From contig JAJDOF010000113.1 in assembly GCA_022340305.1 (NCBI GenBank), positions 1 to 57,623 of the forward strand: 57,623 bases of DNA. Reading direction: 5' to 3'. Made by a program: the position numbers and the translations under genes. Below are positions 1 through 57,623 of the stretch, one piece after another (the stretch's first letter is position 1; every line of letters starts with the position of its first letter). The notes beneath the pieces were generated by a model, which did not search any database, was not told the origin of the DNA, and was given only the letters and a program-made list of their open reading frames with translations. Source of the stretch: Gammaproteobacteria bacterium (GTDB lineage: Bacteria > Pseudomonadota > Gammaproteobacteria > GCA-001735895).

Positions 1-660
1 ATGGCCGAGGACCTGACCGATTATCTCGGCGAGCACGGCGTGCGCGTGCGTTACCTGCATTCCGATATCGATACGGTCGAGCGCATGGAGATCATCCGCG
101 ATTTACGCCTCGGTGAATTCGATGTGCTGGTCGGTATCAACTTGCTGCGGGAGGGGCTCGATATGCCCGAAGTATCGCTGGTTGCGATTCTCGATGCCGA
201 CAAGGAGGGTTTTCTGCGCTCGGATCGGGCGTTGATCCAGACGATCGGCCGCGCCGCGCGCAACATCAATGGCCGATCCATACTGTACGCGGACCGGATT
301 ACCGGATCGATGCAACGCGCCATTGACGAGACTGACCGCCGCCGCGACAAGCAGTTGAGTTATAACGTGGAACACGGCATCACGCCAAAGGGTATCCAGA
401 AACGCATCACCGACGTGATGGATCTTGGCGAGTCGTCGCGAACCGGGCGCGGCCGCCAGCGTCATGAGCGTGTTGCCGCCGCTCACCCCGGTTTTGAAAA
501 GCTGAGCGCGGCGCAATTAAATGCGCGCTTGAAGAAACTCGAGAACACCATGTATGGCCACGCGCGTGACCTCGAATTTGAAGAGGCTGCACGTTTGCGT
601 GACGAGATCGCCGAGATCAAGCAGCAGTATTTCAAGACCTCCGAACTCGAAGCCGTTTAG
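1..660 (+). CDS. uvrB: UvrB, excinuclease ABC subunit B, C-terminal part
   Basis: This is the 3' end of uvrB, the damage-verification helicase of UvrABC nucleotide excision repair. The 219 residues visible cover helicase motif V ([10 protein letters not shown], about 45-54), motif VI (QTIGRAARN, about 79-87) and the C-terminal UVR domain (about 178-215, [20 protein letters not shown]) that contacts UvrC. Full UvrB is about 670 residues, so roughly two thirds lie before base 1; the ATG at base 1 is an internal Met and not the start. The gene ends at TAG and converges on tgpA with a strong hairpin between them. Identification is by near-perfect family motifs. Confidence 0.96.
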
Positions 661-680
661 GCCTGAGCAGTGACCAGCAA

Positions 681-718
681 CCTGACCTCATCCCCGCATG
701 CGCGGCGATGAGGTCAGG
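681..718. terminator. hairpin between convergent uvrB and tgpA
   Basis: A perfect 12-bp stem (CCTGACCTCATC at 681-692 pairing with GATGAGGTCAGG at 707-718) encloses a 14-nt loop, midway between two convergent genes and overlapping the tgpA stop codon. No T tract follows on either strand, so a bidirectional terminator or transcript-end stabiliser is inferred from position and stem strength. Confidence 0.6.
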
Positions 719-2702
719 GTTGCAGCGAATTGATCATGTTGCGCATCTGCTGCAACGCCTGTGGTGAGCCTTCATCGTGGCCGTACTTGATGCGATTGTA
801 CAAGTCGATAATTCGCTCGAGCTGGTCACGCTGCGCCAGTTCCGGCGTCGAAATTCGCCGCATAAAGGCGCGCGTATCCTCGGCGGGTTTCCTGACGATA
901 CCGCGCCGTGCCAGTTTGCGCTGCAGCCGGGTAAACAGGATTTCACAGGCTGCCGGCCGCGGCGGAAGCTCTCGATACCAGGTAATCAGCCAGAAGGATC
1001 CGGTAACGGCTACCAGCAGTATCACCAGTGCAATCACCATTTCTGACCAGTTTTCGATGCCGAGATCCAGTTGGCTGAGAAAGTTGCGCTGTTTTTGCTC
1101 ATCATAGTTCAACACCCAGTCATTCCAGCCGTGTTGCAGGCTATCCCAGCTTAACAACAGGTTGCCAACAAGGGGATTGCGATTGCTGATGCGAAAGCTG
1201 GGCAGTTCGTCCGCCAGTGCTTCGTCCAGCCCGCTTTCGATTCGACTCGGGGATACCGCCGCGGTCGGGTCGACTCGTATCCAGCCCCTGCCTTCGATCC
1301 AGACTTCGGTCCAGGCATGGGCATCGGACTGGCGTACGATCAGATAGTTGCCCATATCGTTGAATTCTCCGCCCTGATAGCCGGTAACGATACGCGCAGG
1401 AATTCCCGCTGTGCGCATTAGCAGCGCAAAGCTGCCGGCATAGTGTTCGCAAAATCCGCGCCGACTCCCGAACAGAAATTCGTCGACCGAGTTTTCACCA
1501 AGGGTGGGTGGTTTGAGCGTGTAGAAAAAAGCTTCGCGGCTAAACATAGTCAGTACTTCGTTGACGATCTCTTCACTGCTGTTGAAACGCGCCGCTAGCG
1601 ATTTACCGAGCGCGATAGCTTGCGGATTGAATTTTTCAGGATATTCGCTGGTAACCTGCAGGTATTTTGCCGACTCGTCGGCACCGAATTCGTAAGCGAG
1701 ACGGGACTCGGTCGAGTAGCGCTGCAAGTCATTGATTTTTTTCTTACTGATCAGTTGAAAATCGCTGGTCATCAGGCTATCGGGAACCAACCGGGTCGGA
1801 ACGTCCAGAGCCAGCAGCCATTGTTCACCATTGGGTTCCAGTGTGACCGTGTACCTGACAGCCGGTTCAGATACGTTGAGCGAGAGCATTTGCAAGGGTT
1901 TTCTGGACACCTGTGACCATCGGTAGCCGTCGTAATAGGCCATGACCGGCCCGCGCCAGTAGAGCTGGCTCTGTGGTGGTACATCCCCCTCGAAATCCAC
2001 TCTGAAAGCGACTTCGTTGCTACGGATCAGGTTGCTGATTTTACCCGGCGACATGCTATCGCTGAGGCCGGTTATGCCCCCGCGTTGTTCATTGGTGAGG
2101 CCCCAGAGTGGTCCCGGAATACGCGGTACCAGCACGAACAGGATCAGCATGAGTGGAATCGAGTACAGCACCAGGCGAGAACTGGTATGTAGCAATTCCC
2201 CAACCCTGATCTGCCGTTCACGCTGGTTGATGGTAATCAGCGTCGCGGTGATGATGATCAGCGTGATGAACATCAGCCCCGCTGTCGGAATACTTTGTGA
2301 GAACAGAAAATGCGTGGCGATCAGGAAATAACACAGAAACACCAGGATGAGTAGATCGCGCTGACGTCGGCTTTCGAGGAACTTGAATGACGACATCACC
2401 GTCAACAACGCCAGCCCCGCATCACGCCCAACGACTGTCCAGTACTCGGCGAATACACCGACACCACCTGCGATCACCATGGGAATCAGTATCCATTTGG
2501 GGACCTCGGGTAGCTTGCCAAGGTTTTGCAGGCAGCGCCAGCCTAGCGCAAAGGTGACCATGCCGCTCACCCATAGCGGCAGGTTGGGGAAGTGAGGTGC
2601 GATCGAAAACAGGAAGCAGAAACACACTGCAAACACGCAGCTGCGATTGGCAACCTCATGGGAGATAGATTGAATTGGCTGATTGGGTTCAGTCGCTTGC
2701 AA
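714..2702 (-). CDS. tgpA: TgpA-type membrane transglutaminase-like protein
   Basis: This is a polytopic inner-membrane protein with a periplasmic transglutaminase-like domain, as in Pseudomonas TgpA (DUF3488 plus transglutaminase core). From the TTG start used here (662 aa) the N-terminal third has about six hydrophobic segments. The core carries a cysteine-protease-like triad: Cys418 (GFCEHYAGSFA), His462 (DAHAWTEVW) and Asp478 (RVDPTAA). One more TM segment (about 557-577) precedes a cytoplasmic tail. The open frame begins at another TTG (2744), but the TTG at 2702 has GGAGGGAG 9 nt upstream and overlaps the DUF58 gene by only 14 bp. It is the last gene of the moxR-DUF58-tgpA set, the same order as PA2875-PA2873. 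Substrate is unknown; an envelope or periplasmic protein is likely. Confidence 0.88.
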   Translation of the reverse strand: MQATEPNQPIQSISHEVANRSCVFAVCFCFLFSIAPHFPNLPLWVSGMVTFALGWRCLQNLGKLPEVPKWILIPMVIAGGVGVFAEYWTVVGRDAGLALLTVMSSFKFLESRRQRDLLILVFLCYFLIATHFLFSQSIPTAGLMFITLIIITATLITINQRERQIRVGELLHTSSRLVLYSIPLMLILFVLVPRIPGPLWGLTNEQRGGITGLSDSMSPGKISNLIRSNEVAFRVDFEGDVPPQSQLYWRGPVMAYYDGYRWSQVSRKPLQMLSLNVSEPAVRYTVTLEPNGEQWLLALDVPTRLVPDSLMTSDFQLISKKKINDLQRYSTESRLAYEFGADESAKYLQVTSEYPEKFNPQAIALGKSLAARFNSSEEIVNEVLTMFSREAFFYTLKPPTLGENSVDEFLFGSRRGFCEHYAGSFALLMRTAGIPARIVTGYQGGEFNDMGNYLIVRQSDAHAWTEVWIEGRGWIRVDPTAAVSPSRIESGLDEALADELPSFRISNRNPLVGNLLLSWDSLQHGWNDWVLNYDEQKQRNFLSQLDLGIENWSEMVIALVILLVAVTGSFWLITWYRELPPRPAACEILFTRLQRKLARRGIVRKPAEDTRAFMRRISTPELAQRDQLERIIDLYNRIKYGHDEGSPQALQQMRNMINSLQP

Positions 2703-3693
2703 GAGGCAGCACTCCCTCCGTGTCGGGCTGGTTGAAGACGGCAATCGCCTTCAGGCACGCATTACGATGGGCGCTTCCATAACCCTGCTCGATCACTGTG
2801 CCGGGCAGCCGCAAGCCGTATTTCTGACTTTCTCGTTCGGCAGCCAGCACCAGCGCCGTCATGAAACTGAGCTTGTCTTCCAGCGACCCGTGGACCAGCA
2901 ACTGCCAGTCGATCCACAGCGAGGAGCGTGCATGTCCCTGGAAGGTTTTGGTCAGCAATCCCTTCCCCTGGGCATAGGCCTTCCATGAGATGTGCCGCAG
3001 AGATTCGCCGATCCGATGTTCGCGCAGACCGGCGAAATCATCACCTTCTATTGTGCTGGTCGAGGTCGGACCTTCAAATTGGTCGATCAGGGACTTTTGT
3101 AATCCGGCGTCTGCCAATGGTCGTGGGTATATCAGCACTGGCAAATCGAACCTGAGCCATCCCCAGGCATGGAACAGGCCGGTGGGATAGCGAGTAAAGA
3201 CCGTAATTCCACCGAGTTTGAACTGGCCACGCCGCCGTGTCGGTAGCTTGATTACGGCAGTGCTTGAACCTTCGGGATCGAGTTTTACATACACCGGGGG
3301 CAGCTGATCATATTGAATGCCGATCGCGTATCGCCTGGACTGGTTGGCATGGCTAACCTCGAATATCAGCTCACAGGATTCGCCACAAAATACCGGGCGC
3401 GGCATCAACAGATTCACTTGTATGTTGAGCAGATTTTTGTGCGTGTGCCAGAGACTGACGATGCCGAGCGAAGTCAGCATGAAGGTGAGCACGAAGGCCA
3501 TGCTGTTCTGATAGTTGATCGCCGCGAGGAACAGGAATAGCAACATCACAGCGAACAGGTAGCCGAAACGGGTCGGTAATATGTATAGCCTTCGATTGTG
3601 CAGCACGATGGCGCCGCTGGCAGGCGGGTTACGGGATTCGAACCAGTTATCGAAGTAGCGCCGCACGGGCCTCGGCAGGCTGAGCAAAATCAT
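2689..3693 (-). CDS. DUF58 domain protein (MoxR-associated)
   Basis: A 334-residue DUF58-family protein. Two hydrophobic segments near residues 40-85 suggest membrane anchoring. The family signature lies at about 215-245 (EHRIGESLRHISWKAYAQ), followed by a von Willebrand A-like fold (WIDWQLLVHG). DUF58 proteins are encoded with MoxR AAA+ ATPases and are thought to serve as their adaptor or target-recognition partner. The ATG start leaves 49 bp to moxR upstream, and the stop overlaps the preferred tgpA start, so the three genes are probably cotranscribed. The second DUF58 protein in this window (19176-20501) is longer and clearly divergent. Confidence 0.85.
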   Translation of the reverse strand: MILLSLPRPVRRYFDNWFESRNPPASGAIVLHNRRLYILPTRFGYLFAVMLLFLFLAAINYQNSMAFVLTFMLTSLGIVSLWHTHKNLLNIQVNLLMPRPVFCGESCELIFEVSHANQSRRYAIGIQYDQLPPVYVKLDPEGSSTAVIKLPTRRRGQFKLGGITVFTRYPTGLFHAWGWLRFDLPVLIYPRPLADAGLQKSLIDQFEGPTSTSTIEGDDFAGLREHRIGESLRHISWKAYAQGKGLLTKTFQGHARSSLWIDWQLLVHGSLEDKLSFMTALVLAAERESQKYGLRLPGTVIEQGYGSAHRNACLKAIAVFNQPDTEGVLPLASD

Positions 3694-3742
3694 GACGCTG
3701 AGGTCAGACTAGCGGATTGGGCTATCAACTTCGACGGTCAGG

Positions 3743-4690
3743 CTAAGGAATTGGAATCTGATCCACCAGATCAGCGACCAGGTCTATGGTGGAGCGGCTG
3801 TGTTGCTCCGCGGGAGTCAGGCGATGTTCGGCGATCACGTTGAATACGGCCTGCACATCACCCGGCTCGATATGGCTGCGGCCATCCATGAGTGCCCAGG
3901 CCTTGCTCGCCTGGATGATTGCCAGCGCCGCGCGTGGCGATATTCCGTAAACGAACAATCCCGGATTGCGAGTCGCATGCACCAGCAGTTGCACGTAGTC
4001 GAGCAGCGGCTCGGAGCAGTGTATGTTGTCGACTGCAGCCTGGATGGTGAGAAACCGTTCGATACTGATCACCGGTCGCAGGCCGCGCATCAGTTCGCGT
4101 GGATTACCACCCGACAGCAGGGCGCGCTCGGCCCTCTGGTCGGGATAGCCCAGCGACAGTTTCATCATGAAGCGATCCAGCTGTGACTCGGGTAGAGGAA
4201 AAGTGCCGGATTGATCGAGCGGATTCTGCGTGCCGATCACGAAAAAAGGTTCTTCCAGCCGATGCGTGGCGCCCTCGACCGTAATTTGTTTTTCTTCCAT
4301 CGCCTCGAGCAATGCACTTTGCGTTTTGGGCGTGGCGCGGTTGATTTCGTCGGCAAGCAGGAAGTGGGCGAAAATCGGTCCGGGGTGAAACTTGAATACC
4401 CGTGCTTCGGGATCGAATATCGATACCCCGAGAATGTCGGCCGGCAACAGGTCACTGGTGAACTGTATGCGGTTGAAAGCGAGCCCGAAAACCTGTGCGA
4501 TGGTCTGTGACAGGGTCGTTTTGCCGACTCCGGGTAAATCCTCGATCAAACAATGACCACCTGCGATCAGACAGCAAACGGCGAGCTTAACCTGTGTCGA
4601 TTTTCCCAGGATAATGGTTTCGATGGCGGAAATAGCGTGGTCGATATCAGCCTGGAAATCGGCGATGGAGTTATTGGTAGTGTCCAGCAT
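3743..4690 (-). CDS. MoxR-family AAA+ ATPase
   Basis: A 315-residue MoxR-type AAA+ ATPase. Walker A is GVGKT at 54-58, Walker B is LLADEINRA at 111-119 (Asp114, Glu115) and a sensor-like GTQNP follows near 150. The C-terminal lid domain ends the protein. MoxR ATPases act as chaperones in maturation of complexes, usually with a DUF58/VWA partner, which lies immediately downstream here. The ATG is preceded by GAGAGAG. First gene of the moxR-DUF58-tgpA unit and divergent from the thiolase at 5126. Confidence 0.92.
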   Translation of the reverse strand: MLDTTNNSIADFQADIDHAISAIETIILGKSTQVKLAVCCLIAGGHCLIEDLPGVGKTTLSQTIAQVFGLAFNRIQFTSDLLPADILGVSIFDPEARVFKFHPGPIFAHFLLADEINRATPKTQSALLEAMEEKQITVEGATHRLEEPFFVIGTQNPLDQSGTFPLPESQLDRFMMKLSLGYPDQRAERALLSGGNPRELMRGLRPVISIERFLTIQAAVDNIHCSEPLLDYVQLLVHATRNPGLFVYGISPRAALAIIQASKAWALMDGRSHIEPGDVQAVFNVIAEHRLTPAEQHSRSTIDLVADLVDQIPIP

Positions 4691-5125
4691 TCACTCTCTC
4701 AGTGTTATCTTGCCTGTATTAACGACCAAGTTTAGCCGAATTCGTTTGATTGTTCCGTGAAATAAGACACTGTCACAGATTTTTTGCGCGGTCCCTTGGG
4801 CTGCCACCTGGGCGATATCATATCCGATATACCGGAGCGCGGGGGGGGGGCGTGCGCGCACGAGGGCCATAGGACTGTAACGTTTGTTGATACCCTTCAT
4901 CGCCTGATTTTCAGATTGCCAGTACTGCAGAGAACAGATCGAGAACATGCAGGCCGGTTGCAACCGGCATTGCTGTCAGTGGTTCCGGTTCAGGATCGGC
5001 GAGCTGCGGTTGGGGTCGTTGGCAAACGGCGCTAAATAAGTAAAAAAATCTGCCTGACAGGTGGGCCCCCCGGTGGGCTACTGGGTTATAATGCCGCCAA
5101 ACCATAGCAGAGCACCGAGCCCCTT
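4691..5125. other. divergent intergenic region between moxR and thiolase
   Basis: A 435-bp stretch with no convincing gene. It should carry promoters for both flanking genes. A TATAAT box lies at 5087-5092 in front of the thiolase, without a clear -35 at the right distance. A run of ten G residues at 4841-4850 is conspicuous. Short open frames here have no recognisable protein character. Confidence 0.6.
5087..5092 (+). promoter_or_regulatory. -10 box candidate upstream of thiolase
   Basis: A perfect TATAAT 34 bp before the thiolase ATG. No good -35 hexamer is found 16-18 bp upstream, so this is a moderate call. Confidence 0.4.
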
Positions 5126-6313
5126 ATGAAAGATGTAGTGATCGTCTCCACCGCGCGCACTCCAATCGGAGTCGCATTCAAAGGAAGCCTGAACAATATC
5201 AAGTCCCCGACCATGACCGCACACGCGATACGTCATGCGGTTGAACGCGCGGGGGTTGACGGTGGTGAGATCGACGATGTAGTTATTGGCACGGTGCTGG
5301 CCGCAGGAACCGCCGGTATGAACGTCGCCCGCCTGGCGGGGCTCGCCGCCGGCCTGCCGGTCACGGTTGCCGGACAAACCATCGACCGCCAGTGTTCTTC
5401 AGGCTTGATGGCTATTGCAACAGCCGCCAGACAGATAATGGTTGAAGGCATGGACATCGTTGTTGCCGGTGGCCAGGACAATATTTCGGCGGTGCAAAAC
5501 CGTTATTATCCATGGGTCGGCGAAGAGGTGGATCCGAACGTGGTGAGCCATGCCGAACATGCATATATGCCGATGTTGTTAACTGCTGAACACGTGGTCA
5601 ACACTTATGGAATCGCGCGTGAAGTTCAGGATGAATACGCATTGCAATCGCAGTTGCGCACCGCGGCCGCCCAGCAGGCTGGCGTCTTCGACGAAGAAAT
5701 CGTACCGCTCCACGCAACGCGCGCGATCAAGGACAAGGAGACCGGTGAAATCAGTTACCGCGATGAAACCCTGTCGCAGGACGAGGGCAATCGACCGCAA
5801 ACTACACTCGCGGGCCTCGCTGGCCTCAATCCGGTAATCGAGGGTGGCAGTGTCACCGCCGGTAACGCTAGCCAGCTATCCGATGGCGCTTCAGCCTGCG
5901 TGCTGATGGATGCGTCGTTGGCTGAGAAAAGAGGTTTGCAACCGCTAGGCATTTACCGGGGCATCGCGGTCGCCGGTAATGCGCCCGAGGAAATGGGTCT
6001 TGGCCCGATATACGCCATTCCCAAGTTGTTGAAAAGACACGGTCTTGGTATCGACGATATCGATCTATGGGAACTGAACGAGGCGTTTGCCTGCCAGACG
6101 GTATACTGTCGCGATGCCCTGGGGATCGACAATGATAAATTTAACGTGAACGGTGGTTCGATTTCCATCGGCCATCCCTATGGTATGACCGGCGCGCGTC
6201 TCAGCGGCCACATCCTGCTTGAGGGCCGCCGTCGAGCTGCGAAATTCGTGGTCGTTTCCATGTGCGTCGGTGGTGGTATGGGTGCGGCTGGCTTGTTCGA
6301 GGTCGTGCAATGA
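5126..6313 (+). CDS. acetyl-CoA acetyltransferase (thiolase) family protein
   Basis: A 395-residue thiolase, full family length. The nucleophilic Cys90 sits in [11 protein letters not shown]; the other active-site residues are in NEAFACQ, His350 in [10 protein letters not shown] and Cys380 in [10 protein letters not shown]. It should catalyse reversible condensation or cleavage of acyl-CoA with acetyl-CoA. Without a neighbouring multifunctional beta-oxidation gene the direction and chain length cannot be told; it resembles the acetoacetyl-CoA/degradative class. The stop codon overlaps the ATG of the next gene (ATGA), so the membrane protein downstream is translationally coupled. Confidence 0.92.
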
Positions 6314-7002
6314 AATACAAGAATCTGCTGATATACCACGGTTTTCCCCTGTTCATTATGGTGTTCCCGTTTATCTGGGTGGCGCTGGCAGGTAACGACC
6401 GCGCGCTAAAAGGTGAGTTGGGGATGGTCGAACTCGGCACGTTCTTTTTCCTGGTGATTGCCATCGGCCTCTGTATCTCGTCGTTGACGGTCATACGGCG
6501 GCTCGAACCATCGGTTTACCTGAAGGCATGGATAGTGATCCTGATCATCGGCGCGACCTATTTCGCCCTCGAGGAAGTCTCCTATGGCCAGCATGTTTTC
6601 CACTGGCGTACCGCTGAGGCCTGGAAGGCGTTGAACGATCAGAACGAAACCAATCTGCACAACGTACACGCACTGTTCGACCAGGTGCCGCGCGCGCTGT
6701 TGACGATCGGCATCCTGGTAGGCGGGGTAGTGCTGCCGCTGTATCGTTATTTTCGTGGCATCAAGCTGGAAGAAAGCAACCGTTTCTACTGGCAGTGGCC
6801 CACGATGGACTGTGTCACCATCGGTTTGCTGGTGATTCTGATTCGACCGTTTCAAATGGTGGTCCATACCCATGTCATCTCTACCGGTGAAACCAAGGAG
6901 ATGCTGTTTGCGCTGTTCATCCTGCTTTACTGCCTGTCACTGCATTCACGGCTCCGACAAAAGGCCGTAATTGACTCGCCAGCGGCAGCACGGCATGACT
7001 GA
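6310..7002 (+). CDS. uncharacterised six-TM membrane protein
   Basis: A 230-residue hydrophobic protein starting at the ATG that overlaps the thiolase stop by 4 bp. About six membrane segments are visible (near residues 8-28, 38-60, 74-94, 128-148, 170-188 and 198-216). A loop motif [12 protein letters not shown] after the third segment resembles the EEISWGQR-type signature of a widespread family of unknown function. No enzyme motif is recognised. Coupling to a thiolase suggests expression together but does not define function. Confidence 0.7.
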
Positions 7003-7006
7003 ATAG

Positions 7007-7135
7007 GGTCCCGCGCCGGAACTTGAACAGGCTGCACCGGGTTGGTTGCAGGCGGGCGCACAGATGGTCGGTGGTTGTTGTGGTATCGGCTCTACCCACA
7101 TCAGGGGCCCCGGCGCAAAATCAACGCATTCCTGA
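7007..7135 (+). pseudogene. 3' relic of a homocysteine S-methyltransferase gene
   Basis: In the plus frame from 7007 to the TGA at 7133-7135 the DNA encodes about 42 residues including AGAQMVGGCCGIGSTHIRG. GGCCG followed by ...HI is the C-terminal zinc-cysteine motif of the cobalamin-independent homocysteine/betaine-homocysteine S-methyltransferase family, normally preceded by about 250 residues. Here the frame is closed by TAG at 7004-7006 just upstream, inside the end of the membrane protein gene, so the rest of the enzyme is gone. I read this as a deletion remnant. The fragment is too short and lacks a start, so it is not expected to be a functional gene. Confidence 0.6.
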
Positions 7136-7166
7136 AAGCAGCAATGGTGGGTAAAATTGTCATCCC

Positions 7167-7194
7167 CCGGCGCTTGCGACTCATTTAGCGCCGG
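7167..7194. terminator. hairpin downstream of the CaiD-like gene
   Basis: An 8-bp perfect GC-rich stem, CCGGCGCT (7167-7174) and AGCGCCGG (7187-7194), with a 12-nt loop, located just past the stop of the minus-strand hydratase gene and after the plus-strand relic. A weak terminator is inferred. Confidence 0.45.
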
Positions 7195-7213
7195 CATCAG
7201 ACCTCAGCAGCAC

Positions 7214-8020
7214 TTATTTGCCCTGCCATCGGGGTGGGCGTTTTTCCACGAAGGCGCGTGGACCTTCCATGAAATCTTCGGACATTAGCATCTTTTGATA
7301 AATCGGCAGTTCGGCATTGCCCGGCCGGGTCGCGGCGAAGGCCTGTGGCAGCGGCAGGTTGTGGATTGCGGGTACCACTTCTTTCAGGGCCTGTAACGCC
7401 AGCGGTGCACCCTGTGCTACGTCGTGCGCCAGTGCGCGCGCCTGTGACATGAGTTCGCCCGCCGGGCAAACACGGCACACCAGGCCCCATTGCACGGCCT
7501 CCTGCGCGCTCATGCGCCGCCCCGTGTAGAGCAACTCCATGGCCACGTTGTAAGGCAATTTTCTGGGTAGAATTTGTATCGCGCCAACATCGGGCAGGAA
7601 GCCGCGTTGCATTTCCGGCAGAAAAAACTCGGCGTGTTCGGCGGCGATCACCAGGTCGGTGGCGAGCGCGATTTCAAATCCACCGCCCACCGCCATGCCG
7701 TTTATGGCCGAGATAACCGGCTTCTTCAAGTCCCAGAACTCGGTGATACCGGCAAAGCCGCCAGGACAATCGAGGGCACTGTTGACGGCCTCCTCATTGT
7801 TATCGAAGTCGGCGATTTCCTTCAAATCCCAGCCGGCACTGAAAATGCGCTGACCCGCGCCGGTAATGATGCCGACATGCAAATCAGCGTCATCCTGCAG
7901 CATGCTGAGGGCCTCGTAGATTGCCTGCGATACACCTGGATTGATGGCGTTTGCCGGTGGCCGGTCGATGGTGATTTCAACGATGTGATCGTAGGTTTCA
8001 ACCCTGACTCCAACTGTCAT
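7214..8020 (-). CDS. CaiD-like enoyl-CoA hydratase/isomerase (crotonase family)
   Basis: A 268-residue crotonase-fold enzyme. Family blocks visible are DRPPANAIN near the N-terminus, the oxyanion-hole segment FSAGWDLKEIADF, INGMAVGGGFEIALATD, a TGRRMSAQEAVQWGLV block and a C-terminal SEDFMEGPRAFVEKR. These align well by eye with carnitinyl-CoA dehydratase CaiD, so a hydratase acting on a short polar CoA thioester is plausible. The ATG at 8020 was chosen because AGGGGG lies 6 nt upstream; an in-frame start at 8077 would overlap the divergent promoter region. Divergently paired with an acyl-CoA synthetase 77 bp away. Confidence 0.88.
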   Translation of the reverse strand: MTVGVRVETYDHIVEITIDRPPANAINPGVSQAIYEALSMLQDDADLHVGIITGAGQRIFSAGWDLKEIADFDNNEEAVNSALDCPGGFAGITEFWDLKKPVISAINGMAVGGGFEIALATDLVIAAEHAEFFLPEMQRGFLPDVGAIQILPRKLPYNVAMELLYTGRRMSAQEAVQWGLVCRVCPAGELMSQARALAHDVAQGAPLALQALKEVVPAIHNLPLPQAFAATRPGNAELPIYQKMLMSEDFMEGPRAFVEKRPPRWQGK

Positions 8021-8097
8021 ACAGCCCCCTGAAAATCCTGTGTGAAGCGGACAATATATGTCAAAATCGAGTGGCATTCACTCTTTCGTTTTTCGCC

Positions 8098-10203
8098 ATG
8101 GCGCACTGGTTACATCGGTTACTGAATCCGCAGAGCATCGCCATCGTCGGCGCCTCCGAACGCCATGGAAGTCTCGGCGCCATCACTCAGCGACAATTGC
8201 ATGACAGTGGCTATAACGGAGAAATATTTGCGGTCAATCCCAGGTACCAGTCAATCTGCGGGCAGGCCTGCTACCCCGATCTCGAAGCCCTGCCCGGCGT
8301 ACCCGACCTGGTGGTCTATGCGATCTCCGGGTTGCCGCTGGAGCAGAGCTTCAGCCAGGCGCTCGCATTACGGGTCGGTGGTATCGTGATATATGCCGCA
8401 AATACCATCGAAAACGATAGCGAACCGCGCTTGACCGCACGCCTGCGCAGTCGCGCGGCCGCCGCAGGTATTCCGGTGTGCGGTGGCAACTCGATGGGTT
8501 TCTATAACTATGACGCTCGGGTAATGGTCAGTTTTGACCGACCCCCGGCGGCGCGACCGGCGGGTCACATAGCGCTGCTCACCCATTCGGGCTCGGGCAT
8601 GACTTACCTGGCCAACAACGACCTGCGTTTTTGCTTCAACTACGTTATCGCCAGTGCCCAGGAAATCAATGCCAGTGTCGGCGATTACATGGACTATCTG
8701 CTGGCGCAGCCATCGACGCGCGTGATCGCGATTTTGCTGGAAACCGTGCGCGATGTGTCGGTCTTCGTCGGCGCCTTGCAAAAGGCGCAGGCACTCTCGA
8801 TACCGGTTGTCATCACCAGTCTCGGGCGCACCGAAAAAGCCGCACAAATGGCGCGTAGTCATTCGGGCGCAATTGTCGGCAGTCACGCCGCGCTGGTCGC
8901 CCTGTGCGAGCGTTACAATGCGACCCTGTGTCGCGATGCCGATGAAATGATGGTCACCGCGTTGTTGTTTGCCAGCGCTTGCCAGCCGCGTAGCGGGGGC
9001 CTCGCAAGCATGCTTGATTCGGGCGGTATGCGCGAACAGATGGTCGACCTCGCGGAGCATTACGGGCTGCGTTTTGCGCAGATCTCCGCGGCAACCACTC
9101 AAGTGTTGCAGGCGAACCTGGAGACAGGGCTCGAAGCGACTAACCCGATGGATGGTATGGGTGCGCTCGGCAATCATAGCGCACAAACCTTTCTCGAGTG
9201 TGGCAAGGCGCTGCTCGATGATGCGGACACCGCGCTGCTCAGTTTCGAATTCGAATTTCGTGACGATTTTTGCCATTACCCCGAGTTGTTCGACGTCGCC
9301 AGGCAGCTGGCCGGCTATAACGGTAAGCCGGTGGTGCTGATTAACAGTTGCAGTTTTGCCAGCATCACGCAGACCGCGGCGGAACTGGTTGCGCAAGGCC
9401 TTCCGGTGATCAACGGTATCGACCTGGCGCTGCGTGCGATTCGCAACCTGGTGCAGCACCATGCGCGTTCTGTAGTCGAGTGCGATCTTGAGTCGCAAAC
9501 ATCAGGCATTGAGTTTGAGACGTCATCGCTGCAACGCTGGTCGCGACAGTTAGCCCAGCTGTCGAGTTGCGACGAAGTCACCTCGCTTCGGCTGATGGCG
9601 GATTTTGGGCTGCCGAGTGTCGGGTTTGCCATCGCCGAAGATTGGCGTCAGTTGATGGTCGCCGCTACCGCCTGTGGTTATCCGTTGGTATTGAAGACGG
9701 CGATGCCGGGCATTGCGCATAAATCGGATAGAAACGGGGTCAAAGTCGGTATAGAGAATGCACAACAACTCGAGATTGAATACAGTGATCTGCAACAGCG
9801 CCTCGGTGACCGGGTGTTGGTCATGCCACTGGTTGCGGGTGGAATCGAGGTTTCCGTGGGTATGAAAAACGATGCGCAGTTCGGACCCATGGTCATCGTT
9901 GCCTGTGGCGGTGTGCTGATTGAGTTGCTCGCGGAGCGCGCTTGCAGACTTGCGCCGTTAACTGCCCGCCAGGCCAATTCGATGATTGACGAAATGCGCC
10001 TGGCAAAGTTGCTGGCAGGTGTGCGTGGACAGGAGGCTGTTGATCGAGTTGCACTGGTCGAGCTGATCGTGCGTTTCTCGAAGCTGGCGCTGGCCCTCAA
10101 AGATTCGATTGTCGAAATTGACCTGAATCCGGTAATCGTTAATAGCAGCGGCTGTACTATCGTTGACGCACTGGTGATTCCAGGCCGACCCGATGTATCT
10201 TGA
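8098..10203 (+). CDS. ADP-forming acyl-CoA synthetase / acetate-CoA ligase family
   Basis: A 701-residue fused NDP-forming acyl-CoA synthetase. Order of domains: CoA-binding Rossmann domain (SIAIVGAS at 13-20), succinyl-CoA-ligase-like flavodoxin domains with the phosphohistidine candidate His255 in ARSHSGAIVGS, and a C-terminal ATP-grasp domain (from about 480; KTAMPGIAHKSD, IDLNPVIV). The family makes acyl-CoA from acid, ATP and CoA with ADP and phosphate released, or the reverse. With the divergent CaiD-like hydratase it could activate and process the same carboxylic acid. A GTG at 8071 is an alternative start; neither start has a convincing ribosome site, and 8098 matches the usual domain boundary. 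Confidence 0.88.
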   Translation: MAHWLHRLLNPQSIAIVGASERHGSLGAITQRQLHDSGYNGEIFAVNPRYQSICGQACYPDLEALPGVPDLVVYAISGLPLEQSFSQALALRVGGIVIYAANTIENDSEPRLTARLRSRAAAAGIPVCGGNSMGFYNYDARVMVSFDRPPAARPAGHIALLTHSGSGMTYLANNDLRFCFNYVIASAQEINASVGDYMDYLLAQPSTRVIAILLETVRDVSVFVGALQKAQALSIPVVITSLGRTEKAAQMARSHSGAIVGSHAALVALCERYNATLCRDADEMMVTALLFASACQPRSGGLASMLDSGGMREQMVDLAEHYGLRFAQISAATTQVLQANLETGLEATNPMDGMGALGNHSAQTFLECGKALLDDADTALLSFEFEFRDDFCHYPELFDVARQLAGYNGKPVVLINSCSFASITQTAAELVAQGLPVINGIDLALRAIRNLVQHHARSVVECDLESQTSGIEFETSSLQRWSRQLAQLSSCDEVTSLRLMADFGLPSVGFAIAEDWRQLMVAATACGYPLVLKTAMPGIAHKSDRNGVKVGIENAQQLEIEYSDLQQRLGDRVLVMPLVAGGIEVSVGMKNDAQFGPMVIVACGGVLIELLAERACRLAPLTARQANSMIDEMRLAKLLAGVRGQEAVDRVALVELIVRFSKLALALKDSIVEIDLNPVIVNSSGCTIVDALVIPGRPDVS

Positions 10204-10219
10204 GCCTTCGGACTGTGGC

Positions 10220-10465
10220 TCAGGCCCGAGGCATTAATGGTCGATATTTCATAGGCGCCTGACCGGCTTTTCCATTGGGCGCAGGGGTGTTGTTGCATGT
10301 CCTGGCTACCGTCTTCAGTCGACTGTTCGAAGGGTTGTCATCGCTCAGTTCGGTACGGAAATCGGCATGTTGGTAGTGACGCATGCAGTGGTCGATGCCG
10401 GGAAAACTGGTGCCGTCTTTGCGATAGGCGTCGATGGCAAACGCAAGGTCGTGGAACTGCGCCAA
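10220..10465 (-). CDS. possible small ORF or gene relic, unknown
   Basis: An 81-residue minus-strand frame with a TTG start. Its first 50 residues (for example FPGIDHCMRHYQHADF) have protein-like composition, while the C-terminal part is proline-rich and unconvincing. In-frame coding character extends a few codons upstream and then hits a stop. No family is recognised. It lies in a roughly 500-bp interval (10204-10711) that otherwise holds nothing identifiable, so it may be a decayed gene or a chance frame. Confidence 0.25.
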   Translation of the reverse strand: MAQFHDLAFAIDAYRKDGTSFPGIDHCMRHYQHADFRTELSDDNPSNSRLKTVARTCNNTPAPNGKAGQAPMKYRPLMPRA

Positions 10466-10711
10466 CCAGACCTGCAGCGCATTACAATCGGCCTGCGTCC
10501 GAGCCAGGCTCGGCGCTCAAGACCTTCCGCGACTGGATTTTGTGCGTAGCGCAGCCTTGATAAATGGACTGCATAATGATTAATCGCTAGGCTGGCGTCA
10601 CAACGAAGTATGCCGAAACCCGAATCGGCAGCACCGCGTTGGAGACCGGCTACCCGGCATTCGAATAACGCTGACTACAGGCAGCTCATCCGTCGCGAGG
10701 AGAGTCGCAAG

Positions 10712-11518
10712 ATGCGGAAAACACGAAAAGAATACACCGATGCCAATCGTGTCGCCTGGGATGAAGCGGCGGCAAAGCATGCCGCGCACAACAATGCGGC
10801 GCTGTTCGCAGCGGCCAGGGATCCTGACTTCGTTTGTTTGCAGGGTGAAATCCTGAATACTTTGCAGCAAGTCGGTGTCGACGCAAAGCAGATCATTCAG
10901 CTGGGTTGTAATAACGCACGTGAAACCCTGTCACTGCGTAACCTGGGTGCTGCACGCTGCGTGGGTGTCGATGCCTCCGCCGAGTTTCTCGCGCACGGCC
11001 ATGAATTGATCCGCATCGCAGGTGCGGAAGCCCAGGTCGAACTGGTGGAAGCCGACATCTACGAACTACCGCAGAAATTCGCGGCTGAATTTGACCTGGT
11101 TCTTGTGACTATCGGTGTGATCAGCTGGTTACCTGATCTTAAGGCATTTTTCGAAGTGGTCCGTAGCCTGTTAAAGCCGGGTGGGCAGTTGGTGATGCAG
11201 GAAATGCATCCGGTGCTATTTATGTACGAGGAAGATCCTGACGGTGGCGTCTCAGTGCCGCGTTATTCCTATTTCAGCGGAGAAGTCTGGGAAGAGACCA
11301 GCGGCCTCGATTATTACGCTAACGAAACCTATGAATCCGCACCGAATTACAGCTTCATGCATCGCCTCGATGAGATTCTAATGGCTGCAATCGCTAGTGA
11401 CCTTCAGCTTTCGCGCTTCGTCGAACTGGATTACGACATTTCAAATTTCTGCTCCGACCTGGAGCACAGCCCAGTCAAGCCACCACTGGGTTTCGTCATG
11501 GTAATGAACGCGCAGTAG
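10712..11518 (+). CDS. class I SAM-dependent methyltransferase
   Basis: A 268-residue methyltransferase. Motif I is degenerate (IIQLGCNNARETLS), followed by the acidic ribose-binding end of beta2 (CVGVDAS) and motif-II-like VELVEADIYELP, FDLVLVTIGVISWLPDL and LLKPGGQLVMQEMHPV. The C-terminal part, rich in Tyr and Glu, probably binds substrate. The start was moved to 10712 because GAGGAGAG is 7 nt upstream; the longer frame from 10610 adds 34 basic residues of no family character. It converges on the EEP-family gene with a 10-bp gap. Substrate unknown. Confidence 0.85.
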   Translation: MRKTRKEYTDANRVAWDEAAAKHAAHNNAALFAAARDPDFVCLQGEILNTLQQVGVDAKQIIQLGCNNARETLSLRNLGAARCVGVDASAEFLAHGHELIRIAGAEAQVELVEADIYELPQKFAAEFDLVLVTIGVISWLPDLKAFFEVVRSLLKPGGQLVMQEMHPVLFMYEEDPDGGVSVPRYSYFSGEVWEETSGLDYYANETYESAPNYSFMHRLDEILMAAIASDLQLSRFVELDYDISNFCSDLEHSPVKPPLGFVMVMNAQ

Positions 11519-11528
11519 ATTTCTCCTG

Positions 11529-12410
11529 TCAGCTGACGTCGAATTCGGCCCACAGTGGCTGGTGGTCCGATCCCGCGGCGGCCTCGTCGATCCAGCAGGC
11601 GCTGGTGCGCGTCGTTAGCGCTTCGGTGACCAGGCAATAGTCGAGCAGGGCGCATGCCTGCGGACCGCGTTTGGATGGATTCGAATGCCAGCTCATAACC
11701 TGGCGCTCGGGATTAAACAAAGCCCAGACGTCGATTAACAGCGCAGTATCGCTAACGCCCTTTGCATCACACAGCATTTGGTACTCGCGGCTGTCGGGCT
11801 GCATGTTGAAGTCGCCAAGTACAATCGCGGTTGCCGGCATCGGCGGTTCGGGATTGCCCACGCACCAGTCGCGTTCGCTGAATTCGCCATTGGGGCCGCT
11901 CCACGCACCGCCCTGTGATGGCGCCTCGCGCACCAGTTCGAGCACGCGGTCTGCCTGCTGTTGGCGTTCCTCACTCGACACCGAACCAAAGTGAACGTTG
12001 TAAATTCGCAGGGCTCCCAGCGGTGTGTCGATGATGCCTTCGAGTACCCCCATCTGCATGTTGAACTCGTTGTCGATATAAACCCGCGGCAATGCAAAGT
12101 AGCGCTTGGCAATGATTGGCCAGCGGCTGAGCAGCATCTGACCGTGTTGACGGCGCCGATTGATTATGCGGCCGTCTGCCTGGCGTTCACTGCAGTCGAT
12201 ATCGAATGAGGCGTCATAAACCCAGTAGTGTTCCGGCAGCAGAGCGGCGATGTCTTCGGGTTGTGACGGGCTCTGCGGGGTATCGTAATACCTTTCCACT
12301 TCCTGCAGCGCGATGATATCGGCAGCGGCGACCGCGGTGGTGACGCGTTGGAGATCGTAGCGGTCATCCTTGCCGATAGCGTAGTGGATGTTGTAGCTGA
12401 CTATTTTCAT
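11529..12410 (-). CDS. endonuclease/exonuclease/phosphatase (EEP) family protein
   Basis: A 293-residue EEP-fold metal hydrolase. Hallmarks are the N-terminal MKIVSYNIHYAIG, the metal-binding Glu in DIIALQEVE, YNVHFGS, and the Asn/Asp pair in VLGDFNMQPDS; a C-terminal SDHQPLWAEF supplies the catalytic His-type motif. There is no signal peptide, so it is cytoplasmic. The family includes exonuclease III, sphingomyelinases and inositol phosphatases; the exact substrate cannot be read. Monocistronic on the minus strand. Confidence 0.87.
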   Translation of the reverse strand: MKIVSYNIHYAIGKDDRYDLQRVTTAVAAADIIALQEVERYYDTPQSPSQPEDIAALLPEHYWVYDASFDIDCSERQADGRIINRRRQHGQMLLSRWPIIAKRYFALPRVYIDNEFNMQMGVLEGIIDTPLGALRIYNVHFGSVSSEERQQQADRVLELVREAPSQGGAWSGPNGEFSERDWCVGNPEPPMPATAIVLGDFNMQPDSREYQMLCDAKGVSDTALLIDVWALFNPERQVMSWHSNPSKRGPQACALLDYCLVTEALTTRTSACWIDEAAAGSDHQPLWAEFDVS

Positions 12411-12522
12411 AATCGATCGGACCTATTGCATTAGGAGGCAATCATAATCAGTTTTGAAGCGCCATAGAACCCCGGTGTTTGTGGTCATGCCAGTGACCAG
12501 GTCTGTTAAATTATGCGCATCC

Positions 12523-12528
12523 AGGAGG
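12523..12528 (+). promoter_or_regulatory. ribosome binding site of the pseudogene
   Basis: A consensus AGGAGG lies 6 nt before the ATG at 12535, showing that the broken gene downstream was once translated. Confidence 0.6.
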
Positions 12529-12534
12529 TATCCC

Positions 12535-12806
12535 ATGTTTCACCTGTTGTCCTGCTTCAACCTCAAAGCTGGCTCAGCATCGATAAATTCCACGGCTCCC
12601 GGCGGACGCCGCCAGGTGAACACTATCACGGATACCGACGACGAACGCGACCATCAGTGTTTTGTCACCCTGTCATTTTGGCCCGGGTGCAGTGCGATCG
12701 CGCGGTGGACGACATCCGTGGACACCCGCAACCGGGCGACAGGATTCATCGGCAAGGGTACGTAAAGCGAGTCGATCAGGTCTTCATCTGTTGGGAAGAC
12801 CTGTGA
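12535..12806 (+). pseudogene. frameshifted and internally shortened small conserved gene
   Basis: Three blocks that look like one small protein sit in alternating frames. Frame 1 gives MFHLLSCFNLKAG; frame 3 continues with LSIDKFH; frame 1 resumes with GRRQVNTITDTDDERDHQCF; frame 3 ends with QCDRAVDDIRGHPQPG and VDQVFICWED before TGA at 12804-12806. The pieces are reminiscent of small alpha/beta-barrel proteins of about 100-120 residues, in which a helical segment would separate SIDKF from GRRQ; that segment is missing here. So at least two frameshifts and probably a deletion are present. A perfect Shine-Dalgarno before the ATG supports a formerly real gene. Recognition of the family is from memory and tentative. 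Confidence 0.55.
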
Positions 12807-13109
12807 CAATGCAGAGATCATCAACGTCAGGAATTTTCTCGTGTCGGCCACCGGCACAAATCGGCCTGTCATTGCGATTAGCATTGGGCAGAGGCAGAGT
12901 TGTCGCGATTGGGCCGAATGTCGAGCGCAAGGTATTCGGCAGTTCCCAGCGGAACGGTTTTCCCATCCCTGGCCGTTGGATCAGTTCTGCTCCAGCGCTG
13001 TCGCCAGGCCGAGCTTCGGCGCCTGTGCAACCTCCTGTGAAGGCCAGGTAAAGCTATTTTATCCTGCTATAATCGTTCACATTCCGCCAGTAAATTCAAG
13101 GGCTTACCC
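12807..13109. other. intergenic region before the second MoxR operon
   Basis: About 300 bp without a credible gene; it is the leader of the long operon beginning at 13110. The only feature recognised is the extended -10 promoter element listed separately. Confidence 0.5.
13068..13073 (+). promoter_or_regulatory. extended -10 promoter element of the second MoxR operon
   Basis: TATAAT preceded by TGC (TGCTATAAT) 36 bp upstream of the first gene of the operon. The TGn extension can compensate for the absent -35 consensus. Confidence 0.45.
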
Positions 13110-13865
13110 ATGGTTGATATCTATGCAACCCCCGCATCCGATGTGGTTCAACGCCCACGTTCAGAACGCGCAGGTGGCAACATCGAAGATGCCGTCAACG
13201 GCAAGATCGAGGTCGGCATGCTCGCTATTCTGGGTGAGGCCTGGCGTGGCCTCAAGGGATTCAAGCTGAAATGTCATATCGCCACGACAATCTGGTTTGT
13301 GGTCTACCTGGTGGCCCTGGCAATCAGCTTTCCGGTCACCTTCGCGCTGGGCGCGCTGGGTGCAAACGAGGACAGTGCATCGGCTATCGCTTCGCTGGTG
13401 CAGTTTATCGCCATTGCCGCGACCATGCCGATGATGGTCGGCATTACCATCATGGGCATACGTCACTCGCAGGGCAGGTCAGTTTCGGCTGGCTCCATCA
13501 TCAATTATTTTCATCACGCGCCGGCTGCAATACTGTGGTATTTTCTGGTGACCCTGTTGATCATGCTCGGCTACCTGCTATTGATTTTGCCGGGCATTTA
13601 TCTTTCGTTTGCGTACATGTTTTCGCTGCCACTGATGGTCGAAAAAAACCTGGGGGTCTGGACTGCGCTCGAAGTGTCGCGCAAGGCGGTGACGCGAATC
13701 TGGTTCCGTGCCGCGGGTTTCCTGGTGTTGATCAGTTTGTTGATTGCGCTGGGCATCATTCCGCTTGGCATACCGCTGATCTGGATTGTGCCATGGGTGA
13801 CTCTCGCCTTCGCGATGCTTTACTTCAAGCTGTTTGGTGCCGAATCCCAGACGCTTGCCGACTAG
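13110..13865 (+). CDS. uncharacterised multi-pass membrane protein, MoxR operon
   Basis: A 251-residue protein with a 50-residue hydrophilic N-terminus and about five membrane helices. The segment WYFLVTLLIMLGYLLLILPG, then YLSFAYMFSLPLMVEKNLGVW and ALEVSRKAVTR, resembles the repeated half of DUF975/BPSS1780-like integral membrane proteins. No catalytic motif is seen. First gene of the seven-to-eight-gene operon that runs to the TerB-like gene; the next gene starts about 10 bp after its stop. Confidence 0.72.
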   Translation: MVDIYATPASDVVQRPRSERAGGNIEDAVNGKIEVGMLAILGEAWRGLKGFKLKCHIATTIWFVVYLVALAISFPVTFALGALGANEDSASAIASLVQFIAIAATMPMMVGITIMGIRHSQGRSVSAGSIINYFHHAPAAILWYFLVTLLIMLGYLLLILPGIYLSFAYMFSLPLMVEKNLGVWTALEVSRKAVTRIWFRAAGFLVLISLLIALGIIPLGIPLIWIVPWVTLAFAMLYFKLFGAESQTLAD

Positions 13866-13875
13866 AGAAGATTTT

Positions 13876-14562
13876 TTGCTGGATACCGCTTATCGCGTTG
13901 AAATCCCCGGAGGTATTCACCTCGAAGCCCAGGTAGTCGGCCCAATTCCACGTATATTTGCATTCACCATCGACCTGGTGATCCGCGGCATCATCCTGGC
14001 GGCATTATCGATCGCTTCGATACCGTTGGGCCTCGATGGTGTGGGTGGCGGATTTTTCCTCATTCTCCTGTTTGTCATCGAGTGGCTTTACCCGGTGCTG
14101 TTCGAATTGTTAGCGCGCGGCCAGACCCCGGGTAAGAAATTGCTGGGAATCGCAGTCGTCAATGATGATTTGAGTCCGGTAACCCTCGGTTCTTCGCTGG
14201 TCAGAAACCTGCTACGTACGGTTGACTTCCTACCGTTTTTTTACCTCGCCGGTGTAGTCACCATGTTGTCCAACCGCCACTTTCAGCGTCTCGGAGATCT
14301 GGCCGCGGGTACCCTGGTGATCAGTATTGCCAAATCGGCCCAGGCCGCGTCGCTTGAAGACGTCCCGCCACTGGCACCGGTAACTCAGTTGTCGCGTAGC
14401 GAGCAAACCGCCATCGTCGAATTCCTGCAACGCAGTGCGCATTTATCGCAACCACGGCAACAGGAACTCGCCACGATACTTGAGGGTATTACCCACCAGG
14501 CAGGTGAAGATGGTGTCGAGCGTTTGCGTCGCCACGGGGCCTGGTATCTGGGAATGCGATGA
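13876..14562 (+). CDS. RDD family membrane protein
   Basis: A 228-residue RDD-domain protein. The name-giving residues are visible: Arg-Asp in IFAFTIDLVIRG, the PGKKLLGIAVV block and FQRLGDLAAGTLVI. About three membrane helices are followed by a cytoplasmic C-terminal helix bundle. TTG at 13876 is proposed as start because AGAGAAGA lies just upstream and it avoids overlap; the ATG at 13834 would overlap the upstream gene by 32 bp. RDD proteins with SpoIIM-like and DUF4129 proteins commonly accompany MoxR-DUF58. Stop overlaps the next ATG (ATGA). Confidence 0.85.
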   Translation: MLDTAYRVEIPGGIHLEAQVVGPIPRIFAFTIDLVIRGIILAALSIASIPLGLDGVGGGFFLILLFVIEWLYPVLFELLARGQTPGKKLLGIAVVNDDLSPVTLGSSLVRNLLRTVDFLPFFYLAGVVTMLSNRHFQRLGDLAAGTLVISIAKSAQAASLEDVPPLAPVTQLSRSEQTAIVEFLQRSAHLSQPRQQELATILEGITHQAGEDGVERLRRHGAWYLGMR

Positions 14563-15515
14563 AGCAGCACGAATTCGAAGCCTTGCACCAGGAACTTTGG
14601 CGGCAGATCGACTCGGCGCTGGAAAATCCCGCGCGCGCGGACAATACCGCGTTGTTGGCGGAACATTATCTCAGCCTGTGCCGGCAACTGGCGATCGCCA
14701 AGGAGCGCATGTATGACGCAGCATTGGTCGAGCGCCTCAATAATCGATCGCTTGGGCTATATCGAGAACTGTACCGCTATCGTGCGGAAACCCGACTCAA
14801 CTTTTATGCGTTTCTACGGCGCGATTTTCCACTGGCCATCTTTCGGCATCGATTTTTCATCCTGATCGCCTTGGTGGCGATGATATTACCCGGGCTGGTC
14901 GCTGGCACCTGGACCTACTTCGATGATGAGGCGATCTACAGTGTGCTCGACGGCTCCCAGGTCCGTCACATGGAGCGTATTTACGACCCCGAGGCGCGCA
15001 AAATCGGCCGCGAACGTGAAGCGGATACCGATTTATTCATGTTCGGCTTTTATATCAAAAATAATATCAGCGTTGCTTTTCGTTGTTTTGCCGGGGGACT
15101 GTTGCTGGGTATCGGCACTTTGCTGGTACTGTTTTTCAACGGGATGTTTATGGGTAGTATTGCGGGTCACCTGACGCGCCTCGATTTCGTCGATACTTTC
15201 TACCCGTTCGTGATTGGACACGGCGCTTTTGAATTAACTGCCATCGTATTCAGCGGTGCTGCGGGACTTCGACTTGGCTATGCCATTATCAACCCGGGGC
15301 ATTCCAGTCGTCTCGATTCCCTGCGCCAGGCCGGTCGCGAGGTAGTGCCGATGCTTTACGGTATAGTAGTGATGTTGACTATCGCTGCCTTTCTGGAAGC
15401 TTTCTGGTCGTCCAGCAGTAGCCTGCCGATTGCCTTCAAGTATTCGGTCGGAGCGATATTGTGGATTCTGGTTTTGTTATATTCCTTTTCCGGGCGGCGC
15501 CATGAATCTCGATAA
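14559..15515 (+). CDS. SpoIIM-like (DUF95) membrane protein
   Basis: A 318-residue protein homologous to stage II sporulation protein M. A hydrophilic helical N-terminal region (1-95) precedes about five membrane helices; FMFGFYIKNNISVAFRCFAG and FNGMFMGSIAGHLT are the typical core of the family, as is HGAFELTAIVFSGAAGLRLG. In Gram-negatives the family has nothing to do with sporulation and is a component of MoxR-associated membrane complexes. Four-base overlap with RDD upstream and 14-base overlap with the next gene. Confidence 0.87.
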   Translation: MKQHEFEALHQELWRQIDSALENPARADNTALLAEHYLSLCRQLAIAKERMYDAALVERLNNRSLGLYRELYRYRAETRLNFYAFLRRDFPLAIFRHRFFILIALVAMILPGLVAGTWTYFDDEAIYSVLDGSQVRHMERIYDPEARKIGREREADTDLFMFGFYIKNNISVAFRCFAGGLLLGIGTLLVLFFNGMFMGSIAGHLTRLDFVDTFYPFVIGHGAFELTAIVFSGAAGLRLGYAIINPGHSSRLDSLRQAGREVVPMLYGIVVMLTIAAFLEAFWSSSSSLPIAFKYSVGAILWILVLLYSFSGRRHESR

Positions 15516-17001
15516 ATTACAGATCGATGCCTGCATGCGCTCCGGCTGGCAGGCGCTCGATCTTGGCTTGCTGATGGCACGTGCCTGGTTTCGAACCCTG
15601 TTCGTCGCCAGCCTGTTACCGATGCTGCCGCTGGCAATCGCGTTGCTAACCGTATTCTGGAAGAGCCCGTTCTGGGCGCTGTTTATACTGTGGTGGCTAA
15701 AGCCGTTCTGGGAACGTCTGCCGTTATTCCTGGCCAGCCGCCTGCTGTTTGGCGAGCGGCCGGCTGTGTGGTCGAGCATGCGGTCGCTACCGCTCAAGGA
15801 TATTATCCCCTGGCTTTTATGGCGTCGTTTTTCGCTACAGCGCGCTTTCGATAATCCGGTGACGGTACTGGAGGATCTCAAGGGCAGGCCGCGGCGCCAG
15901 CGATTGCGGGTGTTGCACGGTAAATACAGCGATGTCGCGCTGTCTAACCAGTTTGTCTGTTGCTGCTTTGAATGGCTGCTGGCATTCAGTCTGGTCGCGC
16001 TGTTTGATTTTTTCATCCCGGGCTCGTTCGGCATTCATTATTATGATGGTTTCGGTGATCTTACGCTCACCGGTGAGTGGATTTTCACCCTCGCCGCCAT
16101 CCTCTCGATGGCACTGGTGATACCTTTTCACAGCATGGCGGGTTTTGCGCTCTACCTTAATCGTCGCATCGAACTGGAAGCCTGGGATATCGAAATCAGT
16201 TTTCGCAATATCGCCCATCGTCGTCGCCAGCGCCAGCGCCCGACCCCGGCGCAGGTGCTGCTGTTACCGTTGCTGGTATTGGTGACGGCGCTGTTTACAG
16301 CGGGCACACCGGGTTACGCGGAAGCATTTGACGGGCACGAGCGCGAATCGGCTGCCGAATTGATCGAGCAAGTGTTGCAGGGCGAGGATTTTGGACAGGA
16401 ACGCGTGGTGCGCAAGTGGCGTTTCAAGGACTGGAGCAACGACGCAGAGGAAGCTTTTCCCGAGTGGATCATCGACTTTCTGGCCTGGCTGGAAGCGCAC
16501 CAGGAATTCTGGCAGGGATGGTCCGGCGCCGCTTCCTGGCTCAAGATCCTGCTGGTGGCGCTTTTTGGTGGATTGTTGTTTTACCTGGCACGACGCTACC
16601 GCGGGCCCTTGTCGCGACTGGTGAAATCTCGCGCCATCGAAGACCCGGCGGAAATTCTGTTTGGCCTCGATGTGACTCCCGAGAGCCTGCCAGCGGACGT
16701 GCCGGCACAGGTGATGTGTCTGTGGGACGAGGGAGCCAGTCGCGCCGCGCTCAGCTTGTTGTACCGTGCGTCGCTGTCGCGCTTGATCGATCGCTACCAG
16801 GTCGCCTTCCACGGTAGTCATACCGAGGTGGAGTGTGCCTCGCTGGTGCAAGCGCGCGGAATCGAGTCTCTCAGCGAGTATTTCTGGGAGTTGACTGCGG
16901 TGTGGCGTCGGCTCGCTTATGGGCATCGATTGCCGGCGGGCGATACCGTGCGTGCGCTGTGCGATGACTGGACCCGGGAGCTAGCCAGTGATACGGAATA
17001 G
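15502..17001 (+). CDS. DUF4129-like membrane protein, MoxR operon
   Basis: A 499-residue membrane protein. Several N-terminal helices (about 25-80, 155-175, 195-220) and an Arg-rich loop (RRRQRQRP near 240) are followed by a helix at about 250-270 and an extracytoplasmic region with an acidic, Trp-rich segment (RKWRFKDWSNDAEEAFPEW). A further TM (about 349-368) leads to a cytoplasmic C-terminal domain resembling DUF4129 (ALSLLYRASLSRLIDR; TEVECASLV; YFWELTAVWRRLAYG). The ATG at 15502 overlaps spoIIM by 14 bp. Function unknown; likely one of the membrane subunits acted on by the MoxR ATPase. Confidence 0.75.
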   Translation: MNLDKLQIDACMRSGWQALDLGLLMARAWFRTLFVASLLPMLPLAIALLTVFWKSPFWALFILWWLKPFWERLPLFLASRLLFGERPAVWSSMRSLPLKDIIPWLLWRRFSLQRAFDNPVTVLEDLKGRPRRQRLRVLHGKYSDVALSNQFVCCCFEWLLAFSLVALFDFFIPGSFGIHYYDGFGDLTLTGEWIFTLAAILSMALVIPFHSMAGFALYLNRRIELEAWDIEISFRNIAHRRRQRQRPTPAQVLLLPLLVLVTALFTAGTPGYAEAFDGHERESAAELIEQVLQGEDFGQERVVRKWRFKDWSNDAEEAFPEWIIDFLAWLEAHQEFWQGWSGAASWLKILLVALFGGLLFYLARRYRGPLSRLVKSRAIEDPAEILFGLDVTPESLPADVPAQVMCLWDEGASRAALSLLYRASLSRLIDRYQVAFHGSHTEVECASLVQARGIESLSEYFWELTAVWRRLAYGHRLPAGDTVRALCDDWTRELASDTE

Positions 17002-18232
17002 CGTTTCAGCATTGCTGTTCGCTGGCCTGGCTTTACTGGGCCTGGTGGCCTGGGTCCTTTACCTCAGCATCGAATCCTACGAGGCAACCGAGCACTCGAG
17101 CTGGAGTTCGGCAGCCTTGCACAACCCGTATCTCGCGGCGCAAAAATTCATGCAGCAAAGCGGTATTCGCACCACCGATGTCGATAGCCTGGTTAAACTC
17201 GAGCAACTCGATTATCTGGGTACGCTGTTCTTCAGCGATGCCAACCTGGTGCAGACCCCGCACCAGCTCAAGCAGGTGATGGCCTGGTTGCAGGCGGGGG
17301 GCAATGTGATTTACGGCGCCAACGCGGTCGAGCACGACGACGACCTGCTATTGCGGGAATTTGCAGTTGCAGTCGAATGGCGAAAACGCGAGTCCGGCAA
17401 CGACGGCGATTCCCGTCCGCTCAGCGAAATCCTGCGTGAATATAATCGGCAGATCCGCGACGGTAAATCGCGCGAAGAAATAGCCAGTTCGGTTGGCCAG
17501 CCTCAGCAACCATTGACGACGGTCCGGTTTGGTGAGGATGTCGGTGATATCGAAATCGCTTTCGATACGACACGGGTGTTGCGCCATGCCGCGCTCGACG
17601 ATACCGAAGCCGAGTCACAACACCAGCCGTTCAGCTGGTCCGGTTCGGAGTACGGCGTGCACATGATGCAGTTTACGGTCGGTGAAGGGCTGTTGACCAT
17701 ACTGTCGGATCCCGGTATCTGGACCTCCTATCAAATTGACCGGCACGAACACGCTTACCTGCTGTGGCTGCTTAGCTCGGACGAGGGCAGCTTTGCGATA
17801 TTGCGTTCAGTTTTACGCGAATCGATATGGACTCTGATGTTGCGCAATGCCAGCGAATTACTGATCGCCGCAGGCCTGCTGGTCGCCATTTTGATGTGGC
17901 GACTGGGATACCGATTCGGCCGACTACTGCCGCGCGACTTGTCGCGCCGGCGAGCCCTGGGTGAGCATTTTTCCGCGCTGTCACATTATTTGTGGAAGCG
18001 CCGGCGTGGCGAGTACCTGTTGACCCCGTTGCGCCAGGCAGTGCTGCGCCGGGCCAGTTTCACGCTGGGGGAATTTGCCAACCGAGGTGAGGCGCGCCAA
18101 TTCGAGCTGATCGCTGAACGCTGCGACCTCCAGCCCGAAGCCGTAGCCAGGGCTTTCAATAACAATGATTTTAACGAGACCAGTTTTGTGGTGACGGTCA
18201 AACTTCTAAAATACATCGAGCAATCATTATGA
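16988..18232 (+). CDS. DUF4350-like membrane protein, MoxR operon
   Basis: A 414-residue protein. An N-terminal TM helix (8-27) is followed by an extracytoplasmic domain of the DUF4350 type (LHNPYLAAQKFMQQSGI, LFFSDANL, MAWLQAGGNVIYGANA) and a second TM (about 288-306), then a basic cytoplasmic tail (RRRALGEHFSALSHYLWKRRR). The pattern with a large domain between two helices is typical for the DUF4350 member of MoxR operons. It overlaps its upstream neighbour by 14 bp and the moxR gene by 4 bp (ATGA). Confidence 0.8.
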   Translation: MIRNSVSALLFAGLALLGLVAWVLYLSIESYEATEHSSWSSAALHNPYLAAQKFMQQSGIRTTDVDSLVKLEQLDYLGTLFFSDANLVQTPHQLKQVMAWLQAGGNVIYGANAVEHDDDLLLREFAVAVEWRKRESGNDGDSRPLSEILREYNRQIRDGKSREEIASSVGQPQQPLTTVRFGEDVGDIEIAFDTTRVLRHAALDDTEAESQHQPFSWSGSEYGVHMMQFTVGEGLLTILSDPGIWTSYQIDRHEHAYLLWLLSSDEGSFAILRSVLRESIWTLMLRNASELLIAAGLLVAILMWRLGYRFGRLLPRDLSRRRALGEHFSALSHYLWKRRRGEYLLTPLRQAVLRRASFTLGEFANRGEARQFELIAERCDLQPEAVARAFNNNDFNETSFVVTVKLLKYIEQSL

Positions 18233-19179
18233 ATGACACAACTCAGAATAATGCAGATGCGATAAATATACTGCGCCAACACATCAATAACCGGCTGATT
18301 GGCCAGGCTCAGGTCGTCGACCAGGTATTGATCGCGTTGCTGGCCGGAGGTCATGTACTGATCGAAGGTGTTCCCGGGCTCGGCAAAACACTGTTGGTAC
18401 AGACGCTGGCAGCTGGCATTGGTGGGCAGTTCAAGCGTATCCAGTTTACCCCGGACCTGATGCCGGGCGACGTCACCGGACACGTCATGTTCGATATGGC
18501 GAAGAGCAAATTCATACTCAAGAAGGGACCGATATTTACCAACCTGTTGCTCGCCGATGAAATCAACCGCGCCCCCGCCAAGACCCAGGCCGCGTTGCTC
18601 GAGGTGATGCAGGAGCATCAGGTCACACTGGATGGCCAGTCGATGGAAGTGGGTAAACCGTTCATGGTGTTGGCGACGCAAAACCCGATCGAACAGGAAG
18701 GCACCTATGCGTTGCCCGAAGCACAACTGGATCGCTTCATTATCAAGATCAATATCGACTACCCGCAAGCTGCCGATGAAGTGCTGATTGCCACTCGCTA
18801 CGCGTTACAGTCATTCGCCGCTAGCAGCACCGAGGACCGGCAACTGCTGGACGTGATTGCTGCTCAGCACCAGTGCAGTGCGATAGCGATTGACGATCAG
18901 GTTGCGGAATATGCGGTGCGTCTGGTGCATGCCACGCGTGGCACTACCCTGTTGCGCCACGGAGCAGGCCCACGTGCGAGCATCGCGTTATTGCGTTGTG
19001 CACGGGCGCTGGCGATGCTTAACGGGGTCGACTATGTAACACCCGACGATATCAAGTCGCTGGTTTTGCCGGTACTGCGCCACCGCGTAATCCTGGCGCC
19101 CGAGGTCGAGATCGACGGACACGGTGTCGATGCCGTGCTCGCTAACCTGTTGGACAAGGTCGACGCGCCACGCTCATGA
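18229..19179 (+). CDS. MoxR-family AAA+ ATPase, second copy
   Basis: A 316-residue MoxR ATPase. Walker A GLGKT at 50-54, Walker B LLLADEINRAP around Asp110-Glu111, sensor-like ATQNPIEQEGTY, arginine-finger segment EAQLDRF. Compared with the copy at 3743-4690 it has the same architecture but belongs to the more canonical branch (FTPDLMPGDVTG). Four-base overlaps on both sides make it translationally coupled to DUF4350 and DUF58 genes. Likely the energy source for assembling or remodelling the membrane complex encoded in this operon. Confidence 0.93.
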   Translation: MNDTTQNNADAINILRQHINNRLIGQAQVVDQVLIALLAGGHVLIEGVPGLGKTLLVQTLAAGIGGQFKRIQFTPDLMPGDVTGHVMFDMAKSKFILKKGPIFTNLLLADEINRAPAKTQAALLEVMQEHQVTLDGQSMEVGKPFMVLATQNPIEQEGTYALPEAQLDRFIIKINIDYPQAADEVLIATRYALQSFAASSTEDRQLLDVIAAQHQCSAIAIDDQVAEYAVRLVHATRGTTLLRHGAGPRASIALLRCARALAMLNGVDYVTPDDIKSLVLPVLRHRVILAPEVEIDGHGVDAVLANLLDKVDAPRS

Positions 19180-20501
19180 GACCTGGCCTGCGCTTGTTGC
19201 TGCTGATACTGCCAGCGTTGCTGATTGCGGTGCTCGCGGCGCTGGCAACTATTGTTGAGTGGCCGCATGCTTTCCAGCTCAAGCTGGTATTCTGGTGCTG
19301 GCTCGGATTAGTCGCGTTGCTGGCACTACTCGACGCGGCCGCGCTGCGCAGACCCCGCTTTGAAGTGAGTCGTAATCTGGAACCCCATCTTGCGCTCGGC
19401 GTGAAGCAAACGGTAGGTATCCAGCTGGATAATCTAGATACGCGCCGGCATACACTGTGGCTAACCGATTTTCCAGGACCGCAGCTGCAACTCGAAGGTT
19501 TACCGCTACGCCTCGAGATCGGGATTAATGAAGGCGTGGAGCTGCGTTACGCGGTTACCCCGCTGCGGCGTGGACAGGCGGAGTTTGGCCGTATCGGTTG
19601 CCGTGTCACATCAAACTGGGGCCTGTGGGAAAAAAACTACTATTACGGCAGGCCGCAGCAAACTCGCGTCTACCCGAATTACAAGCCCCTGTTTCGCGCT
19701 TCGTTTGTTGGCAGCGACCAGCTGTATGCCGATCTCGGCCTGCAATTACGCCAGCGTCGCGGAGAGGGCACCGATTTTCATCAGTTACGTGATTTTCGTG
19801 TCGGTGACTCGCTGCGTCAGATTGACTGGCGTGCTACCGCCCGGTTTCACAAGCCGATTTCGCGCGAGTACCAGGAGGAGCGTGATCAACAGGTGGTGTT
19901 CCTGCTGGATTGTGGCCGCCGCATGCGCGCCCGCGATGGCTCCATCAGTCATTTCGACCACGCGCTCAACGCCCTGTTGATCTCGGCCTTTGTTGCCTTG
20001 CGCCAGGGTGACAGCGTGGGACTGCTAAGCTTTGCTGGAACCTCACGTTGGGTGGCGCCGGTCAAGGGGCGCCTGCAGATCAGTCGCCTGCTGGATCAGA
20101 TTTACGACCTGGATAGTGCGCCGGTGGCCAGTGACTACATCGATGTCGCCCAGCAACTGATGGCTCGTCAGACGCGGCGCTCGCTGATCATCCTGATCTC
20201 GTCGCTGGAACCACAGGATAGCGATGACCTGGCGATAGCCAGTAAATTACTGTCACGGCATCACCTGGTCATGGTTGCCTCGATGCGCCAGCAAGTGCTG
20301 ACCGACACGCTGGCGAGCAATGTGGTGTCGATAGACGATGCCCTGAAATTTTGTGAAGTTAGTCGCCATATGCAGCAACAATCGGCGATGTATACACAGT
20401 TGCGCAGCGACAATATAATTGTCGCCGATACCCCGCCTGCACAGATGCATAGCACGCTGATCAACGAATACATGGCATTGAAGCGCAGCGGCATTTTCTG
20501 A
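19176..20501 (+). CDS. DUF58 domain protein, second copy
   Basis: A 441-residue DUF58 protein. Two N-terminal TM helices (5-22 and about 31-50) are followed by a beta-sandwich region and the DUF58 signature (GTDFHQLRDFRVGDSLRQID at about 201-220), then a VWA-like domain (VVFLLDCGRRMRARDG; DSVGLLSFAG; SLIILISSLE). The MIDAS position reads DCGRRM instead of DxSxS, as in many members. ATGA overlap with moxR. Some 107 residues longer than the tgpA-linked DUF58 protein. Confidence 0.88.
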   Translation: MRPGLRLLLLILPALLIAVLAALATIVEWPHAFQLKLVFWCWLGLVALLALLDAAALRRPRFEVSRNLEPHLALGVKQTVGIQLDNLDTRRHTLWLTDFPGPQLQLEGLPLRLEIGINEGVELRYAVTPLRRGQAEFGRIGCRVTSNWGLWEKNYYYGRPQQTRVYPNYKPLFRASFVGSDQLYADLGLQLRQRRGEGTDFHQLRDFRVGDSLRQIDWRATARFHKPISREYQEERDQQVVFLLDCGRRMRARDGSISHFDHALNALLISAFVALRQGDSVGLLSFAGTSRWVAPVKGRLQISRLLDQIYDLDSAPVASDYIDVAQQLMARQTRRSLIILISSLEPQDSDDLAIASKLLSRHHLVMVASMRQQVLTDTLASNVVSIDDALKFCEVSRHMQQQSAMYTQLRSDNIIVADTPPAQMHSTLINEYMALKRSGIF

Positions 20502-20577
20502 CCGGATTGATGCAGATCAAGCAGGGATCGATCATGGCGATTTATAGTTAACCACCTTTTTTGGGCGACAGGTAGAT

Positions 20578-21009
20578 ATGTTTGATTCAGTTAAACACTG
20601 GTTTGATTCGCTGGGGCAGCAGGGCAAACTGTTCGAGCACAGCGATGACGAACTCCTGCACTCTGCGCTCGCCTCGGTGTTGTACCACGTCATCAGTGCC
20701 GATCACGTCGATGCGCGCAAGAAGAATGAATTCCAGCGCATTCTGCGACAGGAATTCGATCTCGATGACGACCAGGTAGCGCATCTCTACCGCGCCGCGA
20801 AGGCATCTGCCGCCGATGTGCACGCCGACCTGCACACCATCAATTTTTACCTGAAACCCGACCCGGTGATGCGGATGACTTTCATGCGCAAGTTATTGCA
20901 ACTGATCGATGTCGATGGCGTCCATCCGCGTGAGCTGGATATTTTTTACGAAGCCCTGCACGAAGTGTTCCCCGAGGTAAAAAACATCGGCGACGGGGAA
21001 GACCTGTAA
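20578..21009 (+). CDS. TerB-like tellurite-resistance-family protein
   Basis: A 143-residue all-helical, acidic protein of the TerB type: VLYHVISADHVDARKKNEF, FDLDDDQVAHL and LIDVDGVHPRELDIFYEAL match the paired helical repeats with metal-binding acidic residues. It is the last gene of the operon, 76 bp after DUF58. TerB-like proteins often occur with membrane or stress-response complexes; no actual link to tellurite is implied. It converges on the GNAT gene. Confidence 0.82.
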   Translation: MFDSVKHWFDSLGQQGKLFEHSDDELLHSALASVLYHVISADHVDARKKNEFQRILRQEFDLDDDQVAHLYRAAKASAADVHADLHTINFYLKPDPVMRMTFMRKLLQLIDVDGVHPRELDIFYEALHEVFPEVKNIGDGEDL

Positions 21010-21145
21010 CGCTCCCCGGATACGCTTCAGCCGCCAGCCTGCCAGCGAACAGTCAGCGCTAGTCCAGGGCGCAGAATGCATTTCTTTCCCTGGTGTGCGG
21101 CGTGGCCGATGAGTATAAAAAAGTGATGGTGTCGCGGCATGCTGC

Positions 21146-21604
21146 TCAGGCGAAATCGTGCGCTTCGTCCTGCTGCAGGCGTTTGCTCAACACTCTGACC
21201 GGATCGAGATTGAAACCGATGGCCTCGTAGAACGCGATCACCTCACGGTTCGTGTCGCGCACCATCAACTCGAGCTTGGGGCAGCCCAGTGCGATCAACT
21301 GCGCTTCGACGTGAGCAACCAGCTTTGCCGCGAGGCCCTTGCGCTGCTGTGGTCCAGTGACTGCGAGATAGTAAATCCAGCCGCGATGGCCGTCGTAGCC
21401 GGCCATACAACTTGCCACCAGCTTGCCGCCGATTCTGCCGGTGAAGAACAGTTCGGGCGAATCGGCCATTTTACGCGCGATGTCGGTAGCCGGATTATTC
21501 CACGGTACAACCAGTCCACATTCCCGCCACAGCTCAATCATTGCGGACTCGTCGCCGTCCTGGTAGTGGTCTATGGAAAAGCCATCGGCTTGCCTGGTGC
21601 TCAT
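21146..21604 (-). CDS. ypeA: GNAT-family N-acetyltransferase (YpeA-like)
   Basis: A 152-residue GNAT protein. The acetyl-CoA-binding motif A reads GPQQRKGLAAKLVAHVE, and the flanking signatures WNNPATDIARKM, AGYDGHRGWIYYLAV and GCPKLELMVR closely match the conserved blocks of E. coli YpeA. The ATG at 21604 was chosen over an upstream in-frame start because it leaves the cupin gene intact with a 16-bp gap. Substrate unknown. Confidence 0.85.
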   Translation of the reverse strand: MSTRQADGFSIDHYQDGDESAMIELWRECGLVVPWNNPATDIARKMADSPELFFTGRIGGKLVASCMAGYDGHRGWIYYLAVTGPQQRKGLAAKLVAHVEAQLIALGCPKLELMVRDTNREVIAFYEAIGFNLDPVRVLSKRLQQDEAHDFA

Positions 21605-21620
21605 GGTTTCGGGGTTAAGA

Positions 21621-21911
21621 TCAGCGCAACTCGACTTCGATAAAGAAAAACTCGTAGTCATTGGCATTGATCACATTGTGTTCGACGCCCGCCTTGCGGA
21701 AATAGGACTCACCGGCACGCAACTCGGCAATGTTCTCTCCCTCGTCACTTTGCAGCAGCAGTTGCCCGTCCATGCCTGGAATGACGACATAATCATAGCC
21801 ATGACGATGCCAGCCCGTCTCTGCGCCCGGCGCAAACCGCCACCGGGTGACAATCACGCGCTCGTTATCAATCTGCTGGGATGCAACTGCACTGGGTCGT
21901 TTCGTGGACAT
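21621..21911 (-). CDS. small single-domain cupin protein
   Basis: A 96-residue cupin. The metal-binding motif 1 is FAPGAETGWHRHGYDYVVIP (two His) and motif 2 contains GESYFRKAGVEHNV (His). A short beta-barrel enzyme or ligand-binding protein is indicated; the substrate cannot be told. Encoded 16 bp from both neighbours, in a small minus-strand group of hypothetical protein, cupin and GNAT. Confidence 0.83.
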   Translation of the reverse strand: MSTKRPSAVASQQIDNERVIVTRWRFAPGAETGWHRHGYDYVVIPGMDGQLLLQSDEGENIAELRAGESYFRKAGVEHNVINANDYEFFFIEVELR

Positions 21912-21927
21912 GTTTTCGATTTGCTAA

Positions 21928-22275
21928 TCAGCTGGGTAGACTGGCGCAGTCAGCGATGCAAGGTAACGGATTATAAGGATCCATCATTAGCCTGGCGAGC
22001 GCAGCGGTGTCGATATTTACCCCCGGTGCCTGCGGACGTAACCACAGATCACTGACCGGATCGTCGCGAGTTATTCCAACGTCGACGAAGCTACCACCGA
22101 CCTGCGCAATCCAGCTGTTGGACCAGGGTCTGAGTAAATGCGGCACGAGCGATATGCCGCCGAGCAGATGACGATATCCCTGACCCATGACATCCTCGGC
22201 CAGAGTCCCGGCTTGCGCCAGCTCGGTGGCCTCAGGGTATCGAATGGCTAGACTGTCTGTGTTTGCTGTCTTCAC
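21928..22275 (-). CDS. hypothetical protein upstream of the cupin
   Basis: A 115-residue frame with GTG start; composition is ordinary and protein-like (for example LLGGISLVPHLLRPWSNSW and GVNIDTAALARLMMDPY) but no family or motif is recognised. No strong ribosome site precedes the GTG. Its position 16 bp upstream of the cupin gene on the same strand supports a real gene. It could also be a truncated remnant. Confidence 0.5.
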   Translation of the reverse strand: MKTANTDSLAIRYPEATELAQAGTLAEDVMGQGYRHLLGGISLVPHLLRPWSNSWIAQVGGSFVDVGITRDDPVSDLWLRPQAPGVNIDTAALARLMMDPYNPLPCIADCASLPS

Positions 22276-22410
22276 CCGGTTTTTTCAGGTCATCGCAACC
22301 AAAAATCATCTATTTTCAACGATTAGTGCGCTGCGAAATCGAGATTCCATTTGGCAGTTCGCAATAGTCGTCTATAGCTCGCTGGAACAACTCCAAAAAA
22401 GCCACGCCAG

Positions 22411-22441
22411 CGGTAAAATGCGCATAGCGCGCATTTTACCG
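22411..22441 (-). terminator. 13-bp perfect hairpin after the cold-shock gene
   Basis: CGGTAAAATGCGC (22411-22423) and GCGCATTTTACCG (22429-22441) form a perfect 13-bp stem with a 5-nt loop, 24 bp beyond the cold-shock stop. A run of six T residues follows about 10 nt later on the minus strand. Probable terminator, although the T tract is not directly adjacent. Confidence 0.6.
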
Positions 22442-22464
22442 GACAGAGTTCGAATAGTACCTGT

Positions 22465-22671
22465 TTAGATAGGCACTACGTTGTTCGCGCATGGGCCTTT
22501 CTGCCCCTGGCCAACCTCAAACTCGACTTTCTGGCCGTCGGCCAATGTTGCGTAATCATCACCACTCTTGATTTCCGAATGATGTACGAAAAGATCTTTG
22601 CCGCCATCTTCAGGGGTAATGAAACCGTATCCTTTTGCGGCGTTGAACCACTTGACTGTACCTTTACTCAT
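22465..22671 (-). CDS. cold-shock protein, CspA family
   Basis: A 68-residue single cold-shock domain. RNP1 (KGYGFITP) and RNP2 (DLFVHHSEI) RNA-binding motifs are both present, and [13 protein letters not shown] is the canonical N-terminus. It binds single-stranded nucleic acid and acts as an RNA chaperone or antiterminator. About 500 bp upstream is gene-free, compatible with the long leader typical of csp genes; which paralogue it is cannot be told. Confidence 0.95.
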
Positions 22672-23178
22672 AACCTGTGCTTCTCTCTTGATTGGTGGTG
22701 AATCATAGCGAAAATCTCACAATCGAATTCACCGCTTCGAACGTGAAATGAAATTTATAAACATCAAGAATAAGGGTTCGAGGATTTCGGTCGATTCAGC
22801 GCGTAAACCTTCGTGGAGCCGATGCCAGAACCAGCTGGTCGAACCAGTTCGCTTGAGTGATATGTTATAGACCTTTATCTTCTTTTTGATCAGCCCTGCA
22901 GTTTATTGACTGCTGTTAACAGTTGCCGAGACTCCCAGTAGGAGTAATCCTCGCTTTACAACCGCTCATGCCCCGTCGCGTATCACAGTGATTTATATCG
23001 TCTGAACCGCTGGTCTTTGGACACTAGTGCGCAGTATGGCATTTAATTCACCATTTGGCACCCTGCACTTGATTTACTTTTCCATGCGTTGCGCCATGCG
23101 CCAGCGGTCGATCGACAGGGGAGCGGCGAACCAGTGCACCGCCCGGCAGTTCTGAGGTGTGTGGAATGATCCGGAATA
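22672..23178. other. gene-free interval between csp and the DHPS operon
   Basis: About 500 bp with no recognisable gene on either strand. The part next to csp should hold its promoter and leader. The part next to 23179 is the 3' end of the DHPS operon; no strong terminator hairpin was identified there. Confidence 0.5.
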
Positions 23179-24171
23179 TCAGGGCGTCAGCACAATTTTG
23201 GCAGCGGCAGCATTGCCTTCGTGGATGTCACGAAAGGCCTGGGCGCCATTTGCCAGCGAGCGTGACTCGACCCAGGCGAGATCACCCAGCGCGCGGCAGT
23301 AGAGGAGCCCGATAGCCGCGCGCAGGTCGATTACGCTGTAGGTATAGTTACCCAGGAATGCAATCTCATCGAGGGTCAGGCGTCGCGTATCAAGCCCGGG
23401 TTCATTATCCAGCAGGCCGACATGTGAAATTACACCGCCGGCCGCTACCAATGCGCTCGCTGCCGCACGACTGCGGCCACTACCGACCGCGTCGATGACC
23501 AGGTCAAAGCTTCCCTGGGGCGGCAATTCATCACCCAGCGGGTCGTAGACCGTGCCGCAATTTGCTGTTTCCGCCGTCGCGCGGCGCAAGGCATTGGTAT
23601 CCCCCAGGAAAATTGATCCACAGCCTTTGTGTTTCAACATCAAAGCCGCAAAAACCCCGATCGAGCCGGCGCCGAGAATCAGCGCGTTACATTCGGAAAC
23701 AGGGCGGTAGAGGGCTTGCTCAGCCAGGTAAATGGCGTGCAACGAGGTCGCCGCGGGCTCGGTCAGGCTGGCGGTAATCGAGTCCATATCCGCCGGAATA
23801 TCCAGCAAATTGCTCTCAGGAATACTGATGTAGTCGGCGAAAGCGCCGGCGCGACGCATGCCGATCAATTCTCGCTCGGCGCACAGGTTGGAGCGCCCGC
23901 CCAGGCAATGGTTACAGTGGCCGCAGGTGATCAATGGATTGAGAACAACCCGCTTGTCCCTGTGACTGCCGGTCTGTACCACGCCGACCGCTTCGTGTCC
24001 GAGAATCAGCGGCGGTACGCGGCGCGCATCATGGCCGTGATAGGCATGCATGTCGGAACCACAAATACCGATCGCCTCGATTTTTACCAGGGCTTCACCA
24101 TCGCCGACGCTGGGTTCTGGCTCGTCGCGATACTGCAGTTCCAGGGTGTCGGTATAAACAAGTGCTTTCAT
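23179..24171 (-). CDS. zinc-dependent alcohol dehydrogenase, DHPS operon
   Basis: A 330-residue medium-chain dehydrogenase of the zinc alcohol/polyol type. Catalytic zinc ligands are Cys37 (GICGSDMH) and His59-Glu60 (GHEAVG); structural zinc cysteines are 83, 86, 89 and 97; the nucleotide-binding LGAGSIGVFAA follows. In the DHPS pathway two extra dehydrogenases (HpsO and HpsP) interconvert the enantiomers of 2,3-dihydroxypropane-1-sulfonate through the 2-keto compound; this gene and the SDR next to it (9-bp gap) fit that role. Which is O and which is P is not settled here. Last gene of the operon. Confidence 0.85.
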   Translation of the reverse strand: MKALVYTDTLELQYRDEPEPSVGDGEALVKIEAIGICGSDMHAYHGHDARRVPPLILGHEAVGVVQTGSHRDKRVVLNPLITCGHCNHCLGGRSNLCAERELIGMRRAGAFADYISIPESNLLDIPADMDSITASLTEPAATSLHAIYLAEQALYRPVSECNALILGAGSIGVFAALMLKHKGCGSIFLGDTNALRRATAETANCGTVYDPLGDELPPQGSFDLVIDAVGSGRSRAAASALVAAGGVISHVGLLDNEPGLDTRRLTLDEIAFLGNYTYSVIDLRAAIGLLYCRALGDLAWVESRSLANGAQAFRDIHEGNAAAAKIVLTP

Positions 24172-24180
24172 AATCAGCCT

Positions 24181-24939
24181 CTATTTGGCGGTAAATCCAC
24201 CGTCCAGGTGAATGACCTGGCCGGTAATGTAATCAGACGCGGCAGAAGCCAGAAATATGCTGATGCCATCGAGGTCGGCGAGTTCGCCGTTGCGACCGAT
24301 GGCGGTTTGCCCGGCCAGCTTGTCGAGCATTACCGGATTCTGGTAAACCGGGGCGGTAAGCCCGGTAGGGAAAAATCCGGGGGCGATTGCGTTACAGTTG
24401 ATGCCATCGGCGGACCAGGCCTCGGCCATGGCCCGGGTAAGTTGCGCGATGCCACCCTTGGAAGCACCATAGGCGAGGCCATTGGCAAAGGCGCGGCTCG
24501 ATTGCAGCGAAGCGATATTGATGATTCGCCCCCAGCCCTTGCTGCGCATCGCCGGCAGCAGTTCGCGTGCCAGAAAAAAAGGTACCGTAAGGTTCAGGTT
24601 GATGGTTTGATCCCAGCTCTCGAGGGTGATTTCATCCACCGCCTGGCGCAGGTTGACGCCAGCCGCGTTGATCAGGATATCGATAGCGCCGAAAGGCAAC
24701 GCCGCGCGAGCGGCGACCTCCGCTAACTGCTCACGATCATCCAGGTCAACGGCGAGTGCGGCCGTGCTGGCGCCCAGTGTTGCGAGCTGGGCAACCGTGT
24801 CATCGAGCTGTTGTTGGCGCCGGCCGAGCAATACGACGCTGGCGCCGGCCGTGGCGAGGGCTTGCGCCTGGCGCTGACCGATGCCGGAACTGGCGCCGGT
24901 GACCAGTGCTACCTTGCCGTTTAAATCAAACAGGGACAT
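24181..24939 (-). CDS. SDR-family oxidoreductase, DHPS operon
   Basis: A 252-residue classical short-chain dehydrogenase. Cofactor motif TGASSGIG (14-21), NAAG at 91-94, catalytic Ser144, Tyr157 and Lys161 (AYGASKGG), and the C-terminal SDYITGQVIHLDGGF are all intact. Inferred partner of the zinc dehydrogenase in DHPS stereo-inversion (HpsO/HpsP pair). It lies 59 bp downstream of a universal stress protein gene in the same operon. Confidence 0.88.
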   Translation of the reverse strand: MSLFDLNGKVALVTGASSGIGQRQAQALATAGASVVLLGRRQQQLDDTVAQLATLGASTAALAVDLDDREQLAEVAARAALPFGAIDILINAAGVNLRQAVDEITLESWDQTINLNLTVPFFLARELLPAMRSKGWGRIINIASLQSSRAFANGLAYGASKGGIAQLTRAMAEAWSADGINCNAIAPGFFPTGLTAPVYQNPVMLDKLAGQTAIGRNGELADLDGISIFLASAASDYITGQVIHLDGGFTAK

Positions 24940-24998
24940 ATTTCATCGCAATCCGTGGGTAATTAGTGACGGTTAACAGTGTGCTTGCCACCATCAGG

Positions 24999-25415
24999 TC
25001 AACGTAAAACGTGTACCGAGCATCGCGAATAACGCACGATGCGGGCCGCCGTCGAACCGAGGAAGAAATCGGTAAGCCCCGGCCGGTGGGAACCAACGAT
25101 GATGCAATCCGCTCCAATTTTATGCGCGTAATCGGTAATGGAACTGCCGGGGTGCCCGGTCAGCACCACGGCTTCAGCGTCTTGTTGTGCACCGATGCGC
25201 TCGACGAGTCCCTGTTTGGCCGCGGCAAGGATTTCATTTTGTTTGTCGGAGCCGGCATCGTCACCCATGTAATAGCTGGCGAACTTCGGCACCTGGTCGA
25301 GTACGTGCACGGCTACCAGCTTGCCGCCGTCGTCTTTCAACAGTCGCGCGAGCTCCATCAGCCTCGGGGCAAGGCCCTGGTCCAGGGAGAGGGGTATGAC
25401 GATCGTTTTATACAT
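24999..25415 (-). CDS. universal stress protein (UspA family), TRAP-associated
   Basis: A 138-residue UspA-fold protein ending in the ATP-binding-type motif IVGSHRPGLTDFFLGSTA. The ATG at 25415 has AGGAGGT 7 nt upstream, so the longer frame to 25478 is rejected. USPs are encoded with several TRAP transporters, for instance TeaD with the ectoine transporter TeaABC, where it regulates uptake. A similar role for the DHPS transporter is inferred. A second USP (48349-48801) accompanies the BCCT locus. Confidence 0.88.
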   Translation of the reverse strand: MYKTIVIPLSLDQGLAPRLMELARLLKDDGGKLVAVHVLDQVPKFASYYMGDDAGSDKQNEILAAAKQGLVERIGAQQDAEAVVLTGHPGSSITDYAHKIGADCIIVGSHRPGLTDFFLGSTAARIVRYSRCSVHVLR

Positions 25416-25532
25416 GGTTAAACCTCCTGGGTGTTTCAATGCAGTTTGCGTAACACCGGGATAGCCCAGCGCGGTCACAAGCCGCGGGTAGCGCCGCCGC
25501 GGACATGCTTGCCGCGGTCATCGCCACATCGA

Positions 25533-26834
25533 TCAAGGCTGCAGCCTGAAGTCCTCGTCTGGAAAATACTTGTGCAGGCGATCATCTCCGGTGCGTGCGT
25601 GTGCCTCCATGCCCTCCAGGCGTGAAATACGAGCGGCCGCGGCCGCGACCTCGCGATTGGCTTCACGGCTCATGCGTTGCGTGGTGACGGTTTTGATGAA
25701 CTTACCCGCGAACAGTCCGCCGGTATAACGTCCAGCGCCCTTGGTCGGCAAAATATGATTGGTGCCCGAGCACTTGTCGCCAAAGGCCACGGTGGTCTCT
25801 TCCCCGACGAACAGCGATCCGTAGTTACGCAGGCGATTAACCCACCAGTCGAGATCCTCGGCCTGCACTTCGAGATGTTCACCTGCGTATTCGTCGCTGA
25901 CCTGTGCCATCGCTTCACGATCGGAGCACAGGATCACCTCGCCGTAGTCGCGCCAGGAACCTTCCGCGGCAGTGCGCGCGGTATCGGGCAGGGCGGCGAT
26001 AACGCTCGGCATCAGCTCGATCACCTTGTTGCCGAGATCACGATCGGTGGTGAATAACCAGCAGGGTGAATCAAGGCCATGCTCGGCCTGGCCAACCAGG
26101 TCGCTGGCGACGATAATCGGGTCGGCCGTGTGATCGGCAATGATTGCGATTTCGGTGGGACCGGCAAATAAATCGATACCGACGCGCCCGAACAGCATGC
26201 GTTTCGCCTCGGCGACGAAGCGGTTACCCGGGCCGACCAGGATGTCCGCGGCATGTCCGGTGAACAGACCAAAGGCCATTGCCGCGATCCCCTGTACACC
26301 GCCGAGTGCAAGTATGGTATCGGCGCCGCAAAGGTTGGCGGTATAAATGATCGCCGGATTGACTCCTTCGCCCGGTTTCGGCGGAGAGCAGGCGATGACG
26401 TGATCGACACCCGCGGCCTTGGCTGTGGCCACCGACATGATTGCGGAGGCGACGTGGGCATAGCGTCCACCGGGAACATAACAGCCTGCCGTGGCCACCG
26501 GAATCTGTTTCTGACCGGCAAATAATCCGGGTGAGAGTTCGACTTCGAAATCGATCAGCGCTGCTCTTTGCTTCTCGGCGAAACCGCGGACGCGGTCGTA
26601 GGCAAAGCGGATATCGTCCTTGACCTGTTGCGATACCTTGGCGCCGGCTGCCGCGATTTCTTCCGCGCTGATGACGATGTTACCGCTGTAATTGTCGAGT
26701 TTGGCGGCGTATTCGATGGCTTTTTCTTCACCGCCGGACTCTATGTCTGACAGCATCTGGGCGACAATCTTGCGGGTGTCGTCTTCGCCGGTAGAGGACG
26801 ATTTTTCAGCTTTTTTCAAGTATTCGATAGTCAT
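25533..26834 (-). CDS. hpsN: HpsN, sulfopropanediol 3-dehydrogenase (HisD paralogue)
   Basis: A 433-residue member of the histidinol dehydrogenase family. All HisD-type zinc ligands are visible: Gln249 and His252 (VGQAEHGLDS), Asp353 (FGDKCSGTNH) and His412 (EAHART), plus the catalytic Glu319-His320 pair (GEHLEV). No his genes are near. In the context of suyAB, a TRAP transporter and two accessory dehydrogenases it is read as HpsN, which oxidises (R)-DHPS to (R)-sulfolactate with 2 NAD+ in two steps. A true biosynthetic HisD is unlikely from context. 58 bp separate it from dctM. Confidence 0.8.
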   Translation of the reverse strand: MTIEYLKKAEKSSSTGEDDTRKIVAQMLSDIESGGEEKAIEYAAKLDNYSGNIVISAEEIAAAGAKVSQQVKDDIRFAYDRVRGFAEKQRAALIDFEVELSPGLFAGQKQIPVATAGCYVPGGRYAHVASAIMSVATAKAAGVDHVIACSPPKPGEGVNPAIIYTANLCGADTILALGGVQGIAAMAFGLFTGHAADILVGPGNRFVAEAKRMLFGRVGIDLFAGPTEIAIIADHTADPIIVASDLVGQAEHGLDSPCWLFTTDRDLGNKVIELMPSVIAALPDTARTAAEGSWRDYGEVILCSDREAMAQVSDEYAGEHLEVQAEDLDWWVNRLRNYGSLFVGEETTVAFGDKCSGTNHILPTKGAGRYTGGLFAGKFIKTVTTQRMSREANREVAAAAARISRLEGMEAHARTGDDRLHKYFPDEDFRLQP

Positions 26835-26892
26835 TGGTGTTTACCTAAACTTAATGGATTGAAAGGGGAGTCATTGAGGTTTTGCGATGCCA

Positions 26893-28200
26893 TTACAGCG
26901 CCCACAGCGACAATTGCGGTATGAAGGCAAGCAGCAGGACGACGGCGGCCATGGTGAATACATAGGGCACGGCCTTGGCGGCGACCTTGAGTATCGGTTC
27001 TCCCGTCAAGCCCGACACCACGAACAGGTTCAGGCCCAGTGGCGGGGTGATAAAGCCGACCCCGAGCGACGTCACCATCATGATGCAGAAGTGGATTTCA
27101 TTCATGCCGATTTCCTGTGCCAGTGGCAACATGATCGGCGCCAGGATAACGATGTTGGGAGTGGTCTCCATGACACAGCCCGCGAGGATCAGTATGCCGA
27201 TCATCATCAGGATGATGACGGTCGTGTTTTCCGTCAGCGAGGTCATTGCAAACACGAAGCCCTGGGGTATCTCGAGCGCGGCCAGGGTCTGCGCCAGCGG
27301 CAGTGAGAAGGCGATGATCGGGACGATGACGCCATTGACCTTGGCGGAGCTAGCCAGCATCTTCGGGAAATCGGCGACGGTGATGGTGCCTTTCCACAGC
27401 CCGATGATAATGGTGGTGATTACCGCGACCGCTGCGGCCTCGGTTGGCGTGAAGATACCGCTGTAGATACCACCCATGATGATAAACGGCACCAGCAGGG
27501 CGAAGCGGCCATCGTAAACCGCATCCCACACACGCTTTAGTGAGAATCCCTGGCCTGCATTTTCATAACCCATGATCCGGTTCATGACGACATTGGTAAT
27601 CATGATGGTGATGATCACCATCAATCCCGGAATAACCGCTGCCAGGAACAGGGTAGATGCCGAGATACCCAGAATCAGGCCGATGATGATGTAGGCGATC
27701 GATGGCGGGATCAGGATGCCGGTACAGGCGCCGGCGGCGACCAGCGCGCAGGCATAGGGTTTGGGATAACCCTGCTCGACCAGGCGGTCAATCGTCATAC
27801 GCCCGACACCAGCGGCGCCGGCGGCGTCGGAACCGGAGATACAGGCGAAGAAGCCACAGACCAGCACGGTTGCAGTACCAAACCCGGAGCGGAAACCGCC
27901 GACCAGTGCTTCGGCGATATTCAACAGCTTGTTGGACAAGCCCGTTCTCACCAGCACGTCACCGGTAAGAATGAACAGCGGTACCGCGATCAGCGCAAAG
28001 GCGTCGATGCCGTCAAACAGGGCTTCACCTACCAGGCCCAGTGGTAACACCTCGGAGAAGTACAGCATCGAGATCGAGGTCACGCCGAGCACTGCCCACA
28101 CGGGCACCGCAAAGATGATCATGATCAATGCAAACAGTAAAGGGACGTAAAATTCCCAGCCCAGTACCAGCTCAAAACCGTCTTGTTGAAGGAATTCCAT
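26893..28200 (-). CDS. TRAP transporter large permease DctM (putative DHPS uptake)
   Basis: A 435-residue DctM-type subunit with about 12 hydrophobic helices. Signatures include GVGRMTIDRLVEQGYPK, CTGILIPPSIAYIIIG and GVKIPLAS-like segments of the family near GIFTPTEAAAVAV. It couples sodium entry to solute translocation across the inner membrane with DctQ. Start overlaps the dctQ stop by one base (TAATG). Substrate assignment to a C3-sulfonate such as DHPS is inferred from the operon. Confidence 0.92.
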   Translation of the reverse strand: MEFLQQDGFELVLGWEFYVPLLFALIMIIFAVPVWAVLGVTSISMLYFSEVLPLGLVGEALFDGIDAFALIAVPLFILTGDVLVRTGLSNKLLNIAEALVGGFRSGFGTATVLVCGFFACISGSDAAGAAGVGRMTIDRLVEQGYPKPYACALVAAGACTGILIPPSIAYIIIGLILGISASTLFLAAVIPGLMVIITIMITNVVMNRIMGYENAGQGFSLKRVWDAVYDGRFALLVPFIIMGGIYSGIFTPTEAAAVAVITTIIIGLWKGTITVADFPKMLASSAKVNGVIVPIIAFSLPLAQTLAALEIPQGFVFAMTSLTENTTVIILMMIGILILAGCVMETTPNIVILAPIMLPLAQEIGMNEIHFCIMMVTSLGVGFITPPLGLNLFVVSGLTGEPILKVAAKAVPYVFTMAAVVLLLAFIPQLSLWAL

Positions 28201-28715
28201 TAGTCAAATAACCTCGCACCTTCATAGACGTCATTGCCTTTACGAATGTTATCTATATCGCGCAGGATCGATTGCACCAGTCGAAAGGTAACCAGGCAGA
28301 AACCAAACGGTACCGCCGCGAGAAACCAGGCCTGGGCGACACCCAGACCATGCGTCACCGATTGGAACTTCATCGAAATCGCCAGTGTTTCGTAGGAGTA
28401 ATAGAGGGCGAGTATGGAGACGAACAGCATGACGAAATCGCCGATCAGGTAGATCACCGACTTACCACGATTGCCGAGAAAGCCCAGTATGACGTCGATG
28501 CGAATGTGTCCTCGATCGCGTACTGCCGCGGCAACACCGATCCACACCAGGTAGATAAAGGCATAGCGTGCAACTTCCTCGGCCCAGGTCGACGAATAGG
28601 ACAGCGCAAAACGGCGCACCACCTCGGTACCGATAGTGACCACGATCATCGAGTAGAAGCCGAGTAGCAACCAACGTTCGCAGTTTCGATCGATCGCTGA
28701 AAGTATCTTTCGCAT
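28200..28715 (-). CDS. TRAP transporter small permease DctQ
   Basis: A 171-residue DctQ subunit with four membrane helices and the family motifs FALSYSSTWAEEVARYAFIYLVWIG (key residues W-EE-R) and RDRGHIRIDV. It forms the integral membrane complex with DctM. Located 100 bp downstream of dctP, after a GC-rich hairpin that could lower its expression relative to the binding protein. Confidence 0.92.
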   Translation of the reverse strand: MRKILSAIDRNCERWLLLGFYSMIVVTIGTEVVRRFALSYSSTWAEEVARYAFIYLVWIGVAAAVRDRGHIRIDVILGFLGNRGKSVIYLIGDFVMLFVSILALYYSYETLAISMKFQSVTHGLGVAQAWFLAAVPFGFCLVTFRLVQSILRDIDNIRKGNDVYEGARLFD

Positions 28716-28773
28716 GGATCTATCCCCCTATGTTTCGAAATGCATCGAAACCAAATTCAATAAATCAAAAGAA

Positions 28774-28795
28774 GCGGGCCCCTGGGGAGGCCCGC
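28774..28795 (-). terminator. intra-operon hairpin between dctP and dctQ
   Basis: GCGGGCC (28774-28780) and GGCCCGC (28789-28795) form a perfect 7-bp GC stem with an 8-nt loop. On the minus strand it is followed directly by a T-rich stretch (TTCTTTTGATTT). This looks like a partial rho-independent terminator or 3'-end stabiliser giving more binding protein than permease. Confidence 0.65.
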
Positions 28796-28815
28796 CAAGG
28801 ACCGAAATATGCCGA

Positions 28816-29967
28816 TTACGCGTCGTTGACGTAGTAGCGGCCCTGGGTGTTTGCAGCATCCAGTAACTTACCGAAACTTGCCATGGAGCCGGCGAGATCT
28901 TTCTTGTAAGAATCCCATTCCGAGTTTTGATGGCCGCCTTTCTTCACCCATTGGGCGAGTTCATCGGCCGTCGGGGTATAGAACTGGACACCGGCAGCAC
29001 TCATTTCAGCCATGGCGTAGGCGCGCGCTGCCGGTACTTTCGACAGGTTTTGATGCGCAGTCACTTCACTGGCGAACTCGATACTTTCGCGCAATGCCAT
29101 CGGCAGGCTGTTGAACCACTCGAGGTTACAGGAGTAAACCTGCGAATCCGGCACCGCGCGGGTGAAGGTGACCCAGGACAGGATGTCCTTGAAACCGAAC
29201 ACGTTTAACGCGCCCACCGCCGGGTCGAGTGCATCGGCAACGCCCTGTTTGATCGCAGAAGGTGTTTCACCCCAGGCGACCGGAGTGGGGTTGGCGCCGA
29301 TGGCGCGATAGTACTGTTGCAGCATCTTCGAGCCGGGCACGCGGAATTTCAGGCCGGTGAGATCATCCGGTGTCTTGATTGGACCATTACCACCACGGCG
29401 CAGCGCAACCACGCGCGGATCGATAACGACATACCATAAGGGTTTGAATCCCTTGGCTTCAACCAGCGGATGGACGGTGCTGCGCCAGGTTTCCGAGTTG
29501 ACCAGGTTGACGAATTTCTGATTGGCGCCGCAAAAATAGGGCAGGTTTATCAGGTCGATGGCCGAGGCGAAAGGAGCAAAGTTGGACAGCGAGTGTTGCG
29601 CTGCCTGGATCGTGCCCTGCTGGACTTTTTGCACCAGAGCGCCGCCTGCGCCCAGCTGGCCACCGGGGGCCAGTTTGACGTAGATCTTGCCGTTACTCAT
29701 GTTCTGGATGTTTTCCTTGAAGTCCAGCTGCATGATGGGGTAACTGCGCGTTGCGCCCAGCACGTATGCGGTGGCAATCGTCATCTTGTGCTCGGCGGCC
29801 TTTTCGCGGGTGCGCTCTTCCTTGGCAGTTGCCGCGGCGGCTTCTTCGCTGATCAGCAGGCTACCGCTGGCGCCGGCGACCACGGCGGCCGTAAAACCGT
29901 ATTTTGCACTGGTGCTGAAAAACCGGCGGCGTTCCAGGTTGGCTGGTGTATCTTGATTGTCTTTCAC
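28816..29967 (-). CDS. TRAP transporter periplasmic binding protein DctP
   Basis: A 383-residue TRAP solute receptor. The N-terminus has a Tat-type signal (RRRFFSTS at 13-20 followed by a hydrophobic stretch to an alanine-rich cleavage region near 48), so export in folded form is likely. Family features are the GGQLGAGGALVQKVQQG block and LTGLKFRVPGSKMLQQYYRA containing the carboxylate-binding Arg, which suits an acidic ligand. Assigned to DHPS or sulfolactate uptake from context only. Confidence 0.9.
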   Translation of the reverse strand: MKDNQDTPANLERRRFFSTSAKYGFTAAVVAGASGSLLISEEAAAATAKEERTREKAAEHKMTIATAYVLGATRSYPIMQLDFKENIQNMSNGKIYVKLAPGGQLGAGGALVQKVQQGTIQAAQHSLSNFAPFASAIDLINLPYFCGANQKFVNLVNSETWRSTVHPLVEAKGFKPLWYVVIDPRVVALRRGGNGPIKTPDDLTGLKFRVPGSKMLQQYYRAIGANPTPVAWGETPSAIKQGVADALDPAVGALNVFGFKDILSWVTFTRAVPDSQVYSCNLEWFNSLPMALRESIEFASEVTAHQNLSKVPAARAYAMAEMSAAGVQFYTPTADELAQWVKKGGHQNSEWDSYKKDLAGSMASFGKLLDAANTQGRYYVNDA

Positions 29968-30003
29968 TTTATCTACTCCTCTTTTTTGAATGTCATGAAT
30001 CGT

Positions 30004-30228
30004 TTAGTCTTGTGTATCTGCTTGTGAATAGGCTTCGCGTTCCAGCATGGTGACGACAAAACACAGAACCGCCGCGAACAGCACCATAAATTCACCCACG
30101 TCACCCAACGAGAAAAAGGGGGCTTCGCCACTACCACTGGCAAGCTTGCCGAACGTCACGTTGACACAGTAAAGGGCGAACAAAAACCCGCTGGCGATTA
30201 ACCAAATGTTGCCTACTTTGTTAGTCAT
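30004..30228 (-). CDS. small two-TM membrane protein in the DHPS operon
   Basis: A 74-residue protein with two hydrophobic helices (about 8-30 and 46-62) and a charged C-terminal tail. Between them lies a Gly/Ser/Pro loop (SGSGEAPFFSLGD). No family is recognised. It is placed between suyB and dctP, 36 bp from dctP, so a role as accessory transporter subunit or in sulfite/sulfonate handling is possible but not shown by sequence. Confidence 0.65.
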   Translation of the reverse strand: MTNKVGNIWLIASGFLFALYCVNVTFGKLASGSGEAPFFSLGDVGEFMVLFAAVLCFVVTMLEREAYSQADTQD

Positions 30229-30295
30229 GCTCCCTCCCGTCTAGGGGTGTTTATGTGTCTGTGGGCCGGGATATCCGGACCTGCCTGACGCCCGA

Positions 30296-31471
30296 TCAGG
30301 CGCTTTCGTACAGTCGAGTCAGCACGAATTCCCGGTGGCCCAGCGCCTCGGCCGAAGTGAGCCGTCCGTTGACCGTACGAAACATCATATCCAGCAATTT
30401 GTCGCCGGCTTCGCTCGGAGTCATTTCCCTGCGCAGCAGGCCCGATACGTCAACGTCGACGTGCTCACTCATGGTGCGCACGGTGCGTGGATTGGCACAG
30501 ATCTTGATCACTGGCAGGATTGGGTTGCCAATGATGTTGCCCTGTCCGGTAGGGAAGAAATGGGCGACGTAACCAGCCGCGGCGGCAAGCGTTACCATTT
30601 CGGCCGCAGCCGATGACGAATCCATGAACCACAGTCCAGGTCCGGTTGGTGCCTCGGCCTTGTCCAGCACGCCGTCGACGAGACATTCCTTGCCGATTTT
30701 CTGTATGTTGCCGAGCGCCTTTTCTTCGATGGTGCTCAGACCGCCTTCGATATTGCCCTTGGTGGGTTGCGAGTCGGACAGGTCTGAAGTCTTGAAGCGA
30801 TTGATCATGTCCTGGTAACGGTTGAACATGAACATGAAGCGCTCGCGTACTTCGTCATTGCGACAGCGCGCTGCCACGAGGTGCTCACCACCGGTGATTT
30901 CCGAAGTTTCGCCGAACAGCAGGGTGGTGCCGTGCGGATACAGCTTGTCAAAAGCGTTGCCGACCGTCGGATTTGAACCGCAGCCCGAGGTGGTATCGGA
31001 CTCGCCACACTTGGTTGAAACCCACAGATCTTTAATCGGCGCTTCCTCGCGTTGTAATTCAGATGCCCATTGCACGTACTGCTTGGCCATCTTTGAGGCT
31101 TCCATGATGGTTTCATGATCGCCGTGTTGTTCGATGCCGAAGCCGATGACCGGCTTGCCGGTTGCGGCGATACCTTCGACAATTTTCTGGGTCCAGCCAT
31201 TTTCGATACCGATCACCACCACGGCGGCAACGTTCGGGTTGGCGCCGGTACCGATCAGCGTACGAAAATGCAGTTCGAGGTCTTCGCCAAACTGTAGCCG
31301 ACCATAGGGATGGGGCAGGGCCATAGTGCCGTGAATATTGTTTGCCACCGCTTCGCAGGCGGCATTGGACAGATCATCGACCGGCAGGATAATGACGTGG
31401 TTACGCACGCCGACGCGACCGTTCTCACGACGGTATCCAGAAAATGTTGCGCTACTTAAATCTTGGGACAT
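30296..31471 (-). CDS. suyB: SuyB, (2R)-sulfolactate sulfo-lyase large subunit
   Basis: A 391-residue UxaA/altronate dehydratase family protein. Conserved cysteines in [18 protein letters not shown] and the DNA-free segments [19 protein letters not shown] and [11 protein letters not shown] are typical. With SuyA it cleaves (R)-sulfolactate to pyruvate and hydrogensulfite, an Fe-dependent lyase reaction in the cytoplasm. Length matches known SuyB. Located 46 bp downstream of suyA. Altronate or another sugar-acid dehydratase is the alternative; the SuyA partner argues for sulfolactate. Confidence 0.88.
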
Positions 31472-31517
31472 AGGTTGTTCTCCAAATGAGGAATGACTGG
31501 CGACGGGCTAGCTGGGT

Positions 31518-31799
31518 TTACCAGCGCTTGGTCTTGATGTTGTGCACATGGGCATGCTCGCCGGTGCCGATATCGGCGACGACCTTGCCGATATCCGTAC
31601 CGTACTTGATTACGGTATCGCCCTGCTGCATGGGTTTGATGGCAAGCTTGTGCCCGATCGGTATGTCGCTCGCTGCCTTGAACTTGATGTCCAGGTTCTG
31701 ATCCATTACCCAGCCGGAAATTTCATCTCCCGCCTTAACACCCTCGACAACGACTACACCGACGCTGTCCCCTTCGTCATGTACAACAAAATCTATCAT
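31518..31799 (-). CDS. suyA: SuyA, (2R)-sulfolactate sulfo-lyase small subunit
   Basis: A 93-residue SAF-domain protein. The features DFVVHDEGDSVGVVVVEGVK, DIPIGHKLAIKP, GDTVIKYGTDIG and the C-terminal HVHNIKTKRW are characteristic of SuyA and differ from the UxaA N-terminal domain. It is the first gene of the operon, preceded by GGGGA and a sigma70-like promoter with a regulator palindrome just upstream. Confidence 0.9.
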   Translation of the reverse strand: MIDFVVHDEGDSVGVVVVEGVKAGDEISGWVMDQNLDIKFKAASDIPIGHKLAIKPMQQGDTVIKYGTDIGKVVADIGTGEHAHVHNIKTKRW

Positions 31800-31849
31800 T
31801 TCGATTCCCCGAATTTTTAAAAGTCTGCCCGAAAGCAGTGCATGGAGAT

Positions 31850-31878
31850 ATCCTATAATTATTTAAAAATCCAGTCAA
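31850..31878 (-). promoter_or_regulatory. sigma70-like promoter of the suyAB-dct-hps operon
   Basis: On the minus strand TTGACT (31878-31873) is separated by 17 bp from TAGGAT (31855-31850), 50 bp before the suyA ATG. The palindrome at 31883-31894 ends 4 bp upstream of the -35. Confidence 0.6.
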
Positions 31879-31882
31879 GTGG

Positions 31883-31894
31883 TCTTATATAAGA
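31883..31894. promoter_or_regulatory. operator candidate O1 (perfect 12-bp palindrome)
   Basis: TCTTATATAAGA is a perfect palindrome placed immediately upstream of the suyA -35. An 11-base match (TCTTATATAAG) recurs at 32001. GntR regulators bind short AT-rich palindromes, so this is the likely binding site of the adjacent regulator. Confidence 0.6.
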
Positions 31895-31996
31895 GTTATA
31901 AGATTCCATGTTTGGTTCTGTTCACTGGATAACCAGATGGCTGCGCAAGAGTTTGAATTCGATGAAGTTTTGGTCGGAGTGGTTGCTTTTTTTGTT

Positions 31997-32025
31997 TTGC
32001 TCTTATATAAGTGTTCTATTATAAA
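31997..32025 (+). promoter_or_regulatory. sigma70-like promoter of gntR
   Basis: TTGCTC (31997-32002), 17-bp spacer, TATAAA (32020-32025), followed by the regulator gene about 85 bp downstream. The second palindrome lies inside the spacer. Confidence 0.5.
32001..32012. promoter_or_regulatory. operator candidate O2 inside the gntR promoter
   Basis: TCTTATATAAGT repeats O1 with one change at the last base. Its position between -35 and -10 of the gntR promoter would give autorepression by steric block. Confidence 0.6.
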
Positions 32026-32109
32026 TCAATAATCGGTTGTATGGTGGTTTGGTAGGGGCTTGCCGCGCCGTGCATAACTATGGTTTGGTGCTTACAGGGG
32101 ATGGCTTTA

Positions 32110-32838
32110 ATGCTTAGTACGGGAAAGGGATCCATGTCGCTTTACATTCAGGTCAAGGATCTTTTGCTCGCCAGGATTGCAAAGGGTGACTGGTCGCCAG
32201 GTAACATCATCCCCAGCGAAATGAACCTGGCCCATGAGCTTGGCGTCAGTCAGGGCACGGTACGCAAGGCGATTACCGAGCTGGTCGAGAATAATATTCT
32301 GACGCGCCGCCAGGGGCGGGGAACTTTTGTTTCCAACCATGATGTCCATCGGGCGCTGTTTCATTTCTTCCACATTACCGACAACAAGGGCCATAAGGTA
32401 TTGCCGGATAGCCGCGTTCTGAGCTGTCGCCGGCAACCGGCCAGGCGTAATGAGGCTGCGTTGCTGGAATTGCCTGTCGCAACCGAGATCATCAGAATCG
32501 AGCGTGTGCGCAGCATTGGTGCGAAGCCGACGATGATCGAGACCATCACGCTAGCGGCGCAAGACTTCGCTGACCTGGATAAAAAGACTGGTATTGATTT
32601 GCCGAATACCCTTTACGAACTCTATGAAACCAAATACGGCATAACCATACACAGCGCCGATGAGAAACTGCGCGCGATCCCAGCTAGCAAGCACGATGCG
32701 CAGCTGCTGGGACTGCCGGTCGCTTCCCCGTTGCTGGAAATCGAACGCGTCGCCCTGACGCTCGACAAGACCCCCGTTGAGCTGCGTATCAGTCGCTGCG
32801 TCACCAAGAATCATTATTACCACAATACCTGTTTTTAG
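32110..32838 (+). CDS. GntR-family (HutC/UTRA type) transcriptional regulator
   Basis: A regulator of about 242 residues. The N-terminal winged helix (YIQVKDLLLARIAKGDWSPG; LAHELGVSQGTVRKAITEL; LTRRQGRGTFVS) is followed by a UTRA effector domain (ETITLAAQDFADL; YGITIHSADEKLRAIPA; LLEIERVALT). Start choice is uncertain: 32110 has AGGGGA at 8-9 nt, and 32080, 32101 and 32134 are alternatives. It is divergent from the sulfonate operon across two matching palindromes and is probably its ligand-responsive repressor, with DHPS, sulfolactate or a metabolite as inducer. Confidence 0.88.
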   Translation: MLSTGKGSMSLYIQVKDLLLARIAKGDWSPGNIIPSEMNLAHELGVSQGTVRKAITELVENNILTRRQGRGTFVSNHDVHRALFHFFHITDNKGHKVLPDSRVLSCRRQPARRNEAALLELPVATEIIRIERVRSIGAKPTMIETITLAAQDFADLDKKTGIDLPNTLYELYETKYGITIHSADEKLRAIPASKHDAQLLGLPVASPLLEIERVALTLDKTPVELRISRCVTKNHYYHNTCF

Positions 32839-32934
32839 CCGCGCCGGAAGTTTTTCACGGCGTGGTTGATCATCGACACGGGTCGGGTAAACTGGGCGCA
32901 CTGCACTCCTGTGCGAGACGACGCGATTAATTTG

Positions 32935-33606
32935 ATGAGTGACTGGAAGACAGCCTATCGATCGTTTTACTACGCGACTGCCGAACAACCCGAAGACATT
33001 CGGCTGGCAGCGGAGCGCACCGCGTTGCTGGTGATCGACATCCAGAATACCTACCTGGAAGTCGTGGATGATGCGTTTGAAGCCGAACGCTGGGCGCCCT
33101 TTCGTGAGCGCATGAATGGTACGGTTATCCCCAATACCACGAAACTCATCGCCGCCTGCCGAGCGCGCGGGGTCGAAGTTATCTTTGCGCGCATTGCCTG
33201 TCTCAAAAACGATGGCCGTGATCGTTCGCTGAGCCAGAAAAAGCCTGGGTTTAATTACCTGTTGCTGCCGAAGGATCGCGCCGACAGCCAGCTGGTGCCG
33301 GAGTTGACCCCCGAAGACGACGATATTGTCGTAGTCAAGACTACCGATAGCGCGTTGACCGGCACCAACCTGCGTCTACTGCTCAGGAATATGGACATTA
33401 GCGATGTCATCGTCGCCGGAATTTTTACCGATCAGTGCATCAGTTCCACTGTACGCAGCCTCGCCGACGAGAGTTTCGGCGTGGTTGTGGTCGAGGATTG
33501 CTGCGCCGCCGCCACCGACGAGTTACATCTGAACGAGTTGAAGACGATTAACATGATCTATTGCCATGTGGTGCAATCCGAAGACATCGATAGTTTCTTT
33601 CAATAG
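32935..33606 (+). CDS. isochorismatase-like cysteine hydrolase
   Basis: A 223-residue cysteine hydrolase with a complete Asp-Lys-Cys triad: Asp35 (LLVIDIQNTY), Lys135 (IVVVKTTDSALTGT) and Cys168 (GIFTDQCISST). The family hydrolyses C-N or vinyl-ether bonds in compounds such as N-carbamoylsarcosine, biuret, ureidoacrylate or nicotinamide. The ATG at 32935 fits the domain start; the longer frame from 32866 adds a poor extension. It lies 14 bp before the dimethylformamidase-like gene, so the two probably act on one nitrogenous substrate. Confidence 0.86.
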   Translation: MSDWKTAYRSFYYATAEQPEDIRLAAERTALLVIDIQNTYLEVVDDAFEAERWAPFRERMNGTVIPNTTKLIAACRARGVEVIFARIACLKNDGRDRSLSQKKPGFNYLLLPKDRADSQLVPELTPEDDDIVVVKTTDSALTGTNLRLLLRNMDISDVIVAGIFTDQCISSTVRSLADESFGVVVVEDCCAAATDELHLNELKTINMIYCHVVQSEDIDSFFQ

Positions 33607-33620
33607 CGTGGAAGGCCGTT

Positions 33621-35222
33621 ATGCCGGAAATCCCAGCTGACACCGGGGTCAACCCCGCGGTTCTAAGCCACTATTACGAAGCACCCGCCACTAATTCCGG
33701 CGACGAAGAAATCTGGTGTTATTGCGATCGCCCCTGTTATTCCCCCGGTGATCGCGTTGCTTTCCACGTATCTACCAGCGCCACCAGTTACAGCCTCGAA
33801 ATCGCGCTTGACGCGGCCGAACTCGAAGTCGTCTTCCGTCGCGACAATTTGCCTGGCAGGCGTCACTCGACGCCGGCCGACGCCTCGGTCAACGGTTGCG
33901 ACTGGCCGGTCAGTTTCGAATTGCGCATTCCCGAGAACTGGCGCTCGGGCGGTTATCGGGTGACCTGCCGTATCGACACGCGCGCAGGCGTTGTTGAGCA
34001 GCACTATCTGTTTCTGCTGCGCTCGAATGCGCCGGGGCGCGAACAGCGATTACTGCTGGTATCCGCGACCGGCACCTGGTGTGCCTATAACAACTGGGGT
34101 GGGTCCAACCATTACGAAGGGATTTGCGGACCACATGGCAACCGTTTTTCACCGCAGCTGTCGCTCGAGCGCCCGCTGCCAAGGGGTTTCGTGGTGCTGC
34201 CCGAGGATGCGCCACGCGCGGCACTGGCAGCCGTGCCCGGCGTCGATGAAGCGGTGTCCTATCCGCACATGGAATGGGCTTATGCCAACGGTTACTGTAA
34301 GAAATATGCATCGGCCGGCTGGGCCTCTTATGAACGCCATTTCGTGCGCTGGGCTGCGCAGGCTGGCTATGAAGTCGATATCGTTTCGCAATACGATCTG
34401 CAGCTGCGACCCGAAGTGATTGCCGATTATCGCTGCCTGGTATTCATCGGCCACGACGAGTACTGGTCCTGGGAAATGCGCGACAGTATCGATACCTATG
34501 TCGATGCTGGTGGTCGCGTCGCGCGCTTCGCCGGCAATTTCATGTGGCAGACACGGCTCGAAGACGACGGTCGGCGCCAGGTCTGTTACAAGTCGCGTGC
34601 GCAGACCGATGATCCGGCCCGAGCCAGCGATCGCATCACCAGCAGCTGGGAACTGCCGCAGATCGGTCGGCCGGGAGCGATGACTTTCGGGCTCAATGCG
34701 ATACGTGGCGTTTATGCGGGTTGGGGTGGTTGTGTCGCCTTCGGTGCGGGCGGCTTTCCCCTGTATCGGCCCGAACACTGGGCTTTCGCCGGCACGGGCC
34801 TCGGTTACGGCGATGTGCTGGGCGCGCAGAGTCGTATCTTCGCCTACGAGGTCGACGGCCTCGACTACCTGATTCGCGATGGTCTGCCGTATCCGGCCGC
34901 TAACGAGCAGGTGCCTCGGGACATCGAAATTCTCGCGCTCGGGCTCGCTTCCAATCAGGAGGTGGCGCGCGCTGTCGATCCGGCGACCCTGTTTCTCGGC
35001 AGCGAGGATTGCGAACTGCATGCCCACATCCTCTACGGGGAAGTCACACCACGGACCGTGGCGTTGGCGGGACGTGGCTCGGGAATGATCGTGTCGTTCA
35101 CCCGCGGGCGGGGCGAAGTCTTTCATGCCGGCAGTGTCGAATGGGTGGCAGGACTGTTGCGCCGTGATGTGCAGGTCGAGCGGGTTACGCGCAACGTGTT
35201 AAACCGGTTCCTGTCAGCCTGA
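33621..35222 (+). CDS. N,N-dimethylformamidase large-subunit-like protein
   Basis: A 533-residue protein resembling the C-terminal catalytic region of the N,N-dimethylformamidase large subunit. An Ig-like beta domain (about 30-135; YCDRPCYSPGDRVAFHV) is followed by a glutamine-amidotransferase-like fold with ATGTWCAYNNWGGSNHYEG and the hallmark GHDEYWSWEMRD at 277-288; the RITSSW and GSVEWVAGLL blocks follow. DMFase binds mononuclear iron through Tyr/Tyr/Glu; Glu280 and Tyr281 are candidates. No small subunit gene is present and the lectin-like N-terminal part of the enzyme is lacking, so amide hydrolysis of another substrate is likely. Confidence 0.78.
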   Translation: MPEIPADTGVNPAVLSHYYEAPATNSGDEEIWCYCDRPCYSPGDRVAFHVSTSATSYSLEIALDAAELEVVFRRDNLPGRRHSTPADASVNGCDWPVSFELRIPENWRSGGYRVTCRIDTRAGVVEQHYLFLLRSNAPGREQRLLLVSATGTWCAYNNWGGSNHYEGICGPHGNRFSPQLSLERPLPRGFVVLPEDAPRAALAAVPGVDEAVSYPHMEWAYANGYCKKYASAGWASYERHFVRWAAQAGYEVDIVSQYDLQLRPEVIADYRCLVFIGHDEYWSWEMRDSIDTYVDAGGRVARFAGNFMWQTRLEDDGRRQVCYKSRAQTDDPARASDRITSSWELPQIGRPGAMTFGLNAIRGVYAGWGGCVAFGAGGFPLYRPEHWAFAGTGLGYGDVLGAQSRIFAYEVDGLDYLIRDGLPYPAANEQVPRDIEILALGLASNQEVARAVDPATLFLGSEDCELHAHILYGEVTPRTVALAGRGSGMIVSFTRGRGEVFHAGSVEWVAGLLRRDVQVERVTRNVLNRFLSA

Positions 35223-35455
35223 CTCCGCTTCCGATCCGGGGTCAGGATTCGTCGCTATCGGAACTTTAGCCGATATCGACACCAGTCCTGATTGCGATAG
35301 CGCGTGGTATTCAATTTTCGCCGGCGAGTCGCCCGAAGTCCGTGGTATCCTCGAAGGCTGGTTCGATGACGGTCGTATCGACGACAACCAGCAGGCCCGG
35401 AGATCACTGTATGCCAACAGTTCCCATCCTAAACCCAGCCAGCGAGGACTTCCCC

Positions 35456-37507
35456 ATGGCGCATGATAACGCAACGATCAAACCTTCGATTTGTCCACTG
35501 GATTGTCCCGATACCTGTTCACTACAGGTGACGGTCAGTGATGGAATCATTAGCAAGGTCCGGGGCTCACGGGTGAATCCTTATACCGCGGGTGCTATTT
35601 GCGACAAGGTCAGCAAATACTACCCCGAATTCGTGCACGGCGCGACGCGCCTGCGCAGCCCGCTACGACGTACGGGTGCCGCCGGTGGTGATGGGTTTGC
35701 ACCGATAAGCTGGGATGCAGCACTGTCGTTGATTGCCGAGCGTACGCAGCGGGCAATTGATGAACACGGACCACAAACAGTATTGCCGTTCAATTATGCC
35801 GGTCCACACGGGCAACTGGCCGGGGGATCGATGGATCGGCGATTCTTCCATCGACTCGGGGCGAGTTTGCTCGATCGCGGCCCCTTGTGTGGCGGGGTGC
35901 GTGGCGCCGCCTATACCAGTCTGTTCGGGAATGCGCCTGGTATGCCACCGGAACAGGCTGCCGAGGCGGATCTGATTGCGGTCTGGGGCAACAATGTCAC
36001 GGTATCTAACCTGCATCTCGCGCGCGTGATCAAGCAGGCACGCGAGCACGGCGCGCGCCTGATTGTGGTCGATCCCAAACGTACCCGGATTGCCGAGCAG
36101 GCGCATTTATACCTGCAGATCGAGCCGGGCACCGATGTCGTACTGGCGCTTGCGATAGCGGCTGAGATTGAGCGCCGCGGGCAGCTGGATCGAGGGTTTA
36201 TCGACACCTGGGTAACGGGATTGGAGCCGTTCATGAGCGCGGCGCGGAGCTACAGTCTTGAACAGGCGGCGCGCAGCTGCAAGGTTCCACTGGCGGGGAT
36301 CATCGAACTGGTGGACTGGTACTGCGCTGCCGACAAGCTCGCGTTGTCCGTTGGCAATGGTATCGAGCGCGGTAAAAGTGGTGGCTCGGGATTGCGTGCG
36401 ATTATGTCCATCTCGGCATTGTTGGGGCAGTTCGGGCGGCGTGGGGCCGGCGTTATCGCCAAACCCGGGTTCGCGTTTCCGACTACCCCGCAGGCCTTGC
36501 AGCGCAGCGATCTGATTCCCGCGGGCACACGCACCCTCAATATTGTCGATGTCGGGCGCCATCTGCTGCAGGACGATATCGATCCACCGATTCGTGCCGC
36601 GTTCATTTATAACCACAATCCGGTCGCCACCCATCCCGACCAAAACCGCATGATGCGCGCGCTGGCTCGCGATGAAATATTCAAGGTCGGTATCGACGTG
36701 GTGATGACCGACAGCATGCGATATTGCGACGTGGTGCTGCCGGCTGCGTCTCACTTCGAGTTCGACGATGTCTACACGGCTTATGGCCATGCCTACCTGC
36801 AACGCGCGGAACCCGTGATATCGCCGGTAGGTGAATCGCTGCCAAACACCGAAATCTTCCGCCGCCTGGCACATGCCTGGGGATTTACCGATGCGCTGTT
36901 CGATGACAGCGATGAGGTTCTGATGGATGCGGCGCTCGCTGTTGGCGATCCCCGGCTGCAGGGTTATCGCCCGAGCCGGATTCCACTCGACCAGGCGTTA
37001 TTGATGACGACCAGTCAGCAACAGGAACTGATCATGTGCGCCTCGGTAGTGCCAGACACCGATTCCGGGCGTATCGAATTGTTCAGCCAGGACCTCGAAG
37101 ATCGTTTCGGTTATGGTGTGCCGCGTCATGAGGTGGTGCCGCGCTCGAATCCGTTTACCATTATCACGCCCTCGTCAGCGAAACGTACCAACGCTACCTT
37201 TGGCGGTGACGGTGCGAGCGCTGGCCCCGAGGTCGTCGAAATCAATCCTGCCGATGCCAGCGCCGGCGGTATCGCAACAGCAGACCTGGTCGAAGTGAGT
37301 AACGAGCGCGGTCGCGTGGTGTTGCGGGCAAAGTTGACCGATGCGGTCGCGCCCGGGGTGCTGTACTCGCCGAAGGGCAGCTGGCTTGGCAGCAGCGCCA
37401 GCGGGCAAACGGTGAATGCACTGATCGATGCGGAACTGAAAACCGACATTTGTGAGGGTGCCTGTTATAACGAAACCTTTGTCGATTTGCGCCGCATGCC
37501 GCAGTAG
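35456..37507 (+). CDS. molybdopterin oxidoreductase (DMSO reductase superfamily)
   Basis: A 683-residue bis-MGD enzyme with an N-terminal [4Fe-4S] site: Cys13, Cys17, Cys21 (CPLDCPDTC) and Cys49 (GAICDKV). The family blocks AEADLIAVWGNNVTVSNLH, LIVVDPKRTRIAEQA, VVMTDSMRYCDVVLPA and the C-terminal molydopterin-dinucleotide domain (VEINPADASAGGIATADLVE) are intact. There is no Tat signal, so it is cytoplasmic. The ATG at 35456 follows GAGGA by 8 nt; the frame upstream is not family sequence. No electron-transfer subunit is adjacent. Substrate unknown; the same transcript may include the two upstream hydrolase genes, 233 bp away. Confidence 0.87.
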   Translation: MAHDNATIKPSICPLDCPDTCSLQVTVSDGIISKVRGSRVNPYTAGAICDKVSKYYPEFVHGATRLRSPLRRTGAAGGDGFAPISWDAALSLIAERTQRAIDEHGPQTVLPFNYAGPHGQLAGGSMDRRFFHRLGASLLDRGPLCGGVRGAAYTSLFGNAPGMPPEQAAEADLIAVWGNNVTVSNLHLARVIKQAREHGARLIVVDPKRTRIAEQAHLYLQIEPGTDVVLALAIAAEIERRGQLDRGFIDTWVTGLEPFMSAARSYSLEQAARSCKVPLAGIIELVDWYCAADKLALSVGNGIERGKSGGSGLRAIMSISALLGQFGRRGAGVIAKPGFAFPTTPQALQRSDLIPAGTRTLNIVDVGRHLLQDDIDPPIRAAFIYNHNPVATHPDQNRMMRALARDEIFKVGIDVVMTDSMRYCDVVLPAASHFEFDDVYTAYGHAYLQRAEPVISPVGESLPNTEIFRRLAHAWGFTDALFDDSDEVLMDAALAVGDPRLQGYRPSRIPLDQALLMTTSQQQELIMCASVVPDTDSGRIELFSQDLEDRFGYGVPRHEVVPRSNPFTIITPSSAKRTNATFGGDGASAGPEVVEINPADASAGGIATADLVEVSNERGRVVLRAKLTDAVAPGVLYSPKGSWLGSSASGQTVNALIDAELKTDICEGACYNETFVDLRRMPQ

Positions 37508-37559
37508 CCGGTGACGATTTGGCGGGCCCTGGGCATGCTGCAAACCATCTCGCTTATTG

Positions 37560-38579
37560 CTATTGCTCCTTTGCCAGGTTTAATTTTTTCAACACGGCCG
37601 GAAGTTTTTTCAGGGACGCCCATTGTTGCAAGGTGGTCTTGTGTGGCGCGGCTGGAAATCCGGAAACAAATTGATGCGACTCGACATCACTGATGACAAT
37701 AGAGCCGCCACCTATAGTGACATGACTGCCGATCGTCACATGATCTGAAATCGCCACTTCCCCGGCCACGGTGGTAAAATCGCCCATGGTGACCGAACCA
37801 CCGATAGCGGTGGCGGCGACGATGATGCAGGATTGGCCGATAGAACAGTTGTGGCCGATCTGGACGAGGTTATCGATTTTTGTGCCGTCACCGATCCTGG
37901 TTGAGCTGAATTTGCCCCGGTCGATACAACTATTTGCCCCGACTTCAACGCGGTTACCAATAATCACGTCGCCGATTTGCGGTATCTTGACGAGTGTCTG
38001 CTTGTCCAGGGAAGGCCGATACCCGAAGCCATCGGAGCCAATGGATGCATTCTGGCAAAGAATGCAATCATCGCCGATGTGGCAGCGGTCGCGCACTACG
38101 ACACCCGGCCAGACAACCGCTCGACAGCCGATCGAGGATTCGTCCATGACGGTAACATTTGCATATAACAGGCTGTCGTCCCCAACACTCACCCCCGGGC
38201 CCAGGTAGCATCCAGGCCCAATGGAAACGTTGTTACCCAGTACCGCCGTGGGGTCGACGACGGCGGTCGCGTGAACACCGGCAGTGAAGCGGGGTGGGGC
38301 TGGCGCAAAGAGTTCCAGGACCTGGGCTATCGCCAGGTCGGCGGAGGCAACCTGGATCAAGCTACGCTTGCCAGCAGACAATTCCAGGCCCTCGCTGACC
38401 AGGGCGGCAGACGCTCCTGATTGTTTCCAGTATTTCAGATACTTACGGCTGCCGATAAAGGTTAACTGCCCGGGCTGGGCCCGCTCTATCTGTTCCAGCC
38501 CGGTGATAACGATATCGATATCGCCAATAATTTTCCCCGACACATGTTGTGCGATTTCCTGAATGGAAAAATGGTTCAT
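37560..38579 (-). CDS. lpxD: LpxD, UDP-3-O-acylglucosamine N-acyltransferase
   Basis: A 339-residue hexapeptide-repeat acyltransferase of lipid A synthesis. The N-terminal uridine-binding domain (1-100) contains [10 protein letters not shown]; the left-handed beta helix (100-310) carries SDGFGYRP and the catalytic His243 in [10 protein letters not shown]; a C-terminal helix ends the protein. The ATG at 38579 starts the conserved [10 protein letters not shown]. It stands alone, outside the usual bamA-skp-lpxD-fabZ-lpxA operon, and may be a second copy. Converges on the molybdopterin enzyme. Confidence 0.93.
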
Positions 38580-38687
38580 TTTCACGCTCTTCATCACTAT
38601 ATCGACTGGCAAAAACGGTAGACCTTTGTCAACCGCCCCCGGGTGAATCCGATCAACGATTCACCCGATTGGTGGCCATGGCTTATT

Positions 38688-39374
38688 TTAAACAACATTC
38701 ACCTTTAGCTCGCCGACCCCGGCAACATGACCGTGCAACCTGTCACCACGTTGCACCGGCCCGACACCAGCGGGTGTTCCCGTCAAAATCAAATCCCCTG
38801 GCTGCAAGGTAAAAAGTGCCGACAGGTAGGCGATCATTTCAGGAATCTTCCAGATCAACTGGTTGAGATCGCCTTGTTGACGAATCTCATCGTTTATTTT
38901 TAGCCAGACCTCGCCCTCGACTGGATGTCCGATGTCGTTTGCCGGCACCAGTTCGGAACAGGGCGCCGATTTCTCGAAGGCCTTGCCGATTTCCCAGGGG
39001 CGACCCTGCTTTTTCATCTCGGCCTGCAGATCGCGTCGAGTCATATCCAACGCGACGCCGTAGCCAAAAACACAATCCAGAGCCTTTTCGGCGCGGATAT
39101 TGTCACCGCCCGATTTCAACGCCACCACCATTTCTATCTCGTGGTGCACATCGCTCGACATGCCCGGGTAAGGAAAATCCTCCCCATCCAGTAAAATATT
39201 ATCGGGGTTTTTCTGGAAAAAGAACGGCGCTTCTTTATTCGGGTCATGGCCCATTTCGATGGCATGTGCGGCGTAGTTACGACCCACGCAATAGACGCGA
39301 TGGACAGGAAACAGATCCTGCGTTCCACGAACCGGAAGCGCGGTCTGATTTGGGGGTGGGAAAATATAGCTCAT
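38688..39374 (-). CDS. fumarylacetoacetate hydrolase family protein (fumarylpyruvate hydrolase-like)
   Basis: A 228-residue FAH-fold enzyme. VYCVGRNYAAHAIEMGHDP and APFFFQKNPDNI are typical of the fumarylpyruvate hydrolase / YcgM branch; divalent metal ligands are Glu79, Glu81 (HHEIEMVVAL) and Asp110 (GVALDMTRRDLQ); the LQPGDLILTGTPAGVG block completes the site. It cleaves a C-C bond in acylpyruvates or decarboxylates oxaloacetate. No aromatic ring-cleavage gene is adjacent, so the natural substrate is open. Confidence 0.87.
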   Translation of the reverse strand: MSYIFPPPNQTALPVRGTQDLFPVHRVYCVGRNYAAHAIEMGHDPNKEAPFFFQKNPDNILLDGEDFPYPGMSSDVHHEIEMVVALKSGGDNIRAEKALDCVFGYGVALDMTRRDLQAEMKKQGRPWEIGKAFEKSAPCSELVPANDIGHPVEGEVWLKINDEIRQQGDLNQLIWKIPEMIAYLSALFTLQPGDLILTGTPAGVGPVQRGDRLHGHVAGVGELKVNVV

Positions 39375-40121
39375 AAGTTTCTAGCCTTTGTTGGTTAAAT
39401 TCCGTTGATCTAGTCAGGATTGAGATCATATCGGGACTTCAGCTCGGGAACTGTTCAATTCTCCCGCAATGCCAGCAAGCGCTACGACACGATCGGGTAC
39501 AGCGGAACTCCGCATTTTGGTACTTTCGGCAAGCGCATCACCGCGGGCCTGTCCAGTAACAAGCGCAGAGCCGAATTTCTGCAACGCTGTCGGCTCACGC
39601 AGCGAGCCGGTTTTGCATCGACAGGCGCCTCGAGCAGCCGACATCGCCAAAAGCCCGGACAGAAACCGAGTCAATCAATTGCCGGGTATTGAAAGCGCCA
39701 GTAGGTTCGTCCCCAATAATAAATCCAGACTACCAGACGGTGCAACATGAATCCCGGCGGAAAATAAACAGAATGATGGTTAGCGACCATAACTCCTCCA
39801 ACCGCAAGTCGTCGGAAACGCCGGGGAAGAAACGTTCCTGGACCACAACCGGTACCGGCGCTCGAGCAACCAGGCGGCCTTTGACCGCTCGTATCAGCCC
39901 GCGATGGACTGTGGCGAAGATCGCCGCCGAAGCAGCCCGGAATAGTACCCTGGTTAAAAGTTGCCGGCGACTCATGAGAAAGGGCATCCCTGCAATGAGC
40001 GAGCGGAGCGGTTACGAAACGCAGCAAAACCCCATTGGACTGCCTGGCGAAAAACGGTCGAGCAGGGCTGTCGCTTCTGAACGATTGATTTCTGTGCGTT
40101 TTCGTTCGAAACTGAGCGCTC
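39375..40121. other. 747-bp interval without a recognisable gene
   Basis: Several overlapping open frames exist here but none resembles a known family. On the minus strand between about 39990 and 39670 the translation in two frames has membrane-like and aromatic stretches (for example VVWIYYWGRTYWRFQYPA), which could be a decayed gene. Nothing firm can be called. Confidence 0.4.
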
Positions 40122-41441
40122 TTGATTGACGAAAGTCAGGGTGGGTTAAATCAGTTGGAGCATCACAGCCTGGCGCAACAGCGCTCCAGTCGGCAGGAGC
40201 TATGGCGCAAGCAAAGTCGGTACGTATTTGAACACTCGGCGTTTTATCAATCCCTGTGGCAGGGATCAAAGCCGCCAACTCGACTGGATGACTTGCCACA
40301 GCTACCGCTGACATCGAAAGCGCAGTTGCGAGTGTCGCAGGCTGCAGTACCGCCATTTGGTGATTACCTCGCCGCCGGGCGCAGCAGCGTGAGCCGTCTG
40401 CATCGAACTTCCGGCACCACGGGTCAGGCGATGAACCTGGCGCTGTCGGCGCGTGACTGCGCAGTGACCGAAAGCGTCGGCGGTCGTGCGCAAAGTCTCG
40501 CGGGACTCGGGCCCGGGCATTCGGTGGTGCATTGCCTCAATTACCAGATGTGGATGGGTGGCGTTACCGATCATCTCACCCTGGAACAAACCGGAGCGAT
40601 GGTGGTGCCCTTCGGTGTCGGTTCGACTGATCTGCTGATCGAGACCATTCGCCAGATTGGCATTAATGCGATTTCCTGTACACCGTCATACCCGGCAGTC
40701 CTGGAGCGAACCCTGCAGGAGCATTTTGCGGGGCTCGAGCCGCGTGATCTTGGTCTTAAACTGGGACTGTTCGGCGGCGAAGCGGGTCTCGACGATCCCG
40801 CTTTCAGGCAGCGTATTCGCGACACCTGGGGGATGGAGCCACGCAATGCAAACTATGGTGTTTCCGATGTGTTGTCGAATTTTGCCGCGCAGTGCGAGGC
40901 GGATACGCGGCTGCACTTTGTCGCGGCAGACGTGCTTTATCCCGAGCTTGTCGATCCGCAGAGCGGCGACTCGCTGGCGCTGGAAGCGGGTGTCGAAGGT
41001 GAACTGGTGCTGACCCATCTGCAGCGCGACTGCCAGCCACTGGTACGATTTCGCAGTGGCGATATCATCGCGGTGGACAGTACCGGGCGCTGTGAGTGCG
41101 GCTTCGATGGGTTGCGTTTCCGCGTGGTCGGGCGCAGCGACGACATGGTGGTGGTGCGCGGCATCAATATATTCCCGTCGATGGTGTCCGCGGTCATCAA
41201 TGGCTTCGACGAATTATCCGGCAATTACCGGATTACGCTCGACACCAGGCCTCCCTATGACGTGTTGCCGCTCGCTGTTGAATTAGCCGCGGCCGGGATT
41301 GCCGATGCAGGGCTTGCACAAGCTATTCAGCAGGCGATCAAGCAAGCGCTTGGCGCCACTGCCAGGATCGAGCTGTTGCCGTCTGGCAGTTTCGAATTGA
41401 GCGAAGGGAAAACGCGCCGGGTAGTGCGGAGTTATCAATGA
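40122..41441 (+). CDS. phenylacetate-CoA-ligase-like AMP-dependent ligase
   Basis: A 439-residue ANL-superfamily adenylating enzyme of the PaaK type. Motifs: TSGTTGQAMN at 96-105 (P-loop), GLFGGEAGLDD, ANYGVSDVLSN, VRFRSGDIIAVD and GRSDDMVVVRGINIFPS. It should activate an organic acid to its CoA thioester through an acyl-adenylate. There is no ATG; TTG at 40122 is proposed, another TTG lies 33 nt downstream. The stop overlaps the ATG of an enoyl-CoA hydratase (ATGA), so ligase and hydratase are coupled and form a two-step acid activation/processing unit. Confidence 0.85.
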   Translation: MIDESQGGLNQLEHHSLAQQRSSRQELWRKQSRYVFEHSAFYQSLWQGSKPPTRLDDLPQLPLTSKAQLRVSQAAVPPFGDYLAAGRSSVSRLHRTSGTTGQAMNLALSARDCAVTESVGGRAQSLAGLGPGHSVVHCLNYQMWMGGVTDHLTLEQTGAMVVPFGVGSTDLLIETIRQIGINAISCTPSYPAVLERTLQEHFAGLEPRDLGLKLGLFGGEAGLDDPAFRQRIRDTWGMEPRNANYGVSDVLSNFAAQCEADTRLHFVAADVLYPELVDPQSGDSLALEAGVEGELVLTHLQRDCQPLVRFRSGDIIAVDSTGRCECGFDGLRFRVVGRSDDMVVVRGINIFPSMVSAVINGFDELSGNYRITLDTRPPYDVLPLAVELAAAGIADAGLAQAIQQAIKQALGATARIELLPSGSFELSEGKTRRVVRSYQ

Positions 41442-42199
41442 CCACATTCGTTTATGAAACCGTGACGAGTTCACTCGATGACGACGGACTGCGCACCCTG
41501 CTACTCAATCGTCCGGCGCAGTTGAACGCGATGAACCGCCAGTTGATCAGTGATGTGACCCGTGCGTTCGATGATGCCAATGCGGATGAAGACACCCGCG
41601 TCATCGTGTTGAGCGGGACGGGTCGGGCATTTTGCGCCGGCGACGATCGCCATCAACACCAGCATCCGGCGAGCGAAACCGAAGCGCGTGACTTTGTCGA
41701 GCTGATTCAGAACGCGACGCGCGCGATCGTTCTCGGTGACAAACCGGTGGTAGGCGCGATCAACGGGTGGGCGGTGGGTGGCGGGTTCGAATGGGCGATC
41801 AACTGCGATTTCCCGATCTGGTCACAAAGTGCACAGGGTTTTTTCCCCGAGGTTTCGCTGAATTTGTTCGTGACCGGCGGTGTAACCGCGCTCCTGCCGG
41901 CATTGGTTGGTTTAAACCGAGCGCGCGAAATGCTGTATTTTGGCGAGCGCTACTCCGCGCAGTCCCTGCTGGAAATGGGCGTCGCCTGGCGCGTGGTTGC
42001 CGATGAGCAGTTGATGGATACAGCGCGCGCAACCGCGTTGCGCCTGGCCCGACTACCGCCGTATTCGGTGCGCGCGATGAAGCGTGTGCTGCGCCACACC
42101 ACCAGTGTCGATTTCGAAGCCGCGTTGCGACTCGAGAGTGAGGCCACCATCGCGGGCTTTATGGACCCGAAGACAACCGCATTGCTAAAGGACTTCTAA
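41438..42199 (+). CDS. enoyl-CoA hydratase/isomerase family protein
   Basis: A 253-residue crotonase-family protein. Visible blocks are LLLNRPAQLNAMNRQLI, the oxyanion-hole GTGRAFCAGDDRHQHQH, INGWAVGGGFEWAINCD and a YFGERYSAQSLLEMGVAWRV segment. The stretch DRHQHQHPASE is unusually polar after the CAGDD motif. It is coupled to the PaaK-like ligase by a 4-bp overlap. Distinct from the CaiD-like protein at 7214-8020. Confidence 0.87.
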   Translation: MTTFVYETVTSSLDDDGLRTLLLNRPAQLNAMNRQLISDVTRAFDDANADEDTRVIVLSGTGRAFCAGDDRHQHQHPASETEARDFVELIQNATRAIVLGDKPVVGAINGWAVGGGFEWAINCDFPIWSQSAQGFFPEVSLNLFVTGGVTALLPALVGLNRAREMLYFGERYSAQSLLEMGVAWRVVADEQLMDTARATALRLARLPPYSVRAMKRVLRHTTSVDFEAALRLESEATIAGFMDPKTTALLKDF

Positions 42200-42244
42200 T
42201 TTAGCGTCCTTCCAACGGCAGAGCCATGCTGCGTGGTGCAAATC

Positions 42245-42991
42245 TCAGGGGGTGTAGCTGCAGAACAGTTTCTTGACGTATTCGTGATTTTGCCACTGGT
42301 AACCCATGCCCACCGGCACCAGGAAAGTATCGCCGGCCTTGAATTCGAACACCACGCCATCGGCGTTGGTGATCGAGCCGCTACCCTCGAGGATGTGCAT
42401 CAGTTCAGAGCGCTCTATAGTCGTGGGGATGCGTTTCATCGGGCTGCAGTCCCATACGCCGACGTGGAATTTAGCGTCTGCATCCTGGTACAGGTCGAGC
42501 AGGCCCATTTGCGGAATGTCGCTGGCAAACGAAGCCTGTTCCAGCCCGGTCACCGGCGTCAGTGCAGCGCTCGGATCGACCAGCATCGCCTGCAAACCGG
42601 CGGTTGCGGCTTGCGACTCGGGGTTGTCATGGATGACCCAGAATTTGCGCAGGTACTCGGATTGCTGCCACTGTAGCACCGCACCCTTCGGTATAAAGCA
42701 GGCTTCACCGGCGTGGAAGGTTTGTCTCGAACCATCTTCGTTTTCAATACCCAGCGAACCCTCCAGCAGCAACATAAATTCGTCTACCGCGTAGGCACCC
42801 CGCCGCTCGACGTGGGCCGGGGCATCCCACACTCCTGCCGTCAGGCGCTCGCCACTGGTGGAAAAACAGGTATGGCCGTTGTGCAAAGGTGACCCTGAGA
42901 CCAGGTTGTCCGCCGCAATCGGTTCCCAGGGTTGCAGGCCGGTTTGAGGATCGCCATTTCGATCGAACAAGATCACTGTCTGGTCTGTCAT
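42245..42991 (-). CDS. double-cupin protein
   Basis: A 248-residue protein made of two cupin domains of the small sugar/urea-type (cupin_3, DUF861). The first is centred on GVWDAPAHVERRGAYAVDEF and GEACFIPKGAVLQW, the second on GVWDCSPMKRIPTTIERSEL and GDTFLVPVGMGYQW. The repeat GVWD...LEG...GD.F.VP.G...QW shows internal duplication. Few metal-ligand histidines remain, so binding or a metal-poor site is possible. Lies just downstream of the malonyl-CoA decarboxylase gene (15-bp gap). Confidence 0.82.
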   Translation of the reverse strand: MTDQTVILFDRNGDPQTGLQPWEPIAADNLVSGSPLHNGHTCFSTSGERLTAGVWDAPAHVERRGAYAVDEFMLLLEGSLGIENEDGSRQTFHAGEACFIPKGAVLQWQQSEYLRKFWVIHDNPESQAATAGLQAMLVDPSAALTPVTGLEQASFASDIPQMGLLDLYQDADAKFHVGVWDCSPMKRIPTTIERSELMHILEGSGSITNADGVVFEFKAGDTFLVPVGMGYQWQNHEYVKKLFCSYTP

Positions 42992-43006
42992 ATGTCGTGC
43001 ACCACT

Positions 43007-44290
43007 TTACTTCCGGGTTAATTTTCTCACCTGCGAACTGCAGACGACCTTGTTATTTCTGACGTACGCTTCGTGATTATGCTCGACCTTCGTCAAGTCG
43101 TAAACATAGTTGACCATAGTGCCGAGTGAATTTGCCATGCCTCTGGATGCCGGATTGCCAAGGATATTGATGCGTTCGAGAATCGCGCCGTTCTTGAGGT
43201 GAAAGCGAGCGACTGGATCCAATGGCTTTCCGCGTCTGTTTTTTTCCTGCAGAAAATACCGTGCTGCTACTTTTTCCAGTTTTGCGCAGGCTTCCTCGCC
43301 GGCATCGGCACCGAACTCGTTCACCAGCTTCATCAGTTCGTCCTCTTGCGCGGCCGCCGATACGAGCCAGTCGCGAAATCCCGGAGCGGGGGATATGGTG
43401 GAAAAGGTCTTCAACTGGGGGAAGCGCAGTTTCATACTGGTGGCCACCTGCTTGATCAGAAAATTGCCAAAGGAAACCCCTGCGAGGCCACGATGGCAGT
43501 TCGAGATCGAATAGAAAATCGCGCAGGACGGGTTATCGGGTAGTTCGCTGTCTCGATCACGATGCAGAATTTCGCCAATTCCCCGTGGGATATGGTCAGT
43601 CAGTGCGACCTCGACGAATACCAGGGGTTCTTCGCCCATCGATGGATGGAAAAAACCATAACAGTAGCGATCTGCCGGTTCCAGGCGGCTGCGCAATTCG
43701 CTCCAGCTTTCGATTTCATGGACGGCTTCGTAGGCAATGATCTTTTCCAGGATATGTGCGGGTGTGGTCCAGTCCAGGGGCTCCATAACCAGGAAGCCGC
43801 GATTGAACCAGGAATTGAACAGGTGGTGAAAGTCAGTATCGACGCGTTGCAAATGGGGCGTGTCGCGCATCGCATCGAGCAGGTGTTCGCGCATCTTGAC
43901 CAGGCGTCGAGTGCCTCCGGGAGCAAGGTTAATACGCCGCAGTAATTCCTGTCGGCGCGGCTCCGAGACGGTGGTCAGGTGCACCAGGCCGGCGGCGTCC
44001 GGGGTTTGTTCGTAGTCTTCGAGGGCGCTGCGGATTTGCGCGGCGTCGATATCGAAATCGTCGTACAAGGTGGTGAAGAAGCTGAGTCGTGCCGTATCGT
44101 CGAGGACTTCGTAGGCATTGAGGATGCGTTCGGCCAGCAGCATGCTCGAGTATTCGCCGTCCGATTCCATCATCATCTGGCACAGGGATTCGATGGACTC
44201 GGTCTCCTCGTGCAGTAAATGCTTACGCAACACCGAGGGGGTCCAGCGGCCAAGGCTTAATGACGGCATGAGGTCCTGAAAAATTTGCAT
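43007..44290 (-). CDS. malonyl-CoA decarboxylase
   Basis: A 427-residue malonyl-CoA decarboxylase of the MCD/MatA family. The all-helical N-terminal domain (about 1-125) is followed by the acetyltransferase-like catalytic domain with VDTDFHHLFNSWFNRGFLVM, LEPADRYCYGFFHPSMGEEP, YSISNCHRGLAGVSFGNFLI, FSTISPAPGF and a terminal DPVARFHLKNGA block (catalytic His region). It converts malonyl-CoA to acetyl-CoA and CO2. No mat operon partner genes (malonyl-CoA synthetase, transporter) are adjacent, only a double cupin gene downstream. Confidence 0.92.
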   Translation of the reverse strand: MQIFQDLMPSLSLGRWTPSVLRKHLLHEETESIESLCQMMMESDGEYSSMLLAERILNAYEVLDDTARLSFFTTLYDDFDIDAAQIRSALEDYEQTPDAAGLVHLTTVSEPRRQELLRRINLAPGGTRRLVKMREHLLDAMRDTPHLQRVDTDFHHLFNSWFNRGFLVMEPLDWTTPAHILEKIIAYEAVHEIESWSELRSRLEPADRYCYGFFHPSMGEEPLVFVEVALTDHIPRGIGEILHRDRDSELPDNPSCAIFYSISNCHRGLAGVSFGNFLIKQVATSMKLRFPQLKTFSTISPAPGFRDWLVSAAAQEDELMKLVNEFGADAGEEACAKLEKVAARYFLQEKNRRGKPLDPVARFHLKNGAILERINILGNPASRGMANSLGTMVNYVYDLTKVEHNHEAYVRNNKVVCSSQVRKLTRK

Positions 44291-44519
44291 CGATATATCA
44301 CCACATTGCGAAGCGCTGAAGTTTACCCGATTACGCTAGATAACTCCTCAAGCTGGATCACGAAAATGTGAACTCGATTAAGGTGTTACCAGGCCCATTT
44401 TGGGACGTATCTCGGGTAGACCAGGCTGGTCTCGCCGTCTGCAGGATGGTCGTCGCGAGTTTGCTGCTGGATACAGCGACCGACGCGGCGCGCGCCTGTC
44501 GCCGAGCGCCACTGAGCGT

Positions 44520-45464
44520 TTACTTATTCAGGATTTCGGCGGTGAAATTGATCGTGGTGTCATCGTAGTTGAGATGGGTTTTGAGCTCCTGCCAGACCGA
44601 CTCCGAATTGATAATCCTCACGTGGTCGGTATCTTTGGTCAACAACAGGCGAGTGAGCGGGTGACGGTTACAGAAATTGATCGAATCGGCTACCGCGCTT
44701 TCTTTATCGGACTCATCGTGCGCAATGACCGTGACATCGCCGTAAGCAGCCAGCTTGTCGGCCAGTTCAAGCTTCTGGTATTCGCCGCGATAAGTCTTCG
44801 AAAAGCTGTTCGCGTATTGCTTGACCACGTTAGCGGGTAGCCCCAGATTGACCAGCTTCTTCAAAATGAAAAGCTTGTAATTGAAAATGGGTGCAATCAG
44901 AAACAGTGGCAGGTCCTTGACCAGGGACGGCAGTGCATTGGCGATCTCTATGCAGCCGGTCGAATGCCCGACCGCCGCGCATAGGCCTTCACTGGACTTT
45001 TGCACCTGATTGAAGACGGTATTACAGGTGCGGATTGACTGCCACAGAGGAGACGGTTTCTTGTCGCTGAGCCCGTGACCCAGGTGATCAAAGGCCAGCG
45101 ACGAAAATCCACAGCGCGCCAGACCACGCATCAGCGGAAAGAACTGGTAAGCGCCGCCGCCCCAGCCATGCACAAACACCACGGTGGGACCGCGGCCGGT
45201 CTGGTAAGCCTGTAGCTTGCCTTCATTGGTCTTGATTATGAACTGTTCGATACCGCGCGGCAGCCTCACCAGCTTGCTATCGGCTGTCTGTGGAAAGAAC
45301 AGCATCGAGTCGATCTGACTGTTTGTCCATCCCGGCGCCAGCTTGCCCATCAGGCGCGCCTTGCTCTTTGACAGGAGCGAAGCCAGACTTTTTGGTTTAT
45401 GCGGCAGGGATGACGATTTTTCCATTCGATGCAAGCTCTCAGAAGGGTCATAATAATAACGCAA
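44520..45464 (-). CDS. alpha/beta hydrolase
   Basis: A 314-residue alpha/beta-hydrolase. Oxyanion motif HGWGGGAY at 99-106, nucleophile Ser168 in the elbow GHSTG, candidate acid Asp250 and His281 (KDTDHVRI). A basic N-terminal extension of about 75 residues without signal sequence precedes the domain. An internal ATG (45425, MEKSSSLPHK) is an alternative start. A -10-like TATAAT lies on the minus strand at 45556-45561. Esterase, lipase or lactonase cannot be separated. Confidence 0.83.
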   Translation of the reverse strand: MRYYYDPSESLHRMEKSSSLPHKPKSLASLLSKSKARLMGKLAPGWTNSQIDSMLFFPQTADSKLVRLPRGIEQFIIKTNEGKLQAYQTGRGPTVVFVHGWGGGAYQFFPLMRGLARCGFSSLAFDHLGHGLSDKKPSPLWQSIRTCNTVFNQVQKSSEGLCAAVGHSTGCIEIANALPSLVKDLPLFLIAPIFNYKLFILKKLVNLGLPANVVKQYANSFSKTYRGEYQKLELADKLAAYGDVTVIAHDESDKESAVADSINFCNRHPLTRLLLTKDTDHVRIINSESVWQELKTHLNYDDTTINFTAEILNK

Positions 45465-45577
45465 AAGGTGGCTTGAGCCCCCCGTCGGGGAGGTAAATAT
45501 GTCACATCAAAAATGGTAAAATTATGCAGTTCGCAAATTATTTGGCCGAGTTCAGATTATAACGACAGAGCCTGCGA

Positions 45578-46576
45578 TTACAGGTCGTTGGCTTGCCGAT
45601 ATCCAGTGACTATTCCACGGGTGTTGCTGATCGGGATGCGGCAATAGTGGTCAAGCTGCGCGAGCTCGTCGGCGTGCAAACCACCGAGGTGGTGTAGTAT
45701 CGAGAGCATCGCTACTTCAGCCGCCTGGCCGTTGCCATCATCGATTTTAAGCGCAACACCCAGCCCCTGTTGCTGCAACGCGGCGACATAAACGCCATCG
45801 GCACCACTCTTGACCAGAGTTCGACGCCCGCTAAGCTCGATGATTTTACTGCCGAGGCGGCCGCTGCCGGCCAACATAAAGGGATTTGCGGCAATAGCGG
45901 TGGCGAGACGGTTCACTGCGTCGGCGCGACCCGGCGCCAGATCGTCAGGCACTGCGACCCGGGCAAATGCGGTCGCTATCGCGCTCAACGGCATCGCAAT
46001 CACCGGGATACCGCAACCATCGCAATTCCAGGGCAGGGCGCGCAGCTCGGTACCGGCCATTTCGCCGAGCGCGTCGAACCAGCGCTGTTGGGCGGGATGC
46101 TCGCGTTCGATGTAGCCGCGGGTCTCCTCGCCGAGGAAACGGCTGGTGGTGAGCATACCCGTGTGCTTGCCGGAGCAATTATTGTGTATGCGTCCGGGTT
46201 CACGCTGCTGTCTCAGCAACGCCTGGGCGGTAGCTTCGTGAAGGGGAGCATGAGGGCCGCACTCGAGCGCCTCTTCGTCGAGTTCGATGCGACCCAGCCA
46301 GCGTTTTACCGCCTCGGTGTGGACCGGCTCCGCACTGTGTGACGAGCATGCCAGCGCGAGTTCAGCCGCGTCGAGATGAAAGTGGTCTGCGGCGCCCGAC
46401 TCGACCAGCGGCAAGGCCTGCAGCAACTTCACCGATGACCGTGGGTATACCAGCGCGTCGACGTCGCCCCAGGAATGGATCAGTCTCCCCTTTGGATCGC
46501 ATACGGCGATAGCGCCACGATGGCGATTTTCGATAACATCGCCACGCCAGCTATTTACCAGCACCGGATTAGCCAT
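45578..46576 (-). CDS. L-asparaginase II family protein
   Basis: A 332-residue member of the asparaginase_II family (thermolabile type seen in Rhizobium and actinomycetes), unrelated to AnsA/AnsB. The family blocks RGAIAVCDPKGRLIHSWGD, YPRSSVKLLQALPLVESGAA, ACSSHSAEPVH, NNCSGKHTGML and NCDGCGIPVIAMPL are clear, including Ser48-x2-Lys and the conserved Cys/Lys set. Hydrolysis of asparagine to aspartate and ammonia in the cytoplasm is expected. The ATG at 46576 overlaps the PhyH gene by 8 bp; an in-frame upstream start is unsupported. Confidence 0.88.
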   Translation of the reverse strand: MANPVLVNSWRGDVIENRHRGAIAVCDPKGRLIHSWGDVDALVYPRSSVKLLQALPLVESGAADHFHLDAAELALACSSHSAEPVHTEAVKRWLGRIELDEEALECGPHAPLHEATAQALLRQQREPGRIHNNCSGKHTGMLTTSRFLGEETRGYIEREHPAQQRWFDALGEMAGTELRALPWNCDGCGIPVIAMPLSAIATAFARVAVPDDLAPGRADAVNRLATAIAANPFMLAGSGRLGSKIIELSGRRTLVKSGADGVYVAALQQQGLGVALKIDDGNGQAAEVAMLSILHHLGGLHADELAQLDHYCRIPISNTRGIVTGYRQANDL

Positions 46577-47414
46577 GCGACAAACCCTGTTTGCCGGAGC
46601 GTGGCCACAGCACCGGGAACCAGTCCTCGCGCAGTCGCTCACCGTCGCGCATGTCGTGGCCGGGGAAGGGTGGCGAGGTCTTTCCGGGGCGCTCCCTGTA
46701 ATGCCCGTCATCGCCTACCCAGCGCATCGAGAAGGCGCGCCGGCGACGCTTCTGCAGGTTGCCGCGGGCACCGTGCACGGTCCGAAAATCGAACAATACC
46801 GCGTCCCCGGGTTGCATCTCCCATTCGAGAATGGTCTCGGTGCAGTCCTCGGTATCAAGATCCGGCAGCGTCATGTATTGTTCGTTGTCCGCGGCATAAA
46901 AATCGGCATCGTCGAGCCATTTAACCGGCAGCACCAGTTTCGGCCAGCGGTTGGAACCGGACACCAGGCGCAGGGTTTCGCGTTCGGAAACCGGGTCGAG
47001 CGGCAGCCAGAAGCTGACCGTCTGACTGCCCTCAGCGAAATAGTAGGGGGCGTCCTGGTGCCAGGGGGTGAGCTTGGGCGTATTGGCTTCCTTCACCAGC
47101 ACGTGGTCGTGGAAAAACTGCGCACAGCGCGAACGCATCACCTGGGCCGCCAGTTGCGCGGCGTTTGATTCGGTAATAAAGCGATGAAATTCAGGGATTC
47201 GCTGCCAGTTACAGTAATCGTCCCAAAATCGACCCGGGTCCCCGGCAGTCACATTTTCGGAAAAATACGGACCGGGTTCGTCGTGGTTACGTTCCACGCC
47301 TTCGCGCAGTAACTCGACCCAGTCGATAAATGCGCCACGCAAGCAGATTGCGCCCTGTTCGGCGTAGGCTTCGCGTGCCTGGTCGTCTATGCTGTCAAAG
47401 CTTGTCCGGGTCAT
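46569..47414 (-). CDS. phytanoyl-CoA dioxygenase (PhyH) family protein
   Basis: A 281-residue Fe(II)/2-oxoglutarate oxygenase. The facial triad reads His119-x-Asp121 (WHQDAPYY) and His214 (TVHGARGN), with a following Arg-rich strand RRRRAFSMRW likely to bind 2-oxoglutarate. A long helical N-terminus of about 95 residues is normal for the family. It hydroxylates a small molecule; the family also contains ectoine hydroxylase. Overlaps EamA upstream by 20 bp and the asparaginase downstream by 8 bp. Confidence 0.86.
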   Translation of the reverse strand: MTRTSFDSIDDQAREAYAEQGAICLRGAFIDWVELLREGVERNHDEPGPYFSENVTAGDPGRFWDDYCNWQRIPEFHRFITESNAAQLAAQVMRSRCAQFFHDHVLVKEANTPKLTPWHQDAPYYFAEGSQTVSFWLPLDPVSERETLRLVSGSNRWPKLVLPVKWLDDADFYAADNEQYMTLPDLDTEDCTETILEWEMQPGDAVLFDFRTVHGARGNLQKRRRRAFSMRWVGDDGHYRERPGKTSPPFPGHDMRDGERLREDWFPVLWPRSGKQGLSHG

Positions 47415-48279
47415 TTATCACCTGTCGGGAAAAGCTGCTGCGTTGTATTGTAATCATTGCGACTCCGCTGATCGCAAGGCATCCACCGAGCGCTATCTTT
47501 ACGGTCAGCGATTCGCCGAGGAAGAATATACCACCAAATACCGAGGTAACGGGTAACAACAGTAAAAATGGCATGACCTGGTTGACGCTGTAGTGTCCGA
47601 GCAGGCGGTACCACAATCCATAACCCAGCGCGGTCATCACCAGGCCGAGGTAAATAACCGCAGCCCAGGCCGAAGTCGAAGCCGTCGCTATCTGTTCGAG
47701 TTGCTCCTGCTCGAACAGCCACGAGGCAATAAATAGTTGCGGTGCGGCGAACAGGGCGACGCCGGTGAGCAGGCGAAAGCCACCGATGTTGCCTAGTTTC
47801 TTGATCATGATCTGTCCCACGGCCCAGGTGAAAGCGCCACCAATGACCATGAAGGCATAGATCAGCTCGCCGGCTAACCGTGGCTCGCCGATAATCAGTA
47901 CGACCCCGCCGAAGGAGACTAAAATGCCAAGTGCCTGCAAGGGTCTTATGCGTTCGCCAAATACCACCCAGGCCATGATCAAACCGAAGGGTACTTCGAG
48001 CTGTACCAGTAGCGCGGCGGTCGATGCATCGATGCCGCGAACTCCGTTGAAGGTCAGGCTGTATTGCAGTGCTGCGCTGATCAGCGATATCCAGAAGAGC
48101 TGTTTGAGTACGCCGGGAGGCGGACGAAAGAAACACAGCAGGCAGGCTGCCGTCAGCGAAAAGCGCAATGCCATCAATAAAATCGGTGAAAAATGTGCCA
48201 TGCCCGCCTTGGCTATGACGAAACCCATGCCCCAGATGACCGCGACAGCAATCGCAATCAGGATATCGAGGGGTTTCAT
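47395..48279 (-). CDS. EamA/DMT-family exporter
   Basis: A 294-residue protein with ten membrane helices in two EamA repeats (MKPLDILIAIAVAVIWGMGF start; second repeat from about residue 140, FTWAVGQIMIKKLG). Family motif VIWGMGFVIAK and the GERIRPLQALGILVSFGGVV block are clear. EamA proteins export amino acids or small metabolites. It is the first gene of the EamA-PhyH-asparaginase unit, so efflux of the product or an amino acid is plausible. Confidence 0.9.
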   Translation of the reverse strand: MKPLDILIAIAVAVIWGMGFVIAKAGMAHFSPILLMALRFSLTAACLLCFFRPPPGVLKQLFWISLISAALQYSLTFNGVRGIDASTAALLVQLEVPFGLIMAWVVFGERIRPLQALGILVSFGGVVLIIGEPRLAGELIYAFMVIGGAFTWAVGQIMIKKLGNIGGFRLLTGVALFAAPQLFIASWLFEQEQLEQIATASTSAWAAVIYLGLVMTALGYGLWYRLLGHYSVNQVMPFLLLLPVTSVFGGIFFLGESLTVKIALGGCLAISGVAMITIQRSSFSRQVINDPDKL

Positions 48280-48280
48280 T

Positions 48281-48324
48281 GGAACGGGACCGTTCCCTCG
48301 CTCGAATCGGCGATTCGAGCGAGG
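48281..48324 (-). terminator. tandem hairpins after the BCCT-locus USP gene
   Basis: Two stems sit back to back: GGAACG/CGTTCC (48281-48286 with 48291-48296) and a perfect 13-bp stem CCTCGCTCGAATC/GATTCGAGCGAGG (48296-48308 with 48312-48324) with a 3-nt loop. They occupy the gap between the USP stop and the EamA start, so they probably terminate the BCCT operon. No T tract is present. Confidence 0.6.
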
Positions 48325-48348
48325 CTGCGGTATGGCCTGATTATGCGC

Positions 48349-48801
48349 TTAGGCCCTGACGACGGTTACCGAACATCCCGCATGGCGTGCGACCCGTGCG
48401 GAGTTCGGACCGAGCAGGTAATCGGCCAGCGACGGTCGATTCGCACCCATGACGATGTGTTCGATGTTCAGATCCTTGGCGGCTTCCACGATCTCGCGAT
48501 AAACGGTGCCGTTTTCGACGACGACCCCGCCCTGCATCTCCTTGGGGACGCTCTTGTTGGCGATATCCTGCAGTTCCTTTGCCGCCTCATCCTTCCATTC
48601 CTGCAACGGATACTCAGCCGAGCCGTGCATTTCTCCGCGAACAGCATAGCGCTGATCGATACCCGGGGTGATGCCCGGGATAACCGTCATCAGGTATATC
48701 TTGGCGCCGGGTACGCCAGTTGCCATCTGCACGGTTTTTTCGATCACACCGGCTGACAGGTGTTCGTCTTCCAGGTCAATGGGTGCCAGGTAATTTGCCA
48801 T
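48349..48801 (-). CDS. universal stress protein, BCCT-associated
   Basis: A 150-residue UspA-family protein with C-terminal MGANRPSLADYLLGPNSARVARHAGCS, the motif variant LLGPN(A/S)A seen in transporter-linked USPs. The ATG is preceded by AGGAG. It follows the binding protein gene and is the last member of the BCCT - binding protein - USP operon, where it may sense ATP or osmotic state and adjust uptake. Confidence 0.87.
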   Translation of the reverse strand: MANYLAPIDLEDEHLSAGVIEKTVQMATGVPGAKIYLMTVIPGITPGIDQRYAVRGEMHGSAEYPLQEWKDEAAKELQDIANKSVPKEMQGGVVVENGTVYREIVEAAKDLNIEHIVMGANRPSLADYLLGPNSARVARHAGCSVTVVRA

Positions 48802-48843
48802 AGTGTTATCTCCTAATTAGCGATGCCCAAAAAAAACAAACGA

Positions 48844-50736
48844 TCAAACGTCTTCTGGCATTTTGAAGTCACGGGGACTGGGCAGAAAGACCAGATAACC
48901 CACCCAAACGGTAAACAGGATCATCAGGATATTGATGATCGAAATATCCGCGCTGAAGGGCAGTGATTTGTCGACCACGGTAATTTCCGGCACCAGCGAT
49001 CCGTGCACGGGGATGGCCGGATCGATGACATCCATGGCACCTAGCGCTTCGCGAATCGATTTAACCGCAGCGGGGCTGACCGGGATTGCCGCGTCCGAGC
49101 CGATACCCGCGGTTCCGGGACCCACTTCGCCGGCGGTCTGCGCGGTCCTGGCCGGACTAGCCAGCACCAGCTGGGTGCTTACGGTGGAAATCGGGTTGCT
49201 TTGTGTCAGGTAGGTGCCCGCCGGAATCGTCGCCGGTCGAATAAAACTGAATCGAGCGGTGTGTCCGCCTTCGGACCATTCGTTGAGGTTGAGCAGCTTG
49301 TAAAGACTGCTGCGCAGCAACTTCGCAATTTCACGATCCTTGGCAGGCGCCATCAAAAATACACCATCGTGACTGCCATTGGTCATGGCCAGCAGCAATT
49401 CGGCCGGGCTGCTGTTGGAATTGACTACCTCGATGCTACCCGATTTGCCGATGGAATCGAGCATCATATTTAATACGATCGATGCGCCGGAACCCTCCGG
49501 TCCGGTGGCAATCTTGCTCATGCTGCCGATCGAGTTGCCGCCACTGGTCGGGCCAATCAGGTGTCCTGATTTATACCCCAGAACGGCAAATGCCTCGGCT
49601 GTACCCTTGCTGACCGGGCCATCCGCGGTCAGCGTATAGAAAGATTCGGCACCGACTATAGCGACTCGAGCTTCGCCAGCAGCCAGCTGACCCAGCGGGT
49701 CTGCGTTGTTTATCAAATCGAGATCGCTCCCGGAATAACCGCTGCGAATCGCCCTGAGTGCGCGGGCTGTAGCAATGTCGCGCTTGATGCCCGGGTCGGC
49801 GACCACGGCGATCTTGGCGACGCCCCCGCCCTTGGCATTCTCCGGCAGCAAGCCCCTGGATGCCAGAAAGCTGGCTGCCACGCTGGCAGCAGATTGCGCA
49901 TCGAGGTCGACGGCCTTGTTCATCGCCTGCATGTCGGCGGGCGTAATCTTGCCCGCCAGGCTCGCCAGGACGTCAGCTAACCCGGGAATATTGGCGAGCG
50001 CATCGGAGCGCACCAGTGGTGCGACCTCGTAGACCGGGAAAAAAGAGAGGTTGTCGTCGAGCACTACCAGATCGTATTCGGCGATCTGACCGTCGGTCAT
50101 GAACAGTTCGCCGACATCGGCCGAGCCCTCGAGCAACGCCGCGATGATCTTGTCCTTGCCATCGGTACCGACCGCAAAAGTGACGACGTTGGAACCGGTG
50201 ATGCCGTAACGACGGTTCATCTGCTGCAGTCCGTCCGCCGGGCGTTGCACGAAGTCCTCGTCAACGGCGTAGTTGAAGCCGGAGATTCGGGTCAGATCCT
50301 GAATGCTGGCGACTCCGAGTTGAGCCGCGCGTTCACGCGTCATGACCATGGCGTAGTCATTGGAAAAGCCAAATTTACCGGCCATTTCCAGGCCGAGTGG
50401 CTTGAACAGGGCGTTTACCCGGGATGTCGACTCGTCGCCATCGTTGGTGGGCGCCTGACCGAGAAAAGTCAGGCTGGTGCCGTTGTACTCGGGATAGACG
50501 TCGAGCACATCCTGCTTGACCGCCTCCATGATTTTCGGCGTCAGGCCGAAGGGGATGCTGCGCTCTACCGGAATACCGGCGTTTTCGGCCATCTGCGCAA
50601 TCATTTCTGCCAGGATCAGGCTTTCCGCAAATGGCTTGGCGCCGACGCGCAGGCTCTTGCGATCTTCCCCGCCACAGGCGGCGATTGCGGTACACAGCGC
50701 GAGGGTCAGCAGGTATTTTGTGTATTTGTTAGCCAT
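48844..50736 (-). CDS. fused OpuAC-like and TAXI-TRAP-like binding lipoprotein with C-terminal TM
   Basis: A 630-residue protein. A lipobox (AIAAC, Cys21) marks a lipoprotein. Residues about 28-290 match the OpuAC/OsmF betaine-choline binding family (LRVGAKPFAESLILAEMIAQ; DVYPEYNGTSL; DVGELFMTDGQI). Residues about 305-530 resemble a TAXI-type TRAP receptor (AVVADPGIK; KIATGPEGSGASI; a late ATIPAGTYLTQ...ISTVS block). A Pro/Ala/Gly linker leads to a TM helix at about 596-616 and a short cytoplasmic tail. It is encoded 3 bp after a BCCT transporter stop. Two binding folds in one membrane-tethered polypeptide next to a secondary transporter is an unusual arrangement; it could deliver a betaine-like ligand or act as a sensor. 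Confidence 0.75.
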   Translation of the reverse strand: MANKYTKYLLTLALCTAIAACGGEDRKSLRVGAKPFAESLILAEMIAQMAENAGIPVERSIPFGLTPKIMEAVKQDVLDVYPEYNGTSLTFLGQAPTNDGDESTSRVNALFKPLGLEMAGKFGFSNDYAMVMTRERAAQLGVASIQDLTRISGFNYAVDEDFVQRPADGLQQMNRRYGITGSNVVTFAVGTDGKDKIIAALLEGSADVGELFMTDGQIAEYDLVVLDDNLSFFPVYEVAPLVRSDALANIPGLADVLASLAGKITPADMQAMNKAVDLDAQSAASVAASFLASRGLLPENAKGGGVAKIAVVADPGIKRDIATARALRAIRSGYSGSDLDLINNADPLGQLAAGEARVAIVGAESFYTLTADGPVSKGTAEAFAVLGYKSGHLIGPTSGGNSIGSMSKIATGPEGSGASIVLNMMLDSIGKSGSIEVVNSNSSPAELLLAMTNGSHDGVFLMAPAKDREIAKLLRSSLYKLLNLNEWSEGGHTARFSFIRPATIPAGTYLTQSNPISTVSTQLVLASPARTAQTAGEVGPGTAGIGSDAAIPVSPAAVKSIREALGAMDVIDPAIPVHGSLVPEITVVDKSLPFSADISIINILMILFTVWVGYLVFLPSPRDFKMPEDV

Positions 50737-50739
50737 TGA

Positions 50740-52299
50740 TCATACCTCCCGAGCGACGCTGGAATCGGTCGTGTCGCTTGCGACCGGCCGCACTTCGGTA
50801 TGCTTCTCGCGCACCATCGGATCCTCGCGCACCACCCTGAAAAAAGCCGCGAGTTGCATGATGATGATGAAGGTGAAAGGGATAGCACCAGTAATCGCCA
50901 TCGCCTTGGCGACCGTTACACTCTCGGTAACGATGGTGGCTATGGTTATGCCGGTAATGATCAAACCCCAGGTCAGTTTCAGCTTGGTGGGTGGATTCAG
51001 GCTACCCTTGCTGGTCATCATGCTGATGACGAAGGTGCCCGAATCAGCGCTGGTCACCAGGAAGATGAATATCAGGCAGACCGCGAGGAAGTTCAGTAGC
51101 GTGGTGCCCGGGAAATACTCGAAGAAAACGAACAGGGCACCTGCCACGTCGGCAAATACCGCCTCGGTCATACCGCCGGCGCCGAACAGTTCGATGTGAA
51201 TCGCGGCACCGCCGAAGGCCGCGAACCAGAGCATGGAAACTATAGTCGGTACGCCGACGACATAGGTGACAAACTCACGAATGGTCCGACCGCGACTGAT
51301 GCGCGCGATGAAGATGCCCACGAACGGTCCCCAGGCGAGCCACCAGATCAGGTAGGTCAGCGTCCAGCCGTGGAACCAGTTCCAGGAACCGGCCGGTGTA
51401 TAGGCGTAGGTTTTGAACGACATTGGAATCAGCTGAATCAGGTAGTCGCCGATGGCGAGGATAAAGGACTGAAACAGGTAGGCGGTAGGACCACCGAACA
51501 GCACTACCAGCAGAATCATGATCGCCACGATCATGTTGATGTTACTGAGGATCTTGATGCCCTTGTCGACGCCGGTACAGGCCGATAGCAGGAAGCAGAT
51601 GGTCATCACCACGATAATGATCATGCTCATGGTGACATCGGTGGGCGTGTCGAACACCGCATTCATGCCCGAACGCACCATCAGTGTACCCATCGCCAGT
51701 GATCCGGCGAGCCCGAAGATAACCGCGATGACCGCAAGGATGTCCGAAGTATTGCCGATCTGCTTGAGGGTTTTAGGACCGAATACATTCTTGAAGCCAA
51801 CCAGTATCGGTGTGGACACCATCGACGGCAGTTTCAGGCGGAAGGTGAAGTAGGCGATAACCAGCGCACAGCAGCCGTAGATTGACCAGGCGTGCAGGCC
51901 CCAGTGAAAGTTGGTGATGACCATGGCGTTCCGCGCTGCAGTCGCGGTTCCGGCCTCGCCCACCGGAGGGGTGGCGAAGTGGTAAATGGGTTCTGCAACA
52001 CCCCAGAACAGCAGGCCCGAGCCCATGCCCGCGGCAAACAGCATCGCGACCCAGGAGCCGGTGCTGAACTCGGGTTCGTCGTCGTCGTCGCCGAGCTTGA
52101 TGTTGCCATATTTTGAGACGGCCATGTATCCCATGATGACCAGGAAAGCGGTGCACAGCGCGAGGAAGTACCAGTCCAGCGCGGTTAGCGAGTAGTTCAC
52201 CAGCCATTGTGCCGAGCCGGTCATCGAGTCCGGGTCGGCGACACCCCAGATGGCGATGGCCGCACATAAAATCAGTGAAACGAGCATTACAGTGTTCAT
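50740..52299 (-). CDS. BCCT-family betaine/carnitine/choline transporter
   Basis: A 519-residue BCCT transporter with 12 predicted helices. The Na+-site helix reads AAGMGSGLLFWGVAEP (GMGSG at 91-95, versus GMGIG in BetP) and the substrate/Trp-rich helix reads WTLTYLIWWLAWGPF followed by ARISRGRTIREFV. It moves trimethylammonium or related zwitterions across the inner membrane with sodium. An acidic loop (KLGDDDDEPEF) follows helix 2. First gene of the BCCT - binding protein - USP operon. A 6-bp-stem inverted repeat (GCCTGA/TCAGGC near 52322) lies in the leader. Confidence 0.92.
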   Translation of the reverse strand: MNTVMLVSLILCAAIAIWGVADPDSMTGSAQWLVNYSLTALDWYFLALCTAFLVIMGYMAVSKYGNIKLGDDDDEPEFSTGSWVAMLFAAGMGSGLLFWGVAEPIYHFATPPVGEAGTATAARNAMVITNFHWGLHAWSIYGCCALVIAYFTFRLKLPSMVSTPILVGFKNVFGPKTLKQIGNTSDILAVIAVIFGLAGSLAMGTLMVRSGMNAVFDTPTDVTMSMIIIVVMTICFLLSACTGVDKGIKILSNINMIVAIMILLVVLFGGPTAYLFQSFILAIGDYLIQLIPMSFKTYAYTPAGSWNWFHGWTLTYLIWWLAWGPFVGIFIARISRGRTIREFVTYVVGVPTIVSMLWFAAFGGAAIHIELFGAGGMTEAVFADVAGALFVFFEYFPGTTLLNFLAVCLIFIFLVTSADSGTFVISMMTSKGSLNPPTKLKLTWGLIITGITIATIVTESVTVAKAMAITGAIPFTFIIIMQLAAFFRVVREDPMVREKHTEVRPVASDTTDSSVAREV

Positions 52300-52536
52300 T
52301 CTAAAGACCCCCCGTGGTCATGCCTGATTGGTCAGGCTATTGTTTTATCTGGTTTTTACGCGCACAAGCCTCATACAGCCAATTCCTGTAACTTTTGCAT
52401 GGGTTTGTTTCGGACTAGCATAATCCCTGTAATCCGAGATGTCTAATATGCTAAGAACAGGAGGATATAAGAGACATGTCGTGCGCTCTTTGGCGCAACC
52501 GACCTGTTACTACTCGATGCCGACAGCGCCGATGCA
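52300..52536. other. intergenic region upstream of the BCCT operon
   Basis: About 240 bp with no gene recognised. It contains the leader and presumably promoter of the BCCT operon on the minus strand. A small inverted repeat GCCTGA-4-TCAGGC is visible next to the BCCT start. An AGGAGG followed by a 25-codon frame at about 52476 on the plus strand is not convincing. Confidence 0.4.
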
Positions 52537-52884
52537 CTAGCGGGCCGCGATGATTCCCACCTCAACCAGCAGGTCGGGGCTCGCCAGTCGTGCCTCGATG
52601 CAGGCGCGCGCCGGGGCGTGACCCGCGGGAACCCAGGCGTCCCATACGGCGTTCATCGCGGCGAAATGGCCCATGCTGGCAAGCCAGATTTGTGCCGAGA
52701 GGATCTTGCTGTTATCGGCGCCGGCCTCGGCCAGCAGCTTATCGATTTTTTCTAGCACCTGTTGCGTTTGCACGGTGATATCGGCGTTGGCGTCAGCTGC
52801 GACCTGGCCCGCGAGGTAAATGGTATCGCCGTGAATGACGATCTGACTCATGCGTTGGTTGCCGTGATGGCGGGTGATGCTCAT
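52537..52884 (-). CDS. RidA family protein
   Basis: A 115-residue RidA (YjgF/YER057c/UK114) protein. Typical blocks are [53 protein letters not shown] and the C-terminal [20 protein letters not shown] containing the conserved Arg and Glu that act on enamine/imine intermediates. It lies 38 bp downstream of the M24 gene and probably removes reactive imines formed in the same degradation route. Confidence 0.9.
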
Positions 52885-52922
52885 GTTGAATTCCCCTGTC
52901 CTGGTTGATTAACAATTGTTGA

Positions 52923-54080
52923 TTAGCGATTAACGGTAATTATTTCACGTGGATACTGGGTGATGTATTCGATGCCATCGGTGGTGACGGCAACCGAGTC
53001 GCCGATGCGACCGCCGAGGCGGCCGTCGACACTGATACCGCCGTCAACCGCAAAAGTCATGCCCGGCTGCAACACGGTTTTATCGCCCTGCTTCAATTCG
53101 GGCGATTCCAGGTAAGCCATGCCGATCGAGCGACCGGTGCGGTAGCCGGTTTCATAGCCGCGCTCACGGTATACCTCGTTGGCGGCCTCGGCGACCGACT
53201 CGGCGGTCACGCCGGGGCGCATCGCAGCGATTGCGGCCTGCTGCGCATCGATCGCCGCTTGTTGCACCAGGGCGGCCTCGTCGGAGAGTTCTTTGATAAA
53301 GAACATACGATCGAAGCCGAGCTTGTACTGCTTGAACTGCGCCATGTTACAGAAACAGAAGTACACCGGATCGCCTTTTTGCAGCGGCTTGACGCTGGCG
53401 CGGCGATGCACCATCGAGGTATCGCTCCCTGACTGCATGATTTGCAGGTTGTGGATCATCGGCGAGATGAATGCCTCCCAGCCCTTGTCGGTGAGAAAGC
53501 CCGCGGCCTTGCGGGTGCCGGCGTTGATGACTGCCAGCGCCGCTTCGTATTCAGGACGGCCTTCACCGAGCGCATCCTCGGCGGCCTGCATCATCGCGCC
53601 GGCAATCTCGCCGGCCTGTTTCATCACCACGATTTCCTCGGGTGACTTGATCATACGCATGTCGCCCAGTAGCGGTGCCACATTGTGCAGGCGGATCGAT
53701 GGCATCTGGTCGTCGAACCAGTTGCGCACGATAGGCGGCAGGGCGGCGATTTCGACACCGATCTTGCCGGGGTTGTCACCGATCGCCGCCGCCAGTACGT
53801 TTTCCCAGCGCCGCGCACCGGAATCTTCCCAGGTAGAGATGTTTTCCACCCAGGTCATCGCACCGACCATTTCGCTTTCCATCAACGGCGTGATCACCTG
53901 CGGTTCGGCATCGGGGCGCACCAGCAGAAAAGTGGGTCGACCGAATTCGACCGACAGGTATCCCCAGAAACCGGCAAGATAAGCGATTGAGCTCTCGTCG
54001 GTCAAAATGGCAAGATCGATCCCGGCAGCGCCGAGACGGGACTGAAATTCACGGGTGCGTAGGCGAGCCTGGTCGAGCAT
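52923..54080 (-). CDS. M24 creatinase/ectoine-hydrolase-like protein
   Basis: A 385-residue pita-bread-fold protein: creatinase N-terminal domain (about 1-130; AILTDESSIAYLAGFWGY) and C-terminal M24 domain. The canonical dinuclear metal ligands D-D-H-E-E are degraded: the first region reads PVYFCFCNMA, the His motif is GRSIGMAY, and the two Glu sites read FAVDGGI and GRIGDSVAV. It therefore probably works without metal, as creatinase and the ectoine hydrolase DoeA do. ATG at 54080 is preceded by GAGGA. Divergent, 73 bp from the EutA-like gene; a role in opening an amidine or amide osmolyte is inferred. Confidence 0.83.
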   Translation of the reverse strand: MLDQARLRTREFQSRLGAAGIDLAILTDESSIAYLAGFWGYLSVEFGRPTFLLVRPDAEPQVITPLMESEMVGAMTWVENISTWEDSGARRWENVLAAAIGDNPGKIGVEIAALPPIVRNWFDDQMPSIRLHNVAPLLGDMRMIKSPEEIVVMKQAGEIAGAMMQAAEDALGEGRPEYEAALAVINAGTRKAAGFLTDKGWEAFISPMIHNLQIMQSGSDTSMVHRRASVKPLQKGDPVYFCFCNMAQFKQYKLGFDRMFFIKELSDEAALVQQAAIDAQQAAIAAMRPGVTAESVAEAANEVYRERGYETGYRTGRSIGMAYLESPELKQGDKTVLQPGMTFAVDGGISVDGRLGGRIGDSVAVTTDGIEYITQYPREIITVNR

Positions 54081-54153
54081 GGAATTCCTCATATTTCGCG
54101 TTCAAGACGAGTGTGTATATCATACCGCTCCCGTTAAAGGAAAGAATTCGCTC

Positions 54154-54921
54154 ATGACTGAACATCCGGTTTTAGCCAGCCCGCCACAACAGATTCGTTT
54201 CGATGCCGGCAGCCACCCGCGCGCCAAGATCGGTTACGTGCTGCTCGCGACCGAACAGACCGTGCAGGACGACGTCATACGGCTGCGTCCGCCGGGCGTC
54301 GGCATCCATTTCACGCGTGCCGCGATCGCTGATTCGATTACCAGTGAGTCACTGGCGGCGCAAGCCGACCTGCTCGCCGACTGCGCGGCAACCCTGTTGC
54401 CGGACGGCAGCCTCGACGTGGTCTGTTATGCCTGTACTTCGGGGAGCCTGGTGATTGGCGAGGAGCGGGTATTTGCCGAACTCAAACGTGGCGCCCCGGG
54501 TGCCAGGCCAACGTCGTTGATCAGCGGTGTGATTCGCGCCCTGAAACAGCTGGGGGCTCGGCGCATCGTGGTGGCGACGCCCTATCTCGACGAGGTCAAT
54601 CAACGCGAGGTGGACTATCTTGAGCAGGCCGGTTTCGAAGTGATCTCGTTGTGCGGACTGAACCTGGAGAGGGACAGTGACATGGTGCGCGTCGCGCCGG
54701 ATTTCATTGCCGAGTTCGCGCTTGCGCAGGATCGTGTCGAGGCCGATGCCATTTTTGTTTCCTGCGGTGCGCTGCGCACGCTGGACGTTATCGAAGAGAT
54801 TGAGACGCGGGCTGGGAAACCGGCAATCTGCAGTAACCAGGCGATGATCTGGGATTGCCTGCGGCTCGCTGGTATTGAAGATCGTTTCGCCGGATACGGC
54901 CGCCTGCTGGCCGATTACTGA
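54154..54921 (+). CDS. EutA/maleate isomerase-like Asp/Glu racemase superfamily protein
   Basis: A 255-residue member of the maleate isomerase / arylmalonate decarboxylase / EutA family. The two catalytic cysteines are in place: Cys94 (YACTSGSLVIGEE) and Cys204 (VSCGALRTLDVIEE). RRIVVATPYLDEVNQREVDY is also typical. The ATG at 54154 follows AAAGGAAAG; the longer frame from 54055 would run into the divergent M24 gene. In ectoine degradation EutA-like proteins are encoded with an M24 hydrolase, matching the neighbour here. Converges on xseA with a 12-bp gap. Confidence 0.85.
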   Translation: MTEHPVLASPPQQIRFDAGSHPRAKIGYVLLATEQTVQDDVIRLRPPGVGIHFTRAAIADSITSESLAAQADLLADCAATLLPDGSLDVVCYACTSGSLVIGEERVFAELKRGAPGARPTSLISGVIRALKQLGARRIVVATPYLDEVNQREVDYLEQAGFEVISLCGLNLERDSDMVRVAPDFIAEFALAQDRVEADAIFVSCGALRTLDVIEEIETRAGKPAICSNQAMIWDCLRLAGIEDRFAGYGRLLADY

Positions 54922-54933
54922 TTCGCCAGGCCT

Positions 54934-56268
54934 TCAGCTGATCTTTGCGTCGGCTTCACCGTCGGCCAGGCGAATGCTGATCGCGTCACCCGAGGCTAAC
55001 TGTGTCACCGAGGTCACCAGCTTGTCCCCCTTGCTGACGGTAGCAAAGCCACGTGCCAGCGTCTTCAGTGGACTCAGGGTATCCAGCGAACGACTGTGCA
55101 GCGACAGTTGATGGCGTGCCAGTAACAGGCGCTGGCGCATCGCCGTCTGCTGGTTTTGCAGCAACCGCGACAGGCGCTCGTGCAACTGGGTAATTTTTAC
55201 GCCGGGATGGTGTAGCGCCAGCGTCGACTCGCACAGGCGCAGGCGGTGACGCTGTTCGACCAGGCCCGCCCTCTGCTGGCGCAGTAATGCCAGGTAGGCG
55301 TGTTCCAGACGCAGCTTCAATTGCGCGAACTGGCGTGTCGGATGTTGCTGGCCGAGTGCCTTGGCCAGGTAGCCCATGCGTTCGCGGTCCTTGCCGAGAC
55401 GCCGTTCGATCTGCCCCAGCAGGCGCGCGACGCGATCGTCGATACCCTGCATCAATTCGTTGATGTCGGGGGTAATCGATTCGGCGGCAACCGACGGCGT
55501 CGGTGCGCGCAGATCGGCGACAAAATCGGCTATGGTGAAGTCGACTTCGTGCCCCACACCGGTGACTAACGGGATCGGCAGGGCGACGATATCGCGCGCC
55601 AGCGCCTCGTCGTTGAAACTCCACAGGTCTTCGAGCGAACCGCCACCGCGCACCAGCAGCACCACGTCGCATTCGCCGTAGTCGACAACGCGTTGTAGTG
55701 CCTGGCGGATCTGGAGCGCGGCAGTTTCGCCCTGTACCGGGGTCGGGAACACGACCACCGGTATGTGCGGTGCGCGTCGGGCGATGACCGATAGCACATC
55801 GCGGATCGCCGCGCCGGTCGCCGAGGTGACCAGTGCGATTTTGCGCGGATGAGTCGGCAGCGGTTGTTTGCGCGCGGCGTCGAACAGACCTTCCTGGTTA
55901 AGCTGCGCCTTGAGCTGTTCGTAGCGGCGCATCAGTTCACCGACACCCGCGTCTTCCAGGTGATCGACGACCAGCTGGTATTCGCCGCGCGCCTCGTACA
56001 GCGTGACCTGTGCCCGCACCAATACTTTCTGACCGTTGCTCGGCTGGAAGCCGACGCGGCTGTTACGCCCACGAAACATCGCTGCGCGGCACTGCGCCCT
56101 GTCGTCCTTCAGGGTGAAGTACCAGTGACCCGAGGCGGGGCGGGCGAAGTTCGAAATCTCGCCCTCGATCCACAGCGTTCCGAGCCCGCGACTGAGCAGT
56201 GTTTTGACTTCGAAGTTAAGCGCTGACACGGTCCAGATGGCCGCGTCTCCGGGTTGTTCTGCTGACAT
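54934..56268 (-). CDS. xseA: exodeoxyribonuclease VII large subunit XseA
   Basis: A 444-residue ExoVII large subunit. Order: N-terminal OB-fold (about 10-105; LGTLWIEGEISNFARPASGHWYF, key GEISN and HxYF), catalytic domain (IALVTSATGAAIRDVLSVI; VLLVRGGGSLEDLWSFND; PLVTGVGHEVDFTIADFVAD), a long coiled coil (about 260-395) and a C-terminal beta segment (LARGFATVSKG). With XseB it degrades single-stranded DNA. Divergent from guaB, an arrangement common in Gammaproteobacteria. Confidence 0.96.
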   Translation of the reverse strand: MSAEQPGDAAIWTVSALNFEVKTLLSRGLGTLWIEGEISNFARPASGHWYFTLKDDRAQCRAAMFRGRNSRVGFQPSNGQKVLVRAQVTLYEARGEYQLVVDHLEDAGVGELMRRYEQLKAQLNQEGLFDAARKQPLPTHPRKIALVTSATGAAIRDVLSVIARRAPHIPVVVFPTPVQGETAALQIRQALQRVVDYGECDVVLLVRGGGSLEDLWSFNDEALARDIVALPIPLVTGVGHEVDFTIADFVADLRAPTPSVAAESITPDINELMQGIDDRVARLLGQIERRLGKDRERMGYLAKALGQQHPTRQFAQLKLRLEHAYLALLRQQRAGLVEQRHRLRLCESTLALHHPGVKITQLHERLSRLLQNQQTAMRQRLLLARHQLSLHSRSLDTLSPLKTLARGFATVSKGDKLVTSVTQLASGDAISIRLADGEADAKIS

Positions 56269-56356
56269 GGATTCAGATCGGAAATAATTTAGCCGATATT
56301 CTAACTTACTGGCGTAGATTTCGATAATGTCACTTACGCTCGCGCGCGCATTTGCG

Positions 56357-56362
56357 TATAAT
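56357..56362 (+). promoter_or_regulatory. -10 box of guaB
   Basis: A perfect TATAAT 32 bp before the guaB ATG. The 17-bp-upstream hexamer (TTACGC) is a poor -35; the surrounding CGCGCGC tract is notable. Confidence 0.5.
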
Positions 56363-56393
56363 CGCGCTTTGCCACCGTACCCTCGGAGCCGCC

Positions 56394-57623
56394 ATGCGTA
56401 TCAGCGAGCAAGCCCTTACTTTTGACGATGTATTGCTGGTGCCCGCGCGCTCAGATGTGTTACCCAACCAGGCAATTCTGAAAACCCGCCTGACACGAAC
56501 TATCGACCTCAATATTCCGCTGATATCGGCGGCCATGGATACCGTGACCGAAGCGCGGCTGGCGATAGCCATCGCCCAGGAAGGCGGCATCGGTATCGTG
56601 CACAAGAACCTGTCGATCGAGTTGCAGGCGGCTGAAGTGGCCGCGGTCAAGAAATACGAAAGCGGCGTTATCAAGGACCCGATTACGATTACGCCCGAGA
56701 CCCTGGTGCGCGACGTGATCAAGCTTACCCAGGAGCGCCGTATCTCGGGTCTACCGGTGATTGGCAGCGAAGGACTGGTCGGCATCGTCACCAAGCGCGA
56801 CCTGCGCTTCGAGACCCATCTCGATGAACCGGTGTCATCGATCATGACCACGCGTGACAATCTCGTCACCGTGGGCGAGGGCGCGGAAAAGTCTGAAGTC
56901 ATCGAATTGTTGCACCGCCACCGCATCGAGCGCGTACTGGTGGTCAACGAAAAGGGTGAGATGAAGGGCATGATCACGGTCAAGGATATTACCAAGTCGA
57001 GCGTGCACCCGCTCGCCTGTACCGACGAATGGGACCGCTTGCGCGTTGGTGCGGCGGTGGGAACCGGAGCGGATACCGATGATCGAGTGCGCGCCCTCGC
57101 CGAGGCCGATGTCGACGTCATCGTGGTGGATACCGCGCATGGTCATTCGCGCGGCGTGCTGGAGCGTGTCAGCTGGGTGAAAAAACACTTTCCGGATGTC
57201 CAGGTGATCGGCGGTAACATCGCCACGGCCGCGGCGGCGCTTGATTTGGTCGCAGCCGGTGCGGACGCGGTCAAGGTTGGTATCGGACCGGGATCGATCT
57301 GCACCACGCGCATTGTCGCCGGTGTGGGTGTGCCGCAGATTACCGCGATCAGTAATGTCGCCGAAGCGCTCGCAGGGACCGGCGTACCGGTGATCGCCGA
57401 TGGCGGAATTCGTTTTTCCGGTGATGTCTCCAAGGCGATGGTCGCCGGGGCTTATGCGGTCATGATCGGCAGCATGTTTGCTGGCACCGAAGAGGCGCCC
57501 GGCGAAGTCGAACTGTTCCAGGGACGCTCCTATAAATCCTATCGCGGCATGGGCTCGATCGCGGCGATGCAGAAAGGCTCCAGTGATCGCTACTTCCAGG
57601 CGGACAGCGCCGACGAGAAGCTG
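56394..57623 (+). CDS. guaB: inosine-5'-monophosphate dehydrogenase GuaB, truncated by window end
   Basis: The first 410 codons of guaB (normally about 487). N-terminal [19 protein letters not shown], two CBS domains (about 92-205) inserted in the TIM barrel, substrate-loop catalytic Cys303 ([11 protein letters not shown]), and IMP-binding DGGI and [15 protein letters not shown] are present; the frame is open to the last base. It oxidises IMP to XMP with NAD+ in guanine nucleotide synthesis. The 3' end, including the usual Lys-Glu-rich C-terminus, and probably guaA lie beyond the window. Confidence 0.96.

Follow-up and report, generated by a model that had tools for sequence, protein, structure and literature searches.

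In a 57,623-nucleotide gammaproteobacterial contig (JAJDOF010000113.1, hereafter the window), the gene for a BCCT family secondary transporter is followed by one encoding a membrane-tethered double binding protein and by a gene for a universal stress protein (USP). The carrier and its double binding protein, usually accompanied by the USP, may represent a new kind of binding-protein-assisted transporter. No description of such a system was found in the open-access literature searched, in line with the initial annotation of the window, which had called it undescribed. The features are:

52417..52445 (-): sigma-70-like site upstream of the BCCT gene, possible promoter (9/12 matches)
50740..52299 (-): BCCT family secondary transporter, 519 aa
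48844..50736 (-): fusion lipoprotein, 630 aa, with OpuAC domain, reduced TAXI domain, linker and C-terminal transmembrane (TM) helix
50674..50736 (-): signal peptide of the fusion protein, aa 1-21, with lipobox Cys21
49861..50658 (-): OpuAC domain, aa 27-292
49147..49824 (-): TAXI-like domain, about aa 305-530, first lobe reduced
48889..48951 (-): C-terminal TM helix, aa 596-616
48349..48801 (-): USP, 150 aa, third gene of the set

The fusion gene starts 3 bp past the BCCT stop codon and encodes 630 aa, as first annotated, and the USP gene assigned to the same set is recognized by Pfam (Usp, E 8e-17). The sigma-70-like site is a weak promoter candidate, since shuffled sequence gives a mean of 2.2 such sites and one was observed near the BCCT gene. 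ABC ATPase and permease genes are not immediate neighbours of the fusion gene, which is flanked in the window by the BCCT and USP genes. Nor are TRAP membrane genes adjacent; the sole DctM match in the window (26911-28134) lies about 20 kb away.

The initial annotation had read the 630-aa protein as an OpuAC domain fused to a TAXI-type domain, and HMM searches bear this out, finding two different binding-protein families, not one, in a single protein (Pfam OpuAC, E 2.4e-45; NMT1_3, the TAXI family, aa 401-527, E 9.9e-9, 35.6 bits against a cut-off of 27). The proposed lipidation at Cys21 is consistent with the invariance of this residue in all 45 aligned fusion proteins; 41 of these carry the strict lipobox pattern and the remaining four have a near-lipobox ahead of the Cys. 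The C-terminal TM helix that had been noted appears as helix 596-616 in the AlphaFold2 model (mean pLDDT 87.3, pTM 0.79), and a 19-residue hydrophobic stretch with a mean hydropathy of at least 1.6 is found at the C terminus in 45/45. An assembly join or frameshift is ruled out by 48 named contigs with the complete fusion and one more that ends partway through it. A binding protein of a single family is likewise ruled out, by Pfam, a PDB profile match and hhalign alignment to TAXI proteins. These two possibilities and a lack of BCCT adjacency had been named as grounds for abandoning the annotation; all three were tested and none was found.

The 50 Foldseek matches listed for the OpuAC domain are all OpuAC-type binding proteins or sensors derived from them. 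Its putative ligand-cage positions are Y84, Y128, F212 and Y236 together with K34, T87 and R165. K34, Y84, T87, Y128, R165 and Y236 are invariant in 45/45 fusion proteins, and position 212 is F or Y in 43/45. An OpuAC-type fold and ligand cage therefore appear to be present, shared with OpuCC/OpuBC, AfProX and EgtU. To our knowledge, those receptors feed ABC transporters and are neither fused to a TAXI domain nor encoded beside a BCCT gene.

Assignment of the second domain rests on several comparisons. NMT1_3 matches 39/45 aligned fusion proteins (E<=0.01), the six missed by Pfam including G161, and the NCBIfam TRAP_TAXI model (TIGR02122) gives E 3.5e-8 and 32.7 bits, under its cut-off of 84.35. 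A 36-row profile of the region matches PDB 1us4 (E 3.9e-14), whereas phmmer with the single TAXI region found no match in PDB. When aligned by hhalign with four TAXI proteins encoded elsewhere in this genome, the domain matches at a probability of 98.8%. One of these, L221, was aligned to VcGluP (8s4j), thus bridging VcGluP numbering to the fusion protein; the position of VcGluP Q93 falls on G362. All 45 aligned fusion proteins are without Gln at 359-365 and without Tyr at 312-323, the loss of the Tyr (VcGluP Y45, which lies outside the hhalign alignment) being judged by the absence of any loop Tyr.

Judged by sequence, the TAXI domain is reduced and its ligand site degenerate, with the two residues that matter most when VcGluP binds glutamate (Y45, Q93) both missing. 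Their absence suggests that the domain has a part in docking or gating. The initial annotation had spoken of combining BCCT, OpuAC and TAXI functions: two binding-protein families are indeed joined beside a BCCT gene, but that wording was too strong, since with the Tyr and Gln lost only the OpuAC domain appears to be a clear solute receptor. It has to be considered whether the TAXI domain binds a second ligand, making a two-ligand receptor (e.g., osmolyte plus carboxylate) with uptake conditional on both. The domain is kept in 45/45 proteins with invariant F366, H392, R500, Y509 and Q522, and most match the Pfam model; yet with its reduced first lobe, the missing VcGluP-critical residues and its weaker conservation (mean commonest-residue frequency 0.52, against 0.64 in the OpuAC domain), we regard a two-ligand receptor as improbable.

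The carrier gene is a complete member of its family, Pfam BCCT (PF02028) covering profile positions 1-485 of 485 (E 5.3e-162). The NCBIfam glycine betaine BCCT model scores 514 bits, below its cut-off of 650. The protein has a betaine-type core, a short N terminus and 29 residues past the last TM helix (AF2 model, pLDDT 83.4). Alignment to BetP (4ain) indicates that the GxGxG, TM4 W/Y and TM8 WWxxW stretches are retained. G91, G93, G95, W133, W138, Y141, W319 and W320 are invariant in 41/41 BCCT rows, an alignment that left out three complete near-copies. We take the glycine motif and the TM4/TM8 aromatics to be a betaine-type signature. Solved BCCT members share the LeuT fold, and BCCT carriers normally work alone. 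By family models and betaine-type motifs the carrier is of the same type as BetP, BetT and DddT, which have no binding protein, whereas the present BCCT is paired with one. One account describes BCCT carriers as single-subunit and reports that a BCCT of Roseovarius nubinhibens imports DMSP and betaine (PMC10030565).

No partner-specific periplasmic insertion was found when partnered BCCTs were searched for a docking insertion. Of their 20 signature columns, TM helices account for 15 and periplasmic loops for 3, so that no docking surface is visible. Two residues of their C-terminal tail are gapped in most orphans (BCCTs without the fusion partner). With TM limits set from the helices of the model and the topology of BetP, the termini of partnered BCCTs are short, 0-29 residues before TM1 and 22-39 after TM12 (48 rows). 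This would suit a fusion protein acting as a regulatory sensor that stands in for the long osmosensing termini of BetP, with OpuAC occupancy relayed by the TAXI domain and the TM helix, and inside the cell by the USP, to switch a self-sufficient BCCT. The TM helix is universal among the aligned proteins, a USP gene lies downstream in 44/49 fusion loci, and TeaD is described as modulating TeaABC. However, 16/27 orphan BCCT rows also have <=30 residues after TM12, and the tail of the fusion protein beyond its TM helix is short and varies between lineages; a sensor is, in our view, rather unlikely.

A USP gene was not found at 4 fusion loci having downstream sequence; the copies of G161 and of the Martelella plasmid likewise showed none alongside. 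The G-2x-G-9x-G(S/T) pattern is the canonical nucleotide motif of ATP-binding USPs, and 0/43 complete USPs contain it. Likeness to TeaD is here a matter of family membership, the motif being judged against the canonical pattern.

The fusion occurs in 49 named contigs, mainly of Gamma- and Alphaproteobacteria (48 complete, one cut by the contig end). The named-genome scan used two short peptide patterns and thus undercounts and favours relatives carrying those peptides. The 49 contigs overlap the genomes of other searches (L135 is the contig of G725) and include many close relatives, and so are not 49 independent cases. The initial annotation had suggested a survey of BCCT adjacency: a same-strand BCCT gene lies directly upstream in 48/49, and the other locus begins at a contig end. 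The search that produced these loci used the receptor alone. The gap between the two genes is -4 to 35 bp in 46/48, and a Martelella plasmid shows a 4-bp overlap. In a separate case, L047, the BCCT was identified by tblastn. Within the sequence covered, a BCCT gene was found beside 0/24 OpuAC-only relatives.

In the reverse test, the fusion adjoins 4/4 close BCCT relatives (874-922 bits, one family, two of them already in the profile) vs 0/16 distant ones (444-494 bits). A tree of 48 partnered and 27 orphan rows (10 orphan rows of <420 residues were dropped) places 47/48 partnered BCCTs in one clade (support 100/99). The exception, G161, is a long branch among orphans (94/81), and a single clade of all 48 is not rejected (p-AU 0.348). 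Left out were the fusion loci with an incomplete BCCT (L088, L093, L094, L095, L134), the copies L161 and L191, as well as L178, L179, L186, L187 and any locus lacking a long BCCT match. Receptor and BCCT diverge in step, their pairwise distances correlating at r 0.971 (37 loci), a value that includes shared species history. Receptor and carrier show a conserved genetic coupling, as in binding-protein-dependent secondary transporters.

The same genome encodes four other OpuAC proteins, so that action of the fusion protein in trans with an ABC permease is conceivable. It might thus serve an ABC or TRAP permease elsewhere, for which other OpuAC, TAXI and DctM genes are at hand, and merely be co-expressed with the BCCT in an osmolyte regulon. 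The adjacency across two classes, the matching reverse test and the correlated divergence argue against this, and by inspection three of the four other OpuAC genes adjoin an ATPase-like frame and the fourth a permease-like frame. We consider service to a distant permease improbable.

We suggest instead that receptor, BCCT and USP form one dedicated uptake system, the tethered receptor either supplying the carrier with solute or licensing it, a proposal to which we give about an even chance. The solutes would be zwitterions of the betaine type: glycine betaine and perhaps proline betaine, DMSP or related compounds. Anchored by its N-terminal lipid and C-terminal TM helix, the OpuAC domain would capture scarce periplasmic solute and, on contact, hand it to the adjacent BCCT or license that carrier, which would bring the solute into the cell, probably together with Na+. 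The TAXI domain, perhaps once a solute receptor, might now serve for docking or gating, and the USP in the cytoplasm might tune activity, by analogy with TeaD and the ectoine TRAP transporter. When neighbouring genes were examined for a substrate clue, no catabolic gene proved to be conserved across lineages; single cases such as Roseovarius L131 hint at quaternary amines.

Several known systems share parts of this arrangement. OpuF, reportedly a fusion of a binding protein with the membrane domain of an ABC transporter, likewise tethers an osmolyte receptor to a membrane part but is ATP-driven. TeaABCD, the ectoine TRAP system of Halomonas elongata, is likewise described as taking up an osmolyte by secondary transport, with the help of a binding protein, and as having a USP gene in its cluster; it has TRAP membrane subunits and a DctP-type receptor, but no BCCT and no OpuAC. 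TAXI-GltS of Bordetella pertussis (BP0403/BP0402; PMC12344293) also pairs the gene for an enlarged multi-domain TAXI lipoprotein with a single-gene secondary transporter rather than with TRAP genes. There, the carrier is GltS, modelled as an elevator, the extra N-terminal domain is PilO-like rather than OpuAC, and the TAXI domain binds glutamate and retains the Tyr and Gln lost here; a C-terminal TM helix and a USP, both present in our system, are not mentioned in the text consulted (PMC12344293).

In the same text, Jaques et al. 2025 (PMC12344293) ask why more secondary transporters do not use binding proteins and propose that some elevator feature might be needed, the known examples (TRAP, TTT, TAXI-GltS) being thought to be elevators; further classes would permit a test. 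The present system might be such a class, in which a BCCT depends on a tethered tandem binding protein made of an ABC-type receptor and a TRAP-type receptor turned docking domain, a tentative proposal towards which we are somewhat less than evenly inclined. If true, elevator transporters are not the only ones that can depend on binding proteins. The carrier, being by family a BCCT and presumably of LeuT rather than elevator fold, would put the elevator proposal to the test.

Among named strains, Pelagibius litoralis, Roseovarius atlanticus and Mesorhizobium xinjiangense carry the system, which makes it testable at the bench. In the three plasmid copies, annotation labels the receptor as part of an ABC transporter, so that the system may hide in other annotations. 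PADLOC gave no match for receptor or BCCT. One copy is found in an endosymbiont of the gutless worm Olavius algarvensis, a setting in which the uptake of osmolytes from the host would be interesting. At Roseovarius L131, one neighbouring gene encodes an enzyme of the choline dehydrogenase family that passes the subfamily cut-off. Also encoded there are a Rieske protein, which has GbcA as its best match at 123.4 bits (cut-off 670), and a regulator that is closest to FtrA and next to GbdR, with both scores under cut-off.

The module comprises three genes, which lie in the window as follows:

52299-50740, minus strand: BCCT gene, in which the Pfam profile is covered over its whole length (5.3e-162)
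50736-48844, minus strand: lipoprotein gene (630 aa), a fusion of OpuAC and TAXI domains
48801-48349, minus strand: universal stress protein (USP) gene, the third of the set

The initial annotation had proposed that two binding-protein families are joined in the lipoprotein, and Pfam bears this out, with OpuAC at residues 27-292 (2.4e-45) and NMT1_3, of the TAXI family, at residues 401-527 (9.9e-9, above the curated cut-off); the TAXI part was upheld by profile and hhalign comparisons. An AlphaFold2 model based on 45 aligned proteins (that of the window, that of G161, a more distant gammaproteobacterial genome, and 43 of 48 complete named relatives) reached a pLDDT of 87.3 and a pTM of 0.79, with a helix at 596-616. 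The PDB matches listed by Foldseek number 50, all of them either OpuAC-type receptors or sensors derived from such receptors.

The link between BCCT and fusion genes, noticed initially in the window, is correct and stronger than could be known from it. The module is conserved across named genomes. Searches of the order, class and phylum scored the best few candidates per genome. Within the order, the fusion was found in 17 of 41 genomes, all in the window's genus and including the window's own; a BCCT gene adjoins it in all 16 with a full-length copy, the 17th copy being cut by a contig end. A sample of 369 genomes from the class gave one further full-length fusion, that of G161 (33% identity), which adjoins a BCCT gene (47%) and beside which no USP match was found. 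Among 398 genomes of the phylum there was one more (G725), with BCCT and USP genes in the same order (59% and 44% identity).

A scan of named genomes yielded 73 loci: the fusion is present in 49, and the other 24 are actinobacterial relatives with OpuAC only. A survey of co-occurrence places BCCT directly upstream on the same strand in 48/49 fusion loci (L103, the exception, has a contig end 120 bp before its start) and in none of the 24 OpuAC-only loci. The gap between BCCT and receptor genes lies between -4 and 35 bp in 46 of these 48 loci; L132 (83 bp) and L134 (361 bp) have wider ones. A USP gene follows in 44 of the 49; of the remaining five, L110 is cut by a contig end. Records with the fusion include the Olavius algarvensis Gamma 3 endosymbiont, Arenicellales, Pelagibius, Roseovarius and Mesorhizobium, as well as three plasmids. 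Two of the plasmids were examined, from Paracoccus aminovorans and Martelella: both have BCCT upstream, and the Paracoccus one alone gave a USP match.

Some loci are irregular. In L134 (1889-3486) the BCCT frame preceding the 361-bp gap is shortened to 411 aa and possibly damaged. The BCCT match of the Paracoccus aminovorans plasmid (L226, 7407-8932) is divided between two frames, so that the gene appears to be broken; the annotation there includes both receptor and USP. L121 is on a MAG labelled Anaerolineae and its BCCT groups with a Hyphomicrobiales copy (99/99), reflecting either transfer or a mis-binned contig.

The reverse comparison gave the same association. Across 248 genomes from the family of G725, a profile of partnered BCCTs (those beside a fusion gene) found 20 matches in two groups: the fusion is beside 4/4 BCCTs at 874-922 bits, two of which were already in the profile (G725 itself and one identical to that of L136), and beside 0/16 at 444-494 bits. 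Nor was it beside any of 29 other BCCT loci, some partial or weak, from 114 genomes of the class (L162-L190). In a BCCT tree of 75 rows, 47/48 partnered BCCTs form one clade (100/99). The G161 BCCT falls outside on a long branch (94/81); a tree holding all 48 as one clade is not rejected (p-AU 0.348). Complete copies of all three genes, with a BCCT no shorter than 500 aa, are present in 38 loci; with L135 set aside, receptor and BCCT distances correlate across the other 37 with r 0.971, and receptor-USP and BCCT-USP distances each with 0.943, values reached in 0/2000 permutations for all three pairs. There are two module subtypes in Alphaproteobacteria, and the four Pelagibius-named loci split 3 to 1 between them, each with receptor, BCCT and USP of matching subtype. 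The module is real, and looks dedicated.

Y84, Y128 and Y236 of the OpuAC domain, with K34, T87 and R165, are invariant in the 45 aligned proteins, of which 43 have F or Y at position 212. In an alignment with OpuCC, Y84, Y128, 212 and Y236 fall at putative ligand-cage positions of the OpuCC and ProX type. The BCCT retains BetP-like GMGxG, HWxLHxWxIY, WWxxWxPF and TSADS stretches, its glycine motif suggesting betaine rather than choline. Evidence against a visible docking site on the BCCT is that TM helices hold 15 of the 20 columns specific to partnered BCCTs and periplasmic loops hold 3, and that a search for a periplasmic insertion specific to these proteins found none. A TM5 arginine, R209 (51673-51675 in the window), has a frequency of at least 95% among the 48 partnered proteins, against no more than 10% among 27 orphans.

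A 36-row profile of the TAXI region matches seven PDB sequences below E 0.001, namely 1us4 (3.9e-14), three labelled TAXI and three labelled immunogenic protein; two weaker matches (0.098, 0.18) are unrelated. The same seven are matched by L221, a TAXI protein of the window's genome, and hhalign relates the fusion region, which is smaller, to four TAXI proteins of that genome at 98.8% probability. In the TAXI glutamate receptor VcGluP, loss of Q93 is reported to cost 990-fold and loss of Y45 213-fold in glutamate affinity (PMC11574862); the numbering of 8s4j agrees with S40, V44, Y45, Y46 and S75 as named there. Both key residues are present in VcGluP (8s4j) and L221, whose Gln aligns by hhalign with G362 of the fusion. 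The key Gln, and any Tyr in the first TAXI loop, are absent from all 45 fusion rows; judged by sequence, the domain is therefore unlikely to be a receptor for glutamate, and it may serve in docking or gating.

The module would belong among binding-protein-linked secondary transporters. The nearest published idea is TAXI-GltS, described in a paper whose main text lacks the words BCCT, betaine and OpuAC (PMC12344293). According to that paper, no families but TRAP and TT transporters had previously been known to use a soluble receptor, and such use may require some feature of the elevator mechanism. No description of a BCCT with a binding protein was found in searches that covered mainly the open-access literature, and the module has a serious chance of being the first of these systems whose carrier is not an elevator. 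A Martelella genome paper gives the receptor and BCCT genes of the module separate rows, the one as an osmoprotectant substrate-binding protein (opuC), the other as a betaine transporter (opuD). Most likely, the double-tethered OpuAC receptor would boost capture of a dilute betaine-like solute and then pass it to the BCCT or license the carrier; the sequence fits delivery and regulation alike.

As to the third gene, USP genes are reported to accompany TRAP genes, and TeaD to modulate the ectoine transporter TeaABC. According to a review, some transporters are fused to UspA domains or share an operon with them, a role in which these domains had remained uncharacterised (PMC10710835). The canonical nucleotide motif is absent from 43/43 module USPs. 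Elsewhere in the window, 25002-28134 holds a TRAP DctM gene and, 1.7 kb from it, another USP match, a partial one.

Beside the module, 52537-54921 encodes a Rid protein and two others: an M24 protein with weak similarity to the ectoine hydrolase DoeA (103.5 bits against a cut-off of 613), and a protein resembling EutA/arylmalonate decarboxylase (204.7 bits against 318). The genes for these two recur near the module in related loci. On the other side (43007-48279) are an EamA transporter, a PhyH dioxygenase, asparaginase II and malonyl-CoA decarboxylase. PhyH-family genes are also near the module, upstream rather than downstream, in alphaproteobacterial L114, L115, L118, L120 and L122, with about 30% identity where measured. 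In Roseovarius (L131, 8389-13798), the module adjoins genes for a choline dehydrogenase-family enzyme and a pair of Rieske oxygenases, of which one is nearest GbcA and far below the GbcA cut-off; these neighbours hint at quaternary-amine use.
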